Part shown: one piece after another, positions 1 to 64,000 of the stretch
How positions within the stretch are numbered: the stretch's first letter is position 1
Layout: each line of letters starts with the position of its first letter
Assembly: GCF_022808715.1 (NCBI RefSeq)
Contig: NZ_JAKZKX010000021.1
Location: 1 to 64,000, forward strand
Direction: 5' to 3'
Origin: Fundidesulfovibrio agrisoli
GTDB lineage: Bacteria > Desulfobacterota > Desulfovibrionia > Desulfovibrionales > Desulfovibrionaceae
DNA: 64,000 nt
Notes under the pieces: generated by a model
The model's database searches: none
The model's input: the letters and a program-made list of their open reading frames with translations, nothing else
What the model was told of the DNA's origin: nothing
Translations under genes and position numbers: made by a program

Positions 1-37
1 CGGCCCCCGGATATTCTTCCGATATGTCCGGGGGCCG
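1..37. repeat. Palindrome with TCTTC loop (copy H1)
   Basis: Perfect 11-bp inverted repeat (positions 1-11 with 27-37), extended by TAT/ATG pairing to 14 bp, around a 9-base loop TCTTCCGAT. It matches, with two loop changes, the palindromes at 21538, 45828 and 60875, whose loop is TCTTCAAAT. It lies just past the 3' end of the glycosyltransferase gene. The gene to its left is outside the window, so I cannot tell whether it sits between convergent genes as the others do. Confidence 0.6.
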
Positions 38-85
38 CGCCGCGCGGAGGGCTGGGGCGCTGACTACAACCACAACAGTAGCGAA

Positions 86-748
86 TCATTCACCTCGACG
101 CTTGCCCTCAGCCGTACCGTCCAGCCCGCGCCCTGCGTCGTACACCCCCACCACGTCCCCGATCACCTTCACGCTGCGCGCCCGCAGCCAGTACCGCCGG
201 ATGTTCACGTAATCAGCCTGGTACCCTCCCTCGGAGGCCCAGCCGCGGCCACGGTTCACGGCCAGATCCCGCGACACGCACACGCACAGCGAATCCACGT
301 TGCACTGGCGAAGGATTTCGCCATCCGGCCCGGTGCGGGGCAGCAGCCCCACTTCGGGATAGGCCCGGCTCACGTCGATCCGGGCCACCACCAGTTCATG
401 CTCCAGGTGCGGCAGGTAGCTGGCCAGGGCCGTTTCGGCGAGGGTGTTGTCGTCGTCGAGGAACAGCAGGTGCGAGCCCCGGGCCATGCCCATGAGCCCG
501 TTGCGGATGGCGTTGCCGAAGTCGCAGGATTTGGGGAAATCCACGAAGCGCGTGGGAATGCCCAGGCGCGGCCGCACGCCCTTGAGGCCGTCGAAGCCCA
601 CCAGCCACTCCACCTGCCCGGGCCGGAGCAACCCCAGGGCCTCTGCGCGGCGCGCGGCGGCCTCCAGGCTGCGCCCGGCCTGCTCCAGGGCCAGGGGCCT
701 GTCGCCCCGGCTGGGGGTGATGACGCTGAAGATCGTGCTGGGGCGCAT
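86..748 (-). CDS. Glycosyltransferase, GT-A (family 2-like)
   Basis: The 220-residue product looks like a soluble nucleotide-sugar glycosyltransferase. A beta strand near the N terminus (SVITPSRGDR) is followed by a hydrophobic strand ending in a DDD motif at about residues 98-100 (LLFLDDDNT), the usual metal/nucleotide-sugar binding position in GT-A enzymes. There is no signal peptide or membrane helix. I chose the ATG at 746-748 because a GGAGAGG ribosome site lies just upstream; the frame is open further but that part has no hallmarks. Acceptor and sugar cannot be told from sequence. No partner genes for a polysaccharide locus are visible; the next gene is divergent. At 220 residues it is short for the family. 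Confidence 0.75.
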   Translation of the reverse strand: MRPSTIFSVITPSRGDRPLALEQAGRSLEAAARRAEALGLLRPGQVEWLVGFDGLKGVRPRLGIPTRFVDFPKSCDFGNAIRNGLMGMARGSHLLFLDDDNTLAETALASYLPHLEHELVVARIDVSRAYPEVGLLPRTGPDGEILRQCNVDSLCVCVSRDLAVNRGRGWASEGGYQADYVNIRRYWLRARSVKVIGDVVGVYDAGRGLDGTAEGKRRGE

Positions 749-862
749 GGACCTCTCCTGCCGGACAGCTTTACCAAATCGCCGGGGCTGCGTATATGGC
801 GCGCTGCATGGGTCCGTGCCCCTTCCCGGGGGGCGGGCCAAACCACCACGGGAGACGAAGCG

Positions 863-1126
863 ATGAAAGGCGTCTGGGACGGATTGGACAAGGAACGCGT
901 CAGCCACGCGGTGCTCACGGCCTTCGGCTCCGACGAATACCTGGAGCTGCTGGCGGCCATCAACAACGCCGACACCCCCGAGGAGGTGCGTCAGGCGCGC
1001 GCGGGCCTCAAGGAAGTCATGGCCCTGTGGCGCCAGGAGTGCCCCGAGTACGCCTTCATGGTGGACTGCCTCTATCTTTTCTCGGAAAAGATGGAGGTCT
1101 ATCTGGCGGGCGAGGGCGGGGAGTGA
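863..1126 (+). CDS. Hypothetical small acidic protein
   Basis: An 87-residue predicted cytoplasmic protein, largely helical and acidic, with Trp, Tyr and Phe spread through the C-terminal half (ALWRQECPEYAFMVDCLYLF). I do not recognise the family. Its stop codon overlaps the GTG start of the downstream tag gene in a GTGA arrangement, so the two are almost certainly co-translated. The frame, a purine-rich stretch (GGGAGACGAAG) before ATG 863, and the coupling support a real gene. It is divergent from the glycosyltransferase, with about 115 bp between starts for both promoters. Confidence 0.7.
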   Translation: MKGVWDGLDKERVSHAVLTAFGSDEYLELLAAINNADTPEEVRQARAGLKEVMALWRQECPEYAFMVDCLYLFSEKMEVYLAGEGGE

Positions 1127-1719
1127 GCGCCGAGCCCGGCCCCGACGGCAGGCCGCGCTGCCCCTGGAGTCTGGGGCATCCGCTGCTGCTTGAATATCAC
1201 GACGCCGAATGGGGCGCGCCCCTGCGCGACGACCGCGCGCTCTTCGAGCTGCTGATCCTGGAGGGCTTCCAGGCGGGCCTCTCCTGGCTGACCATCCTCA
1301 AGCGCAGGGAGGGCTTCAGGGCGGCCTTCAAGGGCTTCCACCCGGAAGAGATCGCCACCTGGGGCAAGCCAGAGGCCGAACGTTTACTGGCCGACCCCGG
1401 CATCATCCGCAACCGGCTCAAGGTGGAGGCCGCCCCGGCCAACGCCAGGGCGTTCCTGAAACTGCGGGATTCGGGGAAATCCTTCTCGGACTATCTGTGG
1501 GGCTTCGTGGACGGGCGCCCCGTGGTCAACGCCTGGAAGGAGATGTCCCAGGTGCCCGCCGTGACGCCCCTGGCCGAGAAGGTCAGCAAGGACATGAAGG
1601 CCAAGGGCTTCCGCTTCGTGGGGCCGGTGAGCGTCTACGCCTTCCTGCAGTCCGCCGGGCTGGTCAACGACCACCTGGTGACCTGCTTCCGCTTCGCCGA
1701 GACAACCGGGAAAAGCTGA
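1123..1719 (+). CDS. tag: DNA-3-methyladenine glycosylase I
   Basis: 198-residue Tag-family base-excision enzyme that removes 3-methyladenine from alkylated DNA. The family N-terminal motif RCPW with a following YHDAEWG is present, as is the C-terminal His/Cys pair (DHLVTCFR) that with the N-terminal Cys and His binds the structural zinc of the helix-hairpin-helix fold. FQAGLSW matches the base-recognition region. The GTG start at 1123 overlaps the TGA of the preceding small gene by four bases; no better start exists before the conserved RCPW. Length is normal for Tag. The downstream ftsX is convergent, ending four bases past this stop, so no terminator fits between them. Confidence 0.93.
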   Translation: MSAEPGPDGRPRCPWSLGHPLLLEYHDAEWGAPLRDDRALFELLILEGFQAGLSWLTILKRREGFRAAFKGFHPEEIATWGKPEAERLLADPGIIRNRLKVEAAPANARAFLKLRDSGKSFSDYLWGFVDGRPVVNAWKEMSQVPAVTPLAEKVSKDMKAKGFRFVGPVSVYAFLQSAGLVNDHLVTCFRFAETTGKS

Positions 1720-1723
1720 GACT

Positions 1724-2614
1724 CTACCGCCGGGCGGCCAGCAGCCCGCCCAGGGCGGACATACACGCCGCCAGGGCCACGATTGCGGCCGTCTCCTCCA
1801 GGGGCATGGGCGCAAGCTTGATCCACAACGGCGGCCCGTAGAGCCGCCCGGCCAGGACCAGGCGCAGGGCCGCCAGCGCCGCCAGCCCCATCAGAGACCC
1901 CGCCACGCTCGTCAGCGCCGCGCTCACCACCCAGGGCAGGCGCACGAACCATTCCTTCGCGCCCACCAGGCGCATCAACTCCACCTCGGCCCTGCGGCCC
2001 TCCAGACAGAGCCTCGCGGCCAGATAAGCCACCAGGGCCACGGCCAGGGCCAGCGCCCCCGCCAGCGGCCCCAGCGCTGCGGCCGAGAGGCTGCGCAGGG
2101 CCTGGGCCACGTCCAGTTGCGCCGGGGCGATGCGCACCCGCTCCACCCCGGGCAGAGCCTTGAGCCGTTCGAGCAACTCGCGCGCGGGGGACGTGTCCGT
2201 GCCGCGCACCGCGAACGAGGCCAAAGCCTTGGGCGGCAGGGTGGTCGCGACAGCAGGGCGGGGGAAATCGTAGCCTTCGTCCATGGTGGAGCGCAGGCTC
2301 TCCAGGGACTCCTCGGGGGTGAGTCCGGTGAGCTCGTCCACGCCCGGCATGGCCCGGATCGTTTCCCACTGGCGGCGCACCTCGGCCATGTCCGCCCCGG
2401 GCTTCCAATAGATGCGGAACTGGGCGTGCCCGTGCTTTTCGAGCAGGTTGCCCTCCAGGTTGGCAAGAAACAGCCCCAGCCCCCCGGCCAGGAAGCAGGC
2501 CAAGGCCAATGCCAGGGCCGCCATGAGGTGCAGCCCGGGGGCCCCGCCGATTTGCAGGAAGGCGCGCGCCAGCGCCCGGCGCAGGAGGATCACGCCGCGC
2601 CCCCGGCGGGGCAT
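1724..2614 (-). CDS. ftsX: Cell division protein FtsX (permease-like)
   Basis: 296-residue inner-membrane partner of the FtsE ATPase. FtsEX couples divisome assembly to peptidoglycan hydrolase activation. A transmembrane segment at about residues 27-50 is followed by an extracytoplasmic domain of about 120 residues, then three hydrophobic segments in the C-terminal third, the FtsX topology. The conserved cytoplasmic turn EVELMRLVGAKEWFVRLPW lies between them. It overlaps the upstream ftsE by 25 bp in another frame, implying translational coupling. The C terminus ends LLAARR. The assignment rests on topology, the LVGA motif and the ftsE neighbour. Confidence 0.9.
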   Translation of the reverse strand: MPRRGRGVILLRRALARAFLQIGGAPGLHLMAALALALACFLAGGLGLFLANLEGNLLEKHGHAQFRIYWKPGADMAEVRRQWETIRAMPGVDELTGLTPEESLESLRSTMDEGYDFPRPAVATTLPPKALASFAVRGTDTSPARELLERLKALPGVERVRIAPAQLDVAQALRSLSAAALGPLAGALALAVALVAYLAARLCLEGRRAEVELMRLVGAKEWFVRLPWVVSAALTSVAGSLMGLAALAALRLVLAGRLYGPPLWIKLAPMPLEETAAIVALAACMSALGGLLAARR

Positions 2615-3276
2615 GCGCCGCCCGCCTGGCCCAGGAAACCGGCCTCCAGGTTGAGCACGCGGGCCTGCGGGGTGGCGGCCACGATGTCGTGGTTGTGGGT
2701 GGCCATGAGGATGGTCACGCCGTGGGCGTGGAACTGCTTGAACACGTCCATGAGGCGCAGGGCCATGTCGCGGTCCAGGTTGCCGGTGGGTTCGTCCGCC
2801 AGGATGACCTTGGGCCCGGCCACCATGGCCCGGGCGATGGCCACGCGCTGCTGCTCGCCGCCGGAGAGCACCGCGCAGGGCAGGTTCGCCGCCCGCTCAA
2901 GCTCCAGCACGGCCAGCACCGAGTCCACCCGGCGGGCGATCTGCCCGTCGGGCAGGCCGCAAACCTCCAGGGGCAGGCGCACGTTCTCGGCCACGGTGCG
3001 GTCGGGGAGTATCTTGAAGTCCTGGAAGACCACGGCCACGTCGCGGCGCAGCAGGGGCAGCCTGCCGCGCCTGAGCGACGCAAGGTCGTAGCCCGCGATG
3101 CGCGCCTTGCCGGCCTGCAGGGGCAGCTGCCCGTGCAGGATGCGCAGGAGGGTGGTCTTGCCCGCGCCCGAGCGGCCCGTGAGGAAGGCGAACTCCCCCT
3201 TGTGGACCCGGAAGCTCACGGCCTGGAGCGCCTTGTGCCCGCCGAAGGCGTGCGAAAGGTGCACGGCCGAGATCAT
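2590..3276 (-). CDS. ftsE: Cell division ATP-binding protein FtsE
   Basis: 228-residue ABC ATPase that associates with FtsX at the division site. Walker A GRSGAGKTT is at residues 34-42, Q-loop VVFQDFKIL near 85, signature LSGGEQQR near 137, Walker B VILADEPTGNLD near 157 and the H-loop ATHNHD near 190. The FQDFKIL and DEPTGNLD stretches are typical of FtsE. It begins 16 bp after the stop of nrdJ, so the two division genes probably ride on the ribonucleotide reductase transcript. The last 25 bp overlap ftsX. Confidence 0.95.
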   Translation of the reverse strand: MISAVHLSHAFGGHKALQAVSFRVHKGEFAFLTGRSGAGKTTLLRILHGQLPLQAGKARIAGYDLASLRRGRLPLLRRDVAVVFQDFKILPDRTVAENVRLPLEVCGLPDGQIARRVDSVLAVLELERAANLPCAVLSGGEQQRVAIARAMVAGPKVILADEPTGNLDRDMALRLMDVFKQFHAHGVTILMATHNHDIVAATPQARVLNLEAGFLGQAGGACPAGGAA

Positions 3277-3292
3277 GCCAGACTCGGGCGGC

Positions 3293-5527
3293 CTAGCCGC
3301 ACTTGGTGAAGCCGCAGGCCTTGCACACGTAGCAGCCTTCCTCGAAGGTCAGCTCGTGCTCGCAATCCGGGCAGGTGGGCGTGGTCAGGGACTTCACGCC
3401 GTCGCCCATGGTGCGGCCCTGCATGTAGCGGCGCTCCAGCACCCAGGCCACGGAGTCCGGCAGGGAGAGCAGCAGCCCCTTCTTCTGGAACACCGGGTTC
3501 TCGCCGCCGATGCCCTTGAGCTGGCCCACCACGTCGGCCACGTCCACGCCCGAGCGCAGCGCCAGGGAGACGAGCCTGCCGATGGCCTCGGCCTTGGCCG
3601 TGATGGAGCGGCCGGATTTGCCGATGGTGGCGAACACCTCGAAGGGTTTGCCGTCCACTTCGTTCACGGTGAGGTAGAGGTCGCCGTAGCCGGTCTTGAC
3701 CTTCTGGGTGAAGCCGTAGACCACGTCCGGCCGGGTGCGCACCTTGGACTCCTGGCGCTCGTCGGCCTTCTCCTGCTTGGCGCCGTCGCCGGTGCAGAGC
3801 ACCTGGGCGGACTTGCAGCCGTCGCGGTACACGGTGACGCCCTTGCAGCCCAGCTCGTAGGCCAGCCAGTAGATGCGCCAGATGTCGTCCTGCACGGCGG
3901 AGTTGGGCAGGTTCACGGTCTTGGAGACGGCGTTGTCCGTGTATTTCTGGAAGGCGGCCTGCATCTTCAGGTGCCACACGGGCTCGATGTCCATGGCCGT
4001 GACGAAGGTGCGGCGCAGCTCCTCCGGGATGTAGTCGATGTGCTTGATGGAGCCCTTGGCCGCCACCTCCTCCATGAGCTTGGGGGAGTGGCACTGCGCG
4101 GCCTTCACCGCGGCCTCGAAGTACGGGTTGGACTCCACCAGCTTCTCGCCGTCCATCACGTGGCGCGCGAAGGAGAGCGCGAACAGCGGCTCGATGCCCG
4201 AGGAGCAGCCCGCCAGGATGGAGAGCGTGCCCGTGGGCGCGATGGTGGTGGTGGTGGCGTTGCGGAAGGGGCCCTGCTTGTGCTCGGCGTAGACCGAGCC
4301 CTCGAAATTGGGGAAGGCGCCGCGCTCCTCGGCCAGCACCTTGGAGGCCGCCTTCGACTCGTCCTGCATGAAGTCCATGATCTTCTCGGCCAGGCGCAGG
4401 GCCTCCTGGGAGTCGTAGGGGATCTCCAGCTGATAGAGCAGGTCCGCGAAGCCCATGACGCCCAGGCCGATCTTGCGGTTGGCGCGCACCATGTCGCTGA
4501 TGCGCTCCAGCGGGTAGACCGAGGCCTCGATCACGTTGTCCAGGAAGCGAACGGCCAGGTGGATGACGCGCTTGAGCTCGTCCCAGTCCACGCCGTCGCG
4601 GGTGTCGGCCTTCATCAGGGCCAGGTTCACCGAGCCCAGGTTGCAGGCCTCGTAGGGCAGCAGGGGCTGCTCGCCGCAGGGGTTGGTGGACTCGATCTCG
4701 CCCAGGGCCGGGGTGGGGTTGTCGCGGTTGATGCGGTCCAGGAAGATGATGCCGGGGTCGCCCGACTCCCAGGCTTTCTGCACCAGGATGGAGAACACCT
4801 CCCGGGCCTTGAGCCGGGTGATGACCTCCTTGGAGTGCGGGGCCACCAGGTCGTACTCTTCGTCGGCCTCCACGGCCTGCATGAAGGCTTCGGTCAGGGC
4901 CACGGAAATATTGAAGTTGTTGAGGTCGCCCTCGCGCTCCTTGCAGCGGATGAACTCGAGGATGTCCGGGTGGTCCACGCGCAGGATGCCCATGTTGGCG
5001 CCCCGGCGCGTGCCGCCCTGCTTCACCTGCTCGGTGGCGGTGTTGAAGATGCGCATGAAGGACACCGGACCCGAGGCCACGCCGCCCGTGGAGCCCACCC
5101 GGGAGTTCACCGGGCGCAGCCGCGAGAAGGAGAAGCCCGTGCCGCCGCCGGACTTGTGGATCAGGGCCGCGTGCTTCACCGCGTCGAAGATCTCGTCCAT
5201 GGAGTCGCCCACGGGAATCACGAAGCAGGCCGCGAGTTGGCCAAGGTCCGTGCCCGCGTTCATCAGCGTGGGCGAGTTGGGCAGGAACTTGAAGGAGGTC
5301 ATGAGGTCGTAGAAGGCCCGGGCGAGCGCGTCCGGCTTCCAGGAGGATGAGGCGAACAGCTTCTCCTGCGCGGCGATGGCGTCGGCCACGCGCCAGAAGA
5401 GCTCCTGCTCGGTTTCTATGGCTTCGCCCTGGGGGCCTTTGCGCAGGTAGCGCTTGGCGAGGACGACCTTGGCGTTCTGGTTCAAACCGGGCTCGGGCAG
5501 GTCCGCCGGGATGCTGGAGACGGGCAT
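3293..5527 (-). CDS. nrdJ: Adenosylcobalamin-dependent ribonucleotide reductase, class II
   Basis: 744-residue enzyme reducing ribonucleotides to deoxyribonucleotides with a B12-generated thiyl radical, so working with or without oxygen. N-terminal NSPTLMNAG and a reactive Cys near residue 101 (QLAACFVIP) are followed by the glycine-rich HKSGGGTGF loop, GGTRRGANMG, and the active-site NPCGEQ with a second conserved segment ACNLGSVNL. TIAPTGTLSILAG is also typical. The C terminus carries a zinc-ribbon-like set of cysteines (CPDC ... CYVCKACG), characteristic of NrdJ and probably used for re-reduction. ATG 5527 has AAGGAG upstream. It leads the run nrdJ-ftsE-ftsX. I found no clear NrdR box or cobalamin riboswitch upstream. 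Confidence 0.96.
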   Translation of the reverse strand: MPVSSIPADLPEPGLNQNAKVVLAKRYLRKGPQGEAIETEQELFWRVADAIAAQEKLFASSSWKPDALARAFYDLMTSFKFLPNSPTLMNAGTDLGQLAACFVIPVGDSMDEIFDAVKHAALIHKSGGGTGFSFSRLRPVNSRVGSTGGVASGPVSFMRIFNTATEQVKQGGTRRGANMGILRVDHPDILEFIRCKEREGDLNNFNISVALTEAFMQAVEADEEYDLVAPHSKEVITRLKAREVFSILVQKAWESGDPGIIFLDRINRDNPTPALGEIESTNPCGEQPLLPYEACNLGSVNLALMKADTRDGVDWDELKRVIHLAVRFLDNVIEASVYPLERISDMVRANRKIGLGVMGFADLLYQLEIPYDSQEALRLAEKIMDFMQDESKAASKVLAEERGAFPNFEGSVYAEHKQGPFRNATTTTIAPTGTLSILAGCSSGIEPLFALSFARHVMDGEKLVESNPYFEAAVKAAQCHSPKLMEEVAAKGSIKHIDYIPEELRRTFVTAMDIEPVWHLKMQAAFQKYTDNAVSKTVNLPNSAVQDDIWRIYWLAYELGCKGVTVYRDGCKSAQVLCTGDGAKQEKADERQESKVRTRPDVVYGFTQKVKTGYGDLYLTVNEVDGKPFEVFATIGKSGRSITAKAEAIGRLVSLALRSGVDVADVVGQLKGIGGENPVFQKKGLLLSLPDSVAWVLERRYMQGRTMGDGVKSLTTPTCPDCEHELTFEEGCYVCKACGFTKCG

Positions 5528-5823
5528 GGAGACTCCTTCAAGAAAGGAAAATCAGACTTGTGATGTAGTTAGCCGGCCGAATGGCAGCAGGTGGGATTCT
5601 TACTCCAAAACCTCCAGGAAATCCACCGGGATTGCTCCTCGAAGCCCCCCCACCCCGAGCCACCCCCTGTTCGTAACTCCGCAAACAGCGTGGCATCATT
5701 GGCTTTAATTTTTCGCTTACAGCCTGGTCATCGCGAGGCCGCCCTGCCGGGGCTTGCCTGCCGCCGGGCGCAGGCGTATTGCGGGCGCTCGTCTTTGCGA
5801 AATTGTGATTGTCGGGGGGAACC
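5528..5823. other. Divergent intergenic region, nrdJ / DUF554 gene
   Basis: About 296 bp between two divergent starts, so it must hold both promoters. It contains an A/T-rich patch at 5704-5718 within otherwise GC-rich sequence. I could not fit a convincing -35/-10 pair, a palindromic NrdR box or a cobalamin riboswitch. The only firm sites are the nrdJ ribosome-binding site (AAGGAG on the minus strand, near 5534) and a GGGGGA before the DUF554 gene. Confidence 0.5.
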
Positions 5824-6543
5824 ATGCTCGGACCATACGTCAACGGCGTCTCCGTGGTGATAGGCAGCGTGTTCGGCGGCGCGCTGGGCGAGCGCATGAG
5901 CGCCAACCTGCGCAACAGGATGCCCCACGTGTTCGGCTGCTGCTCCATGGCCCTGGGCGTGGCCATGATCGTCAAGGTCAACGCCCTGCCGCCCGTGGTG
6001 CTGGCTTTGGTGCTGGGGGCCATCATCGGGGAGCTCGTCCATCTGGAGCGCGGCATCCGCAGCCTGGCCGGGAAGCTGCGCAAGCTGGTGGAGAAGGTGG
6101 CCCCGGCCCCCAAGGGCGACATAAGCCACGAGGACTTCCTGGAGCGCTTCGTGGCGCTCATGGTGCTTTTCTGCGTCAGCGGCACCAGCGTGTTCGGCTC
6201 CATGAACGAGGGCATCACGGGCGATGCGACCCTGCTGCTGGTCAAGGCCGTGCTGGACCTGTTCACCTCGGCCATCTTCGCGGCCTCGCTCGGCTACGCG
6301 GTGGCAGCCCTGGCCGTGCCGCAGCTGGCCATCCAGGCCGCCCTGTACGGGGCCTCCACCCTGATAATGCCCCTGACCACCCCGGCCATGGTGGCGGATT
6401 TCTCGGCCTGCGGCGGGGTCATCATGCTGGCCACGGGCTTCCGCATCTGCGAGATCAAGTCCATGGCGGTGGCCAACTGGCTGCCCGCGCTGTTCATCGT
6501 CATGCCGCTCTCGGCCCTGTGGGCGCGGGTGATGCCCCACTAG
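5824..6543 (+). CDS. DUF554 family membrane protein
   Basis: 239-residue integral membrane protein of the DUF554 family (YdfK-like), function unknown. It opens with the typical N terminus GPYVNGVSVVIGSVFGGALG and carries several hydrophobic helices, a conserved FCVSGTSVFGSMNEG loop, and ADFSACGGVIMLATGFRICEIK near the C terminus. ATG 5824 is preceded at short spacing by GGGGGA; a TTG five codons earlier is possible but adds nothing conserved. It is monocistronic as far as can be seen, with its own spacing on both sides. Confidence 0.85.
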   Translation: MLGPYVNGVSVVIGSVFGGALGERMSANLRNRMPHVFGCCSMALGVAMIVKVNALPPVVLALVLGAIIGELVHLERGIRSLAGKLRKLVEKVAPAPKGDISHEDFLERFVALMVLFCVSGTSVFGSMNEGITGDATLLLVKAVLDLFTSAIFAASLGYAVAALAVPQLAIQAALYGASTLIMPLTTPAMVADFSACGGVIMLATGFRICEIKSMAVANWLPALFIVMPLSALWARVMPH

Positions 6544-6592
6544 CCCCCTCCGATCCCGGGGAGGCATACAAATCTCAAAACCGCCCTTGTGC

Positions 6593-6622
6593 TTTTCGCC
6601 GTGCGATATTAGGAATTATAAT
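6593..6622 (+). promoter_or_regulatory. Candidate sigma-70 promoter
   Basis: A perfect TATAAT lies at 6617-6622 in an A/T-rich island in a very GC-rich region; the best -35 is a weak TTTTCG at 6593-6598 with 18 bp between. It would start transcription about 60 bases before the ATG of the secreted protein at 6690. Confidence 0.5.
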
Positions 6623-6689
6623 TAGAAGAATCGCATCCTGGCAGGCGCCCGCATCGGGCGGCTCCAGCCGGGACCCAAGGAGCGGAAGC

Positions 6690-7190
6690 ATGCGCCCTGT
6701 ACCTTGCATCATCCTCGCGGCGGTCATCGCCTTGTTCACGGCGAGCGCAGCCCTGGCCCAGATCGAAATCTACGACGCCAACAACCAGTATCTGGGCATG
6801 GTGACTTCCTCCAACACGCTGGGCTTCTACAACCAGAAGATAGGCAAGTTCTTCGAATTGGACATGACCAGCTACAACCTGCAGAATATCTGGCTCTTTT
6901 ACAAGACGGACGACTGCTCAGGCCAGGCTTACGCGCCTTACACGCTGACGGGATACATGGTCCGCTCGGGCAACAACATCTATGAGCACACGGGTGAGAC
7001 GGAGAGCTTCATCTCCTACAGCTATTACTGGAACGCCCAGTGCTACAAGGCCACCTCGGCGATGCGGTTCTACGACAAGGTGAACCCTTTCGCCGGCGCA
7101 TTGCCGTTCACCCTGCCCGTGAAGCCGCCCTTCCACTACAGCGTCAAGACGTCCAACAAGGCCGTGGTCGTGCCCATGCCCGTCAGTTGA
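6690..7190 (+). CDS. Hypothetical secreted protein
   Basis: 166-residue protein with a classic signal peptide: MRPVP, a hydrophobic stretch, and cleavage after ASAALA or ALAQ near residue 24. The mature part is rich in Tyr, Asn, Phe and Thr, has two cysteines that could form a disulfide, and reads like a compact beta-rich periplasmic or exported protein. I do not recognise a family. ATG 6690 follows an AAGGAG site (CCAAGGAGCGGAAGC) and lies about 60 bases after a good promoter. It ends 65 bp before the convergent pseudouridine synthase stop and stands alone. Confidence 0.75.
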   Translation: MRPVPCIILAAVIALFTASAALAQIEIYDANNQYLGMVTSSNTLGFYNQKIGKFFELDMTSYNLQNIWLFYKTDDCSGQAYAPYTLTGYMVRSGNNIYEHTGETESFISYSYYWNAQCYKATSAMRFYDKVNPFAGALPFTLPVKPPFHYSVKTSNKAVVVPMPVS

Positions 7191-7254
7191 CCGGCCTGAA
7201 CCGCACCCCGGCAAGGCGGCAGCGGACGCAACCGGCCGCCACGGGCCGATGGAT

Positions 7255-8148
7255 TCAGGGCAGGTAATCGGCCGCGCTCCACGCGCCAGCCCAGGGCGGG
7301 GGGCAGGCGAACGTCTCTTCATCAATGGTCAACTTCCAGGCGTGCAGGCGCATGGGCGGCTTGCCGCCGCCGTACTTGGCGTCCCCGGCGATGGGGTGCC
7401 CGCGCGAGGACAGCTGCGCCCTGATCTGGTGGGTGCGGCCCGTGAGCAGGCGTACCTCCAGGAGCGATCTCGCCGCCTCGATGCGCAGGGGCACTGCCAC
7501 CAGCCGGGCCTCCTTGCCCTCCTCACCGGCCTCCATGCGCTCGCGCCCGGGCGCGCCCGCCTTCTCCAGCCTGTCGGCCAGCTCCACCGGCTCGCCCTCG
7601 GCTGACAGGCTCCACTTCCCCAGCACCCAGCAGAGGTAGCGTTTGTCCGTCTCGCGCGCGGCCAGCATGGCGTGGGCTCTGGTCAGGGCCTGGTGCGTGC
7701 GCGCGGCCAGGAGCACGCCGGAGGTGTCGCGGTCCAGCCGGTGGGCGATTGCCGGCACGAAGGCGCTGCCCGCGTAGGCTTGGGCCAGCCTTGTCTGCAC
7801 GGAGTCGGTCCAGCCGCTGCCGGGGTGCACGGGCAGCCCGGCGGGCTTGGCGATCACCAGCCAGTCGGGCGTTTCGGCCAGTACGGGCAGGTCCGGCCGT
7901 GTACGCTCCTCGCTCCCCACTTCCACGGGGCGCATGGCCGCGAAAGGCGGGATGCGCACGCTCTGGCCCTCGGCCACGCGGTCGAAGGGCTTGGCGCGCT
8001 TGCCGTCCACGCGGACCTGGCCCGTCCTGATCCAGCGCATGAGCACGGAGCCGGGGGCGTCCTCGCCGAGGACGCGGCCCAGGTACTGCACGAGCTTCTG
8101 CCCGGCTTCGGCCGCGCTGACGGTGCGTATGTTGGGATTGGCTTTCAT
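7255..8148 (-). CDS. Pseudouridine synthase, RluC/RluD family
   Basis: 297-residue RNA pseudouridine synthase that isomerises uridine in rRNA. An N-terminal S4 RNA-binding domain (residues about 10-70, IRTGQVRVDGKRAKPFDRV) precedes the catalytic domain with the HRLDRDTSG motif at 136-144; Asp139 is the predicted nucleophile. KRYLCWVLG, LLTGRTHQIRAQL and HPIAGDAKYGG are the other family signatures. The S4 domain and length fit RluC better than RluA, but the modified position cannot be assigned. A repeat-rich 196-bp gap separates it from the envelope cluster upstream, so it is probably transcribed independently. Confidence 0.9.
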   Translation of the reverse strand: MKANPNIRTVSAAEAGQKLVQYLGRVLGEDAPGSVLMRWIRTGQVRVDGKRAKPFDRVAEGQSVRIPPFAAMRPVEVGSEERTRPDLPVLAETPDWLVIAKPAGLPVHPGSGWTDSVQTRLAQAYAGSAFVPAIAHRLDRDTSGVLLAARTHQALTRAHAMLAARETDKRYLCWVLGKWSLSAEGEPVELADRLEKAGAPGRERMEAGEEGKEARLVAVPLRIEAARSLLEVRLLTGRTHQIRAQLSSRGHPIAGDAKYGGGKPPMRLHAWKLTIDEETFACPPPWAGAWSAADYLP

Positions 8149-8163
8149 GGGGTGTGCGGAATG

Positions 8164-8325
8164 GGGAAGCGGGGCGCGGCCCCGCGCCCCGCCGGGGGGA
8201 GTGCCTCCCCCCGGACCCCGGCGATATGTTTCACAGTGACTCCCGACCGGCGCGAAGCCGTCGAGGGGGTCCGGGGGAAATCATTTCCCCCGGCGGGGTC
8301 CAGGGGCGGAGCCCCTGTTTCCCCA
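8164..8325. repeat. GC-rich extragenic palindromes
   Basis: Two adjacent palindromic GC blocks. The first (8164-8225) alternates C- and G-runs around GCGCGGCCCCGCGCCCC and GGGGGGAGTGCCTCCCCCC. The second (8259-8325) folds GGGGGAAAT against ATTTCCCCC, with further pairing of the following GGGGCGGAGCCCC. A related block is at 13424-13474. They lie past the 3' end of the envelope cluster and may act as terminators, although no T-run follows. Confidence 0.5.
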
Positions 8326-8344
8326 CCTCTCTCACTCTCTTCTC

Positions 8345-9193
8345 TTACTGCCCGGCCTTGCCGTTCAGGTCCGCCGGGGGCTGCTGCCCGGGCACGCCCA
8401 GGTCCCTGAACTCGGCGGGCTTGCGCATGGACTGGGGCGGCGCGGCCACCTCGTCCACCTGCGCGCCGCGCCCGGTGACGGAGATGATGTTCTCGTAGTT
8501 GATCTCGGTGACGTTGCCCATGAGGTCGCGGATCTTGCGGGCGTCCATCTCCAGCTTGACGAAGGCGATCCCCTTCTCGTCCCAGCCCCAGCCGCGCTGC
8601 GGGTCGTCCACGCGCGGATTGGGGATGTAGGCCCCGTAGACCGCGGCGGCCACCTTGGAGCGGTTGGAGTCCTTGGAGAGGATGAAATTCTCTGTGACCG
8701 TGCGGGAGGTCAGCTTCTCGCCCAGCAGGGCCGCGCCCATGAGGTCGTAGGCGTTGACCATGGCGGCGCGCAGGGACAGCAGCGGCGGGCGCGAGGCCTC
8801 GGTGGTGGTGCCGAAGCCGAAGCCTTCCACGCGCACGTCCTTGAAGGCGAGGCGCTCCCCGAGCACGTTCTGGATCTCGCCGTTCAGGTCGATGTAGCCG
8901 ATAGCCAGGGCTATGTCCTTCTGACGGTCGTAGACCACCTGGTCCACCTGGATGTCCTTGATGACGGCCTGGGCCTTGGCGTCGGCCTGGTACTTGGGCT
9001 GCTCGGTGAGGCCGAACTGGGTCTGGCTCTGGACCTTGTAGCCGATGATGGTCTCCACGATCATGCGCTTCATGTCCTGGACGGCCATGCGCTCGCTCAT
9101 CAACTGCTTGCTGCCCTGGGCCCAGGCCTGTCCGCCCGTCACGAGGGCGAGGACGAGGGCTACGGCAAGGGCTGCGGACGCTGTGCGGGTCAT
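8345..9193 (-). CDS. Exported LPP20-like protein
   Basis: 282-residue exported protein: signal peptide with cleavage after GQAWA near residue 26, mature N terminus QGSKQLMSE. Two segments resemble the LPP20/FlgP fold: one at about residues 35-115 (ETIIGYKVQSQTQ, IKDIQVDQVVYDRQKD) and a second in the C-terminal half (RTVTENFILSKDSNRSKVAAAVYGAYIPNP). It is not a lipoprotein (no Cys at the cleavage site), unlike classical LPP20. The start at 9193 has GGAG upstream and gives a clean signal peptide. It is the last gene of a cluster running from 14655 downward. The family call is from pattern and fold only; an outer-membrane or periplasmic role is inferred. Confidence 0.65.
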   Translation of the reverse strand: MTRTASAALAVALVLALVTGGQAWAQGSKQLMSERMAVQDMKRMIVETIIGYKVQSQTQFGLTEQPKYQADAKAQAVIKDIQVDQVVYDRQKDIALAIGYIDLNGEIQNVLGERLAFKDVRVEGFGFGTTTEASRPPLLSLRAAMVNAYDLMGAALLGEKLTSRTVTENFILSKDSNRSKVAAAVYGAYIPNPRVDDPQRGWGWDEKGIAFVKLEMDARKIRDLMGNVTEINYENIISVTGRGAQVDEVAAPPQSMRKPAEFRDLGVPGQQPPADLNGKAGQ

Positions 9194-9281
9194 GAGGGGT
9201 CTCCTTGGCGGGCTTCCGGCGTCCGCGCCGCCCCGGGGCTGGACCGGGGCGGCGCGACGGGAAAGGGCTGACGGCATTTCG

Positions 9282-9782
9282 TCAGTTCTGGTTCTTCTTG
9301 GTGCTCTTGGTTCTGGGTTTGGCCTTCTTGGCCTTGGACGCGCCGTTCTGCGGCACGCCGTTCACCACGGTGACGCTCTCGCGCACCTTGACCTCGGGCT
9401 GCTTCTCGGAAGGCAGCGGCGCGGCCCCGCCCTTGAGCCCGGACGAGGGCACGGCCCCGCTGGCCGGATCGCGCGGGGCGAACACCGGGTCCAGGGCCTT
9501 GCCCTGCAGGTTGCCGGAGGGGCGCTCCTGCACGGTCACGGAGTCGATGCGCACGCTTGTGGCCTCGGGATTCACGGGGCTGCGCTTCACCGTGGCCTCG
9601 AAGGTCACTGTGCCGTTCTGGGGCACCTGCCCCTGGCGCTTGAGTTCCTGGAAGACCTCGTCCTTGGCCTTCTGCTTCTGACGCACGAGTTCGTCCATCA
9701 GCTCCTTGTTACCCTGCGCGGACGCCGGAGCGGCCGCCAGCAGAGCCAGAAGAAGCGAGAGGGGGAGGGCTGCGCGTCTCAT
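9282..9782 (-). CDS. Hypothetical exported protein of the envelope cluster
   Basis: 166-residue protein with signal peptide (cleavage after APASA near residue 22). The mature N terminus QGNKELMDE echoes QGSKQLMSE of the neighbouring LPP20-like protein. The middle contains SSGLKGGAAPL, nearly the same as the C terminus of the adjacent TPR lipoprotein (ASGLTGGAAPL). The tail is strongly basic (SKAKKAKPRTKSTKKNQN). No family recognised. It begins one base after the TPR gene stop, so it belongs to the same operon. Confidence 0.65.
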   Translation of the reverse strand: MRRAALPLSLLLALLAAAPASAQGNKELMDELVRQKQKAKDEVFQELKRQGQVPQNGTVTFEATVKRSPVNPEATSVRIDSVTVQERPSGNLQGKALDPVFAPRDPASGAVPSSGLKGGAAPLPSEKQPEVKVRESVTVVNGVPQNGASKAKKAKPRTKSTKKNQN

Positions 9783-9783
9783 G

Positions 9784-10467
9784 TTAGAACTGCCCCGGTG
9801 TCAATGGTGCGGCCCCGCCGGTGAGGCCGGAGGCCGGAGCCTGCGGCGCGGGCTCCGCCTTGGCGGCCTTCTTCGCCCGGTGCGCCGGGGCGGAGCCCTT
9901 GGCCTTGCCCTTGGGGGCGCGGCCGCAGGTCTTCTTCACGTTGGCCAGCTCGGCGCGCAGCGTGGCGTTGGAGCTGTCCACCGCGAGGCCGCGCTGCAGG
10001 GCCTCGGCGGCGTCGGGGCAACGCGACTGGGCGGCGTACACGCGCCCCAGGGCCAGGTACACGTCCGGGTTTATCGAGCCCAGGCTGCGCGCGGCCTCAA
10101 GCTGGCGCTGCGCCTCGGGGTGGTTGCCGTCCTTGTAGAGCAGGATGCCCAGGGATTCGCGCGCGTAGAGGTGCCCCGGATTGAGGTTGAGCACCTCCAC
10201 GAAGCTCTTCCTGGCGTTGACCGTCATGTTCATCCTCCAGCAGGAGAGGCCCAGGTAGTACAGGGCCTCCTGCATGCTGGGGCTCTTGGACGCGGCCCTC
10301 TCGAAGTTCTGCGCCGCCTGGGCGTAGTTCTCCATCTTGTAGGCGCGCAACCCGGAGTCGAAATACTCCTGGGCCGAAGGCTCGGGCGGCGCGGGGGGCG
10401 CCTTCCTGGCGCAGCCGAGCGCGAGCGCGGCCAGCAGGACGGTCGTCAGCAGGAGTGCTTTGCGCAT
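9784..10467 (-). CDS. TPR-repeat lipoprotein
   Basis: 227-residue predicted lipoprotein. The signal peptide ends in the lipobox LALGC (Cys19), so the mature protein should be lipidated; Ala-Arg at +2/+3 does not suggest an Asp retention signal. Three to four tetratricopeptide repeats follow from about residue 33 (QEYFDSGLRAYKMENYAQA, EALYYLGLSCWRMNM, LYARESLGILLYKDG, DVYLALGRVYAAQSRCPDA). The C terminus is Lys/Ala/Pro-rich and ends SGLTGGAAPLTPGQF. TPR lipoproteins in secretion or pilus-type machines act as assembly scaffolds (for example PilF and BamD-like); that role is inferred from the neighbours. Spacing of 9 bp to the gene before and 1 bp to the gene after argues for one operon. Confidence 0.8.
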   Translation of the reverse strand: MRKALLLTTVLLAALALGCARKAPPAPPEPSAQEYFDSGLRAYKMENYAQAAQNFERAASKSPSMQEALYYLGLSCWRMNMTVNARKSFVEVLNLNPGHLYARESLGILLYKDGNHPEAQRQLEAARSLGSINPDVYLALGRVYAAQSRCPDAAEALQRGLAVDSSNATLRAELANVKKTCGRAPKGKAKGSAPAHRAKKAAKAEPAPQAPASGLTGGAAPLTPGQF

Positions 10468-10476
10468 GGGGGCTCC

Positions 10477-11238
10477 CTACTTCAGCTTGTCGATGTCGGC
10501 CACGCACTGCTGGACCAGGCGCTGCACCAGCGTGTCCAGGGTGACCATCTTGGTGGACTGGGAGGAGACGCCCAGGGCGCCGCCGCCCTTGGTGCCCATC
10601 TCCATCTTGTCCTCGAAGTACCCGGTGGCCTTCTGCTCGCCGGTGTTGGCGTCCAGGACCTTGTAGCGCATGCCCACGATCCAGATGCCCACGGCTTCGT
10701 TGGCGTGCACGGAGCCCACGGCCGCGCCGGTGCCCACGCCAGCGGCCCAGCTGTTGGTGCTGGAGCCCACGATGGAGCCGGTGATGGCGCCCAGGTAGGA
10801 GCCGTCGAACTTGCGGGACTCCTCGGCCACGGGCTCGGCGCGCAGCACGTCGAAGCGCACCAGCCAGTTGGTGGCCTGGAACTTGCCCTTCTTGAACTTC
10901 TTGAGGGTCTGGGCGTCGCCCATGTTGGCGGCCACCTCGATCTCCTGGATCATGGGGCCGAGGTCCTGGCGCTCGAGCACCTGGAAGTTGTCCTTGCCCA
11001 GCTCGATCTCGGCGAAGTCGGCGATGTTGTTGGGGCCGTACTTCTGGGCGAAGGTGGCGTTCATGCTCTTCACCGCGCCGGGGATGACCACAAGCTGCGG
11101 GCCGGGCTTACCCTGGTTGGCGTAGGTCACGGGCTGGTACATGGCCTGGTCGGCGGTCTTGTTGGCCGACTGGGATGCGTTCTGGCACCCGGCCAGCACG
11201 AGCAGGGCGGCGAGGGCGAGAATGGCGCGGTTGGTCAT
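10477..11238 (-). CDS. CsgG/HfaB-like lipoprotein
   Basis: 253-residue lipoprotein with lipobox LVLAGC (Cys18). The body follows the CsgG-like arrangement: a strand VVIPGAVKS, a helix region with IADFAEIEL, then VLERQDLGPMIQEIEVA, matching the conserved ER..L..ll.E part of the CsgG/HfaB family. Later a Gly/Ser-rich stretch (GSYLGAITGSIVGSSTNSWAAG) sits where CsgG forms the membrane-spanning hairpins, and YKVLDANTGEQKATGYFEDK is the expected C-terminal beta region. CsgG forms the outer-membrane pore for curli; no curli subunit gene is visible here. AGGAAACGACC precedes ATG 11238. Assigned by motif similarity, not a search. Confidence 0.7.
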   Translation of the reverse strand: MTNRAILALAALLVLAGCQNASQSANKTADQAMYQPVTYANQGKPGPQLVVIPGAVKSMNATFAQKYGPNNIADFAEIELGKDNFQVLERQDLGPMIQEIEVAANMGDAQTLKKFKKGKFQATNWLVRFDVLRAEPVAEESRKFDGSYLGAITGSIVGSSTNSWAAGVGTGAAVGSVHANEAVGIWIVGMRYKVLDANTGEQKATGYFEDKMEMGTKGGGALGVSSQSTKMVTLDTLVQRLVQQCVADIDKLK

Positions 11239-11279
11239 GGTCGTTTCCTCCGTCAGGCGTCGTACGTCTGCCTGGGTGT

Positions 11280-12665
11280 CTAGAAGTTCTTCATCACGTC
11301 GAGCCCGCTGGCGGGCTTGGCACTCTGCGAATCCATGGCCTTGACCACCTCGGGCGCGGCCTGGGCCAGCTTGGCCTTGGTCTCCTCGGTCTGCACCACC
11401 TCGCGCAGGCGCTGCGGCGCGGCCTGGTTGAGCCCGGCCGGGGGCGCGGTGCGCAGGCGTTCGTCTATGTTGACGCCCCGGGCGTTCTTGTAGGCCACGG
11501 TGACGGCCCCGCCGGAGGCGCTCTCCAGGGTGAAGGCCTCCTCGCCCATCTTCTTGTTCAGCGGGGCCAGGATGGCCGCCTGCATGAACTGGTTGAAGTT
11601 GCCGCCCGCGCCCGCGAACTCGATCTCGAAGAGCGAGGCCCCGGAGCGGTCGAAGTCGCGCAGCTCCACGCCCAGCACGGGGCGCAGGCCGATGAACTCC
11701 TTGCGCAGCAGCTGGGCCGTGTCGTAGCTGGGCAGGCCCAGCACCTTGACCTGGTAGGTCTTGGCCGGGGCCTGGAGGTGCTCCTCGAAGAACTCCTTGG
11801 AGAACTCGCCGCCGATCAACTGGCCGATCTCCTTGATGGCCTGGTCCTCGTCGGGCCAGCTCTGCTTCTGGGGCACCTTGTTGTTGAAGTATATTTCCTC
11901 GCCGGTGTGGTTGTCCACGCACTTCACGCTCCAGGAGGTGAGCACGTACTTGGTGAGCGTGAGCCCGGAGGCCGCCAGCTTGGCCGAGACGGTCTTGAAC
12001 TTGGCCTCGCCGCTGATGGTGAAGTCGGACTGCCCGGCCTGGCCAGTGGACCACACCCGGTAGCCGAAGCCCTTGATGCGCTCCTTGAGGATGTTCTCGG
12101 CCACCTCGGAGCGCTCGGGCTTGATGTCCACGCCGCGCTCGGCGTCGCGGATGTTGATGGCCACGGCGATGCGGGGGTTGCCCGCGTCCTTGATGAGGCT
12201 CACGCGCTCCTGGCGGCCCATCTCGGAGAGGGTGTCCTTGAGCTCGCCGGTGTAGACCTCGGCGGTCATCATCAGGTGGGCGAAGCCGTCCTCCCCGACC
12301 CAGGGCTGCGACTCCTTGACCACGCGCTTGATGATGCCCTTGGAGCGCGAGAGCACCTTGTCGTGCACCAGGGTGTAGTTCTGCATCAGGGTGGAGGTCT
12401 CCATGTAGGAGCCCACGGCCTTCTCGATCACCTGGCGGCGGGCGTCGGCGCGCAGGTCGTCCAGGAGCAGGCCCTTGTCGCGCTTGTAGGTGTCGGCGTT
12501 GGGGTCGGCCAGGCCTTCGGCCGTGACCGTGACGGTCTTGCCCGTTTCGGGCGCGGCGGCCGGGGCCGGGGTCGGGGCGGGCGCCTTGGGCTGGGTCTGG
12601 GCCAGCGCGGGCAGCGCGCCAAGCAGGAGCATAAGCAGCAGCGAAGCAAGTGTGCGGGCGTTCAT
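11280..12665 (-). CDS. Exported FlgT N-domain-like protein
   Basis: 461-residue exported protein with signal peptide cleaved after ALPALAQ (about residue 23) and a Pro/Ala linker. Residues 45-130 (VTVTAEGLADPN, ARRQVIEKAVGSYM, LVHDKVLSRSKGIIKRVV) follow the FlgT N-terminal domain pattern; this domain and LPP20 share a fold. The next part (about 150-270) resembles a CsgG/TolB-type domain (NPRIAVAINIRDAE, ENILKERIKGFGYRV). The final third (FFEEHLQAPAKTYQVKVLGLPSYDTAQLL) is unfamiliar. It ends SAKPASGLDVMKNF, with an ASGL motif like two neighbours. In Vibrio, FlgT with FlgO and FlgP builds the outer flagellar basal-body rings; whether this one is flagellar is open, because no flagellar gene adjoins it. 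Confidence 0.6.
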   Translation of the reverse strand: MNARTLASLLLMLLLGALPALAQTQPKAPAPTPAPAAAPETGKTVTVTAEGLADPNADTYKRDKGLLLDDLRADARRQVIEKAVGSYMETSTLMQNYTLVHDKVLSRSKGIIKRVVKESQPWVGEDGFAHLMMTAEVYTGELKDTLSEMGRQERVSLIKDAGNPRIAVAINIRDAERGVDIKPERSEVAENILKERIKGFGYRVWSTGQAGQSDFTISGEAKFKTVSAKLAASGLTLTKYVLTSWSVKCVDNHTGEEIYFNNKVPQKQSWPDEDQAIKEIGQLIGGEFSKEFFEEHLQAPAKTYQVKVLGLPSYDTAQLLRKEFIGLRPVLGVELRDFDRSGASLFEIEFAGAGGNFNQFMQAAILAPLNKKMGEEAFTLESASGGAVTVAYKNARGVNIDERLRTAPPAGLNQAAPQRLREVVQTEETKAKLAQAAPEVVKAMDSQSAKPASGLDVMKNF

Positions 12666-12703
12666 GCGCGTTCTCTTTTCAAGTGGTGTTGCGGTGCGGG
12701 GGC

Positions 12704-13345
12704 TCATTTCTTGCCCCGGGCGCAGAAATCGGAATAGAGCTTGGCCACCAGGGTGTCGGCCTGATCGTCCAGCACGGAGAGGGCCGCGCCGGTGACGTCG
12801 CTTCCCGCCCAGGACTGGCCCGAGGCCCGCACCTGGGAGACGGTGCGCCCGGAGCCGTCGGAGAGGGTCAGGATGATGTCCACGCTGACTTCGTTGGCCT
12901 TGACCATCTTGTTGGCCCCGCTGCGCGCGGAGATGATCCCCTTGAGGATGAAGGCCGCGCCCAGGCGCTTGGAGGCGGCCAGGGCTGCGTCGGGGTCGTT
13001 GTTCAGGATGGCCTCGGCCTCGGCGCGGGCGATGCGCGCCGTGATGGCCTGCTGCGGGATGGTGGAGAGCCCGATGGCCCGCAGCCGGGAGTAGAGGGCC
13101 TCGAAGAGCACGCCCTGGTTGGAGGCGTTCACGTTCATCAGGCCCTGCTGCTTCTCCGCGATGAGCAGGGCGATGGTCTGGCCTTTGATGCTCTTGCGGC
13201 ACGGCTCGGAGAGCAGGGCCGAAATTTCGGCCTGTTTGGCCTGCCGCTGGGCGGCGTCCTTTCCGGCCTCCTCGGAGAAGCTGAAGGCCAGGGCCTGGGC
13301 GGGCAGGGCCGCCAGCAGGGCGAGTACGGCGAGCCATATCTTCAT
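12704..13345 (-). CDS. Exported FlgO/TolB-N-like protein
   Basis: 213-residue exported protein with signal peptide ending ALAFS near residue 21. The remainder looks like the FlgO/CsgG-type nucleotide-free fold: IKGQTIALLIAEKQ as first strand, LFEALYSRLRAIGLSTIPQQAI as helix plus strand, then ASKRLGAAFILKGIISAR and VSVDIILTLSDGSGRTVSQVRASG as the C-terminal strands. Two cysteines (positions near 49 and 209) could form a disulfide. Not a lipoprotein. 38 bp separates it from the FlgT-like gene. The call rests on secondary-structure-like pattern recognition; a profile search could overturn it. Confidence 0.55.
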   Translation of the reverse strand: MKIWLAVLALLAALPAQALAFSFSEEAGKDAAQRQAKQAEISALLSEPCRKSIKGQTIALLIAEKQQGLMNVNASNQGVLFEALYSRLRAIGLSTIPQQAITARIARAEAEAILNNDPDAALAASKRLGAAFILKGIISARSGANKMVKANEVSVDIILTLSDGSGRTVSQVRASGQSWAGSDVTGAALSVLDDQADTLVAKLYSDFCARGKK

Positions 13346-13423
13346 CTTTTTTCCCTCATGCCCTCACGGGGAGGCGCATTTCCGACCTGGGGCCATATTC
13401 ACCCCCGAACCCGCGACACTAAT

Positions 13424-13474
13424 GCGGGGTCCAGGGAGATCATCCCCCTGGCGGGGTGCGGGGCCGCGCCCCGC
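13424..13474. repeat. GC-rich extragenic palindrome
   Basis: GCGGGGTCCAGGG is followed by a short AGATCAT spacer and CCCCCTGGCGGGG, then GCGGGGCCGCGCCCCGC, itself a hairpin. Same type as the block at 8164-8325. It lies inside the envelope cluster, between the FecR gene and the FlgO-like gene, in a gap of 177 bp. Confidence 0.45.
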
Positions 13475-13522
13475 TCCGGCAACAACTCTTCCTTACCCTT
13501 TACTCTTACTTCGCCGCCCTTC

Positions 13523-14257
13523 TCAACCCCCGCCTCCGGGCAGGCCGCGCCTGGGCGGAGCGGGGTCGAAGTTCTTGCGCTGGATGGTGAAGGTGCCGAA
13601 GCTCTCCCGCTCGCCCTCGGTGAGCGGGCGCACGGAGCCGGGCAGCTTGGGGCGCACCCAGGCCACGTCGCCGGGCTTCTTGAGCACCATCAGCCCCTCC
13701 TCGGTCTGCACGGTGACCTCCTTGCCGGAGGAGCTCTCGCGCAGGGCGTGCAGCTCGGCCAGCACCTCGGTGGAGGGCTTGCCCAGCACCAAGGTCTGCT
13801 TGGTCTGTATCCAGTGGTCCGTGGTGGTGCCGCGGATGCCGATGACCGAGAGGGGGCTCGCGATCTTGAGGTTCTCCGGGTTCTGGGCCACCACCTTGCC
13901 GGTGACGAAGCGGAACACGCCCTTGCTCATCTCGATGTTCTGGCGCGACTTGGACTTGTCCGCCTCGTCGTAGGCGAACTCCTTGAGCGCCACCTTGGAT
14001 TCCGGCCCGATCTCAAGCGAGGAGCCGTCGGAGAACAGCAGGCGGGCCTTGTCCTTGGCGGAGGGTGTGACCACCACGTCCTGCGCGAACACGGGCGAGC
14101 CCTTGGCCAGCTTGCGCGGCGGCTCCTGCCCGGTGGAGGCGTCGGCCTGCCCGGTGAGGTCGTCCACCACCCCGGCGGGAGTGGGTGTATTGGCGAAGGC
14201 CACGGCCGCGATCCAGGCGGCCATCAGCAAAATCACGACATATCGTAAACGGATCAT
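13523..14257 (-). CDS. FecR-domain exported protein
   Basis: 244-residue protein with an N-terminal signal anchor or signal peptide (VVILLMAAWIAAVAFA). Residues about 60-165 form a FecR domain: KLAKGSPVFAQDVVVTPSAKDKARLLFSDGSSLEIGPESKV, then FRFVTGKVV, then ASPLSVIGIRGTTTDHWI, the hallmark of the second half. Stand-alone FecR proteins outside iron-siderophore systems are common in surface-structure loci. It overlaps the upstream MerR-type regulator gene by four bases (ATGA), so the regulator and this protein are translationally coupled. It heads the exported genes of the cluster; ligand unknown. Confidence 0.85.
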   Translation of the reverse strand: MIRLRYVVILLMAAWIAAVAFANTPTPAGVVDDLTGQADASTGQEPPRKLAKGSPVFAQDVVVTPSAKDKARLLFSDGSSLEIGPESKVALKEFAYDEADKSKSRQNIEMSKGVFRFVTGKVVAQNPENLKIASPLSVIGIRGTTTDHWIQTKQTLVLGKPSTEVLAELHALRESSSGKEVTVQTEEGLMVLKKPGDVAWVRPKLPGSVRPLTEGERESFGTFTIQRKNFDPAPPRRGLPGGGG

Positions 14258-14655
14258 ACTTCTTCCTCGGGGGCCAGCAGCGCCCTGATCTCCCTGAGTT
14301 CGCGCTCCACAAGGGTGCGCAGTTCATTCTTGCGCTGGCGCTCGGCCAGCTTGCGCCTGGCACCTTCAAGAGTCATGCCTTCGGTGTGCATCAGGCGCTG
14401 GATGTTTTTGAGCAGGCGCAGGTGCTCCTCGGTGTAGAGCCGCTGCCCCTTGGGCGTGCGCACCGGCTGGAGCATGGGGAACTCCGTCTCCCAGAAGCGC
14501 AGCACGAAGGGCTTGAGCCCCAGCAGCGCGGCGATCTGGCCGATCTTGTAGGTCTTGGCCGCGCGCTTGGGCGCGGCCGCGCGTCTTGCCTGCGGGGGCG
14601 CGGATTGGGTGCCGCCGTTGGCGGGTGTGCTTTGCGTCTGGTCGGAAGGGAGCAT
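14254..14655 (-). CDS. MerR-family transcriptional regulator
   Basis: 133-residue DNA-binding protein. An Ala/Pro-rich tail of about 34 residues precedes a winged helix-turn-helix of MerR type (YKIGQIAALLGLKPFVLRFWETEFPMLQPVRTPKGQRLYTEEHLRLLKNIQ), and a short coiled coil (TLEGARRKLAERQRKNELRTLVERE) follows. No metal-binding cysteines at the C terminus, so it is not a CueR/MerR-type metal sensor; it resembles the RacA-like and Desulfovibrio regulators that lack an effector domain. It overlaps fecR by four bases and lies first in the cluster, so it probably autoregulates it. The divergent AlgI-like gene starts 131 bp away and may share the control region. Confidence 0.88.
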   Translation of the reverse strand: MLPSDQTQSTPANGGTQSAPPQARRAAAPKRAAKTYKIGQIAALLGLKPFVLRFWETEFPMLQPVRTPKGQRLYTEEHLRLLKNIQRLMHTEGMTLEGARRKLAERQRKNELRTLVERELREIRALLAPEEEV

Positions 14656-14785
14656 GGAGGCCTGCGGTCGATTGTTTTACACGATGTAGCAACATGGGGG
14701 GGTGAATGCAATCGCGGCCTGCCGCGCCGCAACTTCTCGGGAACACACGGCTTGCCTGCGCCGCCCGCTCGGGATATGGCTGCCC

Positions 14786-16192
14786 ATGCCTGTCGATTCA
14801 CCCTTGTTCCTGCTGGTCTGGCTGCCTGCCGTTCTGGGCGTTTTCGCCTTCTGCCCCGGGGGTTTGCGCGGAGGACTGCTGCTGGCCGCCAGCCTGCTGT
14901 TCTACGCCCTGTCCGACGTAACCTCCTTGCCGCTCCTGTGCCTTTCGGCCGCGGGCAACATGCTCCTGGGCCTGGCCATCGGCAAGGCCGAGCTGGGGTC
15001 CGGCGCGCGCCGGGCGCTCCTGGCCGGGGGCGTGGCGGGCAACCTGCTCCTGCTGGCCTGGGCCAAATACTTCACCTTCCTCACCGCGCAGGTGCTCGGC
15101 GTTTCGGCCCCGGCCTGGATGGCCCCGGCGGGCATGCCGCTGGGCGTCTCCTTCTTCACCTTCTCGGCCGTGGCCTACCTGATGGACGTCTCGCGCGGGC
15201 AGCAGGCCCCGGAGGCCAACCCGCTGCGCTTCGGCCTGTTCATGGTCTTCTTCCCCAAGATCACGGCCGGCCCCATCGCCCGATACCGCGACATGTTCCC
15301 CGAGGGCGGCTGGCCCGCCGCCCCAACCATGGAGGACCTGCGCGCCGGGCTCGCGCGGCTGGCTGTGGGTCTGGCCAAGAAGGCCCTGGTGGCCGGGACG
15401 CTGGGCCCCATGGCCGACGCCGCCTTCGGCGAGCCCGCCGGGCGCCTGGACATGGGCACGGCCTGGCTCGGTCTGGCGAGCTACTCCCTGCAGCTCTACT
15501 TCGACTTCTCCGGCTATACCGACATGGCCGTGGGGCTGGGCCGCATCTTCGGCTACAGGCTGCCCGAGAACTTCAGCTACCCCTACGTCAGCCAGTCCGT
15601 GCGCGAGTTCTGGCGGCGCTGGCACATGACGCTCTCCAGTTGGTTCCGCGACTACCTCTACATACCCTTGGGCGGGGGGCGCGTGGCCCCCTGGAAAGTG
15701 CAGCGCAACCTGCTCGCGGTGTTCGCGCTGTGCGGCCTGTGGCACGGGGCCTCCTGGAGCTTCGTGGTCTGGGGCCTGTGGCACGGAGTGTTCCTGGCCC
15801 TGGAGCGCACCCGGATAGGCAAGGCGCTGGACGCCCTGCCCCGGCCGCTGCGCCACGCCTACGCCCTGGCAGTGGTCTGCCTGGGCTGGGTGTTCTTCCG
15901 GGCGGCGGACTTCAGCCAGGCCCTGGCTTATTTCTCGGCCCTGGCCGGAGCCAACCAGGGGAGCTTCGACTACACCTGGATGGTGCGCGTGAACCGGCAG
16001 TACATGGCGGCCCTGGCCGTGGGCCTGATCGGCAGCGCGCCCGCGCTGCCCTGGCTGGCCGCCCGGCTGGAGGCCCTCTCCCCCGCCGTGGCCGGAGTTT
16101 GCGCCCGCATCGCGGCTCCCGTCCTGCTGGCGGCTGCGCTTTTGCAGCTGGCCGCAGGCACCTACGCACCCTTCATCTACGCCCAGTTCTGA
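14786..16192 (+). CDS. MBOAT-family O-acyltransferase (AlgI-like)
   Basis: 468-residue polytopic membrane protein of the membrane-bound O-acyltransferase family. The AlgI/DltB-type signature is clear: QLYFDFSGYTDMAVGLGRIFGYRLPENFSYPY written in parts near residues 235-265, then EFWRRWHMTLSSWFRDYLYIPLGG, and the active His in LCGLWHGASWSFVVWGLWHG. It should carry acetyl groups across the inner membrane for a periplasmic polysaccharide or peptidoglycan acceptor. ATG 14786 (MPVDSPLF) is preferred over an in-frame ATG 28 codons earlier because the first membrane helix starts there. The AlgJ-like partner follows after 9 bp. No polysaccharide synthase is nearby, so the acceptor is unknown. Confidence 0.9.
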   Translation: MPVDSPLFLLVWLPAVLGVFAFCPGGLRGGLLLAASLLFYALSDVTSLPLLCLSAAGNMLLGLAIGKAELGSGARRALLAGGVAGNLLLLAWAKYFTFLTAQVLGVSAPAWMAPAGMPLGVSFFTFSAVAYLMDVSRGQQAPEANPLRFGLFMVFFPKITAGPIARYRDMFPEGGWPAAPTMEDLRAGLARLAVGLAKKALVAGTLGPMADAAFGEPAGRLDMGTAWLGLASYSLQLYFDFSGYTDMAVGLGRIFGYRLPENFSYPYVSQSVREFWRRWHMTLSSWFRDYLYIPLGGGRVAPWKVQRNLLAVFALCGLWHGASWSFVVWGLWHGVFLALERTRIGKALDALPRPLRHAYALAVVCLGWVFFRAADFSQALAYFSALAGANQGSFDYTWMVRVNRQYMAALAVGLIGSAPALPWLAARLEALSPAVAGVCARIAAPVLLAAALLQLAAGTYAPFIYAQF

Positions 16193-16201
16193 GCCGCCGC
16201 C

Positions 16202-17326
16202 ATGAAACGCATCCTCACCTCCGTCAGCGCCGCCCTGCTCCTGTTGCCCCTGATCCTGCCCCAGGGCCTGGCCCTGCTGGGCGTCTCCCAAGGCCCCAAG
16301 GCCGTGGAGAACCGCCTCAAGACCCCGCTGCCCCCTCTTTCCCTGGCCGGGACCGACTTCAAGGCCTTCGCCAAGCAGTTGACCACCTCCTACGGGGAGA
16401 CCTTTCCCTTCCGCGACGACATGATCCGCGCGGCCAACCGCATCAAGCTGGCCCTGTTCCAGGAGTCGCCCTCCAAGAACGTGATCCTGGGCCGCGAGGG
16501 CTGGCTGTTCTTCAACATGGAGTCCGCCCTGGAGGACTGGCTCGGCGTGAACCTGCTCAGCCGCGAGGAGCTGGACGCCTTCTCGGCGGAGATGAAGGCC
16601 CGGCGCGACTGGCTGGCCGCCCGGGGCACGGCCCTGCTCCTGGTGATCGCGCCCAACAAGGCCAGCGTGTACGGGCAGTTCATGCCCCCGGCCATGCACA
16701 CGCTCTCCCCCGTGACCCGGCTGGACCAACTGGCCCAGGCCATGCGCGAGGCGGGCGTCCCCTTCCTGGACCTGCGCCCGGCCCTGACCAGCGCGGGCCA
16801 GGTGCGCCGCGCCTACTGGAAGACGGACACCCACTGGAACGGCTGGGGCGCGTTCCGGGGCAGCGCGGCCATCGTGGAGGCGCTGCGGGCGCGCTTCCCG
16901 CACATGCCGCCCCTGGCCGACGAGGAGTACCGCGCCCTGGAGTTCGAGACCCACGGCGGCGACCTCTCGGACATGCTCCTGCTCACCGACACCCTCACCG
17001 AGCGCGACATCGAGATGGAGCGTCTCTCCCCCTCCCTGGCCCACGCCGCCGGGCCTCCGGGCTACCCCAACCCGGCCATGCGCTCCGGGCGCGACATGGT
17101 GGTGCTCGAAACCGGGGACAAAACCCTGCCCAAGGCCGTCTTCTTCCGGGACTCCTTCTCCAGCACGGCCATTCCCTTCCTGTCGCAGCGCTTTTCGCGC
17201 AGCGTCTTCCTCTGGGAGCACACCTTCCAGCCCCAGATCATCGAGGCCGAAAAGCCCGACGTGGTCGTGATCGAGGCCGTGGAGCGCTACCTGCACCAGC
17301 CCTTCCGGCCGGTACCCCTGCCGTAG
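16202..17326 (+). CDS. AlgJ/AlgX-type SGNH acetyltransferase
   Basis: 374-residue protein with an N-terminal signal anchor (residues about 6-28) and a periplasmic SGNH-hydrolase-like domain of the AlgJ/AlgX family. The Asp-His pair is in KTDTHWNGWGA near residue 203, and the serine nucleophile is predicted in FFRDSFSS near residue 318. LGREGWLFF near the N-terminal third is another family landmark. Working with the upstream MBOAT protein it should transfer acetyl groups to a periplasmic glycan. The pair is a two-gene operon divergent from merR-fecR. Confidence 0.88.
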   Translation: MKRILTSVSAALLLLPLILPQGLALLGVSQGPKAVENRLKTPLPPLSLAGTDFKAFAKQLTTSYGETFPFRDDMIRAANRIKLALFQESPSKNVILGREGWLFFNMESALEDWLGVNLLSREELDAFSAEMKARRDWLAARGTALLLVIAPNKASVYGQFMPPAMHTLSPVTRLDQLAQAMREAGVPFLDLRPALTSAGQVRRAYWKTDTHWNGWGAFRGSAAIVEALRARFPHMPPLADEEYRALEFETHGGDLSDMLLLTDTLTERDIEMERLSPSLAHAAGPPGYPNPAMRSGRDMVVLETGDKTLPKAVFFRDSFSSTAIPFLSQRFSRSVFLWEHTFQPQIIEAEKPDVVVIEAVERYLHQPFRPVPLP

Positions 17327-17444
17327 CCACAGCGAGTTTCCTCGTCGCGCAGTCTTGATTTGACGAATTTGTCATTATTTGTTGAACTGGCCCCAGGCGA
17401 AGGGCCGCCCCTTCCATTTTGGAAATACCCTCAGGAGTCGTATC

Positions 17445-19253
17445 ATGAAGCTGTCGGTGAAGCTCTTCGGCGGATTCGGGATTGTGGTCTTGCTGGTCGT
17501 AGCGGTGGGCCTGTTCGCCATCTCCGAAATGGGGGCCATCCGCGCTGAAACCGACCAACTCGCCGGGGATTGGCTGCCAAGCATCACCCGGCTGGGGCAG
17601 ATCAACGAGGCCGTCCAGCAGTTCCGCCGCTACGAACTGGTACACATTCTCTCCACAGAGGAAGCCCAGATGCGCTCCTACGAAGCTCAGATGAAGCTTG
17701 CGAAGGAGAAGGCTTCAAAACTGCTGGCCGAGTACGAGAAGCTGGTCACCACTGAACAGGCCGAGGAGAGGGCCGGGCTCGACAAGTTCCTGGCACTCTG
17801 GAAGCGCTACCTGGAGCTGCACGAAAAGATCGCTAAGCTCTCCGAAATCAACCAGGCCAAGGCCGCCGAGGTGGCAACGGGCGAATCCGCGAAACTGATC
17901 CAGGAAGCCCTGGCCACCTTGAACGCGTTGGTGGATATGAACACCAAGGGCGGCGAGCAGAGCGCGGCCAAGGCATTGGAAATCTACTCCAGCGGCCGCG
18001 CCAAGCTGCTGCTGGCCATCGCGCTCTGCGCGGGCGCGGGCGCGGCCCTGGCCTTCTTCACAACGCGCAACGTGCGCGGCCAGCTCGGGGAGGACCCCGG
18101 CTACCTGGGCCAGGTGGCCGCCGAGGTGGCCGAGGGCAATCTGGACGTGGCCTTCAAGCCCGTCGAGGGCAAGGGCGGCGTCTACGCGGTGCTCATCCGC
18201 ATGGTGGGCACCCTGAAGGAGAAGATCGGCGAGGCCAACCAGAAGTCCGAGGACGCCGCCAAACAGGCCCAGGCCGCGCGGGAGGCCACCGCCGCCGCAG
18301 AGGAGGCCACCGCCAGGGCGGAGCGCGCCAAGGCCGAGGGCATGCTCCAGGCGGCGGGCAGGCTGGAGGACGTGGCCGAAGTGATTTCCTCCGCCTCGGA
18401 GGAGCTTTCCGCCCAGGTGGAGCAGTCCACGCGCGGGGCCGAGATGCAGACCGGGCGCGTGGCCGAGACCGCCACCGCCATGGAGCAGATGAACGCCACC
18501 GTGCTGGAGGTGGCCCGCAACGCCTCCCAGGCCGCCGAGACCTCCGAGCAGGCCAAGGGCCGCGCCCAGGAAGGGGCCAGGGCCGTGGACGAGGTGGTGC
18601 GCGAGATCGGCCTGGTGGCCAGACAGGCCGAGGAGCTCAAGGCCGACATGACCGGCCTGGGCGCGCAGGCCGAGGCCATCGGGCGCATCATGGGCGTGAT
18701 TTCCGACATCGCGGACCAGACCAACCTCCTGGCCCTCAACGCCGCCATCGAGGCCGCCCGCGCGGGCGATGCGGGCAGGGGCTTCGCGGTTGTGGCCGAC
18801 GAGGTGCGCAAGCTGGCCGAAAAGACCATGACCGCCACCAAGGAGGTGGGCGAGGCCATCCGGGGCATCCAGGAGGGCACCCGCTCCAACATCGCCAGCG
18901 TGGAGCGCACCGTGACCCTGGTGGGCAAGGCCACCTCCATCGCCAGCGCCTCGGGCGAGGCCCTGCGCTCCATCGTGGAGCTGGTGGACCGCAGCACGGA
19001 CCAGGTGCGCTCAATAGCCGCCGCCTCCGAGGAGCAGTCCGCCGCCAGCGAGGAGATCAACCACTCCGTGGAGGACATCAGCCGCATCTCCTCCGAAACT
19101 TCCGACGCCATGCGCCAGTCCGCCCAGGCCGTGGCCGAGCTGGCTTCCCAGGCCCAGGTGCTCTCCCGCCTCATCGAGGAGCTCCAGACCGAGGGTGGCG
19201 GCGCGGGCGGCAAAGCCCTCCCGGGCCGCAGGCACGCCGCGCTCGGCGTGTAA
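17445..19253 (+). CDS. Methyl-accepting chemotaxis protein
   Basis: 602-residue chemoreceptor. TM1 is at about residues 7-29; a helical periplasmic domain (about 30-185, rich in Lys/Glu/Ala, four-helix-bundle type) ends in TM2 near 192-212; an atypical HAMP-like linker follows. The cytoplasmic coiled coil carries the conserved tip [20 protein letters not shown] near 420 and [13 protein letters not shown]. No obvious C-terminal CheR-binding pentapeptide (it ends RRHAALGV). AGGAG lies nine bases before ATG 17445. Ligand unknown. It stands alone between the acetylation pair and leuA. Confidence 0.94.
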
Positions 19254-19275
19254 CCCCTTTCCATCACCCGCAATG

Positions 19276-19304
19276 TTGACAGCGGGGCGGAGGGTCCGTA
19301 TCGT
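19276..19304 (+). promoter_or_regulatory. Promoter of the leuA leader
   Basis: TTGACA at 19276-19281, 17-bp spacer, TATCGT at 19299-19304. The expected start site falls within a few bases of the ATG at 19311, leaving no room for a ribosome-binding site on the transcript. Confidence 0.6.
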
Positions 19305-19310
19305 GAGCCC

Positions 19311-19391
19311 ATGTTCACGACGCTGAGCCTCCGCCCCCGCTTCCTCGCGGCCCCCGCCGCCCTCTCGCTACCGCCCCTGGCGGTCTGTTAA
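19311..19391 (+). CDS. Candidate leucine-rich leader peptide of leuA
   Basis: A 26-residue frame with six leucines (CTG, CTC, CTC, CTC, CTA, CTG), including the CTA codon that is rare in such GC-rich DNA. It starts six bases after the proposed -10 element and ends at TAA 19389. Inside its end lies ACCGCC-CCT-GGCGGT (19370-19384), and ten bases on a T6 run (19395-19400); further on is a GCCGC-CAG-GCGGC hairpin (19431-19443) whose arms could pair with the first. This is the outline of a leucine attenuator, but the hairpin-to-T-run distance is long for an intrinsic terminator. No ribosome site is visible. Confidence 0.4.
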   Translation: MFTTLSLRPRFLAAPAALSLPPLAVC

Positions 19392-19479
19392 TCGTTTTTT
19401 CTTCCCTTATTCCGTTTTCGTCCCGTTCCAGCCGCCAGGCGGCATTGTTCCATGTGATCGACCGTGCAGGAGGTCCGCC

Positions 19480-19545
19480 ATGATCGACCGACGCCGACTA
19501 TCAGGCCCGAACCGCAGCCGTCCCCGTGCCGCTTCGCGCCGATAA
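19480..19545 (+). CDS. Short upstream frame before leuA
   Basis: A 21-residue arginine-rich frame (eight Arg) preceded by a near-perfect AGGAGGT seven bases before ATG 19480, and ending 23 bp before the leuA start. The leuA ATG itself has only a weak CCGGAG. Such a well-initiated frame could help feed ribosomes to leuA or act in control. It may equally be a chance match; nothing in the peptide suggests leucine sensing. Confidence 0.3.
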   Translation: MIDRRRLSGPNRSRPRAASRR

Positions 19546-19568
19546 CGCAGAAAACCCCGGAGTCATCC

Positions 19569-21269
19569 ATGCAGACCGCCCGTATGATCGAGAAATATCG
19601 CCCCTTCCCCGCCGTCGCCCTCAAGGGCCGCACCTGGCCCGACAAGACCATCGCCAAGGCCCCCGCGTGGCTCTCCACGGACCTGCGCGACGGCAACCAG
19701 GCCCTTTTCGACCCCTTGGACACCGCCTCCAAGCTCAAGCTGTTCAAGCTGCTGGTGGACATCGGCTTCAAGGAGATCGAGGTGGCCTTCCCCTCGGCCT
19801 CGCAGACCGACTTCGATTTCGTGCGCACCCTCATCGAGGGCGGCCACATCCCCCGCGACGTGACCATCTCCGTGCTGACCCAGGCCCGCGAGCACCTGAT
19901 CCGGCGCACCGTGGAGTCGCTCGAGGGCGCGCGCTCGGCCATCGTGCACATTTACGTGTCCACGGCCCCGGTGTTCCGCGAGGTGGTCTTCCAGAAGACG
20001 CCCGAGGAGGTCCGCCGCATGGCCGTGGAGGCCGTGCTCCTGACCCGCGAGCTCACCGCCGCCCAGCCCGGCACGGCCTGGACCCTGGAGTTCACCCCCG
20101 AGAACTTCACCGGCACCGAGCTGGAGTTCGCCCGCGACGTCTGCGACGACGTCACCGCCGCCTGGGGCGCCACCCCCGAGGACAAGGTGATCGTGAACCT
20201 GCCCGCCACCCTGGAGCTGGCCACGCCCAACGTCTACGCCGACCAGATCGAGTGGATGCACCGCAACCTGGCCCGGCGCGACAGCGTTGTCATCTCGGTG
20301 CACCCGCACAACGACCGCGGCTGCGCGGTGGCCGCCGCCGAGCTGGCCCAGCTGGCCGGGGCCGAGCGCGTGGAGGGCTGCCTGTTCGGCAACGGTGAGC
20401 GCACCGGCAACGCCGACCTGGTGACCCTGGCGCTCAACCTGCACACCCAGGGCATCGAGCCCGGGCTGGACTTCCGGCGCATGGCCGAGGTGACCGCCGC
20501 CATGGAGGAGCTCACCCGCCTGCCCGTGCACCCGCGCCACCCCTACGCGGGCGAGCTGGTGTTCACGGCCTTCTCCGGCTCCCACCAGGACGCCATCAAG
20601 AAGGGCTTCGCCGCGCGCACGCCCGAGTCGCTCTGGAACGTGCCCTACCTGCCCATCGACCCGGCGGACCTGGGGCGCGGCTACGAGGCCATCGTGCGGG
20701 TCAACGGCCAGTCCGGCAAGGGCGGCGTGGCCTACGTGATGGAGGCCACCTACGGGCTGGTGATGCCGCGCAGGCTCCAGGTGGAGTTCGCGGCCGCCGT
20801 GCAGCACCACGCCGACACCCACGGCGGCGAGATACCGCCCGAGACGCTCTGGAAGCTCTTCGCCCGCGAATACCTGGAGAAGACCAAGCCCATCCTCTAC
20901 GCCGGGCACCAGCTGGTGGACGTGCCAGGCCGCCAGGGCATCCGCCTGGAGGTCGGCGTCGGCAGGCGCACCGTCTGCGCCATGGGCGAGGGCAACGGCC
21001 CGCTGGACGCGGCCGTGCACGCCCTGGGGCTGCCGCTGCGCATCCACTCCTACGAGGAGCGGGCCATCGGGGTGGGAGCGGACGCCAGAGCCGCCTCCTT
21101 CGTGGAGGTCAGCCTGGACGGCGTGACCGGAAGCACATTCGGCGTGGGCCTGAGCCCCAACATCGTCACCTCGGCCATCCTTGCGGTGCTCTGCGGAGCC
21201 AACAGGCTCCTGGCGCGCCTGCCAAAGGACAAGCGCCAGGACGTGCTGGACATGCTGCTGGGGGAATAA
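19569..21269 (+). CDS. leuA: 2-isopropylmalate synthase
   Basis: 566-residue enzyme joining acetyl-CoA and 2-ketoisovalerate, the first step of leucine synthesis. The HMGL-type TIM barrel is at residues about 30-310, with STDLRDGNQALF (metal-binding Asp), VHPHNDRGCAVAAAEL (metal-binding histidines) and EGCLFGNGERTGNADL. The C-terminal part (about 430-560) is the LeuA dimer/regulatory domain for leucine feedback. Length and the KYRPFPAVALKGRTWPDKTI start place it in the longer yeast/actinobacterial-type LeuA branch. ATG 19569 gives the conserved N terminus. No other leu gene adjoins it; a possible attenuator lies upstream. Confidence 0.95.
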   Translation: MQTARMIEKYRPFPAVALKGRTWPDKTIAKAPAWLSTDLRDGNQALFDPLDTASKLKLFKLLVDIGFKEIEVAFPSASQTDFDFVRTLIEGGHIPRDVTISVLTQAREHLIRRTVESLEGARSAIVHIYVSTAPVFREVVFQKTPEEVRRMAVEAVLLTRELTAAQPGTAWTLEFTPENFTGTELEFARDVCDDVTAAWGATPEDKVIVNLPATLELATPNVYADQIEWMHRNLARRDSVVISVHPHNDRGCAVAAAELAQLAGAERVEGCLFGNGERTGNADLVTLALNLHTQGIEPGLDFRRMAEVTAAMEELTRLPVHPRHPYAGELVFTAFSGSHQDAIKKGFAARTPESLWNVPYLPIDPADLGRGYEAIVRVNGQSGKGGVAYVMEATYGLVMPRRLQVEFAAAVQHHADTHGGEIPPETLWKLFAREYLEKTKPILYAGHQLVDVPGRQGIRLEVGVGRRTVCAMGEGNGPLDAAVHALGLPLRIHSYEERAIGVGADARAASFVEVSLDGVTGSTFGVGLSPNIVTSAILAVLCGANRLLARLPKDKRQDVLDMLLGE

Positions 21270-21299
21270 CCCTGCGCGCCCCGGGCGCGAAGCGGAAAG

Positions 21300-21332
21300 G
21301 GAGTACAGAGGGCCGAAGGCCCTTTGCACTCC
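21300..21332 (+). terminator. Hairpin after leuA
   Basis: AGGGCC-GAA-GGCCCT with outer GGAGT/ACTCC pairing, 30 bp past the leuA stop, followed after some bases by CTTCTTTT (21337-21344). Plausible terminator, with a weak T-tract. Confidence 0.45.
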
Positions 21333-21370
21333 GGAGGCTTCTTTTGGCTGTGTGACAACGGGATGGAGAG

Positions 21371-21424
21371 GGCCTCCGGCGGCAAAAGGGAGTTCCTCCC
21401 TTTTGAATCCCTTATGGCTTCGCG
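21371..21424. repeat. CTCCGGCGGC element (copy E1)
   Basis: Starts GGCCTCCGGCGGC, then a hairpin AAAAGGGA-GTTCC-TCCCTTTT (21384-21404), then GAATCCCTTATGGCTTCGCG. Related copies are at 45651, 60976 and, inverted, 40187. The hairpin with A and T arms could terminate transcription in either direction between leuA and the convergent gene. Confidence 0.6.
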
Positions 21425-21537
21425 TCCCGGGCGGACGAACTTCGCAGGGATGTCCGGCCCCTCGGCCGCGCCGGGAAGCACCCGGCCAGAAAGCCCTGAC
21501 GAGAGTGAGCGGCCACACTGCCGCGATGAGCCGCGCC

Positions 21538-21628
21538 GGTTCCGGCCTCGGCCTCCGCAGCGCCGAGCTGGCCGATGTTCTTCAAATACAGCGGACAGTT
21601 CGGCGCTGCGGAGGCCGAGGCCGGAACC
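21538..21628. repeat. Palindrome with TCTTCAAAT loop (copy H2)
   Basis: Two 33-base arms (21538-21570 and 21596-21628) pair at 32 positions plus one G-T wobble, closing on a 25-base centre that contains the loop TCTTCAAAT (21579-21587) flanked by TGT/ACA. It lies between the convergent leuA and aldolase-family genes. Copies with the same loop and unrelated stems are at 45828 and 60875. Confidence 0.85.
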
Positions 21629-21697
21629 TACAACCCCATCATTCTTCAGCGGCCAAAGGGCATTGTCCTTTGGCCGCTGCGTCGTAACGAGGGTTCT

Positions 21698-22495
21698 TTA
21701 TTCCCCCAGCCCGGCCAGGGCGTCCTCCAAGTCTCCGCCGTCGTGCACGATCTTGCCCAGGGCCTGCAGCAGGCGGGTGGGGTCCTTGTGCTGGAAGATG
21801 TTGCGGCCCACCGACAGGCCGGAACCGCCCGCCTGGATCGAATCCGCAACCATGCGCAGGAAGTCCCTGGTGGTGGGGGTCTTGGGCCCGCCGGCGATCA
21901 GCACGGGCACCCGCGCTCCGGCCACCACGCGGGCGAAGCTCTCGGGGTCCCCGGTGTAGGGCACCTTGACCATATCCGCGCCGAGCTCCATGCCCACGCG
22001 GGCGCAGTGGGCCACCACCTCGGGGTCGAACTCGTTCTTGATCTTGGGGCCGCGCCCGTAGACCATGGCCAGCACCGGGATGCCCCAGCGCGCGGCCTCG
22101 CGGCTGATGCGCCCCATGTCCGCCAGCATGTCCCGCTCGGACTCGTCGCCCAGGTTCAGGTGCACGCTCACGGCGTCCGCGCCCAACTGCACGGCCTCCT
22201 CCACTTCGCAGACCAGGGTCTTGGCCCCGGGGAAGGGCGAGAGCGAGGTGGAGGCCGAAAGATGCACGATCAGGCCGATGTCGCGGCCGCGCGCCCTGTG
22301 CCCGCAGGGCACCACGCCCTTGTGCATGAGCACGGCGTTGGCCCCGCCCTCCACGATCTTGGTCACGGTGTCGCGCATGTCGATGATGCCGTCGATGGGG
22401 CCCACGGTGACGCCGTGGTCCAGGGGCACGATGATGGCCCGGCCGGTGTCGCGGTTGATGATGCGTTCGAGGCGGATGGTTTTGCCGATGTGCAT
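21698..22495 (-). CDS. 2-amino-3,7-dideoxy-D-threo-hept-6-ulosonate synthase (class I aldolase family)
   Basis: 265-residue DeoC/LacD-type class I aldolase. [17 protein letters not shown], the Schiff-base lysine candidate in [10 protein letters not shown], and PVLIAGGPK with [11 protein letters not shown] follow the archaeal FBA-I/ADTH-synthase pattern. In methanogens and Desulfovibrio this enzyme makes the precursor of 3-dehydroquinate, replacing DAHP synthase. A class I fructose-bisphosphate aldolase is the alternative. The Tyr-rich leader and terminator just upstream favour the aromatic role. AGGAG precedes ATG 22495. The second-step gene (3-dehydroquinate synthase II) is not adjacent. Confidence 0.87.
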
Positions 22496-22540
22496 GGTGT
22501 TTGCTCCTGGCCTTTCCCGGCCCATGACGCCCGCGCCACG

Positions 22541-22572
22541 AAAAAGGGCCGCGAACGTCGTGTTCGCGGCCC
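22541..22572 (-). terminator. Attenuator terminator before the aromatic pathway gene
   Basis: On the minus strand a perfect 11-bp GC-rich stem (22572-22562 with 22556-22546), 5-base loop, followed at once by TTTTT (22545-22541). It lies between the Tyr-rich leader and the aldolase-family gene, 46 bases before its start. Its 5' arm also contains CCGCGAAC, complementary to GTTCGCGG in the leader, the alternative antiterminator pairing. Confidence 0.85.
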
Positions 22573-22600
22573 TGTGGAAAGAGCGCTGCTTGGGTTGATC

Positions 22601-22687
22601 CTACTGGAGTACGCTCCGCCACGCCCCGCGAACGCGGACCCCGTAGGAATAATAATACTGGCTGCCGTGGGCGTGGGTATTGCGCAT
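22601..22687 (-). CDS. Tyrosine-rich leader peptide
   Basis: 28-residue frame beginning with ATG at 22687 and ending TAG at 22601. Codons 11-15 read Tyr-Tyr-Tyr-Ser-Tyr (TAT TAT TAT TCC TAC) and a Trp codon follows at 23. Just after the Tyr codons is CCGCG-TT-CGCGG (22637-22626), a small hairpin; its GTTCGCGG half can instead pair with the 5' arm of the downstream terminator. Stalling on Tyr codons would free that half and block termination. No ribosome site is seen; the ATG is seven bases past the proposed -10. Ends 29 bases before the terminator. Confidence 0.8.
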   Translation of the reverse strand: MRNTHAHGSQYYYSYGVRVRGAWRSVLQ

Positions 22688-22694
22688 GGATGAC

Positions 22695-22724
22695 GGTTTA
22701 GTCATGGTGGGGCGCAACTGTCAA
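22695..22724 (-). promoter_or_regulatory. Promoter of the tyrosine leader
   Basis: On the minus strand TTGACA (22724-22719), 18-bp spacer, TAAACC (22700-22695). The -35 is perfect and the -10 weak. The start site would fall at or next to the leader ATG at 22687. Confidence 0.55.
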
Positions 22725-22739
22725 GCCGTGGAGGTTCCG

Positions 22740-22970
22740 ATGCGTCTTTTCGTCTGCGTAGCGCTTTCCGCACTTCTGCTGGGCTGCTCCGGCCAGCCCA
22801 AGGTGGTCAACCCCAACAAGCCGGGCACCGCCGCCCAGGCCGACTACGACGAATGCCGGGGCCGGGCCGCCGTGGCCACCGCCATGCCCGGCGTGAAGGA
22901 CCCCGAGACGGCCATGCAGAAGGCCCTGGACGAATGCATGAAGGCCCGCGGCTACGAGGTGACGAACTAG
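22740..22970 (+). CDS. Small lipoprotein
   Basis: 76-residue predicted lipoprotein with lipobox ALLLGC (Cys16) followed by SGQPKVV. The mature part, about 60 residues, is mostly polar and carries two more cysteines in DECRGRAA and LDECMKARGYEV; the repeated D-E-C spacing suggests an internal disulfide or helical hairpin. GGAGG lies five bases before ATG 22740. Similar small lipoproteins ending in a CMxxRGY motif are common in proteobacteria; function unknown. It diverges from the Tyr leader, whose promoter overlaps the start region. Confidence 0.75.
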   Translation: MRLFVCVALSALLLGCSGQPKVVNPNKPGTAAQADYDECRGRAAVATAMPGVKDPETAMQKALDECMKARGYEVTN

Positions 22971-23121
22971 CGCCCCCCGGGAATCACCTGCGGGCCGTCC
23001 GGCCCAGCGTCGTAAGCGCACCGGAAAGCGGTTCGCTCGGCAGTCGTGCCGAATCTGTCTTGGCCACGGCGCCCGGCTGTTCAGACTGACGGGATGCCGC
23101 GACACCGGGGAGGAGGCCTCC

Positions 23122-23358
23122 ATGAAGGTCACAGTCGAATTGGTGGGCCATTTGGGGCGCAACCGCCCCGCCGGGCACGCGCCCGCCCGGTCCGAGACAC
23201 TGCCCGAGGGCGCGACCCTGGGCGAGCTGCTGGCCCTGCTGGGCTTTGCCGATGCGGGCGAGCTGATCGCCATCCAGGACGGAGCCCCCGCCAGCCCCGG
23301 CACCCCCCTGCGCGACGGCGCGGAGATACGCCTTATTCCCATGGTTGACGGAGGCTGA
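23122..23358 (+). CDS. moaD: MoaD/ThiS-type sulfur carrier
   Basis: 78-residue ubiquitin-fold protein ending in Gly-Gly (PMVDGG), the C terminus that is thiocarboxylated in MoaD and ThiS. TLPEGATLGELLALLGF and DGAEIRLIPMVDGG match the family. Adjacency to moaA and two moeA genes favours a role as the small subunit of molybdopterin synthase, although no moaE is in the window. The start has AGGAGG directly followed by CCTCC, so the ribosome site could fold on itself. A small hairpin TCGGCA-GTCG-TGCCGA sits about 70 bp upstream. Confidence 0.82.
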   Translation: MKVTVELVGHLGRNRPAGHAPARSETLPEGATLGELLALLGFADAGELIAIQDGAPASPGTPLRDGAEIRLIPMVDGG

Positions 23359-23398
23359 GACCTTCCCTTTGTGTCAATGATGGCATATCCTTTTCTCC

Positions 23399-24421
23399 AT
23401 GAATCGTGATACCAGCCCTCCAGCCCCGCAACTGGCCGACGGCTTCGGACGCGAAGTCAGCTATCTGCGGGTCAGCGTCACGGACAGGTGCAACCTGCGC
23501 TGCGTCTACTGCAGGCCGGTGCACGATTTTCACGAGCTCAACCACAAGGACCTGCTCTCCTACGAGGAGTATCTGCGCGTCATCCGCCTGGCCGCCCCGC
23601 TGGGCCTGACCAAGATCCGCCTCACCGGCGGCGAGCCCTTGGCCAGGCGCGGCTTCCCGGACTTCTTGGCCCGGGTGATGGACGCCGCCCCGGGCCTGGA
23701 CGTGCGCCTGACCACCAACGGCACGCTCCTTGGCCCGCAGGCGAAGATGCTGGCCTCCCTCGGGCTGCGCGCCGTGAACATCTCCCTGGATACGCTCGAC
23801 CGCGAGAGCTTCCACCGCATCACCGGCATGGACCTCTACGCCCAGGCCCGCTCCTCCATCGAGGCCAGCCTGGAGGCGGGGCTCAGGGTGAAGGTCAACG
23901 CCGTGGCCATGCGCGGCGTCAACGACCATGAGCTCCCCGGCTTCATCGAGCTGGCCCGCACCCTCCCGCTGGACATGCGCTTCATCGAGTTCATGCCCAT
24001 CGGCGGCGGCACCACCTGGGACGAGTCGCGCTTCTGGCCCGCCTCCGAAATCCTGGAGAGCGCCCGCCGCTTCGCGGACCTCACGCCCGTCGAGCCCGTC
24101 AAGGGCAGCCACGGCCCGGCCCGCATGTGGAAGATCGAGGGCGGCCAGGGCAGGCTGGGCGTCATCTCGGGCCTCTCCGGCCACTATTGCCTGAGCTGCA
24201 ACCGCCTGCGCCTGACCTGCGACGGCAAGCTCAGGCCATGCCTCTACTCCGACAAGGAATACCGGCTGCGGCCCCTGCTGCGCTCCCCCAGGACCAGCGA
24301 CGGCAAGCTGCTGGAGGTGCTCAGGCGCGCCCTGGCCCGCAAACCCATGGGCTACAAACTTCTGGACGAGCGCCACAAGCGGGCGGTCTGCTCCAGGGCC
24401 ATGACGGCCATCGGCGGATAG
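23399..24421 (+). CDS. moaA: GTP 3',8-cyclase MoaA
   Basis: 340-residue radical-SAM enzyme for the first step of molybdopterin synthesis. The N-terminal cluster motif is RCNLRCVYC (CxxxCxxC) near residues 32-40; the GEP motif TGGEPLARRGF follows. The C-terminal [4Fe-4S] cysteines are in HYCLSCNRLRLTCDGKLRPCL, near 260-280. It ends in the conserved double glycine (AIGG). The N terminus is slightly extended with Pro. No strong ribosome site lies before ATG 23399; the start is set by the conserved GREVSYLRVSVTDRC. It begins 40 bp after moaD and is followed after 5 bp by moeA. Confidence 0.96.
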   Translation: MNRDTSPPAPQLADGFGREVSYLRVSVTDRCNLRCVYCRPVHDFHELNHKDLLSYEEYLRVIRLAAPLGLTKIRLTGGEPLARRGFPDFLARVMDAAPGLDVRLTTNGTLLGPQAKMLASLGLRAVNISLDTLDRESFHRITGMDLYAQARSSIEASLEAGLRVKVNAVAMRGVNDHELPGFIELARTLPLDMRFIEFMPIGGGTTWDESRFWPASEILESARRFADLTPVEPVKGSHGPARMWKIEGGQGRLGVISGLSGHYCLSCNRLRLTCDGKLRPCLYSDKEYRLRPLLRSPRTSDGKLLEVLRRALARKPMGYKLLDERHKRAVCSRAMTAIGG

Positions 24422-24426
24422 ACTCG

Positions 24427-25665
24427 ATGGAAAAAGGCTTTCTGGATCTCATCTCCCCGGAGCAGTTCCGGGGCGTTCTGGCCACGTTTTCCCGCCTCGA
24501 CAGCGAAACCCTGCCCCTGGAAGGCCTGCTTGGCCGTTATCTGGCCGGGCCCGTGACCTCCCGGGAGGACCTCCCAGCCCTGCCCCGCTCCAGCATGGAC
24601 GGCTACGCCGTGCGCGCCGCCGACTGCTACGGCACCACCGAGACCAACCCCTCCTACCTGGACCTGGCGGACGAACTGGACATCACCGCCGTGTCCGCCG
24701 AAGAACTCCAGCCCGGCACCTGCGTGCGCGTGGTCACGGGGTCGAGCCTGCCTCCGGGCGCCGACGCGGTGGTCATGGTGGAGCACACGGCGGACCTGGG
24801 CGGCGGCACCATCGAGATCAGGAAGCCCTCGGCCCCGGGCGAAAACATGATGCTCGCCGGGGAGGACGCCCGCGCCGGGCAGACGGCGCTTGAGCCCGGC
24901 ATCCCGTTGCGCCCCTCCGAGATCGCCTTCCTGGCGGCGCTGGGCATCCTGGAGGCTCCGGTTGGGCGCAAGCCAGTGGCGGCCATCCTCTCCACCGGGG
25001 ACGAGCTCATTCCGCCCTCCGACGCGCCCCGCCCCGGCCAGATCCGCGACGCCAACGCCCCGGCCCTGGCCGCCATGGCCATACAGGCCGGAGCCCTGCC
25101 CCTGCACATGGGCATCGTGCCCGACAGCCTGGAGGCCATCACCGCGGCCCTGGCCGAAGCCGTGGACAAGGCCGACGCCGTGTTCCTCTCCGGGGGCAGC
25201 TCCGTGGGCGTGCGCGACCTCACCGTGGAGGCGCTCTCCCTGCTGCCGGACACCGAGGTGCTGGTGCACGGCCTGGCCGTGAGCCCCGGCAAGCCCACCA
25301 TCCTGGCGCGCTCGCGGGGCAAGGCCGTGTGGGGCCTGCCCGGGCAGGTGGCCTCGGCCCAGGTGGTCATGTACATTTTCGGCTGCCCCTTCCTGGCCCA
25401 CCTGGGCGGGGACCGGGCCGCCTTCACCCGGCCCAGGCCCTCGGTGAGCGCCGTGCTGGCCCGCAACGTGGCCTCGCGCCAGGGCCGGGAGGATTACGTT
25501 CGCGTGCGCCTGGAGCAAGCCGGAGACGGCGGGCTCAAGGCCCATCCGCTGCTCGGCAAGTCCGGGCTGGTCAAAACCCTGGTCCAGGCCCAGGGGCTGG
25601 TCCGCATCCCGGCGGACCTGGAGGGCCTGGAGGCCGGGACAACCCACCAGGTGGTGCTGCTATGA
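24427..25665 (+). CDS. moeA: Molybdopterin molybdenumtransferase MoeA
   Basis: 412-residue MoeA that inserts molybdate or tungstate into molybdopterin. Motifs: LPRSSMDGYAVRAAD near 56, VVTGSSLPPGADAVVMVEH near 105, ENMMLAGEDARAGQ near 141, the MoCF-fold VAAILSTGDELIPPSDAPRPGQIRDANAP near 190, and FLSGGSSVGVRDLT near 255, all typical. The C-terminal domain IV runs to HQVVLL. The stop overlaps the start of the second moeA (ATGA), so the two are made together. In sulfate reducers paired moeA genes are thought to separate Mo from W insertion; that division here is a guess. Confidence 0.95.
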   Translation: MEKGFLDLISPEQFRGVLATFSRLDSETLPLEGLLGRYLAGPVTSREDLPALPRSSMDGYAVRAADCYGTTETNPSYLDLADELDITAVSAEELQPGTCVRVVTGSSLPPGADAVVMVEHTADLGGGTIEIRKPSAPGENMMLAGEDARAGQTALEPGIPLRPSEIAFLAALGILEAPVGRKPVAAILSTGDELIPPSDAPRPGQIRDANAPALAAMAIQAGALPLHMGIVPDSLEAITAALAEAVDKADAVFLSGGSSVGVRDLTVEALSLLPDTEVLVHGLAVSPGKPTILARSRGKAVWGLPGQVASAQVVMYIFGCPFLAHLGGDRAAFTRPRPSVSAVLARNVASRQGREDYVRVRLEQAGDGGLKAHPLLGKSGLVKTLVQAQGLVRIPADLEGLEAGTTHQVVLL

Positions 25666-27626
25666 ACGCCAAGCGAAACATCTACCTGCGCACCGTGCCC
25701 ATCGCCGAAGCCCTGGCCCGCACGCGCGCCGCGCTGGACCGCAACACCCTGGTGGGCGTGGAGTCCGTGCCCACGGACCAGGCCCTGGGCCGCGTCACGG
25801 CCCGGCCCGTGCTGGCCCGGCTGAGCTCCCCCACGTACCACTGCGCGGCCATGGACGGCATCGCCGTGCGCGCCGAGACCACCTTCGCCGCCCGCGAGGG
25901 CGACCCCGTGACCCTGGAGCCCGACGAGGGCTTCGGCATGGTCAACACCGGCCATCCCCTGCCCCCGGGCATGGACGCCGTGGCCATGATCGAGCACGTG
26001 GTCTTCACCGAGGACGGCAAGGCCCAGCTGGAGGCCCCCGTGGCCCCCTGGACCCACGTGCGCCGCATCGGCGAGGACATCGTGGCCACCGAGCTCGTCC
26101 TGCCCCGGCGCAGGGTGCTTTCGGCCTACGACATCGGGGCGCTGCTCTCCTGCGGGGTGTGGGAGGTGGACGTCTACGAGCAGGTGCGCATGGCCGTGAT
26201 CCCCACCGGGGACGAGGTGCTGGACTACACCTCCAGGCCCGAGCCCGGCCCCGGGCAGGTTGTGGAGTCCAACTCCGTGATGCTCTGCGCCCTGGCCCAG
26301 GGCTGGGGCGTGGACGCCCGCCGCCGCCCGCCCGTGCCCGACAGCCTGGAGGCCCTCTCCCGCGCGGTGGACGACGCCCTGGACACCCCGGCCCACATCG
26401 TCACCCTGGTGGCCGGGTCCTCCGCCGGCAGCAAGGATTTCACCCGCGCCGTGATCGAACGTTTCGGCGAGGTCGTCGTGCACGGCATCCAGGCCATGCC
26501 GGGCAAGCCCTCGCTCTTGGGCGTGGCGCGCGGCAAGCTCATCGTGGGCGCGCCGGGGTATCCCGTCTCCTCCGTGGTCTGCTTCGAGGAACTGGTCGGG
26601 CCGCTGGTGGCCTGGCTCACCCGCCGCGAGCCGCAGCGCCGCCAGAGCGTGACCGTGCGCCTGGCCAAGGACGCCCCCTCACGCCCGGGGCTCACCGAAT
26701 TCCTGCGCCTGGCCGTGGGCCGCGTGGGCGACGGCTACTCCGCGCTGCCGCTCTCGCGCGGGGCCGGGCTCATCACCACCCTGACGCGCGCCCAGGCCGT
26801 GGCCCAGATCCCGCCCGACAAGGAGGGCCTGGCTCGCGGCGAGGAGGTCCCGGCGGAGCTGCTGGTCTCCCCCGACGAGCTGGAGCGCACCCTGGTGGTG
26901 GTGGGCAGCCACGACATGATCCTGGACCTGCTGGCCGACGAGCTCATGCGCCAGGACCCGCCCATGCGCCTGGCCTCCAGCCACGTGGGCAGCCTGGGCG
27001 GCCTCGCGGCCCTGGCCCAGGGCACGGCCCTGCTGGCGGGTTCGCATCTGCTGGACACCGAGACGGGCGATTTCAACTTCTCTTTTATCCAAAAGCACCT
27101 GCCAGGCAGGGAGGTGGCGGTCATCAACCTGGCCGTGCGCCACCAGGGCCTCATTGTGGCCCGGGGCAACCCCAAGAACATCCAGGGCGTGGCCGACCTG
27201 GCCCGCCCGGACGTGCGCTTCGTCAACCGCCAGCGCGGGGCGGGCACGCGCATCCTGCTGGACTACCACCTGAAGCTGGCGGGCATCGCGCCCTCGCAGG
27301 TGCGGGGCTACAGCCAGGAGGAGACCACGCACATGGGCGTGGCCGCCAACGTGCAGAACGGCGGGGCGGACTGCGGCCTGGGCGTGTACGCCGCGGCCAA
27401 GGCCCTGGGGCTGGACTTCGTGCCCCTGGCCCGCGAGCGCTACGACCTGGTGATGCCCCTGGCCAGCCTGGAGGAAGCGCGCGTGCAGGCCCTGCTCAAG
27501 GTCATGGCCGGGGAGGGCTTCAAGGCCAAGCTGGCCGAAGTGGGCGGTTACGAGCCCACCTGGTGCGGCCAGCGCATGAGCCCCGGCATGGGGCTGCCGC
27601 CCGAAAACGGGAATGCCGCGGGGTGA
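25662..27626 (+). CDS. MoeA fused to a periplasmic-binding-protein-like domain
   Basis: 654-residue two-part protein. Residues 1-410 are a MoeA core (YHCAAMDGIAVRAE, NTGHPLPPGMDAVAMIEHV, PTGDEVLDY, VAGSSAGSKDFT). From about 430 a type 2 solute-binding fold follows (TLVVVGSHDMILDLLADELM, HVGSLGGLAALAQGTALLAGSHLLDTETGDF in parts, VNRQRGAGTRILLDYHL, GGADCGLGVYAAAKALGLDFVPLARERYDLV), similar to the molybdate-binding half of ModE/PBP-like domains. No signal peptide, so the sensor part is cytoplasmic. It probably binds molybdate, tungstate or a precursor. The start overlaps moeA by ATGA. Such fusions are known in archaea and deltaproteobacteria. Confidence 0.92.
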   Translation: MNAKRNIYLRTVPIAEALARTRAALDRNTLVGVESVPTDQALGRVTARPVLARLSSPTYHCAAMDGIAVRAETTFAAREGDPVTLEPDEGFGMVNTGHPLPPGMDAVAMIEHVVFTEDGKAQLEAPVAPWTHVRRIGEDIVATELVLPRRRVLSAYDIGALLSCGVWEVDVYEQVRMAVIPTGDEVLDYTSRPEPGPGQVVESNSVMLCALAQGWGVDARRRPPVPDSLEALSRAVDDALDTPAHIVTLVAGSSAGSKDFTRAVIERFGEVVVHGIQAMPGKPSLLGVARGKLIVGAPGYPVSSVVCFEELVGPLVAWLTRREPQRRQSVTVRLAKDAPSRPGLTEFLRLAVGRVGDGYSALPLSRGAGLITTLTRAQAVAQIPPDKEGLARGEEVPAELLVSPDELERTLVVVGSHDMILDLLADELMRQDPPMRLASSHVGSLGGLAALAQGTALLAGSHLLDTETGDFNFSFIQKHLPGREVAVINLAVRHQGLIVARGNPKNIQGVADLARPDVRFVNRQRGAGTRILLDYHLKLAGIAPSQVRGYSQEETTHMGVAANVQNGGADCGLGVYAAAKALGLDFVPLARERYDLVMPLASLEEARVQALLKVMAGEGFKAKLAEVGGYEPTWCGQRMSPGMGLPPENGNAAG

Positions 27627-27636
27627 TGAGGCCCGC

Positions 27637-28167
27637 ATGAGCGGACAGACCATCGTGCAGTGCGGCTTCGAGCGGCACGCCGGCGCCATACTGGAAATCT
27701 TCAACGAGGCGATCCTTCATTCGACCGCGCTCTACGACTACAAGCCCCGGCCGCCGGAGAGCATGACCGGCTGGTTCGAGGCCAAGCGGGCCGGAGGCTT
27801 CCCGGTTATCGGCGTCGAGGACGGCGCGGGCGCGCTGCTTGGCTTCGCCAGCTACGGAACGTTTAGGGCCTGGCCCGCCTACAAGTACAGCGTGGAGCAC
27901 TCCGTGTACGTGCACAAGGAGCATCGCGGGCGGGGGCTCGGCCGCACGCTGATGCGGGAGCTCATCGCGGCGGCCCGCCGGAGCGGCGTGCACGCCATGA
28001 TCGGCGGCATCGACGCCGCCAACGCCGGGAGCATCGCCCTGCACGAGAAGCTCGGTTTCAGGCACGCGGGCACCCTGCCCCAGGTGGGCTTCAAGTTCGG
28101 CCGCTGGCTGGACTTGGCCTTCTACCAGCTGCTGCTGGAAACGCCCGCCCAGCCTGTCGACGGCTAG
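27637..28167 (+). CDS. GNAT acetyltransferase (phosphinothricin-acetyltransferase-like)
   Basis: 176-residue N-acetyltransferase of the GNAT fold. The acetyl-CoA loop is HRGRGLGRTLMRELIAAARR near residue 90, preceded by strand VEHSVYVHK and followed by IGGIDAANAGSIALHEKLGFRHAGTLPQVGFKFGRWLDL, the arrangement of the Pat/Bar subgroup. The substrate may be methionine sulfone/sulfoximine-type compounds or another amine. ATG 27637 is chosen; an in-frame ATG eight codons upstream would overlap the moeA-fusion gene. It is the last gene of the moa-moe run, ahead of a clear bidirectional terminator. Confidence 0.9.
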   Translation: MSGQTIVQCGFERHAGAILEIFNEAILHSTALYDYKPRPPESMTGWFEAKRAGGFPVIGVEDGAGALLGFASYGTFRAWPAYKYSVEHSVYVHKEHRGRGLGRTLMRELIAAARRSGVHAMIGGIDAANAGSIALHEKLGFRHAGTLPQVGFKFGRWLDLAFYQLLLETPAQPVDG

Positions 28168-28207
28168 CGCCGGGATGGTCGCTAGCGGGCCGCGTCACAA
28201 CGAAAAA

Positions 28208-28238
28208 ACCGCCGGAGGTTCGCCTCCGGCGGTTTCTT
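28208..28238. terminator. Bidirectional terminator
   Basis: ACCGCCGGAGG-TTCG-CCTCCGGCGGT: an 11-bp stem with a stable TTCG tetraloop, A6 on the left (28203-28208) and TTTCTT on the right. It separates the GNAT gene from the convergent mltD. Confidence 0.9.
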
Positions 28239-28264
28239 CGTGATGCTTCGCGGGCTGGACCGAG

Positions 28265-30265
28265 CTACTGCGTCTTGATGGTCAGCTTGTCGCCCGGCTT
28301 GAGCTGCACGGACTTGTCCAGGTTGTTCCAGGCCAGCAGGGCGTGGGGGTCCACCTTGAACTTGCGGGCGATGCTCCAGACCGTGTCGCCGCTGCCCACG
28401 CTGTAGAGCTGCGTGCCGCCGGAGGCGGGCTTCTTCTGCTCGGCGTGCTCTGCGGGCTTCGCGGGGGCCGGCTGGCCCTTGGCGCTGGTGGCCGCGACGG
28501 CCGCCGGAGCCTTGGGATCAGGCTTGGCCTGCGCCTGGGCCTGAGCCCGGGCATGCTGTGCGGCCGCATCCTTGCCCTTGGCCTCCTGCTTGGGGGGCGA
28601 GGCCTGGGCCTGCGCCGGGGCCGCCTTCTGTTCGGCGTGAGCGGCGGGAGCGCCCTTGGCCTGGGCCTGAGCCTGGGCGGGGGCTGGTGCGGGCGCGGCC
28701 GCCAGGGGCACCGGGAGAACGAGCTTCCGCCCGGGCTTGGCGTCCTTCTCGGACTTGAGCCCGTTGGCCGCCATGAGCGCCTTCAGGTCCACCTTGTAGG
28801 TCTGGGCCACCTGCTGCAGGGTCTGCCCTTTCTTCAGCTCCACGCTGCGCGGCTGCTCGGGCTGCTGCGCGGCCACGACGGGCGGGGGGCAGGCGGCGCC
28901 GCCCACGGCCACGAACTTGCCCGGGATGGTCAGGCTGGTGCCCAGCGAAACGTACTTCTCGTTCTTGATCCCGTTGGCCCGCATCAGCTCGGTCTTGTTC
29001 ACGCCGTACTTCTTGGCGATGGACGCCAGGGAATCGCCCCGCTGGTAGCGGTGCACCAAGGCCCTCTGGCCCTCGGACCCCTTGCCGGGCTTCTCGTCCA
29101 GGTCGGCCAGGGCGGTGTCCTGCGCGGAGCCGTCCAGCGGAACGTAGACGGTCTGGTCCGGGGTCAGGGCGTCGCCGCAGGAGGGGTTCATCTGGCGCAG
29201 GGCCGCCACGGGCACGCCCGTGCGCTTGGAGATGTTCCACCAGGTGTCGGAGGCCGCGACCGGATAGGAGCGTATGCCCCTGTTGGCGATACAGCTGGGA
29301 TTGGCCAGGTAATTGAGCGCCAGTTGTTTCTTCTCGACGGGCACGTAGCCGGGGCTCTCGCGGTCCGGCGGACTCACCTGCCTGCGGAAGCCGGGGTTCA
29401 GCTTGTGGAACTCCTCCCAGTTCATGCCGCAGGCCTCTGACAGGGCGGCCAGGTCCGTGCCGCCGGGGAGGGTCACCTCTTCCAGCACCTGCCCGGCGTC
29501 CCACTTCACGGGGGTGAAGCCCAGGGCTTCGAGGTTCTTGAAGATTTTGAGCACCGCCAGGAACTTGGGCACGTAGTGCCGCGTCTCCTGCTTGAGCAGC
29601 GCCGGGTTCTTGGCGATGTCGAAGAAGTCGTTCTGGCCCGACTGGCTGATGACCCTGCTCATCTTGCCTTCGCCGCAGTTGTAGGCGGCCAGGGCCAGGT
29701 TCCAGTCGTTGAACATGTTGTTGAGCTCGGAGAGGTACTTCGCCGCGGCCACGGTGGCCAGGTAGGGGTTGCGGCGCTCGTCCACCCACCAGTCGACCGT
29801 GAGGTTGAAGCGGCGGCCCGTGGCGGGCATGAACTGCCACATGCCGCCCGCGCCCGCCGGGGAGTAGGCCATGGTGTTGTAGCCCGACTCGATGAAAGGC
29901 AGGGCGATGATGTCCGGCGGGAGCTTGTAGGTGGCGAGCACGGCGCGTATGTAGGGCAGGTGCGGCGCGGCGCGCTCCAGCCAGCGCTGCATGGTGTCGC
30001 GGCGTTCCTGGGTGAAATAGGTCAGGAACATCTGCACGTCTTCGGTTTCGCGCACGTCCAGGTTGAAGGGGATGTCCGTCTTGGAGGCCAGGGCCTTTTT
30101 CTCCTGCTCGGTCAGGGGCCTGGGGCGCTTGATCTTCAGGAAGTCCTGCGAGAGCTCGGGGTCCAGGTTGGGCTTCATGTCCTGGTTGTCGGCCTGGTAT
30201 TTCTTGGCGCACGCGGGAAGCAGCACCAGGCATAAAATGAGCAGTGCTCTGACGGATGATCGCAT
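28265..30265 (-). CDS. mltD: Membrane-bound lytic transglycosylase with four LysM domains (MltD-like)
   Basis: 666-residue lipoprotein (lipobox LLPAC, Cys19) that cleaves peptidoglycan glycan strands. The SLT domain holds catalytic Glu126 in LPFIESGYN, followed by AYSPAGAGGMWQFMPATG and the ALAAYNCGEG motif. Four LysM repeats follow (near YPVAASDTWWNISKR, HRYQRGDSLASIAKKYG, VELKKGQTLQQVAQTYK and, at the C terminus, YSVGSGDTVWSIARKFK). Between the third and fourth is a low-complexity Ala/Gln/Pro/Lys linker of roughly 100 residues. E. coli MltD has two LysM; four is long. ATG 30265 is chosen because the signal peptide begins there. Confidence 0.94.
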   Translation of the reverse strand: MRSSVRALLILCLVLLPACAKKYQADNQDMKPNLDPELSQDFLKIKRPRPLTEQEKKALASKTDIPFNLDVRETEDVQMFLTYFTQERRDTMQRWLERAAPHLPYIRAVLATYKLPPDIIALPFIESGYNTMAYSPAGAGGMWQFMPATGRRFNLTVDWWVDERRNPYLATVAAAKYLSELNNMFNDWNLALAAYNCGEGKMSRVISQSGQNDFFDIAKNPALLKQETRHYVPKFLAVLKIFKNLEALGFTPVKWDAGQVLEEVTLPGGTDLAALSEACGMNWEEFHKLNPGFRRQVSPPDRESPGYVPVEKKQLALNYLANPSCIANRGIRSYPVAASDTWWNISKRTGVPVAALRQMNPSCGDALTPDQTVYVPLDGSAQDTALADLDEKPGKGSEGQRALVHRYQRGDSLASIAKKYGVNKTELMRANGIKNEKYVSLGTSLTIPGKFVAVGGAACPPPVVAAQQPEQPRSVELKKGQTLQQVAQTYKVDLKALMAANGLKSEKDAKPGRKLVLPVPLAAAPAPAPAQAQAQAKGAPAAHAEQKAAPAQAQASPPKQEAKGKDAAAQHARAQAQAQAKPDPKAPAAVAATSAKGQPAPAKPAEHAEQKKPASGGTQLYSVGSGDTVWSIARKFKVDPHALLAWNNLDKSVQLKPGDKLTIKTQ

Positions 30266-30497
30266 TGTGTATCCTCGGCTGCGGACGGCCATGCGGGTGA
30301 GGTCCGGAAGTGGGCTGGCCGGCATTGATGGCTTGTGGCTGCCTTCTCTGGCTGATGGCCCGACTAGCCCAGGGACGCAAAAAAATCAATGGGTGGTCTT
30401 TGTTAACTTCTTGTAATAATCAACAGGAAAGACCTTGCCGCACCGCTGTTTCCACGCAACGGCGAGGCCATGCAACGCACATACGGCGGTAACTAAC

Positions 30498-31238
30498 ATG
30501 GAAAACGTGGTCATGGGCCGCAAACCCGTACTGGAACTGGTGCAGCGCGAACCGGCCATGGTGGAGCAGGTGCTCATCCGGCAGGGACTGCAAGGCCAGG
30601 ACATCAAGGAACTGACCAACCTCTGCCGCGATGCGGGGATTCGTTTCCGCTTCCTGCCTGCGGAAGGCCTGGAGCGCACCGTGCCGGACTGCAGGCAGGG
30701 TGTCGCCGCATTCATCTTCGGGCAGTCTTTCGTGCCGCTGGAGTCCCTGCTGGAGTCCGCGCGCCACGCGCCGCTTCCCGTGGTGCTTGCGCTGGACCAG
30801 GTGCAGGACCCCGGCAACGTGGGCACGCTGGCCCGCACCCTGCTGGCCCTGGGCGGCGGCGGGCTCATCGTGCCCAAGCACCACGGCTCGCGCCTGGGCG
30901 GGTCGGCCTCCAAGGCTTCGGCTGGCGCGCTGGAGCGCATCCCCGTGCACCAGTGCGTGAACCTCTCGCGCGACCTTGAGGAGTGCGCCCAGGAGGGCTT
31001 CACGGTCTACAAGGCCGAGGCCGGCCCCGAAGGCCAGGACGTGTTCACCTCCCAGGTGCGCTTCCCCCTGGTGCTGGTGCTGGGCGGCGAGGAGAAGGGC
31101 GTGCGCCCGGGCGTGGCCAAGCATTGCCAGGAGAGCCTGTTCATCCCCATGCCCGGGGAGTTCGACTCCCTCAACGTGGCCCAGGCCGGGGCGGTGATCC
31201 TGGGGCAGATGGCCCGGCAGGCCTTCGGCGGGAAGTAG
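30498..31238 (+). CDS. TrmH/RlmB-family RNA 2'-O-methyltransferase
   Basis: 246-residue SpoU-family enzyme. An N-terminal substrate-binding domain (about 1-90, GRKPVLELVQ, GVAAFIFG) precedes the knotted methyltransferase domain: VVLALDQVQDPGNVGTLARTLLALG (motif 1, with the conserved Asn-Arg region), VLGGEEKGVRP (motif 2) and IPMPGEFDSLNVAQAGAVIL (motif 3). It most resembles RlmB, which methylates G2251 of 23S rRNA, but TrmH-type tRNA substrates cannot be excluded. The start ATG 30498 (MENVVMGRKPV) fits family N termini; its ribosome site is weak. Divergent from mltD. Confidence 0.9.
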   Translation: MENVVMGRKPVLELVQREPAMVEQVLIRQGLQGQDIKELTNLCRDAGIRFRFLPAEGLERTVPDCRQGVAAFIFGQSFVPLESLLESARHAPLPVVLALDQVQDPGNVGTLARTLLALGGGGLIVPKHHGSRLGGSASKASAGALERIPVHQCVNLSRDLEECAQEGFTVYKAEAGPEGQDVFTSQVRFPLVLVLGGEEKGVRPGVAKHCQESLFIPMPGEFDSLNVAQAGAVILGQMARQAFGGK

Positions 31239-31257
31239 CGGCCCCGGTGAGGCTCCG

Positions 31258-33171
31258 TTAGAAGCTCACGGAGAGGCTCAGCTCCCCGCCGAAGCCCACG
31301 GCCTTGGGGTTGGAGAACTGCGTGGAGGCCACGCCGCGCAGGAGCACCCTGTCGGTGAGCTTCAGGGAGCTGCCCAGCGAGGCGCTGCCCCAGTCCGCGC
31401 CCACGGGCGCGGCGTCCATGGAGTACGGCGCGGCCGCCGCCGAGGTCAGCGCCGCCTTGATCTTGCGGCTGGTGTCCGCCAGTTCGTGATTCCATTTGAT
31501 TTCAGCGAAGGGCCGCCACCTGCCCGCATCCACCGCCGCGCGCCAGCCGAGCTGGCTCACGGCCGAGTCGCGCACCTGCTCGCCGTAGGACAGGGCCGTG
31601 ACGCCACTCAGGCCCGACTCCGAGAATCCCTTCACGCGCACCTGCTGCAACACCAGCCCGGCCACGGGGCCGGTGGTGAGCGGCCCCCAGGTGATGTCCC
31701 CGCCCGCGCGCAGGGCCAGGGCCAGGGACGTGCCCGTGGTGGACCCGGTGTTGGTGTCGGTGAACAGGCCCAGGCCCACCTGCCGGGTGATCTTGTCCTG
31801 CTGGAAACCGTAGGAGCCCACCACGTTGCCCCAGACCGGCCCGGCCTGGTAGGCCGCGTAGAGGCTCACGGCCTGCTCGTTCTGGTCGAAATGGCCGCCG
31901 CCCATGGAGAAGTTCTGCGTCTGGGTTCCGGCGCTGAAGGCCGTGCCCAGCACCAGGCCGAAGGGGGTCTGCCAGTCCACGCCTGCGGTGCCCGTGAACG
32001 GCGTGCTCTGGAGATCGGGGAAGCCCGAGGCGTTGCCCAGGTACAGCGAGCCCACGCCCGCGCTCAACCAGGCGTTCACGCCGCCGGGGCCGCGCTGCCG
32101 CCCGGCCGGGTCGATCTGCCCCTGGATGGTGGCCGCGCGCGCCAAACCGGCCTGCACAGGGCCTTCCGCCAGCAGCGAGACCAGGCTCGGGGCGGTGAGC
32201 AGGCTCTGCTCGTAATCGGCTTCGATCTGCTGGCCCGCCGTGGTCAGGTGCTTGCCGTCGATGAAAAGGTAGGTCTGCATCTGGGCGGGCGTGATGTCTG
32301 CCCAGGAGGTCACCAGGGCCGACACCGGCGAGGGCGCGTTGGCCGCCAGCACCGAGGCCGGGGTGAACCCGAACAAAGCCGGATAGGTGGAGACGAAGCG
32401 GAACACGCTGGTCAGGTCGGCGGGTATGAAGCGCACGCCCGCGGCGGTCAGCTTGGCCCATTTGGTGTTCCCGTAGTCGATGGCCCTGGCGTAGGACGCG
32501 GCGTTGGCCTCGGGGAGCGATCCGCCTGGGCCGAGCAGGGCCGAAGTGTAGAAGGTGTTGGGCACGATGATGGTCCTGGCCCCTGCCGCCTGCAGTGCGG
32601 CCACGCCTGCCGTCAGTTCGGAGGCGACGCCGCTCAGGAAATTGGGATTGGCGGCTATCCAGGCCGGGCTCTGGTTCTGCACGAAGATCAGGTCGTTGTT
32701 GCCGGTGTTGACCACGTACAGGGCGTGGGGGTTGGCCACGCCGCCCACGGAGGCGAGGTAGTTCGCTATCTGCTGGGTGGTGGCCACGTTGCCGGGCAGG
32801 TTGCCCGGGATGGCCGCCACGCCCGGGGAGGCGCTCAAGGGCGCGGTGTAGGCGCTGCCGTTGGCGTAGTTTGTCCCGCCGCCGCCGAAGGGCGCGGCGG
32901 TCTGGCCGAAACGCGCGCCCAGCATGGTTGTGGTCATCACCCCCGGCCCGGCGAAGCCGCCCTGGGCCCCGAGTTTGAGCGCCGCGGCCAGTTGCGCGTC
33001 CACCTGGGTGTTGCCCGAGGTCGTATAGCGGAAATAGCCGGAGTCGAGGGTGCTGTCGCCCAACCCGACGAACTGGTTGAACCTGCCCGCCGCCGCGGCC
33101 GGAAGGGCCTGGGCCATGGCGATGCTTGCGAAAAGTGCGGCCAGGAGAACGAAACGCTTGGTCACGGGCAT
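31258..33171 (-). CDS. GDSL-type autotransporter esterase
   Basis: 637-residue autotransporter. A signal peptide ends near LPAAAAG (residue 28). The passenger is a GDSL lipase/esterase: block I VGLGDSTLDSGYF (Ser40), VNTGNNDLIF for the Asn block, and block V FIDGKHLTTAGQQ with the Asp-His pair near residue 340. From about residue 375 to the end comes a beta-barrel translocator rich in alternating Gly/aromatic strands and ending in Phe (LSVSF), as expected for outer-membrane insertion by BAM. EstA-type enzymes of this build act on lipids at the cell surface. A possible promoter lies about 190 bp upstream. Standing alone between convergent and divergent neighbours. Confidence 0.93.
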   Translation of the reverse strand: MPVTKRFVLLAALFASIAMAQALPAAAAGRFNQFVGLGDSTLDSGYFRYTTSGNTQVDAQLAAALKLGAQGGFAGPGVMTTTMLGARFGQTAAPFGGGGTNYANGSAYTAPLSASPGVAAIPGNLPGNVATTQQIANYLASVGGVANPHALYVVNTGNNDLIFVQNQSPAWIAANPNFLSGVASELTAGVAALQAAGARTIIVPNTFYTSALLGPGGSLPEANAASYARAIDYGNTKWAKLTAAGVRFIPADLTSVFRFVSTYPALFGFTPASVLAANAPSPVSALVTSWADITPAQMQTYLFIDGKHLTTAGQQIEADYEQSLLTAPSLVSLLAEGPVQAGLARAATIQGQIDPAGRQRGPGGVNAWLSAGVGSLYLGNASGFPDLQSTPFTGTAGVDWQTPFGLVLGTAFSAGTQTQNFSMGGGHFDQNEQAVSLYAAYQAGPVWGNVVGSYGFQQDKITRQVGLGLFTDTNTGSTTGTSLALALRAGGDITWGPLTTGPVAGLVLQQVRVKGFSESGLSGVTALSYGEQVRDSAVSQLGWRAAVDAGRWRPFAEIKWNHELADTSRKIKAALTSAAAAPYSMDAAPVGADWGSASLGSSLKLTDRVLLRGVASTQFSNPKAVGFGGELSLSVSF

Positions 33172-33704
33172 GGCGAAGGTCCTTGAGGATTGACCGGTGG
33201 ATGAGGACACAACGCTCGACCCGGCGACTATCCGGAGTTCGGGCCACGGGGTCCGGCCCGACGGCCCGTCGTGAACGGATGCTGGAGCAAGCGACTGCGC
33301 GGCCTTATACGACTCGCTGAACATCCTCATGCTAGCGTGCCCAATATCATCTCGCAACACTTTATTTTCGCTGCACTTATTACACAATACGCCCCGGCTG
33401 TTCCGAATAGTTCCTGTCATGCCCCACCTACGCCGGGCCGCCTATACTGAATTGTTTGCGCTTGCCGGTCGCGGCCGTAGCATCGCCCCGGAACAACGCT
33501 CCACGGGCAGGAAATATGCCGAACCGGAAGGGGTTAGGCCGCACCCGTGGGATTGGCCACACCGACAGGAATAGCGCTCCCCGCCGGGATTGCGCCGCAC
33601 CGGGAGCAATCGCGCCGCATGGCGCGGGAAAAACGGGAGGCGCATGCCGCCTCGCTTCGGTCCGGAACCCGAGCCCTCGAACGCCTCGTTGGGCCGTAGG
33701 CGTG
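33172..33704. other. Long intergenic region before the autotransporter
   Basis: About 530 bp without a convincing gene. The part at 33300-33430 is A/T-rich for this genome and holds the proposed autotransporter promoter. The rest is GC-rich with many short palindromic bits. A 71-codon frame at 33516-33731 has a passable ribosome site but runs through the terminator at 33705 and has no recognisable content, so I left it out. Confidence 0.5.
33359..33387 (-). promoter_or_regulatory. Candidate promoter of the autotransporter gene
   Basis: On the minus strand TTGTGT (33387-33382), 17-bp spacer, TAAAGT (33364-33359), within the only A/T-rich stretch of the gap. It implies a 5' leader of about 180 bases. 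Each hexamer matches consensus only in part. Confidence 0.35.
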
Positions 33705-33747
33705 AAAAAAGCCGGGGCCGGGCACCACTAAGGTGTCCGGCCCCGGC
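33705..33747 (-). terminator. Intrinsic terminator
   Basis: On the minus strand a 16-bp GC stem (33747-33732 with 33726-33711, one wobble), 5-base loop, followed by TTTTTT (33710-33705). It lies 27 bp past the stop of the secreted Lys/Ser-rich protein gene. Confidence 0.9.
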
Positions 33748-33773
33748 CATTATTACATACGGAGGCCAGCGCG

Positions 33774-34433
33774 CTACGGCGTGGCGGTCTGCTGGCAGGT
33801 GGCCAGCGGCTCCTTTGCGAACCAGGCCAGGGCGCCGGTGGAGCCCTTGGCCGAATACTCCATCATGACCGAGACGTCCCCGGCGTCGAAGCGCCAGGAG
33901 CGGTCGCCCTGCAGGTTCTCCGGGCTCTCCAGGGGCGCGCCGTGGAGGTCGGTGAGCCTGCCCAGCAGGGTCAGGTGGTTCACCTGCCCGTCATAGCGGG
34001 TCAGCACGCCCGCCAGCTTGTCCTTGCAGAACACGTAGACGATCTCGCGCATCTCCACGCCCTGCACCATCATATTGTCGCCGGGCACCGTGTAGTAGCG
34101 CAGGTTGCCGCTCTCCTCGCGCAGTTCCGGCTCATTGAGCGCGGAGAGCGGCGAGCCCCAGGCCAGGCCCCGGAAGCCCTCGCCGGACGGGGCCTTCTTC
34201 TTGGAGGGCTTCTCCCCGGACTGGGACTTGGAAGACTTGCCCTCGGACTTGCCGGACTTCTTGGATTTCTTGGAATCCTTGGAGTCCTTGGACTTCGACT
34301 TGGATTTGGCTTGGGACTGCGACTGGGACTTGCTGGTGGAATCCTGGGCCAGGGCGTCGGCGGCGGGCGCGGACAAAGCAAGGCACAGGCCGAGCGCCAG
34401 GGTCAGGCCAAACAGGCGGGTGAGCGTTTTCAT
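33774..34433 (-). CDS. Hypothetical secreted protein with Lys/Ser-rich linker
   Basis: 219-residue protein with a signal peptide (hydrophobic 8-25, cleavage after ADALA). Residues about 30-75 are a low-complexity Ser/Lys segment built from SKSK, DSK and SQSQ units. The C-terminal 130 residues form a compact domain (FRGLAWGSPLSALNEPELRE, YYTVPGDNMMVQGVEMREIVYVFCKDKLAGVLTRY, LLGRLTDLHGAP) that resembles a periplasmic alpha/beta domain repeated in several deltaproteobacterial proteins; I cannot name it. M at 34433 is preferred over the frame's earlier start because the signal peptide begins there. It has its own strong terminator and lies next to flaG, which starts further upstream on the same strand. 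Confidence 0.72.
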   Translation of the reverse strand: MKTLTRLFGLTLALGLCLALSAPAADALAQDSTSKSQSQSQAKSKSKSKDSKDSKKSKKSGKSEGKSSKSQSGEKPSKKKAPSGEGFRGLAWGSPLSALNEPELREESGNLRYYTVPGDNMMVQGVEMREIVYVFCKDKLAGVLTRYDGQVNHLTLLGRLTDLHGAPLESPENLQGDRSWRFDAGDVSVMMEYSAKGSTGALAWFAKEPLATCQQTATP

Positions 34434-34520
34434 GCCGCCTGGATAAAGAAAGCCCGGCCCCGCATCAAGGGTTCCGGGCCTCAAAAAGCGCATTCTTGCA
34501 ATGTGTTAACCCGCTCGGGC

Positions 34521-34907
34521 TCAGACGGCCTTGTCCAGCACGCCCTTTGCCATCTTGCGAAGCCCCTCCGAGAGCTTGACGATTTCATCCCGGGGGATCT
34601 TCATGATGACCTTGCGCTCGTCCTTGTCCATGACCTCCACCTGCACGTCCTTGCTGTCTTCCAGCAGCTTGAAGTGCAGGTCCACGCCTTTGTCCTTGAA
34701 GTAGCTCTGGGCCTGGGAGAGCACCTGCTTCGCGTCGGGCTGCCCGGCCTGCCCGGCCTGCCCGGTCAGCGCGGCCTCCGCGCCTGGAGCCGCCAGTGTT
34801 TTCCGTGTATCAGCAGTGTCAGGATGCTTGGGCGCCGCCGGCGCGCGCTCCGCATCCCCCGCCGCAACCGCCGCGTCCTTGGGCTGATCGATGGCATTGA
34901 TGTTCAT
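34521..34907 (-). CDS. flaG: FlaG-family flagellar protein
   Basis: 128-residue protein of the FlaG family, thought to influence filament length. The variable N-terminal half is Ala/Gln-rich, with a short GQAGQAGQ repeat. The conserved C-terminal half (LHFKLLEDSKDVQVEVMDKDERKVIMKIPRDEIVKLSEGL) matches the family pattern of a beta hairpin with VVD-type strand and a final IP-x-E-E helix. GGAGGGG lies before ATG 34907. A near-perfect sigma-28 promoter lies 50-80 bp upstream, which supports the flagellar assignment. No flagellin gene adjoins it. Confidence 0.82.
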   Translation of the reverse strand: MNINAIDQPKDAAVAAGDAERAPAAPKHPDTADTRKTLAAPGAEAALTGQAGQAGQPDAKQVLSQAQSYFKDKGVDLHFKLLEDSKDVQVEVMDKDERKVIMKIPRDEIVKLSEGLRKMAKGVLDKAV

Positions 34908-34958
34908 GTCCCACCCCTCCATGGATGAAACCATACAATTCCGGTTTCCTGCGGCTCC

Positions 34959-34985
34959 TTATCGGTCTTGATGGGGGAAACTTTA
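34959..34985 (-). promoter_or_regulatory. Sigma-28 (FliA) promoter of flaG
   Basis: On the minus strand TAAAGTTT (34985-34978), 11-bp spacer, ACCGATAA (34966-34959). This matches the flagellar sigma consensus TAAAGTTT-N11-GCCGATAA at 15 of 16 positions, 52 bp upstream of flaG. Confidence 0.88.
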
Positions 34986-34995
34986 GGGGGAAATT

Positions 34996-36039
34996 TCAGA
35001 CTCCCTCGGGAACCCACACGGCGGACGCCGCATCGCCGTAGGCCGTGGCCGCGCCGTCCAGCCAGCAGGCCCCCACCCAGGCGCAGATGGCCGCGTCGAG
35101 CATGTCCTCCCAGGCTTTGAGCCGCCAGCCGTCCGGCGGGGGCAGCACGCCGGGTTCGATGACCATGCGCCCGGCCAGGGCCTCCCGGATGCGCGCCCAG
35201 ACCGCCAGCAGCCGCGCCGCGCGCTCGGCGCGCGGCAGGCCCGGCCAATAGGCGTTGGTCTTGCCCGATTTGTAGGGCAGGCGCATCCGCTCCCCGGTGA
35301 GCGCCAGCAGCGCCGGGTGCGGGTAGACCTCCAGCAGGTCGCGGCCCGTGGGCGCGCTCCCGGCCACGGCCACATGATAGCCCTTGCCCTCCAGGCCCCG
35401 GCTGAAATTTTCGCCCAGCGCACCGGGGCGCTCCTGGGTGGGGCTGTGCGTGGCGCACTTGCGGCCCCCGAAGGCCCGGGACACGGCATTGTCGGCCGCC
35501 CTGCGCCCCGTCACCCGGCCATTGGGCACGATGGGCATGTCCACGGCCACGCACTGGGGCTCCACCCCGGCCAGCTCGCGGCAGCGCGCCAGCAGTGCCT
35601 CGGGCTCCGGGGCCTGGGCGGCCTGGGCCAGCGCGTCTGTTGAACTTGGCGAGCCCCCTGATGCGGTTCCCATCGCGGTTTCCGGCCTGGCTTCCGCTTC
35701 TGCTTCAGCTCCTGCTCCCGGCCCGGCTCCTGACTTGGCGTCCGCCCTGGCTCCTGGCTTGACGTCCGACCTGGCTCCTGGCTTGACGTCCGACCTGGCT
35801 CCGGTTCCGGCTCCGGGCTCGCATCCCTCGCGGGTTCCGCCCATGAACCCGGCCATGTCCGGCGCGGCGAGCACCAGCCGCCAGCCGCCACCGTCGTCAA
35901 CGGCCAGGGCGACGCCCCAGGGGTTGGCCGGGGTCCAGGCCGCGTCCAGGCCCAACGCGGCCCGCGCAGTCCGCGCAGTCCGCGCAGTCCGCGCGGGCCC
36001 TGCGCCGCCCGCCAATCTTGACTTGCCCGCTGTTTTCAT
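34996..36039 (-). CDS. DUF429 family protein with internal repeats
   Basis: 347-residue protein whose two halves flank a low-complexity insert. The DUF429 (predicted RNase H-like nuclease) signature is split: residues about 25-50 (ALGLDAAWTPANPWGVAL, with the first acidic residue) and from about 165 (CVAVDMPIVPNGRVTGRRAADNAVSRAFGGRKCATHSPT, LLEVYPHPALLAL, YKSGKTNAYWPGL, DMLDAAICAWVGACWLDG). Between them is a tandem repeat (GARSDVKP units) and an EAEAEAR stretch; the N terminus holds TARTARTAR. ATG 36039 lies one codon after a TTG. The DUF429 start includes the conserved Asp. Function unknown; its stop is 11 bases past the flaG promoter. Confidence 0.8.
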   Translation of the reverse strand: MKTAGKSRLAGGAGPARTARTARTARAALGLDAAWTPANPWGVALAVDDGGGWRLVLAAPDMAGFMGGTREGCEPGAGTGARSDVKPGARSDVKPGARADAKSGAGPGAGAEAEAEARPETAMGTASGGSPSSTDALAQAAQAPEPEALLARCRELAGVEPQCVAVDMPIVPNGRVTGRRAADNAVSRAFGGRKCATHSPTQERPGALGENFSRGLEGKGYHVAVAGSAPTGRDLLEVYPHPALLALTGERMRLPYKSGKTNAYWPGLPRAERAARLLAVWARIREALAGRMVIEPGVLPPPDGWRLKAWEDMLDAAICAWVGACWLDGAATAYGDAASAVWVPEGV

Positions 36040-36081
36040 CAAAAGTCCTGGCCTCTCAATTTAGCATTCCCGGAGCCTACC

Positions 36082-39000
36082 GTGAAACCAGCCCCGTCGT
36101 CCGTATCCTTCCCCAAGCTCGAGGAGGAAGTCCTCTCCTCCTGGCAGCAGGACCGCACCTTCTGGAAGTCCATGGACCGGACCAAGTCCGGCAAACCCTA
36201 CGTCTTCTACGACGGCCCGCCCTTCGCCACGGGCCTGCCCCACTACGGGCACATCCTGACGTCCTACGTCAAGGACACCGTGCCCCGTTACCACACCATG
36301 CGCGGCCGCTTCGTGGACCGCACCTGGGGCTGGGACTGCCACGGCCTGCCCATCGAGTACGAGGTGGAGAAACACCTGGCCATTTCAGGCAAGGCCGAGA
36401 TCCAGAAGTACGGCATCGACAAGTTCAACCAGAAGTGCCGCGACATCGTGCTGGGCTACGCCGGCGAGTGGGAGCGCGTCATCACCCGCATCGGCCGCTG
36501 GGTGGACTTTTCGCGCCAGTACAAGACCATGGACCTCACCTTCATGGAGAGCGTGCTCTGGGCCTTCTCCGAGATGTTTGGCAAGGGTCTGGTCTACGAG
36601 AGCCCGCGCGTGGTGGCCTACTGCAACCGCTGCATGACCCCGCTCTCCAACTTCGAGACCGGTCTGGACGACTCCTTCCGCGAGCGCGACGACATGGCCA
36701 TCACCGTGCGCCTGCGCGACCGCGAGAACCCGCAGTGGTCCTACCTGGCGTGGACCACCACCCCCTGGACCCTGCCCTCCAACCTGGCCCTGGCCGTCAA
36801 CAAGGACATCGCCTACGCCCTGGTCGAGGTGGCCGAGGGCGACCTTGTCTGGCTGGCCAAGGACCGCATGGAGGCCATGAAGAAGTTCCTCCCCGAGGAG
36901 CCGCGCATCGTCGAGGAGCGCCCCGGCTCCGGGCTCATCGGCCGCGCCTACGAGCCGCTCTTCCCCTACGCCAAGGGCGAGCGCACCCACGTGATCCTGG
37001 AAGGCGCCTTCGTGGACACCTCCATGGGCACGGGCATCGTCCACATGGCCCCCGCTTTCGGCGAGGACGACTACAACCTCTGCACCTCCGAAGGCATCGA
37101 CCTCTTCGACCCTGTTGACCACCAGGGCCGCTTCACCGAGGCCGCGCCCGACTGGCAGGGCATGGGCGTTTTCGAGGCCAACAAGCACATCGCCCGCCGC
37201 CTGCGCGAGACCGGCGCGCTCTTCGCCCAGGAGAACTACCGCCACAAGTACCCGCACTGCTGGCGCTGCGACCAGCCCCTGATCTACCGCGCAATCTCCA
37301 GCTGGTACGTGCGCGTGGCCCAGAACCGCGAGGCCCTGCTCAGCTGCAACGAGGACATCAACTGGGTGCCCGCGCACATCGGCCAGGGCCGCTTCAAGAA
37401 CTGGATCGCGGACGCGCGCGACTGGTCCGTCTCGCGCAACAGGTTCTGGGGCACGCCCATCCCGGTGTGGCGCTGCCAGACCTGCGGCGCGGTGGAGGTG
37501 CCCGGCTCCATCGCGGAGCTGGAGGCCAAGACCGGCACCCAGATCACGGACTTGCACCGCCCCTTCTGCGACGAGCTGAACTGGAAGTGCTCCGCGCAGG
37601 GCTGCTCCGGCACCATGCAGCGCGTGCCCGAAGTCTTCGACTGCTGGTTCGAGTCCGGCGCCATGCCCTACGGCCAGGCCCACTACCCCTTCGAGAACAA
37701 GCAGTGGTTCGACGACAACTACCCCGCCAGCTTCATCGTGGAATACATCGCGCAGACGCGCGGCTGGTTCTACACCCTGCTGGTGGAGGGCGCGCTGCTC
37801 AAGAACCAGACCCCCTTCACCAACGCCATCTGCCACGGCGTCGTCCTCGCGGAGGACGGCCGCAAGATGTCCAAGCGGCTCAAGAACTTCCCCGACCCCA
37901 TGGAGGTGGTGGACAAGCACGGCTCCGACGCGCTGCGCATCTACCTGCTCTCCTCCCCGGTGGTGCGCGGGCAGGACGTCCGCTTCACCGAGCGCGACGT
38001 GGAAGAGGCCGTGCGCCGCTATCTGATCCCCTACTGGAACGTGTTCCACTTCTTCACCTCCTACGCGGCCCTGGCCAAGGGCTACGAGCCGAGCCTGCTT
38101 ACGTCCGCCTCGGCCCTGCCCGACAGGCACATCCTGGCGGAGCTGGAGCGCCTGCGCAAAACCGTCGAGGCCCACATCGAGGCCTACGACCTGCCCCGCT
38201 GCTACCAGGCCATCCTGGAGTTCGTGGAGACGCTCTCGGGCTGGTACGTGCGCCTGAACCGCTCCCGCTTCTGGACCGAAGAGGTCACGGACGACGCGCG
38301 CCAGGCCTTCGACACGCTCTACACCGTGCTTGTCGAGTCCTCGCGCATCTTCGCGCCCTTCATCCCCTTCGCCATGGACCACATCCACACGCACCTGGTG
38401 GGCTCCTCCGTGCATCTGGCCGACTGGCCCGTTGCCCAGCCCGCCCGCGACGACGAGAAGCTCACCAGCGAGATCGACACAGTGCGCCGCATCATCGAGT
38501 GCGGGCGCAGCGTGCGCGAGAAGGTGCGCATCAACCTGCGCCAGCCCCTGGCCTCCATCATGGTGGCGGGCGTGGACAAGGCCTCCGTGGAGCCCTACCG
38601 CGCCCTCATCGAGGAGCAGGTCAACGTCAAGGCCGTGGAGTACCCCGAGGACGCCAGCGCCTTCGCCGCCCGCGTTGTCCAACTGGACGCCAAGAGCCTC
38701 GGCCCCCTGCTCAAGGGCGCCTTCGGCCCCACCCTGGCCGCCGTGAAGAAGGGCGACTACGCCGTGGGCGATGACGGCGCGCTCACCGCCGCCGGTACCC
38801 GCGTGGAGCCCACGCACTACACCGTGGCCTGGGAGGCCCTCTCCGGCGACGTGGGCGTGGCCGCGGACAAGGGCGTGGTGGCGGGCCTTAAGCTGACCAT
38901 CACCCCCGAACTCAAGCGCGAGGGCGCGGCCCGCACCTTGAACCGCCTCATCCAGGACCAGCGCAAGAAGCTGGACCTGGCCTACGACCAGCGCATTACG

Positions 39001-39165
39001 CTCGGCATCGAGGCCGACGGCGTCTGGAAGGAGGCCCTGGAGGCCCACCTGGGGTGGCTCACCGAGCAGTGCCTGGCCGTCGGGGTGGAGTGGAAGGCCG
39101 CCTCGCCGCAGATCGAGGTCAGCGACGACAACGGCTCGCTGAAGGTGGAGATCGTGGCCCAGTAG
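36082..39165 (+). CDS. ileS: Isoleucyl-tRNA synthetase, type 2
   Basis: 1027-residue class I aminoacyl-tRNA synthetase. The HIGH motif is PHYGH near residue 53 in the context FYDGPPFATGLPHYGH, and KMSKR is near 595. The editing (CP1) domain has TWTTPWTLPSN near 226 and GTGIVHMAPAFGEDDY near 315. The FYDGPPFATGLPHYGH form and the length are those of the eukaryote-like type 2 IleRS, usually less sensitive to mupirocin than the bacterial type 1 (FHDGPPYANGNIHIGH). GTG 36082 starts the frame after a GGAG; no upstream Ile leader or T-box is seen. A strong terminator follows. Confidence 0.96.
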   Translation: MKPAPSSVSFPKLEEEVLSSWQQDRTFWKSMDRTKSGKPYVFYDGPPFATGLPHYGHILTSYVKDTVPRYHTMRGRFVDRTWGWDCHGLPIEYEVEKHLAISGKAEIQKYGIDKFNQKCRDIVLGYAGEWERVITRIGRWVDFSRQYKTMDLTFMESVLWAFSEMFGKGLVYESPRVVAYCNRCMTPLSNFETGLDDSFRERDDMAITVRLRDRENPQWSYLAWTTTPWTLPSNLALAVNKDIAYALVEVAEGDLVWLAKDRMEAMKKFLPEEPRIVEERPGSGLIGRAYEPLFPYAKGERTHVILEGAFVDTSMGTGIVHMAPAFGEDDYNLCTSEGIDLFDPVDHQGRFTEAAPDWQGMGVFEANKHIARRLRETGALFAQENYRHKYPHCWRCDQPLIYRAISSWYVRVAQNREALLSCNEDINWVPAHIGQGRFKNWIADARDWSVSRNRFWGTPIPVWRCQTCGAVEVPGSIAELEAKTGTQITDLHRPFCDELNWKCSAQGCSGTMQRVPEVFDCWFESGAMPYGQAHYPFENKQWFDDNYPASFIVEYIAQTRGWFYTLLVEGALLKNQTPFTNAICHGVVLAEDGRKMSKRLKNFPDPMEVVDKHGSDALRIYLLSSPVVRGQDVRFTERDVEEAVRRYLIPYWNVFHFFTSYAALAKGYEPSLLTSASALPDRHILAELERLRKTVEAHIEAYDLPRCYQAILEFVETLSGWYVRLNRSRFWTEEVTDDARQAFDTLYTVLVESSRIFAPFIPFAMDHIHTHLVGSSVHLADWPVAQPARDDEKLTSEIDTVRRIIECGRSVREKVRINLRQPLASIMVAGVDKASVEPYRALIEEQVNVKAVEYPEDASAFAARVVQLDAKSLGPLLKGAFGPTLAAVKKGDYAVGDDGALTAAGTRVEPTHYTVAWEALSGDVGVAADKGVVAGLKLTITPELKREGAARTLNRLIQDQRKKLDLAYDQRITLGIEADGVWKEALEAHLGWLTEQCLAVGVEWKAASPQIEVSDDNGSLKVEIVAQ

Positions 39166-39188
39166 GCCGCTGGCACCATAGAAACAGA

Positions 39189-39225
39189 AAGCGGACGCCT
39201 CCTTGGGGGGGCGTCCGCTTTTTTT
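39189..39225 (+). terminator. Intrinsic terminator of ileS
   Basis: AAGCGGACGCC pairs with GGCGTCCGCTT (39210-39220) around a 10-base loop; T7 at 39219-39225. 23 bp past the ileS stop. Confidence 0.9.
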
Positions 39226-39252
39226 GTTCAGGATATATGCTTCAGGTATCTG

Positions 39253-39942
39253 CTACTTGTACCCCAGTTGCGTCCGCACTTCGGCCTTGGCGCGCTCGAA
39301 GTCGGTCATGAACTGCGAGCTCTGGTACAGCGCGGGCAGCAGCAGCGTGGCCTCCATCTGCCCGGCGGTCACGTCGGTGGGCCAGTGCGCCCCCAGGACC
39401 AGCCGGTTCAGGCCGAACTGCACGCCGTAGGTCAGCAGCTGGTCCTTCTTCTCCGGGATCATGTCGGCCAGGATCACGCCGTCCACGAAGCCCAACAGCG
39501 TGTGCGCGCTGGGGTAGGAATCCGGGCTCACCGGGCCCTGGCTGTGGTAGAGCTTGTCCAGGTTGATGTTCGTGTTCTCGATGTTCGTTATGACCTTGGT
39601 GAAGAAGGCGTTGGTGACGGGCAGCTTCTCGGCCGTGAAGCCCGGCCCCAGCACCTGGGAGAAGTCGAACACCGAGGGCGTGGAGTCGTACCAGGCGGCG
39701 CTCACCATCTGCGGGGTCGCCGTGCTGGTGACGATGTTCAACAGCTGCACGTTGGCGGCCTGGTTGGCCGACCCGGGCTGCGGTGGCGTTGGAATCAGCG
39801 TCAGGGCCTCCAGCGTGGCCGCCTGGCTGGAGAAGTAGGGGTCCGGCCCGAGCAGTTGGGCGCGCCCATGACCGGGAAAGGAAAGGATCGGAAGGGCCAG
39901 GGCCGCCAGGATGGTCATGGACCGCAGCAACATCGAACGCAT
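39253..39942 (-). CDS. Periplasmic acid phosphatase (class A / PAP2 fold)
   Basis: 229-residue exported phosphatase. The signal peptide ends near GHGRAQ (residue 28). The PAP2 signature is in two pieces: DSYPSAHTLLGF (equivalent to PSGH, with Ala for Gly) near 143, and LNRLVLGAHWPTDVTAGQMEA, with the conserved Arg, His and Asp, near 180. This matches the bacterial class A non-specific acid phosphatases (PhoN/PhoC), and the overall length fits. The usual first Lys/Arg motif is not obvious, so substrate range is uncertain. GGGGAACC precedes ATG 39942. Convergent with ileS. Confidence 0.85.
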   Translation of the reverse strand: MRSMLLRSMTILAALALPILSFPGHGRAQLLGPDPYFSSQAATLEALTLIPTPPQPGSANQAANVQLLNIVTSTATPQMVSAAWYDSTPSVFDFSQVLGPGFTAEKLPVTNAFFTKVITNIENTNINLDKLYHSQGPVSPDSYPSAHTLLGFVDGVILADMIPEKKDQLLTYGVQFGLNRLVLGAHWPTDVTAGQMEATLLLPALYQSSQFMTDFERAKAEVRTQLGYK

Positions 39943-40292
39943 GGTTCCCCCTCGCGCGAACGTCGCGGGCCGGACTCTGGCCCGCCCCCTGACGGTAACG
40001 GTTTGCACGGCTGTCGTCCACCGGAAAATCGTTACAATAACGAGCGGATGCGTACACTCGGCGGAAGTCCGTCGAGGCACCCGGCCGACTGCGGGGGGAG
40101 GCGAAAGGGGCTCCGCCTCGCACCCGCCAGGAGGATGATCCGTTTGGCCGCTCCGGATGGGCTGGACAAGCCGGATTATGCGCCGTGAACGCGAAGCTAT
40201 ATGGGAGTCGAGAGGGAGGAACTCCCTCTCGCGGGAGAGTGCAGAGAGGGCGGAGCCCTCTTTGCCCGCCGGAGCCACCCCGGCGGCGCGCT
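39943..40292. other. Gap between acid phosphatase and fliQ
   Basis: About 350 bp. The right third is an inverted copy of the CTCCGGCGGC element (40187-40275). The rest must carry the acid phosphatase promoter, but I could not fit a clear one. No reading frame stands out. Confidence 0.5.
40187..40275. repeat. CTCCGGCGGC element, inverted (copy E4)
   Basis: Reading the minus strand: CTCCGGCGGGCAAAGAGGGC, hairpins AGGGC-TCC-GCCCT and CGAGAGGGAG-TTC-CTCCCTCTCG, then ACTCCCATATAGCTTCGCGTTC. The longest of the four copies, with one extra hairpin. It follows the 3' end of fliQ and could terminate the flagellar operon. Confidence 0.6.
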
Positions 40293-40562
40293 CTACTTGA
40301 TATACTGGGGAATGGTGGTGATCAGTTCCCGGGTGAAGGCGAGCATGGTGTCCATGAGCCAGGGGAAGGCGATGATGAGCGTTATGAACATGGCGATGAG
40401 CTTGGGCACGAAGGTGAGCGTGGTCTCCTGGATCTGGGTGGCGGCCTGGAACACGGAGAGCACCACGCCCACGATGAGGCTCACGGCCAGGAGCGGCAGG
40501 GAGAGCATCAGGGTGGTCTCGATGGCCGAACGGGCCAGGGTGATGACTGTTTCGGGCGTCAC
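40293..40562 (-). CDS. fliQ: Flagellar export component FliQ
   Basis: 89-residue export-gate subunit with two membrane helices (about 17-40 and 55-77) and the family start MTPETVITLARSAIETTLML. ALYLSLP-like and FQAATQIQETTLTFVPKL are typical. It comes last in the fliLMNOPQ series, but 172 bp after fliP instead of the usual few bases; a palindromic repeat fills the gap. No ribosome-binding site of strength is visible. fliR and flhB, which often follow, are not here. Confidence 0.95.
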   Translation of the reverse strand: MTPETVITLARSAIETTLMLSLPLLAVSLIVGVVLSVFQAATQIQETTLTFVPKLIAMFITLIIAFPWLMDTMLAFTRELITTIPQYIK

Positions 40563-40610
40563 GTTCCACTCCGTGCGGCACCCTCTGGGAGCGTCCGCTG
40601 TAATCTTCAG

Positions 40611-40734
40611 GCCGCCTGTTCAAAAAGCGGGCTGGCAAGGCGCGGGAAAAAGGCAAGCCCGAAGCATATCAAGCATATGTGAGGGTTTGGCTTCTTTCCC
40701 GCAACGCCGCCAGCGTGCTTTTTCAACAGGCGGC
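40611..40734. repeat. Long palindromic repeat between fliP and fliQ
   Basis: About 124 bp: left arm 40611-40658, right arm 40689-40734, pairing at most positions with several short mismatches (GCCGCCTGTT / AACAGGCGGC, AAAAAGC / GCTTTTT, GGGAA / TTTCCC and so on), with a 30-base centre. The right arm starts at the base next to the fliP stop codon. This build is like mobile palindromic elements of deltaproteobacteria, which I recall as multi-copy; only one copy is in this window. Confidence 0.75.
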
Positions 40735-41496
40735 TTAGTTGAAGCTGTTGACCAACGAGGCCGTCATCAACGCCCAGCCGTCCACCATGACGAAGAGCAG
40801 CAGCTTGAACGGCATGGAGACCATGGCCGGGGGCAGCATCATCATGCCCATGGCCAGCAGCACGCTCGAAACCACCATGTCCAGCACCAGGAAGGGGATG
40901 TACACCAGGAAGCCGATGGTGAAGCCGGTCTTGAGCTCGCTTATCATGTACCCGGCGGCCAGCATCATGGTGGGCACGTCCTGCTTGGTCTTGGGCTGCT
41001 CCATCTTGGTGATGGTGTAGAAGATGGAGAGGTCCTTCTCCCGGGTGTGCTTGAACAGAAACTCGCGCAGCGGGGCCTCGGCCTTCTTGAGGGCCTCGTT
41101 GAAGCCCATGCGCTCCTCCATGTAGGGGTTGAGGGCCTCGTCGTAGATCTGCTTGCCCGTGGGGTACATGATGACCACGGTCATGAAGATGGCCAGGCTG
41201 GCCAGAATCTGGTTGGGCGGCATCTGGCCCGTGCCCATGGCCTGGCGCAGGAAGGAGAACACCACGATGATGCGCGTGAAGGAGGTGACGCACAAGACGA
41301 TGGAGGGCGCCAGCGAGAGCACCGTGAGCAGGAAGAGTATCTCCAGCAGCACGCTGACCTTGTCGGCCTGGGGCTGCCCACCCGCCAGATTGAGCGTGAG
41401 TGTGGGCTCAGCCGCCAGCGCCAGCGTCGCCAGGCCCAGCGTCGCCAGGACGCTTGCGAGCGTCGTCAAGAGCGGTCTTGAAATCCGTGCTTTCAT
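40735..41496 (-). CDS. fliP: Flagellar export component FliP
   Basis: 253-residue export-gate protein with a cleaved signal sequence (RISRPLLTTLASVLATLGLATLALAA written as hydrophobic 6-26), as in E. coli FliP. Motifs: SLAPSIVLCVTSFTRIIVVFSFLRQAMGTGQMPPNQIL near 55-95, TMMLAAGYMISELKTGFTIGFLVYIPFLVLDMVVSSVLLAMGM near 185-225, and PFKLLLFVMVDGW. ATG 41496 is chosen because it gives the signal peptide; the frame is open to 41547. Either way it overlaps fliO, by 89 bp here, which is unusually long. The stop is followed at once by the palindromic repeat. Confidence 0.95.
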   Translation of the reverse strand: MKARISRPLLTTLASVLATLGLATLALAAEPTLTLNLAGGQPQADKVSVLLEILFLLTVLSLAPSIVLCVTSFTRIIVVFSFLRQAMGTGQMPPNQILASLAIFMTVVIMYPTGKQIYDEALNPYMEERMGFNEALKKAEAPLREFLFKHTREKDLSIFYTITKMEQPKTKQDVPTMMLAAGYMISELKTGFTIGFLVYIPFLVLDMVVSSVLLAMGMMMLPPAMVSMPFKLLLFVMVDGWALMTASLVNSFN

Positions 41497-41800
41497 CGGT
41501 GCAGTCCGTTTGCGAGAGCAGGTTGATGCTGTTTTCGGTGACGCCAAGGAGCAAGAGCTTGCCCGCGAAGCGCACCACCATGAGCGACTTGCGCGGCCCG
41601 AGGCCCATGTGCCCCTCCAGGCGAAGGCCGTGGGGCCTGGCCGCCACGCCCAGGCCCAGGCGCGGCCCGAAGCGGCGCAGCATCCAGTACCCCAGCAGGA
41701 TGATGCCCAGGATGAGCGCCAGGGCCAGGGCCATCTGGAGCACCGTGCCCCCCAGGCTGACCTGGTGGACCGTGGAGAACGTCTCGGCCGCGTCAGCCAA
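41408..41800 (-). CDS. fliO: Flagellar protein FliO
   Basis: 130-residue protein with one membrane helix (about 20-42) and a cytoplasmic domain. RLEGHMGLGPRKSLMVVRFAGKLLLLGVTENSINLLSQ matches the FliO consensus, in which the phrase LGVT near the middle is conserved. It helps assemble FliP in the membrane. Its start overlaps fliN by eight bases and its C-terminal 30 codons overlap the fliP start. The tail is Gly/Ala/Pro-rich and unconserved. Confidence 0.85.
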   Translation of the reverse strand: MADAAETFSTVHQVSLGGTVLQMALALALILGIILLGYWMLRRFGPRLGLGVAARPHGLRLEGHMGLGPRKSLMVVRFAGKLLLLGVTENSINLLSQTDCTDESTDFKTALDDARKRPGDAGPGDAGAGG

Positions 41801-42341
41801 GCTGCTTCACCCGCTCGATGGGGCTGATGATGTCGGTGAGGCGCACGCCGAACTTCTCGTTGATGACCACCGCCTCGCCCCGCGCCACCAGCTTGCCGTT
41901 GACGTAAATCTCAAGCGGTTCGCCCGCCAGCTTGTTCAGCTCGATGACCGAACCCTGGCCCAGCTGCAACAGCTCGTTGATGAGCAGCTTGGTGCGCCCC
42001 AGCTCCGCCGAGACGTCCAGGGGGATGTCCAGGATGAAGTCCAGGTCGCGCCTGCCGGTCTCTGGCCTGGGGGCCTTGGCCTCCTGGGTCATATCCTTGA
42101 AGGTGGCGTCGCGGCTCTTGGAGGCCAGCTGGGCCTGGGCCCGCTCCTGCTTGACCGAAACCTCCTCGTCGCCCGCCAGGGCCGAGGCCCACTGCTCGGC
42201 CAGGGCCGCGTCGCCGCCGCCTCCGCCCGCCGCGCCAAGAGCCTGTTCGAAGGGGTCCAGCGCGCCGGCGGCGTTGTCGGTCTCCTCCAGTGCTGCGGCC
42301 CATTCTGCGGCCAGTTGGTCTTGATCTACGTCATCGGCCAT
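41793..42341 (-). CDS. fliN: Flagellar switch protein FliN
   Basis: 182-residue C-ring protein. The N-terminal 95 residues are acidic and Gln/Ala-rich with a Gly run, absent from short FliN. The SpoA domain follows at about 100-180 (LDIPLDVSAELGRTKLLINELLQLGQGSVIELNKLAGEPLEIYVNGKLVARGEAVVINEKFGVRLTDII in parts), the conserved FliN core. Two copies of a DQLAAEWAAAL / ALAEQWASAL motif in the N-terminal part resemble the FliY-type CheC-binding peptide, but that is weak. Follows fliM by 15 bp. Confidence 0.95.
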   Translation of the reverse strand: MADDVDQDQLAAEWAAALEETDNAAGALDPFEQALGAAGGGGGDAALAEQWASALAGDEEVSVKQERAQAQLASKSRDATFKDMTQEAKAPRPETGRRDLDFILDIPLDVSAELGRTKLLINELLQLGQGSVIELNKLAGEPLEIYVNGKLVARGEAVVINEKFGVRLTDIISPIERVKQLG

Positions 42342-42356
42342 CGGAGCCTCCTCCGC

Positions 42357-43334
42357 TTAGAAATGCGTTTCCTCTTCCCGGAGAACCTGGAAGGCTTTGT
42401 TCGATTTCACCGTGCCGGGGATGCCCCAGAACTTCTTCACGCCCTGCACCTCGGCCTTGAGCAGGGCCTCCACATCGGTGTTGAGCAGCAGGATGTCGCC
42501 CTCCTTGAGGGAGAGCAGCTGCCGGCCGGAGAGCTGCGTGGTGCCGAACTCCACCTTGAGCTCCACCGGGGTCTCCATCAGGCGCTCCTTGAAGCGGCTG
42601 ATCCAGGCGTGGTCCACCTCCAGCCGCTCGGACTGGAAGGAGGCGTACAGCTTGGAGCGGATGGGCTCGATGGTGGCGTAGGGCAGGCAGGCCACCATGG
42701 AGCCGATGGCGTTCTCCAGCTCCACCTCGAAAGTCACGACCACCACCACGTCCGAGGGCGGCACGATGGCCGCGAACTGGGGGTTGATCTCGGAGCGCAC
42801 CAGCTCGATGTGCACCTCGTGTACGGGCCGCCAGGCGTCCTCCAGGTTGGCCAGGGCGATCTTGACCACCTTGGAGATGATGGCCTGCTCGATGGGCGTG
42901 AAGTCGCGGCCCTCCACCTTGGGCTGGGAGCCCGCGCCGCCGAAGAAGTTCTCCACCAGGGCGAACACCAGGCGCGAGTCCACCACCAGGATGGCGTTGC
43001 CGCGCAGGGGGTCGAGCTTGAAGATGTTGATGGAGGTGGGCACCGGCAGGGAGCGCATGAAGTCCCCGAACTTGGACATGTCGATGGAGATGGGGTTCAC
43101 GTCCACGCGCTTGCGCATGGCGTTGGCCATGGCGTTGGTGGCCAGCCGGGAGAAGCGGTCGTTGATGATCTCCAGAACGGGCATGCGCCCGCGGATGATG
43201 CGGTCCTGGTTGGAGAGGTCGAAGGGCACGATGCCCGAGTCGTCCTCCAGGATGTCCGTCTCGGCCTCCAGCTCTCCGCCGGTGAGGCCGCGCAGGAGGG
43301 TATCGACCTCGTCCTGGCTGAGAATCTTGCTCAT
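42357..43334 (-). CDS. fliM: Flagellar switch protein FliM
   Basis: 325-residue C-ring protein. The N-terminal CheY-binding start is present in the form KILSQDEVDTLLRGL. The CheC-like middle domain carries GGAGSQPKVEGRDFTPIEQAIISKVV, and the C-terminal SpoA domain ends RLMETPVELKVEFGTTQLSGRQLLSLKEGDIL. Compared with E. coli the N-terminal peptide is well conserved, so CheY-P control of switching is expected. AAC GGCC lies before ATG 43334. It starts 9 bp past the fliL stop. Confidence 0.96.
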   Translation of the reverse strand: MSKILSQDEVDTLLRGLTGGELEAETDILEDDSGIVPFDLSNQDRIIRGRMPVLEIINDRFSRLATNAMANAMRKRVDVNPISIDMSKFGDFMRSLPVPTSINIFKLDPLRGNAILVVDSRLVFALVENFFGGAGSQPKVEGRDFTPIEQAIISKVVKIALANLEDAWRPVHEVHIELVRSEINPQFAAIVPPSDVVVVVTFEVELENAIGSMVACLPYATIEPIRSKLYASFQSERLEVDHAWISRFKERLMETPVELKVEFGTTQLSGRQLLSLKEGDILLLNTDVEALLKAEVQGVKKFWGIPGTVKSNKAFQVLREEETHF

Positions 43335-43343
43335 GGCCGTTCC

Positions 43344-43925
43344 CTATTGGATCACGCGGTCGGTGATGAACACCTGTTTCACCTTGCCCTGGCCCATGAT
43401 CTGGTTCACCCGGGCCTGCAGCTCGCCCCGGAAGGCGATCATGCCGTCCACGGAGGAGAGGTCCTCGGAGGTTTTGGACCACAGGAGCGTGAGCACGGCG
43501 TCCTTGATGCGGGCCTGGTACTTCTCCTCGAACTCGCTCTGGGCCTCGGAGTCCTTGAAGTCGAACTCCACGGAGAGGCGCACGTAGCGCCTGCCCCCGG
43601 CATCGGCCAGGTTGGTGACGATGTTCTGCAGCCCGATCACGGGCTTCTTGTCGTCCTTCTTGCCGCCCTCTTTCTTCTCTTCCTTCTTCTCTTCTTTCTT
43701 TTCTTCTTTCTTCTCGGCCTTTTTCTCGTCCTTCTTCTCTTCCTTCTTCTCGCCCTCGGCGTGGCTTTCCTCCGCCGTGGCGGGCTCGGCCTTGAAGTAC
43801 TTCGGATAGACGTAGAAATATCCGGCGGCGCCCAAACCGCCCAGGATCACCAGCAGGATGATGATGAGCAGAAGCTTGCTTTTCTTCTTTTTGGGCTGTT
43901 CGTCGCCTTCTTCTATCTTGGCCAT
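43344..43925 (-). CDS. fliL: Flagellar basal body protein FliL
   Basis: 193-residue membrane protein that supports the stator. It has a short cytoplasmic head, one membrane helix at about 19-40 (LLIIILLVILGGLGAAGYFY) and then a highly charged linker of about 40 residues made of EEKK and EKK units, with the conserved domain beyond (LQNIVTNLADAGGRRYVRLSVEFDF ... AFRGELQARVNQIMGQGKVKQVFITDRVIQ). The linker is longer than in E. coli. AAGGAG precedes ATG 43925. It follows the YggS-type gene by 36 bp and leads the fli genes. Confidence 0.93.
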   Translation of the reverse strand: MAKIEEGDEQPKKKKSKLLLIIILLVILGGLGAAGYFYVYPKYFKAEPATAEESHAEGEKKEEKKDEKKAEKKEEKKEEKKEEKKEGGKKDDKKPVIGLQNIVTNLADAGGRRYVRLSVEFDFKDSEAQSEFEEKYQARIKDAVLTLLWSKTSEDLSSVDGMIAFRGELQARVNQIMGQGKVKQVFITDRVIQ

Positions 43926-43961
43926 GTGCGGCTCCTTGAGAATGTGCCCGTCAAGCGGCGG

Positions 43962-44666
<705 letters not shown>

Positions 44667-44777
44667 GGCGGATGCCTTACCACATTCGGCAGCGTTGGAA
44701 AATGGGGCGCGGCCCCGCGCCGGGGCTTGAATTGCCTGCGGCAAGGAGTACTGCTTTTCCCAGACAAGGAGCGCGTC

Positions 44778-45650
44778 ATGCGAGACATCGTCGAAAACGT
44801 GGCGGCCTGGATGGACGACAGGGCCAACAACGCCATTGAGCCCGGGTCGGACCTGCCGGCCTTCGATACCCCCCTGCTGGGCTGCGCCTCCGGCGCGGAC
44901 CCCCTCTTCGAGCGCATCAAGGCCGACATCGGCCCCGAATTCTACTGGACCCCCCTGGACGCCTACCGCCTGGCCTTCCCCGAGGAGGCCCCCGCCCCGG
45001 AAGAACTGCGCGTGATCTCCTGGGTGCTGCCCCAGACGGCGCACACCCGCGCCGCCCACCGCAAGGCCGGGCCCATGCCCAGCATCGAGTGGAGCCGCGC
45101 CCGCCACTTCGGCGAGATGGTCAACAGGGGCCTGCGCCTGTTCATGGTGGAGCTGCTGGAGAGCCGGGGCGTCAACGCGGTGGCGCCCGTGATGCTGCCG
45201 ACCTGGGGCCGGGCCATGTCGCGGCGCTACGGCTTCGCCTCCATGTGGTCGGAGCGGCACACCGCGCACGTCTGCGGCCTGGGCACCTTCGGGCACTGCG
45301 ACGGACTGATAACGCCCGTGGGCAAGGCCGTGCGCCTGGGCTCCGTGGTGGCCCGCATGGAGATGGAGACCACGCCGCGCCCCTACAGCAAGCACAACGA
45401 GTGGTGTCTGCGCGTTTCCAAGGGGGTATGCAAGGCCTGCATCAAGCGCTGCCCCGCCGGGGCCATCAGCGAAAGCGGGCACGACAAGGTCAAGTGCAAG
45501 GACTACATCCGGGGCGTCACCGGCCCCTTCGTGGAGAGCGACCAGCTTGGTTTCAGGGTCAACAGCTGCGGCCTCTGCCAGGCCGGCACGCCCTGCGAAT
45601 CGCGCAACCCCAGCGCGCCCAAAGAGAAGAAACTGGAGGAGGTTGGATAG
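44778..45650 (+). CDS. 4Fe-4S protein resembling epoxyqueuosine reductase
   Basis: 290-residue iron-sulfur protein. The C-terminal third has CKACIKRCPAGAI (one CxxCxxxCP) near residue 222 and CKDY with SCGLCQAGTPCE near 270, so one or two clusters. Preceding it is a region (YGFASMWSERHTAHVCGLGTFGHCDGLITPVGKAVRLGSVV) that resembles the corrinoid/Fe-S part of QueG-like and related reductases. Unlike QueG, there is no HEAT-repeat tail. I would treat it as a QueG-like redox protein without an assigned substrate. AAGGAG lies six bases before ATG 44778. It begins after yggS, divergently. Confidence 0.72.
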   Translation: MRDIVENVAAWMDDRANNAIEPGSDLPAFDTPLLGCASGADPLFERIKADIGPEFYWTPLDAYRLAFPEEAPAPEELRVISWVLPQTAHTRAAHRKAGPMPSIEWSRARHFGEMVNRGLRLFMVELLESRGVNAVAPVMLPTWGRAMSRRYGFASMWSERHTAHVCGLGTFGHCDGLITPVGKAVRLGSVVARMEMETTPRPYSKHNEWCLRVSKGVCKACIKRCPAGAISESGHDKVKCKDYIRGVTGPFVESDQLGFRVNSCGLCQAGTPCESRNPSAPKEKKLEEVG

Positions 45651-45704
45651 CCTCCGGCGGCCAAAGGGACTTCGTCCCTCTGGACTCCCATACGGCTTCG
45701 CGTT
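45651..45704. repeat. CTCCGGCGGC element (copy E2)
   Basis: Starts immediately after the stop codon of the 4Fe-4S protein gene: CCTCCGGCGGCCAAAGGGAC-TTC-GTCCCTCTGG hairpin, then ACTCCCATACGGCTTCGCGTTG. About 125 bp upstream of palindrome H3, between the convergent Fe-S protein and rubredoxin genes. Confidence 0.6.
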
Positions 45705-45827
45705 GCGCCCGGCACGATTGCTCAGGCCCGGATACTACCGCCCCACGCGAAGCGGTACGGGACATCAATGGACTCCCTTGCGAGGCTGAACAGCTTTTAT
45801 CCTGTTCGCAGTGAACCGCGCTGTCTT

Positions 45828-45906
45828 CGCCCAGGCCCGGCCCTCGTGCTACGGCCTGATATTCTTCAAATATATCGGGGCGTAGCAAGCGGGCCGGGCC
45901 TGGGCG
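45828..45906. repeat. Palindrome with TCTTCAAAT loop (copy H3)
   Basis: Outer stem of 16 perfect base pairs (45828-45843 with 45891-45906), inner GCTACG/CGTAGC (45848-45853 with 45881-45886), apex GATAT/ATATC around the loop TCTTCAAAT (45863-45871). Between the convergent Fe-S protein and rubredoxin genes; the gap (45651-45968) holds nothing else I recognise. Confidence 0.82.
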
Positions 45907-45968
45907 GCGACTAAAACCCAATAATTTCGCAGTTCCCCATCCGGCTAGCCGACGAGCCGCCGCCCCAG

Positions 45969-46136
45969 CTAATCGTCGCGCTTGGCGAAGTTGCGCTGCG
46001 GCCCGTTGCACACCGGGCAGGTCCACTCCGGGGGGAGCTTGTCTCCGGGCGTGCCGGGGGCGATGCCCCCTTTGGCGTCGCCGCGCTTGGGGTCGTAGGT
46101 GTAGCCGCAGAGCAGGCAGACATACCGGTCGTTCAT
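45969..46136 (-). CDS. Rubredoxin
   Basis: 55-residue rubredoxin, a one-iron electron carrier. Two CxxC hooks are present: YVCLLCGYTYDP at the N terminus and TCPVCNGPQRNF at the C terminus; the usual CPVCG has Asn after the second Cys. PPEWTCPVC has the conserved Pro-Trp. In Desulfovibrio rubredoxin supplies electrons to oxygen- and superoxide-detoxifying proteins; no such partner adjoins it. GGAGGAAAACC before ATG 46136 is a strong ribosome site. Divergent from the ABC exporter, sharing a short region of 37 bp. Confidence 0.95.
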   Translation of the reverse strand: MNDRYVCLLCGYTYDPKRGDAKGGIAPGTPGDKLPPEWTCPVCNGPQRNFAKRDD

Positions 46137-46173
46137 GGTTTTCCTCCGTGAGGGCTTGGCGTATACTCCCCTG

Positions 46174-47934
46174 ATGCGCATCACATCAAGCTGGACCCTC
46201 GCCCGTCTCTGGCCCTTCGTGGCCCCGTACCGCAACCGCTATCTGTTCGGCATAGCCGCCAATATTCTGGCGCGCTCCTGCGACCTGGTGCCCATGGTCA
46301 TCGTGGGCAAGGCCGTGGACGCCATAACCGCCGCCAAGGACGGGGCCTCCCCCGGGGCGGACACGCTGGTCTACTACGGGCTGGCCGTGCTTCTTTCCTT
46401 CGTGCTGCTGGCCGTGTTCCAGTCCGTGTCGGACTACACCCTGGACGCCCTGGCCCAACTGGTGCGCCACGACCTGCGCGTGGCCCTCTACGGCCACCTC
46501 CAGCGTCAGGATATGCACTTTTTCGAGGAGCGCCAGTCAGGCGACCTACTGAACATCGTCTCCTCCGACGTGGACACCCTGGAGAACTTCCTCTCCGACG
46601 CCACCACCTCCACCATCCGGCTCATCATCACCTTCGTGGGCACCTTCGCGGTGCTCTTCTGGATCGACTGGCGCCTGGCCCTGCTGCTCATGGCCCCCAT
46701 GCCCTTCGCCTTCGCCGCGGTGCGCACCTTCTCCACGAGCATCAGGCCGCGCTACCGCCAGGCGCGCCAGGCCGTGGGCCAGGTGGCGGGCATCATCGGC
46801 AACAACCTGCGCGGCATGGGCGTGATACAGGCCTTCACGGCCGAGGCCGAGCAGGCCCGCCGCGTGGAGGAGCAGTCCGCCCTGTACCGCGACGAGGCCA
46901 TCGGGGCCTCGCTGGCTAGGGCCCGCTTCGTGCCCGTGCTCTACGCCGTGGCAGGCATGGCCTTCGCCCTGCTCATCGCCGGAGGCGGCTGGCTCACGCT
47001 CTCGGGCAACGGCCCAAGCGTGGGCGACTACGCCACCTTCATCCTGCTGGCCACGCGCCTGGTGCTGCCGCTGTTCGTGTTCGGCATGCTCATCAACCAG
47101 TTCCAGCGCTCAGAGGCCTCAGCAGGGCGCATCTGGGGCGTGCTCTCCCTGGCCCCTGCCATCGCGGACAGGCCCGGAGCCGAACCCCTGCGCGAGACGC
47201 CCCAGACCATCGCCTTCGAAGACGTCCGCTTCTCCTACCCGGACCGCGACCCCGTGCTCAAGGGCGTGAGCTTCGAGATGCAGCGCGGCAAGGTGGTGGG
47301 CGTGGTGGGGCCGACGGGCGCGGGCAAGTCCACCCTGGTCAAGCTGCTGCTCAGGCACCTGGAGCCTCAGTCCGGCCGGATCGCGCTCAACGGGCGGGAC
47401 ATGGGCGGCTACACCCTGGCCAGCCTGCGCGGCCGCCTGGGTTACGTCTCGCAGGAGGCCTTCCTGTTCACGGGCACCGTGGCCCAGAACATCCGCCTGG
47501 GCGCGTCCGAGTCCACCGACGAGCAGTTGAGGGAAGCCGCGCGCATCGCCGGGGCGCTGGAGTTCATCGAGGCGCTGCCCCAGGGCTTCGAGACGGCCAT
47601 CGGCGAGGGCGGGATCAAGCTCTCCGGCGGGCAGCGCCAGCGCATCTCCCTGGCGCGGGCCGTGCTGCGCGACCCGGACGTGCTGGTGCTGGACGAGGCC
47701 ACCTCGGCGGTGGACACCCGCACCGAGGAAATCATCCAGGAGAACCTGCACGCCTTCCGCGAGAACAGGATGACCCTGGCCGTGGCGCACAGGCTCTCCA
47801 CCGTGCGCCAGAGCGACCTCATCATCGTCATGGTGGACGGCGTCATCGTGGAGCGCGGCCGCCACGAGGAACTCTTGGAGATGAACGGCGTGTACGCGGG
47901 GCTGTGGTCGGTGCAGAGCGGGGAGCTGCGGTGA
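46174..47934 (+). CDS. ABC transporter, fused permease and ATPase (MsbA-like)
   Basis: 586-residue half-transporter. Six membrane helices fall in residues 20-310 and the ATPase in 340-570: Walker A GPTGAGKSTL near 384, Q-loop YVSQEAFLFTGTV, signature LSGGQRQRISLARA near 487, Walker B DVLVLDEATSAVD near 508, H-loop AVAHRLSTVRQ near 540. It matches the multidrug/lipid exporter type that works as a homodimer. ATG 46174 is chosen; the frame is open to 46135 with no signal before. The substrate is unknown, and no outer-membrane or adaptor genes are adjacent. Confidence 0.94.
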   Translation: MRITSSWTLARLWPFVAPYRNRYLFGIAANILARSCDLVPMVIVGKAVDAITAAKDGASPGADTLVYYGLAVLLSFVLLAVFQSVSDYTLDALAQLVRHDLRVALYGHLQRQDMHFFEERQSGDLLNIVSSDVDTLENFLSDATTSTIRLIITFVGTFAVLFWIDWRLALLLMAPMPFAFAAVRTFSTSIRPRYRQARQAVGQVAGIIGNNLRGMGVIQAFTAEAEQARRVEEQSALYRDEAIGASLARARFVPVLYAVAGMAFALLIAGGGWLTLSGNGPSVGDYATFILLATRLVLPLFVFGMLINQFQRSEASAGRIWGVLSLAPAIADRPGAEPLRETPQTIAFEDVRFSYPDRDPVLKGVSFEMQRGKVVGVVGPTGAGKSTLVKLLLRHLEPQSGRIALNGRDMGGYTLASLRGRLGYVSQEAFLFTGTVAQNIRLGASESTDEQLREAARIAGALEFIEALPQGFETAIGEGGIKLSGGQRQRISLARAVLRDPDVLVLDEATSAVDTRTEEIIQENLHAFRENRMTLAVAHRLSTVRQSDLIIVMVDGVIVERGRHEELLEMNGVYAGLWSVQSGELR

Positions 47935-47950
47935 GGCGCGGGGACGTGTC

Positions 47951-48763
47951 ATGCCCCTTGAGGGGGACGCGAAGTGGGGCGATGCCGTGAGGAATGGCAA
48001 CGGGTCGAACCACTGGCGGCCGGCCCTGGCCGGGTTGGCAGGCGTGCTCGGGCTGCTGCTCTGCTGCTGGGCTCACCCGGCCCGGGCGGAGGCCCGGCCG
48101 CATGAGCTCCGCCTGGGCGCCGGGCGGGATGCGGTGCTGGCCTGGAAGTTCCAGGCTCCGGGAGACGGCCCGCGCCCAGCCGTGATCGTGCTGCACGGCC
48201 GGAACGGCATCGGCCCGCTGAAACAGGCCTATTTCAGGTATGCCGCCGGGCTGGCGGAGTCGGGCATGGACGCCTACGTGCTGTCCTACTATGCGGCGGA
48301 CGAGAGCCCGCCGGAGGAGGGCTTGTCGGGGAAGCTCTTCTTCGCCCGGCACCTTTCCGCCTGGACGGCCAGGGTGCGCGCGCTGACCGATCTGGCCCTG
48401 GGCGGGCCGCGCTCGAACGGCAAGGTGGGCGTGGTGGGCTTTTCGCAGGGCGGCTACCTGTCCGTGGCCTGCGCGGCGGACGACAAGAGGATTTCGGCGC
48501 TGGTGGTGATGTACGGCGGGGTGCCCCACCGGCTCAGGGGCAAGATGCGGCATCTGCCCCCCGTGCTGGCCTTCCACGGGGAAAAGGATCGGATCGTGCC
48601 TTTCTCCGAAGGCGAAGAGCTGGTCAGGGAGGCCCAGGCCCTGGGCGCGCAGGCCCAACTGGTGCCCTATCCCGACGAGGGGCACGGCTTCGGCCCGGCC
48701 GCCAGCCAGGATTCGGGCAGGCTCACCAGGGAGTTCCTGTCGCGCAACCTCGGAGGGAAATAG
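47951..48763 (+). CDS. Exported dienelactone-hydrolase-like esterase
   Basis: 270-residue alpha/beta hydrolase with an N-terminal signal peptide (LAGLAGVLGLLLCCWAHPARA, cleaved near 46). The nucleophile is Ser in VGVVGFSQGGY near residue 165, the acid in VLAFHGEKDRIVPFSEG near 220, and the histidine in YPDEGHGFGP near 250. These fit the dienelactone hydrolase or YjjV-like family, probably acting on small esters in the periplasm. The N terminus may be shorter; an internal GTG lies 15 codons in. It follows the exporter gene by 16 bp and could be co-transcribed with it. Confidence 0.85.
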   Translation: MPLEGDAKWGDAVRNGNGSNHWRPALAGLAGVLGLLLCCWAHPARAEARPHELRLGAGRDAVLAWKFQAPGDGPRPAVIVLHGRNGIGPLKQAYFRYAAGLAESGMDAYVLSYYAADESPPEEGLSGKLFFARHLSAWTARVRALTDLALGGPRSNGKVGVVGFSQGGYLSVACAADDKRISALVVMYGGVPHRLRGKMRHLPPVLAFHGEKDRIVPFSEGEELVREAQALGAQAQLVPYPDEGHGFGPAASQDSGRLTREFLSRNLGGK

Positions 48764-48847
48764 CCCTCCGGCCCGGGCTCAGTCGCCGCCATGCGCCAGC
48801 ACGTGCGGAACAACCGGCTCAGCAGGGAATAGCGCCCCGGAACCGGC

Positions 48848-49498
48848 TCACTCGATCACCTGCCCGATGTTGCCCCAGCGGATGCGCCCCGTGCCCGGCT
48901 CCTTGGAGAAGTACTTCATCATGGCCTTGCCCTTGACGTTGGCCATGGGCACGAAGCCCCAGAAGCGGCTGTCGTAGGATTCGTCGCGGTTGTCGCCCAT
49001 GACGAAGTACGAATCCGCGGGAACCTTCACCGGGCCGAAGTTGTCGCGCGGCCCCATGTAGGTGGGCATCACGTTCTTGTCCCGGTGGTTCTCGCCGGGG
49101 AACTCCCTGAGCGCGCCGTTGACGTACACCCGCTTCTCGCGCACCTCCACCACGTCGCCGGGCAGGCCCACCACGCGCTTGATGTAGTCCTGGCTGGTGT
49201 CCTGCGGGAACTCGAAGATGACGACGTCGCCGGGCATGGGCGCGCGCAGGCCGGGCAGGCGGTAGCCCGTGAAGGGGATGCGCACCCCGTAGATGAACTT
49301 GTTGGCCACCAGGTAGTCCCCGATCTGCAGGGTCTCCAGCATGGAGCCCGAGGGGATCTCGAAGGTCTGGACCAGGGCCGTGCGGATCACCAGGGCCAGC
49401 ACCAGGGCCCAGCCCAGGGCCACGCAGTATTCCCGCAGCAGGCTCTTGGAGGGGGCGGTTCTCTCGGCCGTCAGGATGCTTCCGGGCTGTTCGCTCAT
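48848..49498 (-). CDS. lepB: Signal peptidase I
   Basis: 216-residue inner-membrane protease that removes signal peptides. One membrane helix is at about 24-42 (ALGWALVLALVIRTALV). The catalytic Ser is in FEIPSGSML (Ser52) and the Lys in QDYIKRVVGLPGD (Lys107). MGDNRDESYDSRFWGFVP is conserved near the C terminus. It has only the one N-terminal helix, unlike the two in E. coli LepB. ATG 49498 lies 73 bp past the topA stop on the same strand, so it may share its transcript. Confidence 0.95.
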   Translation of the reverse strand: MSEQPGSILTAERTAPSKSLLREYCVALGWALVLALVIRTALVQTFEIPSGSMLETLQIGDYLVANKFIYGVRIPFTGYRLPGLRAPMPGDVVIFEFPQDTSQDYIKRVVGLPGDVVEVREKRVYVNGALREFPGENHRDKNVMPTYMGPRDNFGPVKVPADSYFVMGDNRDESYDSRFWGFVPMANVKGKAMMKYFSKEPGTGRIRWGNIGQVIE

Positions 49499-49571
49499 GT
49501 GTCTCTCCGGCCGCGCCGTTTGCGGCGGTCAAAAAAGCGGCCCCCCGTCGCCGGAGGGCCGCCGCGTGCGC

Positions 49572-51977
49572 CTATTGCTGGAGCTTTCGGTACTTGCAGG
49601 TCTTGACCGGGCAGGCCAGGTGCTCGCCGTGGGTCTTGGTGGTCTTCTTCACCAGGATGGGCGAGCCGCATTCCGGGCAGGGCTCCACCACGGGCCAGTC
49701 CCACACGGCCATGTCGCAGTTGGGGTAGTTGGAGCAGGAGTAGAACAGCTTGCCGTAGCGCGAGCTCTTCTCCACCAGTTCGCCGTCGCAGCCCTCGCGG
49801 GGGCAGGCCACGCCCGTGGTGAACGGCTTGGAGTACTTGCACTTAGGGTAGCCCGAGCAGGAGTAGAAGCGGCTGCCGGTGCGGGTCTTCTTGAGCAGCA
49901 CGTCCTTGCCGCATTCCGGGCAGGAGCCCACCACCTCGGGCACCATCTGCTCCGGGGTCTCCACGAACTGGTACTTGCCGGATTCGTCCCGCGTGAAGTT
50001 GGCCGTGGTGCTGCAGTCGGGGTAGCCCGCGCAGGCCAGGAAGGGGCCGCGCTTGCCGAACTTCACCAGCATGGGCTTGCCGCAGCTGGGGCAGACCAGG
50101 CCGCTGTCCGCGTTGGCGATCTTCTCGGCCAGCTGGTAGGCCCCGGACTCGTCCTTGGTGAAGTTGGAGGTGAACTTGCACTCCGGGTAGCCCGCGCAGG
50201 CCAGGAAGGGCCCCGAACGCCCGAACTTGGCCTTGAGCGCCTTGCCGCAGTCGGGACAGGTGAGGCCGGTGTCCTCGTTGGCCATGTCCTTGCCGGCCTT
50301 TTCCAGGGCTTCGTTGAAGCCGGAGGCGAAATCGGTGAGCAGGGCGCGCCAGTCCTTCCCGCCTTCGGCCACCTGGTCCAGCGCTTCCTCCATCCCGGCG
50401 GTGAAGCCCACGTCCATGACGGTCTGGAAGTGCGCGGTGAGCTGGTCGGACACGGTGACGCCGAGCTCGGTGGGGGCGAAGTGCTTCTCCTCCAGGCGGG
50501 CGTAGTCGCGGTCCAGCAGGGTGGAGATGATGGCCGCGTAGGTGGAGGGGCGTCCGATGCCCTTCTCCTCCAGCTCGCGCACCAGGGAGGCTTCGGTGTA
50601 GCGCGGGGGCGGCTGGGTGAATTTCTGTTCGCGCTTGAGCTCCAGGAGCTTGAGCTCCTGGCCCTTGGCCAGCGGCGGCAGGGCCTTGGAGGCACCGGAC
50701 TCGTCCTCGGCGTCCTGGCCGTAGACCTTGAGGAAGCCGGGGAATGTCAGGCGCTCGCCCTTGGCCTTGAACTCGGCCGGGCCGCACTCGATGGCGGCCG
50801 AGGTGTCCCAGAAGCGGGCGGCGGCCATCTGCGAGGCCACGAAGCGCTCCCAGACCAGCTTGTAGACCTGGTACTGGTCCTTGGGCAGCAGGCCCGCCAC
50901 GTCGCGCGGGGTGATGGCCACGTCGATGGGCCGGATGGCTTCGTGGGCGTCCTGGGCGCCGGCCTTGGTCTTGAAGACCCGGGCCTTTGCGGGGTAGTAT
51001 TCCTTGCCCAGCGTCTCCACGATGTAGGCCTTGGCCGCGTCGCGGGCCTCGTCGGCGATGCGCGTGGAGTCGGTACGCATGTAGGTGATGAGCGCCGTGG
51101 TGCCGCGCTCGCCCAGGTCCACGCCTTCGTAGAGCTTCTGGGCCGCGCCCATGGTCTTCTTGGCGGCGTAGCCCAGGCGCTGGTTGGCGGCCTGCTGCAG
51201 CGTGGAGGTGATGAACGGGGCCGGGGGCTGCTTGGAGCGCTCCTTCTCGGCCACCTCGCGCACCACGAAGGGCTTGCCCTCGAGCTCGGCGGCCAGGGCC
51301 TGGGCCGCGTCGCCGCTGCCCACGTGGGCCTTCTTGCCGCCGATCTTGGCCAGGTCGGCCTCGAAGGGCGGGGGAACGTCGCCTTCCAGGCGGGCCTTGA
51401 ACAGCCAGTACTCCTCGGGCTTGAAGGCCAGGCGCTCCTTCTCGCGGTCCACCACGATGCGCAGCGCCACGGACTGCACGCGCCCGGCGCTGATGCCCTT
51501 GCGCACCTTGCGCCAGAGCAGGGGGGAAATCTTGTAGCCCACCAGCCGGTCCAGGATGCGCCGGGCCTGCTGTGACTGGAAGAGCTTCTCGTTGATCTCG
51601 CGCGGGTGCTCCAGGGCTTCGCGCACGGCCTTGGCCGTGATCTCGTTGAACTGGATGCGCTCGATGTTGGAATTCGTCTCCTTGAGGAGCTCCGCCATGT
51701 GCCAGGCGATGGCCTCGCCCTCGCGGTCGGGGTCGGGGGCCAGGAAGACGGTCCCGGCCTTGGCGGCCACCTTCTGCAGCTGGTCCACGACCTTCTGCTT
51801 GCCGGGGATCACGCCGTACTGGGGTTCGAAGCCCTTGGATTCGTCAACGCCGAGCTTCTTCTGGGGCAGATCGCGCACGTGCCCCACCGAAGCTTCCACG
51901 TAGAACTTGTCTCCGAGGAACTTCTTGATGGTTTTCACCTTCGCCGGGGACTCGACAATTATGAGGTCTTTCGCCAT
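49572..51977 (-). CDS. topA: DNA topoisomerase I
   Basis: 801-residue type IA topoisomerase that relaxes negative supercoils. The Toprim domain opens it (IVESPAKVKTIKKFL, APDPDREGEAIAWH). The active Tyr is in LITYMRTDSTRI near residue 300. The C terminus carries five zinc-ribbon motifs (CPDCGKALKAKFG, CPSCGKPMLVKFG, CPECGKDVLLKKT, CPREGCDGELVEK and CPECGSPILVKKT), each with a second Cys pair in the CAGYPEC/CSNYPNC/CPVKTC form. That is more than the three of E. coli TopA. The start is clean, with the divergent era 88 bp away. Confidence 0.96.
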   Translation of the reverse strand: MAKDLIIVESPAKVKTIKKFLGDKFYVEASVGHVRDLPQKKLGVDESKGFEPQYGVIPGKQKVVDQLQKVAAKAGTVFLAPDPDREGEAIAWHMAELLKETNSNIERIQFNEITAKAVREALEHPREINEKLFQSQQARRILDRLVGYKISPLLWRKVRKGISAGRVQSVALRIVVDREKERLAFKPEEYWLFKARLEGDVPPPFEADLAKIGGKKAHVGSGDAAQALAAELEGKPFVVREVAEKERSKQPPAPFITSTLQQAANQRLGYAAKKTMGAAQKLYEGVDLGERGTTALITYMRTDSTRIADEARDAAKAYIVETLGKEYYPAKARVFKTKAGAQDAHEAIRPIDVAITPRDVAGLLPKDQYQVYKLVWERFVASQMAAARFWDTSAAIECGPAEFKAKGERLTFPGFLKVYGQDAEDESGASKALPPLAKGQELKLLELKREQKFTQPPPRYTEASLVRELEEKGIGRPSTYAAIISTLLDRDYARLEEKHFAPTELGVTVSDQLTAHFQTVMDVGFTAGMEEALDQVAEGGKDWRALLTDFASGFNEALEKAGKDMANEDTGLTCPDCGKALKAKFGRSGPFLACAGYPECKFTSNFTKDESGAYQLAEKIANADSGLVCPSCGKPMLVKFGKRGPFLACAGYPDCSTTANFTRDESGKYQFVETPEQMVPEVVGSCPECGKDVLLKKTRTGSRFYSCSGYPKCKYSKPFTTGVACPREGCDGELVEKSSRYGKLFYSCSNYPNCDMAVWDWPVVEPCPECGSPILVKKTTKTHGEHLACPVKTCKYRKLQQ

Positions 51978-52065
51978 GACAGGGCGGCTATAGCCATCAC
52001 AAACCGCTAAGGCAAGGGGGCGCGGGCTCCCGGCAACGCCTTTTCACGCATATGGAGCAAGAAAC

Positions 52066-52983
52066 ATGAGCGCCCACCGCTTCGGCTACGTCGTCCTGAT
52101 CGGCCCCCCCAACGCGGGCAAGTCCACGCTACTTAACGCCCTTCTCGGGCAGAAGCTGGCCATCGTCAGCCCCAAACCCCAGACCACCCGCAACCAGCTT
52201 GCGGGCATCCTGACCACGGACGAGGCCCAGATCGTCCTTTTGGACACCCCCGGCGTGCACATCCCGCGCGGCTCGCGCCTGAACAGCCGCCTGGTGGAGG
52301 CGGCCTGGCAGTCCCTGGCGCAGGCCCAGGCCATCGTGGTGGTGCTCGACGCCGCGCACCACGCCCGCAAGCCCGACGTGCTGGAGAGCGACCTGAAGAT
52401 GCTCTCCCGCCCGGTGGAGCGCTCCGGCCTGCCCGTTATCGTGGCGCTGAACAAGACCGACGCCGTGTCGGACAAGGGCCTCCTGCTGCCCGTGATCTCC
52501 CGCGTGGCCGAGCAGTGGCCCGGCGCGGAGGTGGTGCCGGTGTCGGCGCTCAAGAAGCAGGGCCTGGACGGCCTCATCGGCCTGATGACGGCCCGCCTGC
52601 CCGAGGGCGACGCCATGTACGCCGACGACGAGCTGACCACCGCGCCCATGCGCTTCCTGGCCTCGGAGATCATCCGGGAGAAGCTCTTCCTGCAGCTCTC
52701 GCAGGAGCTGCCCTACAACACGGCCGTGGCCATCGAGCACTGGAAGGACACCCCCAAGGGCGCGCGCGTCTCCGCCGTGATCTACGTCTCCAAGGACCGC
52801 CACAAGGGCATGGTCATCGGCAAGGGCGGCAAGGTGCTCAAGGACGTGGGCTCCCAGGCCCGGCAGGAGATCATGGAGCTCACCGGCAGGCCCGTGCACC
52901 TGGAGCTGTGGGTCAAGGTGCGCGAGGACTGGACCGAGGACGACCATTTCATGAACGAGCTTGGGGAAGACCTGGGCTCGTAA
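52066..52983 (+). CDS. era: GTPase Era
   Basis: 305-residue GTPase for 30S ribosome maturation. G1 GPPNAGKSTLL at residues 11-21, G2 TTRNQLAGI near 45, G3 DTPGVH near 60, G4 NKTD near 125, then the KH domain near 240 (VIGKGGKVLKDVGSQARQEIMELTG, LWVKVREDW). Length is normal for Era. No rnc or recO adjoins, the classic partners. The ribosome site before ATG 52066 is GGAGCAAGAAAC, modest. Confidence 0.96.
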   Translation: MSAHRFGYVVLIGPPNAGKSTLLNALLGQKLAIVSPKPQTTRNQLAGILTTDEAQIVLLDTPGVHIPRGSRLNSRLVEAAWQSLAQAQAIVVVLDAAHHARKPDVLESDLKMLSRPVERSGLPVIVALNKTDAVSDKGLLLPVISRVAEQWPGAEVVPVSALKKQGLDGLIGLMTARLPEGDAMYADDELTTAPMRFLASEIIREKLFLQLSQELPYNTAVAIEHWKDTPKGARVSAVIYVSKDRHKGMVIGKGGKVLKDVGSQARQEIMELTGRPVHLELWVKVREDWTEDDHFMNELGEDLGS

Positions 52984-53176
52984 CGTGCTCGCTGTCAGCC
53001 GAGGCCCCCGTGCGGCATGTACCGCCGTGGGCGCGGCGGCCTTTGCGCCGTAACGCAAACGTCGCCTGCGGACGCCCCGCAAGGCTTGCCAACCGCCGCG
53101 ATCCCGGCTACCAACGCTGCTTCGGAAGCATTGCGTCCGTATGCCGCCTTTTCCAGATCCACATCAGGAGACCCGC

Positions 53177-54055
53177 ATGTCCGCCCCCAAGCTCAAACTG
53201 GGCATTCCTAAAGGCTCCCTCCAGGAAGCCACCATCAAACTGTTCGAGAAGTCCGGCTGGAAGATCAAAGAACACCACCGGAACTACTTCCCCGAGATAG
53301 ACGACGACGAGATCACCTGCTCCATGTGCCGCGCGCAGGAAATGTCGCGCTACGTGGAGAGCGGCCTGCTCGACTGCGGCCTCACCGGCAAGGACTGGAT
53401 CCTCGAGAACCAGTCCGACGTGGTGATCGTCACCGACCTCGTGTACTCCAAGGTCAGCTCGCGCCCCGCGCGCTGGGTGCTGGCCGTGGCCGGGGACTCC
53501 CCCTTCCGCCGCCCTGAAGACCTGCAGGGCAAGCGCATCGCCACCGAGCTGGTGGGCTACACCACCCGCTACTTCGCCCAGGCCGGGGTCGACGTGGAGG
53601 TCCAGTTCTCCTGGGGCGCCACCGAGGCCAAGGTGGTCGAGGGCCTGGCCGACGCCATCGTGGAAGTCACCGAGACCGGCACCACCATCAAGGCCCACGG
53701 CCTGCGCATCATCGCCGAGGTGCTGGTGACCAACACCCAGTTCATCGCCAACAAGGAAGCCTGGGCCGACCCCTGGAAGCGCGCCAAGATCGAGAACATG
53801 ATCATGATGCTCCAGGGCGCGCTGCGCGCCGAGAAGCTGGTGGGCCTGAAGATGAACGTGCCCCTGGCCGCCAAGGAGGCCGTGCTGGCCCAGTTGCCCA
53901 GCCTGAACTCCCCCACCGTGTCCCACCTGCTGGATTCCGACTGGCTCTCCGTGGAGATCGTGGTGGCCGAGAACGTGGTGCGCGACCTGATCCCCAAGCT
54001 CAAGCAGGCCGGCGCCGAAGGCATCATCGAATACTCGCTGAACAAGGTCGTCTAG
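53177..54055 (+). CDS. hisG: ATP phosphoribosyltransferase, long form
   Basis: 292-residue long-form HisG that starts histidine synthesis by joining PRPP and ATP. Residues 1-210 hold the catalytic part ([62 protein letters not shown] near 170, with the EVTETG loop that binds PRPP). The last 75 residues ([31 protein letters not shown]) are the regulatory ACT-like domain of the long form, which works without HisZ. AGGAG precedes ATG 53177. No histidine leader peptide is visible upstream, and no other his gene is next to it. Confidence 0.96.
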
Positions 54056-54065
54056 GTTCCGTGCC

Positions 54066-55850
54066 GTGCCGCACAAACTGAACGCTCCCTGCACTCCCGA
54101 ATGCAGGGAGCGTTTTTATTTCCTGCTGGTTCTGCTGGCCGCGGCCCTCATACGCCTATGGCGGTTCGACACCCCCTCGTTGTGGTTCGACGAGGCGTTG
54201 GTGGCCATGGTCGCCAAACTGCCCGTGGAGTCGCTGATCCGCCGGGCCCTGATGACCGACTTCCACCCTCCCGCCTACTACCTGCTGACCAAGGCCATGC
54301 TGGCGGTGGGCGACGACGACGCCGTGCTGCGCGCGCCCTCCCTGCTCTTCGGTCTGGCCGGAGTGTGGCTGGCCTGGCGGACCGGGCGCGGCCTCTGGAA
54401 CGCGCGGGTCGGCCTGTCCATGGCGGCTGTCGTGGCCGTGCTGCCATGGCACGTGCTGCTCTCCAGGCAGCTCAGGCCCTATGCGATCATATTCTTCTTC
54501 TCCCTGCTGGCGTTCTATTTCGCCTGCCGCTACGCCCGGGAAGGCAGGCTCCGCGACGCCGCCTGGGCCGCCCTGGCCCTCTGGCCCCCGCTGCTGCTCA
54601 ACTACGCATCGCTCCTGTGCGCGGGCGGGGCCGGGCTGGTGCTGCTCGCATCCCCCCTCGCATGGGGAAGGCGCCTGCGGCATGTCCTGGCTTACGGGCT
54701 GCTCTGTCTCGTCCCCGCGGCCGTGAACCTTCCGTTCCTGCTGGCCTCCCTCGGGCACGAGCGGGGGCTGGAGCAGCCCGCCGACAGGTGGGGGCTCGCC
54801 CTGGCCTGCCTCGTCAAGCTGACGGAGCTTCTCTTCAGGGAAAACATCCCCTGGGCGCGTCTGGCCCTGGCCGCTTCAGCCCTCGCGGGGTTGGCCCTGC
54901 TCCTGCGCCGGGACCGCCCCCTGGCCCAAGCCTCAGCCATCTGGCTGGCCGCGCCCCTGGCGGCCCTGGTGGTGGTGGGGTACGGCTCCTACTTCAACCC
55001 CTGGCACCTCTTCTTCCTGCTCCCCGTGGCCGCCGTGTGGCTGGGCTGGACCCTGAGCATGCTCCCCGGCCCGCTGCCGCCGCTCGCCCTGTGCTACGCG
55101 GCGGCCTGGCTCTACCTGGGTTACGGCGCTCCGGCCTACTACCAGGAGCAGAGTTACACCGGCACGGCCAAGGCGGCCGCCCGCCTCCTGGCCGGCAGCC
55201 ATTTCCCCGGGAAGGTCTACGTCTACCCCGAGGCCGGAGTGGTCAGCCCCATCAACTGGTACCTTGACCGCTTCAGTGAGCCCAACCCGCTGCGCGCCCA
55301 GCGCCTGACGCCGCAGGACGCCACGGCCTGCGTCAACGTCCCCGGCCAGGGCACTGGCTGCGCCCCGCTGGCGCGGGCGCCCGTGCAGGAGCTTGGCCCC
55401 CTCCCGGCCCGCCATTGGCTCACGGCGCGCCCGGCGGACCTGCTCTCCAAGGTGTCGGCCCTTGAAAACCTGGCCTGCATGCCCGTGCTCGAGGACATCC
55501 TGGGCGCCACCCAGCCCGGCGTCACCGGCTTCGCGGAGTTCCAGTACCGCAACGCGGACCCCCGCAGCCAGATCGTCACGGTTCATTTCGGCTTCTCCAA
55601 CCGACTGCCGGGCAACCGTTTCGCCGTGCGGTGCCGCTTCGACGACGAACCGTGGGCCGCCGCCTTTGAGAGCACCGGCCCAGACCCGCGCGGGTTCGAC
55701 AAGCTGGTTCTGGAGCGGCGCTCCCCCTACCGGATGCTCACCGTGCGTTTCGAGTTGCGGCGCACCGGCCACGACCCAAGCCACACCGGGGAAGACCTGG
55801 AAGCCGTCCGCATGACCGACTTCAAGGTGGAAGCCGACCAAGCCCCCTGA
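54066..55850 (+). CDS. Membrane glycosyltransferase (GT39/ArnT-like)
   Basis: 594-residue polytopic protein of the dolichol-phosphate-mannose / ArnT type glycosyltransferases. After the first helix is the conserved acidic loop DTPSLWFDEALVA (catalytic Asp-Glu) and DFHPPAYYLL; about eleven further hydrophobic helices follow to about residue 355. The last 230 residues are extracytoplasmic, with beta-rich FRVRCRFDDEPWAAAFES-like content, possibly acceptor recognition. GTG 54066 is the only good start upstream of helix 1, 10 bp past hisG. An intrinsic terminator hairpin covers codons about 6-17. Polyprenyl-linked sugar transfer to an envelope acceptor is inferred. Confidence 0.75.
   Translation: MPHKLNAPCTPECRERFYFLLVLLAAALIRLWRFDTPSLWFDEALVAMVAKLPVESLIRRALMTDFHPPAYYLLTKAMLAVGDDDAVLRAPSLLFGLAGVWLAWRTGRGLWNARVGLSMAAVVAVLPWHVLLSRQLRPYAIIFFFSLLAFYFACRYAREGRLRDAAWAALALWPPLLLNYASLLCAGGAGLVLLASPLAWGRRLRHVLAYGLLCLVPAAVNLPFLLASLGHERGLEQPADRWGLALACLVKLTELLFRENIPWARLALAASALAGLALLLRRDRPLAQASAIWLAAPLAALVVVGYGSYFNPWHLFFLLPVAAVWLGWTLSMLPGPLPPLALCYAAAWLYLGYGAPAYYQEQSYTGTAKAAARLLAGSHFPGKVYVYPEAGVVSPINWYLDRFSEPNPLRAQRLTPQDATACVNVPGQGTGCAPLARAPVQELGPLPARHWLTARPADLLSKVSALENLACMPVLEDILGATQPGVTGFAEFQYRNADPRSQIVTVHFGFSNRLPGNRFAVRCRFDDEPWAAAFESTGPDPRGFDKLVLERRSPYRMLTVRFELRRTGHDPSHTGEDLEAVRMTDFKVEADQAP
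54081..54117 (+). terminator. Terminator after hisG, inside the next reading frame
   Basis: A stem of 13 bp (54081-54093 with 54102-54114, counting A/T pairs at the base) with an 8-base loop and T5 at 54113-54117. It is a good intrinsic terminator for hisG, yet lies over the first codons of the downstream glycosyltransferase frame. Confidence 0.85.
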
Positions 55851-55917
55851 ATAATCAGCGGTTTTCATCGGTTGCCCTTCCATTTCCCAAAATTAATAAT
55901 TTTGAGGCCATTTCCTC

Positions 55918-55945
55918 TTGCCTTCATCACGGCAATGACTATTTT
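55918..55945 (+). promoter_or_regulatory. Candidate promoter before the repeat block
   Basis: TTGCCT (55918-55923), 16-bp spacer, TATTTT (55940-55945), in the only A/T-rich patch of the long gap. Modest matches to consensus. Confidence 0.35.
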
Positions 55946-56648
55946 CTCTAATCAGAAGCAAGAGGTCGCGGCGCCAGCCAACCCCGAACAGGAGAACGCC
56001 GTCACTGCCGCACCTTGAGCCGGGGCCAAGGCCCCAAAGCCGCCGGGCGGAGAACGCCCCCGGCCGGGCCCATCCAGCCCGACCGGCTCGGGCCGCCCAA
56101 GGGCCCGAACCGACCAGCGGCAAGACGCGGCACTGGAGACAGGCAACCGGTCAACCAACCGGATTCCGCCCAGAGCGGAATCAAACCGGACGGCGTGAGC
56201 CCCGGGTATTCGCCCCCAACGAGCCGAGGCGAAACCGCAGGTCCGGATGGTTTGAATGGACGGCACTGGAATCAGGCAACAGCGTAAACGAAAGCCCCAA
56301 GCCGCAATCGGCGGGGCAGGCCGGTAAAGCGCCCCCCACGGCCCGCGCGGGCAGGGGCAAAGGTCCGGGAGGATCTACCGGCCAGGTTTTTCGGCAAGGT
56401 TCTGCAGTCAGGCAAACGAGCAACCAAGCGCGCCCAGGCCCCACAGGCTGGCGTGCCGGACGAAAAAGCCTCCAAAGGCCGCCCGCAGGCGAATCCCGGA
56501 GGCACGAGCGACCAAACGTCCGAGGTGGTTTTCGAAACCCTGGAGACAGGCAACCGGGCAACCGAACCTCCAACAAACACTCCGGCTCGCGCATCATGCG
56601 CAGCCCCGTCAGAGCCCCCCTCCCGCGCGGAGGGGGGCTTCTTAATTT
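55946..56648 (+). ncRNA. Repeat-rich non-coding region, possible structured RNA
   Basis: A 942-bp gene-free gap (55851-56792) contains four degenerate copies of a unit about 135 bp long. The core TGGARNCAGGCAACSG begins at 56134, 56268, 56403 (weaker, TGCAGTCAGGCAAACG) and 56541; spacings 134, 135 and 138. Three cores are followed by a CAACC or CAACCAAC-type tail, and hairpins such as GGATTCCGC-CCAGA-GCGGAATC lie between. A promoter-like pair precedes the block and a strong terminator closes it. Frames here are not consistent across units because the spacing is not a multiple of three. An RNA is inferred, not shown; a decayed tandem repeat is the alternative. Confidence 0.35.
56614..56648 (+). 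terminator. Terminator closing the repeat block
   Basis: GCCCCCCTCC (56614-56623), loop CGCGC, GGAGGGGGGC (56629-56638), then TTCTTAATTT. Perfect 10-bp GC stem; transcription on the plus strand ends here although no gene lies upstream since 55850. Confidence 0.8.
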
Positions 56649-56792
56649 CCGCCCGGCGGCGTCCCCGCGAGTCCGGCTTTCCCGCGGGCCATTCCGCGAG
56701 GCCTCGCAACGGGGGCCTCCCGGCCCGGAACCGGCGGCAAAGCGGGCCAAGGCCCCCTTTGCCTGTCACGCTTTTCGTTGTATCCGGCTTCC

Positions 56793-57467
56793 ATGGATGC
56801 GCAGCCCTTCCAACTCCCCATCTTCCTGGACCTCTCCGCCGTGTTCCTCATGGCCCTCACGGGCGTGATCGAGGCCATACGCCGCGAGTTCGACATCATC
56901 GGCCTGTGCGTGCTGGCCCTGGCCACGGGCGTGGGCGGCGCCCTCATCCGCGACGGGGTGTTCCTGCACTCGGGCGTGCCCGCCGTGCTCTCCGACGACC
57001 GCTACCTCATGGTGGTCGCTGCCGCCGCCGTGATCGGGCTGGCCTTCGGCACGCGGGCGGTGCTCTCCGAGCGGCTGATCGCCTGGGTGGACGCGGCCGC
57101 GCTGGGGGCCTACGCCGTGGTGGGGGTGGAGAAATCCCTGGGCCTGGGCCTGGGTTTCGCCCCGGCCGTGCTGGTGGGCGTGGTCAACGCCTGCGGCGGC
57201 GGCGTGCTGCGCGACCTGTTCACGGGCGAGCGCCCCATGGTTTTCAAGCCCGGGCAGTTCTACGCCTTCGCCGCGCTCATCGGCTGCCTGGTCTACATCC
57301 CTCTGCGCCTGCACACCGCCGCGCCGCCGCTGCTGGCCGCTCTGGCCGCCATCGTGGTCACCTTCGGGCTGCGCGTGCTGGCCATCACCCGGAACTGGAC
57401 CACCGCCCCCGTGCGCGAGCGCGGGCTGCTGAGCACAAAAGGCAGGAAACACAAGAAGCACCGCTGA
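56793..57467 (+). CDS. UPF0126/TRIC-type membrane protein
   Basis: 224-residue membrane protein with seven predicted helices in two homologous halves, the UPF0126 (YadS/TRIC) build. The pattern LALATGVGGALIRDGVF in the first half and NACGGGVLRDLFTGERP in the second are the family's paired glycine-rich motifs; bacterial TRIC proteins conduct cations, though glycine transport is also proposed. The C terminus is basic (KGRKHKKHR). ATG 56793 is chosen over a TTG five codons earlier. Alone between the RNA-like repeat block and the outer-membrane trio. Confidence 0.9.
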   Translation: MDAQPFQLPIFLDLSAVFLMALTGVIEAIRREFDIIGLCVLALATGVGGALIRDGVFLHSGVPAVLSDDRYLMVVAAAAVIGLAFGTRAVLSERLIAWVDAAALGAYAVVGVEKSLGLGLGFAPAVLVGVVNACGGGVLRDLFTGERPMVFKPGQFYAFAALIGCLVYIPLRLHTAAPPLLAALAAIVVTFGLRVLAITRNWTTAPVRERGLLSTKGRKHKKHR

Positions 57468-57678
57468 CCGCGCCACGCCCTCGCCGCGGCGGCCTCGCCT
57501 CCGCTTCGATTTCCCGGTTGACCGACCGACACCCGCCACTTTACTCTTCGGGATCTCTCGCAAAACGGGGGCGCTCTTCCGGGCCGCCGATAAAGGTTTC
57601 CAGGCTGACCATGGCAGGGCCCGGGTCCTGCCGTACTCCCCGGCCTCCGTGCCGGGAACCCCATGGAGGTCCGGCATT

Positions 57679-58578
57679 ATGAAACTGGCCCGTCGCCTCG
57701 CCGCTTGCGCCCTCTCCCTGTCGATTCTCCTCGCCATGCCGGGAGCCCCGGCCGCCCAAGCCCCTGACGAAAGCCAGAGGAGGGACCTGCAGAAGCTCAC
57801 CCAGCAGTCCTCCAACCCGGTGGGCGACCTGTGGATGATCGCCAACCAGTTCAACTTCAACCTCATCCGCTCCGACAAGGGCCAGGACTTCGCCAGCCCC
57901 AAGCTCCAGTTCAACTGGAACTTCCAGCCAGTGCTCACCTTCGACGTGGCCAGCGACCTCAGGCTGGTCGCGCGGCCGGTGGTCCCGGTCTACAGCTCGC
58001 CCTACGCCGCCGGGCTCTCCACGGTCGACAACAACGTCAGCAAGGTCAAATACAAGGCGGGCCTGGGCGACGCGGAGTTCATGGCCATGCTCACCCCGGG
58101 CGGCTCCCAGTCCTCGGGCTTCATCTTCGGCGCCGGGCCCACGGCCATCTTCCCCACCGCCACGGACAGGCAGCTTGGCAACGGCAAATGGCAGCTCGGG
58201 CCCGCGCTGGCGGCCCTGTACATGGACGAGAAATGGGTTGTGGGCGTGTTCCCGCAGCAGTGGTGGTCCATCGGCGGAGATGCCGCCCGCAAGGACGTGA
58301 GCCTGACCAAGGCCCAATATTTCCTCTGGTACTCCCCGGCCCCCACCTGGCAGGTGGGCATGGCCCCCAACATCGTGGTGGACTGGATGCAGCCCAAGGC
58401 CGAGAACCGCTGGACCGTGCCCGTGGGCCTGGGCGTCTCCAAGATGACGATGCTGGGCAACCTGCCCGTGAAGTTCAGCGTGGAGGCCGACTATTCGGTT
58501 ATCCGCCCGCGCAGCATCCCCGGCAACGAGTGGACCTTCAAGCTGACCATTACTCCCGTGCTTCCCAAGCTGTTTTAA
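57679..58578 (+). CDS. Outer-membrane beta-barrel protein
   Basis: 299-residue exported protein with a signal peptide ending near APAAQA (residue 28). The rest is beta-rich with alternating hydrophobic strands, aromatic girdles and a C-terminal Phe (TPVLPKLF), as in outer-membrane barrels. Repeated NQFNFNLIRS, KLQFNWNFQPVLTFD, AGLGDAEFMAMLTP, GKWQLGPALAALYM, WQVGMAPNIVVDWM segments look like the MetA-pathway/DUF-type transporter-like barrel. Transport of an organic substrate is a guess. GGAGGT precedes ATG 57679. It is followed after 24 bp by an Ntn hydrolase and then another barrel, a three-gene unit. Confidence 0.78.
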   Translation: MKLARRLAACALSLSILLAMPGAPAAQAPDESQRRDLQKLTQQSSNPVGDLWMIANQFNFNLIRSDKGQDFASPKLQFNWNFQPVLTFDVASDLRLVARPVVPVYSSPYAAGLSTVDNNVSKVKYKAGLGDAEFMAMLTPGGSQSSGFIFGAGPTAIFPTATDRQLGNGKWQLGPALAALYMDEKWVVGVFPQQWWSIGGDAARKDVSLTKAQYFLWYSPAPTWQVGMAPNIVVDWMQPKAENRWTVPVGLGVSKMTMLGNLPVKFSVEADYSVIRPRSIPGNEWTFKLTITPVLPKLF

Positions 58579-58602
58579 CCCCCACGCGCAAGGAGCCTCC
58601 TC

Positions 58603-59715
58603 ATGCCCAGACGCATAGCCGCAGCCTGCCTTCTCGCCGTATCCCTGGCCGCTTCGGTCCTCGTCGGAACCCAGCCGGCCCGGTCCTGCACCAGCATCCG
58701 CATGAAAACTTCGGACGGGGCCGTGATCTACGCCCGGACCATGGAGTTCGCCAACTTCAAGTCCGGCGTGGCCGTGGTGCCCAAGGGCTACAAATATCAG
58801 GGCACGCTGCCCGACGGCTCCTCCAAGGGCCTTAAGTGGGCCGTGAAGTACGGGTTCGTGGGCATGAACGTTGAGGGCGTGCCCGTCGTCACCGACGGCA
58901 TGAACGAGAAGGGCCTGGTGGTCGGCAGCCTGTACATTCCGGGCTACGTCAAATACCAGCCCTATACCCCGCTGAAGGCCTCCTCCACCATCGCGCAGTT
59001 CGAGGTCAACACCTGGCTGCTCTCCACCTGCGCCACCGTGGAGGACGTGCGCAAGGCCATGGCCACCGTGCGCGTGTGCCAGGGCCCCATGCAGCCCACC
59101 GGCGGCGCCATCCCCCTGCACTTCACCGTGCACGACGCCAGCGGCAAGAGCCTGGTGGTCGAGTATGTGGACGGCCAGCTCAAGCTGCACGACAACCCCA
59201 TCGGCGTGCTGACCAACTCCCCCAACTTCGACTGGATGCTCACCAACCTGAGCAACTACGTGAACCTCTCCCCCGACAACGCGAACGGCATGACCGTGGC
59301 CGGGGTGAACATCCTGCCCTTCAGCCAGGGCTCGGGCCTGCTCGGCCTGCCCGGCGACTTCACCTCCCCCAGCCGCTTCGTGCGCATGGTGGCGCTGAGC
59401 CAGTCCACCGAGCCCGTCAAAAGCGCGGACGAGGGCGTCTCCCTGGCCATGACCGTCATCAACAACGTGGACATCCCCATCGGGGCCGTCCGGCAGAAGA
59501 CGGACACCGGCGTGGTCCTCGAAGTCACGGACTGGACCGTGGTGGCCGACCTGGCCAACAAGCGGTACTTCTTCCGCACCTACGCCAACAAGAACTGGCA
59601 GCAGGTGAACCTGGCCAAGGCCCTGGCCGGGGCCAAGACCGCCATGACCATCTCCATCGACGCGCCTGCCGACTATCCCGAGATCTCCGGCCAGGCCAAA
59701 CCCATCGCCCCCTAG
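58603..59715 (+). CDS. Choloylglycine-hydrolase-family (Ntn) amidase, exported
   Basis: 370-residue exported linear-amide hydrolase. A signal peptide ends just before Cys29 in PARSCTSIRMKTSDG; Cys becomes the N-terminal nucleophile after processing, as in penicillin V acylase and bile-salt hydrolase. Other landmarks are YARTMEF (conserved Arg), VVTDGMNEKGLVVGSLY, GGAIPLHFTVHDASGKSLVVEY, VLTNSPNFDWMLTNL (conserved Asn) and Arg in SPSRFVR. Gram-negative members often act on N-acyl homoserine lactones as well as penicillin V. The substrate is not evident here. Ribosome site AAGGAG. It sits between two beta-barrel genes and may process what they take up. Confidence 0.92.
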   Translation: MPRRIAAACLLAVSLAASVLVGTQPARSCTSIRMKTSDGAVIYARTMEFANFKSGVAVVPKGYKYQGTLPDGSSKGLKWAVKYGFVGMNVEGVPVVTDGMNEKGLVVGSLYIPGYVKYQPYTPLKASSTIAQFEVNTWLLSTCATVEDVRKAMATVRVCQGPMQPTGGAIPLHFTVHDASGKSLVVEYVDGQLKLHDNPIGVLTNSPNFDWMLTNLSNYVNLSPDNANGMTVAGVNILPFSQGSGLLGLPGDFTSPSRFVRMVALSQSTEPVKSADEGVSLAMTVINNVDIPIGAVRQKTDTGVVLEVTDWTVVADLANKRYFFRTYANKNWQQVNLAKALAGAKTAMTISIDAPADYPEISGQAKPIAP

Positions 59716-59724
59716 GCGGACGCC

Positions 59725-60729
59725 ATGAACGCAACAAGCTCCCACCGCGCGGGCGGCCCCGCGCCCGCGAAGAAGGCCGCGGCCCGCGCCGCGCTGGCCG
59801 TGCTGCTGGCCGCACTCCTGGCCCTGACGGGCGCGCGCGCCGCGCTGGCCACCGAGGGAGGCACCAGCCACTACATCCAGGGTTCCTACGGCGATTTCCT
59901 CATGGGGCTCATCCCCGGGGAGGGGTTCGCCGCCCGCAACGACACCATCTACATGGCCCAGAGCCTCAAGCAGACGCTCAAGGGCGGTCTGATATTCGCC
60001 CAGCTGAACGCCTACACCACCATCAACCTGACCAAGCTCAGCTACATGGTTGAGGCCCCGGCCATGGGCGGCATGCTGGGCCTGGCGGGCGGCGTGCCCG
60101 TGATTTTGAACACCAACGTGGGCGGCGAGATCAACATCCACGACCCCAGGGGCAAGCGCCAGGACTTCTCCAAGAGCGGGAGCGGCAACCGGGGCGGCCT
60201 CTCGGACCTGTTCCTCGGGCCGGTGGCGGCCTGGAACTTCGGGGAGTGCCACCTGGCGCTCATGCCCATCGTCTTCTTCCCAACGGGCTACTTCAACAAG
60301 AAGACGCTCACCAACCTGGGCATGAACTACTACAGCTTCGACGGAAACGTGGCCTTCACCTGGCTCAGCGCAAAGGGCTACGAGGTGTCGCTCAACGCCG
60401 GCTACATGATGAACACCGAGAACACTGCCACGAAGTACCTCTCCGGCAACCAGTTCCACCTGGACTGGACCGCGGCCTACCACCATGGCAGGAACCTGGC
60501 CGTGGGCGCGGTGGGCTACGTGGTGGCCCAGGCCACGCCGGACTCCGGCAAGGGCGCCTCCACGGGCTCCTTCTACTCCTCCAGCGCGGGCATAGGCCCC
60601 ATCGTCAGCTACACCGCGCCCATCGGCGGCAAGGATGTCAGCTTCATCTTCAAATGGCTCTACGACTTCGCCGGAGAGAACAGGCTCACCGGGAACACGC
60701 TGTACGGTTCGGTGGCCGTCAAGTTCTAG
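59725..60729 (+). CDS. Outer-membrane barrel protein (SphA/MetA-type transporter-like)
   Basis: 334-residue exported protein with a signal peptide of about 42 residues (A-rich, cleavage near AALATE). The barrel shows paired Gly/aromatic strands and ends in Phe (GSVAVKF). GSYGDFLMGLIPGEGFAARND, LGPVAAWNFGECHLALMPIVFFPTGYFNKK, LGMNYYSFDGNVAFTWL and the central KGYEVSLNAGYMMNTENTATKYLSGNQFHLDW match the transporter family called SphA or MetA-pathway, first seen with phenol/sphingosine uptake. It begins 9 bp after the amidase stop and closes the three-gene unit; a terminator follows. Confidence 0.82.
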   Translation: MNATSSHRAGGPAPAKKAAARAALAVLLAALLALTGARAALATEGGTSHYIQGSYGDFLMGLIPGEGFAARNDTIYMAQSLKQTLKGGLIFAQLNAYTTINLTKLSYMVEAPAMGGMLGLAGGVPVILNTNVGGEINIHDPRGKRQDFSKSGSGNRGGLSDLFLGPVAAWNFGECHLALMPIVFFPTGYFNKKTLTNLGMNYYSFDGNVAFTWLSAKGYEVSLNAGYMMNTENTATKYLSGNQFHLDWTAAYHHGRNLAVGAVGYVVAQATPDSGKGASTGSFYSSSAGIGPIVSYTAPIGGKDVSFIFKWLYDFAGENRLTGNTLYGSVAVKF

Positions 60730-60750
60730 GCGAACGGCCCATGAGAGACG

Positions 60751-60788
60751 AGCCCCGGCCGGGAACCTCCCGGCCGGGGCTTTTTATT
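60751..60788 (+). terminator. Intrinsic terminator
   Basis: AGCCCCGGCCGGG pairs with CCCGGCCGGGGCT (60769-60781) around AACCT, followed by TTTTTATT. 21 bp past the SphA-like stop. Confidence 0.92.
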
Positions 60789-60874
60789 GTGCGGCGGCGG
60801 ATATGGCGCGAGCGAGGGCCGTGAGGAGAAGGCCCCGTATCATTACCGCATTTCAGAGGCGATGAGCCGAAGTG

Positions 60875-60963
60875 GCGTCAGCCATGGCCTCCCCAGGGCC
60901 GGGCTGGCCGATGTTCTTCAAATACCGCGGGCAGCCCGGCCCGGGGGAGGCCCCAGCTGACGC
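60875..60963. repeat. Palindrome with TCTTCAAAT loop (copy H4)
   Basis: Three nested perfect stems of 8, 9 and 11 bp (60875-60882 with 60956-60963, 60886-60894 with 60944-60952, 60896-60906 with 60932-60942) close on the loop TCTTCAAAT (60915-60923), flanked by GT/AC. Between the convergent SphA-like and CbiR-like genes; copy E3 of the CTCCGGCGGC element is next to it at 60976. Confidence 0.82.
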
Positions 60964-60975
60964 TGGAGAACGGAA

Positions 60976-61032
60976 GGCCTCCGGCGGCCAAAGGGAGTTC
61001 CTCCCTTTGGAATCCCATTCGGCTTCGCGTTC
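60976..61032. repeat. CTCCGGCGGC element (copy E3)
   Basis: GGCCTCCGGCGG, hairpin CCAAAGGGA-GTTCC-TCCCTTTGG (60988-61010), then AATCCCATTCGGCTTCGCGTTC. Ends 13 bp before the CbiR-like gene's stop codon. Confidence 0.6.
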
Positions 61033-61045
61033 TGGGCGATGGAAC

Positions 61046-61876
61046 TCAGCTCGCCCGGGGCTCGGGAGCGCTCACGCCCAGGCGCTCGAAATAGGCGGGC
61101 TTTTCCGCCACGTAGCGCATGGAGGCCTTGTAGGCCTCCGGGGTGTGGGGTTCGAAGGTGACGGTGGGCTCCAGGCCGCGCGCCTCCAGCCAGGGGAACA
61201 CCCGCTCCCAGGGGATGGAGCCCTGGCCCAGGCCCTTGTGCTGGTCCGTGCTGCCGTCGTTGTCGTGCAGATGCAGGTGGGAGAGCCTGGGCGCGAATCC
61301 CTCCAGCCACTCCAGCAGGTTGCCCCGCCCTTGCCCGCCCGCGAAGCTGTACCAGTGGCCCACGTCCAGGCAGATGCCCACGTCGCGCCCGCGCCCGGCC
61401 AGGGCCTCCACCAGCCGGGCCACCATCCAGGGCTCGGGCTCGAAGGTGTTCTCCAGGTACAGGGGCGGATGGTCCGGCCAGGCGTCCATCACGGCCTCCC
61501 AGGTCTCCACGGACCGCTCCAGCCACTGGTCGTAGGTGCGCATGTAGAGCAGGTGGTCGTACTTCACGTGGCCCACCAGGTGAGCGGGCCGGTAGATGCT
61601 GGCGGTCCGCATGGCGCGCGCGAGGCGGTCCCTGCTGGCGGCGCGGATCATGGAGTCGGCGCTGCCGGGCTGCAGGTCGAAAAAGGGCAGGTGCAGCGAG
61701 GGGGTCAGGCCCTGGGCCTCCAGCCGTTCGGCCAGGGCCCGGTGCCAGCCCTCCCCGGCGCGGTCCATGAGCACGGGGTCCAGGCCCAGTTCGGGATTCA
61801 CGCCGCGCGCGAGGAACTCCTCAAGCAGTTGAGGGTCGCGGTGCGCCGCGCGCAGGGTGAGGTTGACGAAAAACAT
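61046..61876 (-). CDS. Sugar-isomerase-like TIM-barrel protein, CbiR candidate
   Basis: 276-residue protein of the xylose-isomerase-like TIM-barrel superfamily, no signal peptide. Metal-ligand candidates are in HLPFFDLQPGSAD near residue 64, LYLENTFEPEPWM near 145, GICLDVGHWYSFAG near 170 and SHLHLHDNDGSTDQHKGLGQGSIPW near 200. The HLPFFDLQPGSAD/IRAASRDRLARAM part resembles CbiR, a cobamide-remodelling phosphodiesterase found in anaerobes; family members otherwise act as hexose-phosphate isomerases or endonuclease IV. AGGAG precedes ATG 61876. A link to B12 is plausible because the window has a B12-dependent ribonucleotide reductase, but it is not adjacent. Confidence 0.65.
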   Translation of the reverse strand: MFFVNLTLRAAHRDPQLLEEFLARGVNPELGLDPVLMDRAGEGWHRALAERLEAQGLTPSLHLPFFDLQPGSADSMIRAASRDRLARAMRTASIYRPAHLVGHVKYDHLLYMRTYDQWLERSVETWEAVMDAWPDHPPLYLENTFEPEPWMVARLVEALAGRGRDVGICLDVGHWYSFAGGQGRGNLLEWLEGFAPRLSHLHLHDNDGSTDQHKGLGQGSIPWERVFPWLEARGLEPTVTFEPHTPEAYKASMRYVAEKPAYFERLGVSAPEPRAS

Positions 61877-61950
61877 GGCGTCTCCTGTCGACAATCTGCT
61901 AAAAGCGTCTATTATTTCCTTTTCCAGGCCAATACAACAAGGAGCCCCCC

Positions 61951-62385
61951 ATGTCCGATACGCGCCGTGTCCCCTGCCCGCACTGCCACACCAAGAACCG
62001 CGTCATCCCCGGCAAGGAGTTGTCGGCCGTGTGCGGCAAGTGCTCCAAGGCCCTGTTCCCCGGCAAATCCGTCGAACTCACCGAGGCGACCTTCCCCAAA
62101 CACGTGCTCGAATCCGACGTGCCCGTGCTGGTGGATTTCTGGGCGCCCTGGTGCGGCCCGTGCAAGATGATGGCAGGCGCCTTCGAGGAGGTGGCCCGCC
62201 GCCTGGAGCCCGAAATCCGCGCGGCCAAGGTCAACACCGAAACCGAGCAGGTGCTGGCCGGACAGATGGGCATCCGCAGCGTGCCCACGTTGATATTGTT
62301 CAAGAACGGCCGTGCCGTCGACTCCATCTCCGGCGCTCTGGACGCCAACAACCTGGAGAGCTGGGCCAGATCCCGCGCCATGTAG
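61951..62385 (+). CDS. trxC: Thioredoxin 2 (zinc-finger type)
   Basis: 144-residue thioredoxin with an N-terminal zinc ribbon (Cys9, Cys12, Cys28, Cys31: PCPHCHTKN and AVCGKCSK) followed by the thioredoxin fold with WCGPC at 67-71. The cis-Pro is in GIRSVPTLILFKNG near residue 112. This is the TrxC/thioredoxin-2 form, heat-labile and oxidative-stress linked. AAGGAG lies nine bases before ATG 61951. It diverges from the CbiR-like gene, with 74 bp between starts. Confidence 0.95.
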   Translation: MSDTRRVPCPHCHTKNRVIPGKELSAVCGKCSKALFPGKSVELTEATFPKHVLESDVPVLVDFWAPWCGPCKMMAGAFEEVARRLEPEIRAAKVNTETEQVLAGQMGIRSVPTLILFKNGRAVDSISGALDANNLESWARSRAM

Positions 62386-62394
62386 CACTTCTCC

Positions 62395-62418
62395 GCGGGG
62401 CGTCTGGCGGCGCCCCGC
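62395..62418 (+). terminator. Hairpin after trxC
   Basis: GCGGGGCG-TCTGGCGG-CGCCCCGC, 10 bp past the stop, followed by TCCTTCC with no proper T-run. Possible terminator. Confidence 0.45.
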
Positions 62419-62623
62419 TCCTTCCATACCAATCCGGTCTCCTTTGGCTTTATTTCTTGCCCCGAAATCGGGAAGCGGTGTAGCTTTGACGCGAAGAAAG
62501 CGAACCAGGACGCCCGCTTTTCCCGCGCGGGCGCGTTTCGGCTCAGTGCGTCCGCTTCTGCCATGAAGTTTCCGCCTTTATCGGCGAAACGCCTCCGCTC
62601 CAGTATGAAATGAGCGCAAGGAC

Positions 62624-64000
62624 ATGCACAACGGCCAGCCAGGAACATGCGAATTCGAGCTCTCCAGCCTCTTCGACATGGAGGAGCTGCAGTCCATGCA
62701 GGACGCCTTCGCTCTCGCGACGGGCGTGGCCTCCGTCATAACCGATACCAGCGGAAACCCCATCACCAGGCCGAGCAACTTCTGCAGGCTCTGCAAGGAC
62801 ATCATCCGCAAGACTGAGTTGGGCCGCGCGAACTGCTTCAAGTCCGACGCGGTGCTTGGCCGCTACACCCCCGCCGGCCTCAACGTGCGGCGCTGCCTGA
62901 GCAGCGGGCTCTGGGACGCGGGCGCCTGCATCGTGGTGGGGGGGATGCACGTGGCCAACTGGCTGATCGGGCAGGTGCGGACCGACCCCGCTGGCGATGA
63001 AGCCATCCTCGCCTATGCCGACGCCCTCGGGACTGACAGGGAAGCCTTCCGTGAGGCTCTCTCGGAAGTGCCCCTCATGCCCTTGGAGCGGTTCCAGGCC
63101 ATCGCCCAGGCCCTGCACCTCATCGCCAACAAGCTGGCCGACTCCGCCTATCAGAACCTGCGCCAGGCCCAGATCATCCGGGAGAAGAGCGCCGCCGAAG
63201 AATCCCTGCGCGCCAGCGAGGGACGCTTCCGGCGCCTGCTGGAGATGGCCCCCCTGCCCATCAGCATCTGCGGCCCGGACGGGAGCGTCGAATACCTCAA
63301 CGAAAAATTCCTGAGCACCTTCGGCTACGATATCGAAGACATGCCCCATCTGGACGACTGGTGGCCCCTGGCCTACCCCGACCCGGCCTACCGCGCCTAT
63401 GTGCGCGAAAGCTGGCGGAACAGGATGTCGCTTGCGCACATCCCCCCAAAGCCCTTCCAGGTCACCTGCAAGGACGGCTCGGTGCGCCACGTGGAGATCT
63501 CGGGCGCGAACATCGGCGAGAACATCCTGATCCTCTTCCGGGACGTCACCGACCAGCACCTGGCCGGCCTCAGGCAGCGCGAGAGCGAGGAAAACCTCCA
63601 GACCATCTTCGACTCCGTGAGCGAGTGCATCTTCGTGCACGACATAGGCTCCGGCACCCTGCTGGACGTCAACAAGCGGGCCTGCGAAACCTACGGCTAT
63701 TCCCGGGAGGAGATGCTGGCCCTGGACGTGGGGAAACTCAGCTCCGGCGAGCCCCCCTACGACCAGCAACAGGCCATCGAGGTGATGCGCAAGGCCACCG
63801 TGGGCGAGCCCCAAACCCTGGAATGGAACGCCCGCAAGCGCTCGGGCGAACTGTTCTGGATAGAGGTGTCCTGCCGGGTGGCCCGCTTCGGCCAGCAGGA
63901 CCGCCTGATCGTCTCCGCGCGCGACATCTCGGACCGCAAGCGGGCGCAGGAGCTCATGCAGCGGGAGAAGGCCTTCTCCGAGGCGGTCATGGACAGCATC
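62624..64000 (+). CDS. PocR/PAS sensor protein (truncated by window end)
   Basis: 459 codons open to the window edge with no stop, so the C terminus is unseen. Residues about 20-175 match a PocR ligand-binding domain: QDAFALATGVASVITDTSGNP, PSNFCRLCKDIIRKTELGRANCFKSD, the Cys-rich core, and CIVVGGMHVANWLIGQV. Two PAS domains follow (residues about 200-320, FRRLLEMAPLPISICGPDGSVEYLN, and 330-450, TIFDSVSECIFVHDIGSGTLLDVN), each with a DRK/ITDQ-type exit (FRDVTDQ, ARDISDRK). A histidine kinase or GGDEF output probably lies beyond. ATG 62624 has a close AAGGA; a Met about 18 codons on is an alternative. Confidence 0.82.
   Translation, partial: MHNGQPGTCEFELSSLFDMEELQSMQDAFALATGVASVITDTSGNPITRPSNFCRLCKDIIRKTELGRANCFKSDAVLGRYTPAGLNVRRCLSSGLWDAGACIVVGGMHVANWLIGQVRTDPAGDEAILAYADALGTDREAFREALSEVPLMPLERFQAIAQALHLIANKLADSAYQNLRQAQIIREKSAAEESLRASEGRFRRLLEMAPLPISICGPDGSVEYLNEKFLSTFGYDIEDMPHLDDWWPLAYPDPAYRAYVRESWRNRMSLAHIPPKPFQVTCKDGSVRHVEISGANIGENILILFRDVTDQHLAGLRQRESEENLQTIFDSVSECIFVHDIGSGTLLDVNKRACETYGYSREEMLALDVGKLSSGEPPYDQQQAIEVMRKATVGEPQTLEWNARKRSGELFWIEVSCRVARFGQQDRLIVSARDISDRKRAQELMQREKAFSEAVMDSI

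Follow-up and report, generated by a model that had tools for sequence, protein, structure and literature searches.

Transcription attenuation by a stalled ribosome is a classical mechanism, known from the pheA, pheST and trp leaders of E. coli, in which codons for the regulated amino acid are clustered. E. coli itself divides AroF, AroG and AroH by means of allostery and repressors, and the aroR leader of C. glutamicum was reportedly described by Neshat et al. in 2014. In the available part of PMC11802643, this leader, situated before aroF, is given as Phe-Tyr-Phe and as responding to Phe and not to Tyr, so that the codon content of a leader need not equal its signal; the accessible parts of PMC11525245 and PMC4046766 also cover it. 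The uORFC-13-1 motif of Acholeplasma combines a predicted aromatic uORF with a terminator, likewise before aroF (PMC8632094, in the part available). For the aroA'-aroB'-pheA-aroF-tyrA-trp operon of D. vulgaris, the accessible portion of PMC1173090 refers to a putative attenuator in the web list of Merino, and within that portion a leader peptide, sensor codons, a scaffold or a Tyr-only isozyme leader is not mentioned. Finally, the trpL transcript of S. meliloti is reported to begin with the leader ATG, which makes it a leaderless precedent (PMC7298713, in the part available).

Here, we analysed the region upstream of an ADHS (2-amino-3,7-dideoxyheptulosonate synthase, aroA') gene on the minus strand of a 64-kb stretch of DNA (hereafter, the window; Table 1), and we propose, with a probability of about 0.88, that it is a ribosome-stalling transcription attenuator, with charged tRNA-Tyr as its signal and one ADHS isozyme as its target. 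Like the E. coli leaders, as portrayed in the accessible text of PMC11802643, it combines a clustered-codon leader frame with mutually exclusive antiterminator and terminator structures; unlike them, it is Tyr-only, probably leaderless, directed at an ADHS gene, and matches no Rfam leader family at gathering scores. With C. glutamicum aroR it would have in common that an aromatic-codon leader attenuates the first committed step of the aromatic pathway, whereas aroR, in the parts of its literature available, is Phe-Tyr-Phe, belongs to a DAHP synthase rather than ADHS, and comes from a different phylum. Similarly, the uORFC-13-1 motif has in common with it a predicted aromatic uORF and a terminator ahead of an entry enzyme, but, in the available description, its U run codes for at least one Phe, a ribosome-binding site is present, and both the enzyme and the lineage differ. 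The D. vulgaris operon, as given in the accessible portion of its source, resembles the second ADHS locus of the window's genome (L005, with a mixed leader), which also begins aroA', aroB', pheA. The likeness to S. meliloti trpL lies in a transcript starting at the ATG of the leader frame (PMC7298713, in part), although trpL controls trpE(G) by Trp and its 5′ end is reported there, whereas we infer that of the window leader from spacing. The original prediction knew of no description for this enzyme, and in the literature searched (subscription-only papers being outside its scope), which includes a paper on metal-reducing delta-proteobacteria, we likewise found none of a Tyr-only ADHS leader, of any Tyr-only attenuator, or of this scaffold. 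To the extent of these searches, the window leader would be the first attenuator that works by ribosome stalling on Tyr codons alone. Its mechanism belongs to a known class, whereas the Tyr-only form, the codon-based partition of paralogues, the scaffold common to the family and the probable lack of a 5′ leader before the leader frame appear to be new within that literature.

Table 1. Features of the leader and of the downstream gene (window coordinates).
Feature	Position	Strand	Basis or remark
-35 box TTGACA	22719..22724	-	Read from sequence; spacing to ATG conserved in relatives
-10 region CTAAACC	22695..22701	-	TAAACC with 18-nt spacer, or CTAAAC with 17 nt and upstream TGA
Leader peptide frame, 28 codons and stop	22601..22687	-	ATG 22687, stop TAG 22603-22601
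Sensor codons TAT TAT TAT TCC TAC (Tyr-Tyr-Tyr-Ser-Tyr, codons 11-15)	22643..22657	-	Conserved in orthologues
Predicted anti-antiterminator hairpin (CCUACGGGGU...ACUCCAGUAGG)	22599..22648	-	Predicted from the minimum-energy fold
Region 2 (GTTCGCGG), antiterminator 5′ strand	22626..22633	-	8/8 complementary to terminator 5′ arm
Region 3 (CCGCGAAC), common to antiterminator and terminator	22562..22569	-	In terminator 5′ arm
Intrinsic terminator stem-loop, 12 pairs, 5-nt loop	22545..22573	-	Folding; closing A-T pair counted
Terminator T tract	22541..22545	-	Sequence
ADHS gene (2-amino-3,7-dideoxyheptulosonate synthase, aroA')	21698..22495	-	TIGR01949, PF01791

Direct reading of the minus strand bore out the 28-residue frame with a Tyr-Tyr-Tyr-Ser-Tyr run that the original prediction had named, and its translation is MRNTHAHGSQYYYSYGVRVRGAWRSVLQ. 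The predicted terminator stem and its TTTTT are present as well, but the stem has 12 pairs and not 11, and 28 bases, not 29, separate the leader stop from the GGGCCGCGAAC terminator arm. As for the claimed TTGACA promoter, the -35 box is there, while a strict sigma-70 scan of the leader region reports no promoter, because the -10 region (TAAACC, or CTAAAC after TGA) is a poor match to the consensus; this -10 region is conserved within the genus. An in-frame ATG further upstream (22705) was rejected as the leader start, since it falls inside the promoter, between the -35 and -10 elements, and a stop codon separates the two ATGs in the relative L008, which leaves the ATG at 22687 as the likely start. 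The leader region folds with a z-score of -3.8, and none of 200 shuffles folds equally well.

The downstream gene was correctly recognized by the original prediction: its product scores 379.8 bits against the NCBIfam equivalog TIGR01949 (cut-off 299.45) and also matches the DeoC/LacD aldolase family PF01791. The enzyme, 2-amino-3,7-dideoxy-D-threo-hept-6-ulosonate synthase, is the archaeal-type shikimate entry enzyme, the first in aromatic amino acid synthesis. Its start ATG (22495) is preceded by a Shine-Dalgarno-like AGGAG (22508-22504), the mechanical frame opening at 22525. The leader and ADHS gene look like a monocistronic unit, because the gene-like frames on both sides, that is, the next large one downstream (19464-21269) and a short one upstream of the leader, run on the opposite strand. 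In the same genome, the second ADHS gene (L005) is followed by aroB' (3-dehydroquinate synthase II) and pheA, and this aro operon has its own mixed Phe/Tyr/Trp leader, MQTPNFAAGFFNWFYFWFSRASGSGRGAR, with a terminator upstream. A third, distant ADHS-like paralogue (L006 903-1808, G000:C13) scores below the TIGR01949 cut-off, and an aromatic leader was not found in its upstream region.

The occurrence of such leaders was surveyed in related genomes, of which 56 of 59 contain ADHS-like genes. Loci were taken from matches of at least 54% identity, from a family search (21 further loci, a part of its ADHS matches) and from 25 named loci, and the removal of duplicates and weak matches left 131 ADHS genes (89, 20 and 22 by source, one family-search duplicate and the named loci L059-L061 being left out), ahead of each of which up to 420 nt were scanned. 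An aromatic-codon leader with a terminator precedes 95 of the 131 genes (94 by the automatic filter, L011 by hand). The 36 genes without it comprise 18 distant named loci (archaea, other phyla and some MAGs), where no leader was found in any, and 18 genes of relatives, which include second copies in tandem, additional paralogues and L030, counted as none since the terminator behind its leader-like frame fails the filter.

Within the genus, the conservation called for by the original prediction is evident: all six members with an orthologue, the window's genome and five others (L008-L012), have a Tyr cluster and a terminator, the cluster being YYYSY in five and YYCY in one (L011), while a sixth relative, the incomplete genome G006, gave a mixed-leader copy only. 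Tyr-only leaders of other genera read YYYY, YYYYY or YYYGY, Phe-only leaders include FFFFFFF, FFFSFFFF and FFFFFSFSSF, and the majority of ADHS leaders are mixed (e.g. FYFWYWF). These class labels are mechanical, so that L014 (FFYCYSY) is counted as mixed, and L095 and L113, from single-ADHS genomes and with some Tyr, as Phe. The 23 Tyr-only leaders of L007 and its relatives use TAT 71 times and TAC 27 times, a preference reversed in the ADHS genes of the same loci (TAT 3, TAC 46).

According to the original prediction, GTTCGCGG (region 2) could pair with CCGCGAAC (region 3) as an antiterminator, and this is borne out by a complementarity of 8/8 in the window leader and by covariation of the homologous pairing over 57 leaders. 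For the window leader by itself, the duplex energy of the leader 3′ part with the terminator arm gave p = 0.37, and an unbroken 8-bp run p = 0.015, both against mononucleotide shuffles; among 95 leaders, p ≤ 0.05 was reached by 69 in the energy test and by 26 in the run-length test. Because the energy test is undiscriminating for the window leader, the analysis was extended to pairing counts, arm swaps and covariation. In the 91 leaders with a GGCCGC-like terminator (L045, L101, L114 and L130 are unclassed), region 2, taken in each leader as the 8-mer with the best pairing, matches the terminator 5′ arm over 8/8 bases in 73; for the 3′ arm of the terminator itself, 8/8 pairing is seen in 20. 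As region 2 was picked in this way and the alignment was cut there, raw pairing counts lean to pairing, and this lean was measured with shuffle and swap controls. When arms were swapped among leaders (2000 swaps), 8/8 pairing was found in 43.2 leaders on average and 53 at most, as against the 73 of 91 observed, and dinucleotide-shuffled leaders under the same best-site search gave a mean of 3.3 of 90 and a maximum of 9 (100 rounds). The position of region 2 is also regular, starting 6-12 nt past the last aromatic codon in 84 of the 91 leaders and lying 19-25 nt ahead of the leader stop in 77. Four relatives from the genus are below 8/8, namely L008, L009 and L010 (7/8) and L012 (6/8).

For covariation, 57 rows were hand-picked for diversity from the 91 leaders. 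The antiterminator pair between columns 10 and 91 occurs as UA (31), CG (20), AU (3) and UG (3) and is intact in all 57 rows, whereas the terminator pair on the same base (columns 91-106) is broken in 45, which indicates that the shared base follows region 2 and not the terminator. The covariation score of the antiterminator is 0.291 compared to 0.202 in shuffles, and 0 of 500 shuffles reach the observed value; antiterminator pairs changed on both sides (3 of 10) were equalled by 189 of 500 shuffles and are thus not in excess. The compensatory changes are clear outside the genus. Region 2:3 pairing, with these changes, supports an antiterminator and a terminator that are mutually exclusive.

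Folding was examined both with and without a stalled ribosome. A stall simulated on each of the four Tyr codons released region 2, which paired with the terminator 5′ arm before the 3′ arm was made, through 8/8 bases or, for the last codon (15), through all 7 free bases; in the naked partial RNA of the window leader, region 2:3 pairing was absent. In the minimum-energy fold of the window leader, the predicted anti-antiterminator hairpin of Table 1 would hold region 2 as long as no ribosome is stalled. In the complete RNA of the window, the terminator remains the minimum even after the stall, so that switching has to depend on which part of the RNA is made first, the factor that kinetic models of attenuation assume to be decisive. 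The naked partial RNA already forms the antiterminator in 9 of the 11 leaders folded (the exceptions are L007 and L009), and the anti-antiterminator is thus no general prediction.

The spacing of promoter and leader frame is also conserved. The first T of the -35 box lies 35-38 nt from the ATG in 80 of 94 leaders, with another spacing in eight and no -35 in range in six, and the best of four possible -10 hexamers ends 5-9 nt ahead of the ATG in 76 of 88 leaders, a count that has no shuffle control. Among the relatives of the window leader, the -35/-10/ATG spacing is kept despite the poor -10. This geometry suggests that transcription probably starts at the leader ATG or no more than a few nt from it, in which case the leader peptide would probably be translated from a leaderless mRNA, a start at or beside the ATG leaving no space for a Shine-Dalgarno sequence. 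SD-like 4-mers were found in 14 of 88 leaders in the final 20 nt ahead of the ATG, a region which also holds the -10.

The codon content of the leaders is distributed unevenly over ADHS paralogues. In a quick tree of 112 ADHS proteins (excluding the 18 distant named loci and L068, which is Phe-only and has a stop codon in the aligned stretch), the window ADHS belongs to a clade of 23 (SH-aLRT 97) with 22 Tyr-only leaders and one FFYCYSY; two Tyr-only leaders, L101 and L130, are found outside that clade. In the retrieved downstream flank, which for most loci spans about 1500 nt, aroB' was present at 57 of 62 loci with a mixed leader, 0 of 24 with a Tyr-only leader, 2 of 8 with a Phe-only leader (both from single-ADHS genomes), and 5 of 18 with no leader. 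In the mixed leaders, Y/(Y+F) is 0.17-0.40 in genomes with a Tyr-only paralogue (n = 8) and 0.33-0.83 in those with a Phe-only one (n = 6; p = 0.005), the statistic using related genomes, with six of the eight Tyr cases belonging to one genus. Judged by sequence, the putative Tyr-only and Phe-only leaders are located on extra ADHS isozymes, and the mixed Phe/Tyr/Trp leaders on the ADHS heading aroB' operons.

The window leader belongs to a large, probably leaderless leader family, which the original prediction had not foreseen. R1, a covariance model built from the leader scaffold, was run on 150 genomes sampled from the order, including some that had contributed to its training set, and has matches in 142; where positions were compared, these matches are mostly ADHS leaders. 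In a sample of the phylum, it matches 16 of 198 genomes, 9 of the 16 being outside the family. The window's own genome gave 30 matches at E ≤ 1, the best two of which are both of its ADHS leaders; upon inspection of the third-best (C32, L162), a leader of this kind was not found. We inspected 36 R1 matches, chosen mainly away from known ADHS genes; their annotation relies on fragments matching named families below full-length cut-offs for L149, L152, L154, L156, L159 and L163, and on reading by eye for the remaining loci. Phe-codon leaders with the scaffold are found ahead of SSS-type symporters (L149-L151, L173-L180), another of which has an F/Y leader (L152), while Trp-codon leaders precede TRAP substrate-binding proteins (L153, L156, L157, L161), trpE-like genes (L155, L159, L169, L171) and a TrpB-like gene (L154), and at L181 the leader ahead of a trpE-like frame is mixed. 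Since Phe, Trp, Leu and mixed leaders precede matching genes, the scaffold appears constant while the sensor codons change with the gene, and the codons predict phenylalanine transport for the SSS symporters and tryptophan uptake for the TRAP systems. We consider it quite likely that an order-wide modular attenuator exists, in which one scaffold and a leaderless promoter-ATG module carry exchangeable codons dividing the duplicated shikimate entry enzymes into Tyr-only, Phe-only and mixed forms, comparably to the division of AroF, AroG and AroH in E. coli; predicted Phe and Trp transporters would bear the same switch.

The observed anatomy, conservation and antiterminator covariation lead us to infer how the leader would be translated, where its leaderless start would lie, and how termination would respond to tyrosine. 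Transcription would start at approximately the leader ATG, and the leader frame would be read from a leaderless mRNA. With ample Tyr-tRNA, the ribosome would clear the Tyr codons, region 2 would be kept in the leader hairpin, and the terminator would fold, stopping transcription ahead of the ADHS gene. With scarce Tyr-tRNA, the ribosome would stall at the Tyr codons and open the leader hairpin, whereupon region 2 would pair with the terminator 5′ arm before the 3′ arm exists and the polymerase would read through. The originally proposed attenuation layout is supported by the orthologues, the compensatory changes and the stall folding. Across the family, a single RNA scaffold would bear exchangeable sensor codons, with Tyr-only or Phe-only sets on extra ADHS isozymes, mixed sets on aroB' operons, and Phe or Trp sets on transporters and trp genes. 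This would provide a testable rule for the order, by which carbon entry into aromatic synthesis is set through codon-specific attenuation of isozymes, as well as a natural set for studying sensor-codon swaps on a constant RNA switch and attenuation from leaderless mRNAs.

It is conceivable, though unlikely, that the attenuator works but responds to a different aromatic amino acid, to aromatic starvation in general or to the overall speed of translation, and not specifically to tyrosine. The behaviour of C. glutamicum aroR, which answers to Phe despite its Tyr codon (PMC11802643, in the part available), would fit such an explanation, and so would the one or two Phe codons in the leaders of the genus relatives L008, L009, L010 and L012; however, the window leader has no Phe codon, its sole Trp codon sits past region 2, the enzyme clade has leaders classed as Tyr-only in 22 of 23 cases, and the mixed leader is Tyr-poorer in those genomes. 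Considerably less probable is an action in trans of the leader peptide or of the terminated leader RNA, besides or instead of control in cis, by analogy with rhizobial peTrpL and rnTrpL. Such an action is brought to mind by the probable leaderless start, since the trpL RNA of S. meliloti is arranged in this way and gives rise to trans-acting products (PMC7298713, in the part available). The leader peptides do end recurrently in RACG, RASG or RARG, yet these residues are encoded where the leader RNA pairs with the terminator, so that a function of the peptide is not needed to explain them.

We give equally little credence to a constitutive terminator next to a chance short frame, with regulation either lacking or exerted by a DNA-binding repressor at the promoter. 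Intrinsic terminators are indeed common, shuffles of the leader stretch containing 1.1 on average, but a run with at least four Tyr in five codons occurs in just one of the 543 short frames of the 64-kb window (10-60 aa, distinct stop codons, both strands), the Tyr leader itself, and no Tyr-cluster frame arose when the 184-nt leader region was dinucleotide-shuffled 20000 times. Moreover, the codon cluster, scaffold, spacing and covariation are widespread, as the R1 matches (training sources among them) attest, and the terminator closes no obvious upstream transcript, the neighbouring gene-like frame being on the other strand. A ligand-binding RNA, be it a riboswitch or a T-box, sensing tyrosine or tRNA-Tyr directly with an incidental frame, would likewise account for leader structure and a terminator upstream of a gene of aromatic synthesis, but we regard it as highly improbable: Rfam searches of the window at gathering scores, and of seven leader loci at E ≤ 1 with the amino-acid leader families and T-box included, gave no relevant match, and it is the codon cluster that varies with the regulated gene and not the RNA scaffold. 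A ribosome-stalling attenuator that senses charged tRNA-Tyr is thus the reading we prefer.

Among the other R1 matches inspected, L166, L182 and L184 are ADHS leaders. Two matches are doubtful: L168 has an aromatic-rich frame ahead of a dehydrogenase-like gene, and L183 lies ahead of a trpE-like frame, where a leader candidate was not found on inspection. L158, L160, L164, L167 and L170 were judged to be false matches. A Phe-rich leader precedes a PaaK-like (phenylacetate-CoA ligase-like) gene at L163 (G018). Outside the family, the match at L165 (G311) is located ahead of what appears by eye to be an exporter-like protein and includes a short frame with two Trp codons, and L172 (G335) has a Leu-rich frame, an SD-like sequence and a GGCCGC terminator ahead of a leuA-like gene; the latter suggests that use of the scaffold may not be confined to aromatic amino acids. 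Within the window, upstream of the leuA-like frame at 19464, a TTGACA on the plus strand (19276) is followed at a distance of 35 nt by an ATG (19311) that opens a short Leu-containing frame, MFTTLSLRPRFLAAPAALSLPPLAVC, read by eye; the stretch 19276-19391 is possibly a leaderless Leu attenuator of matching geometry.
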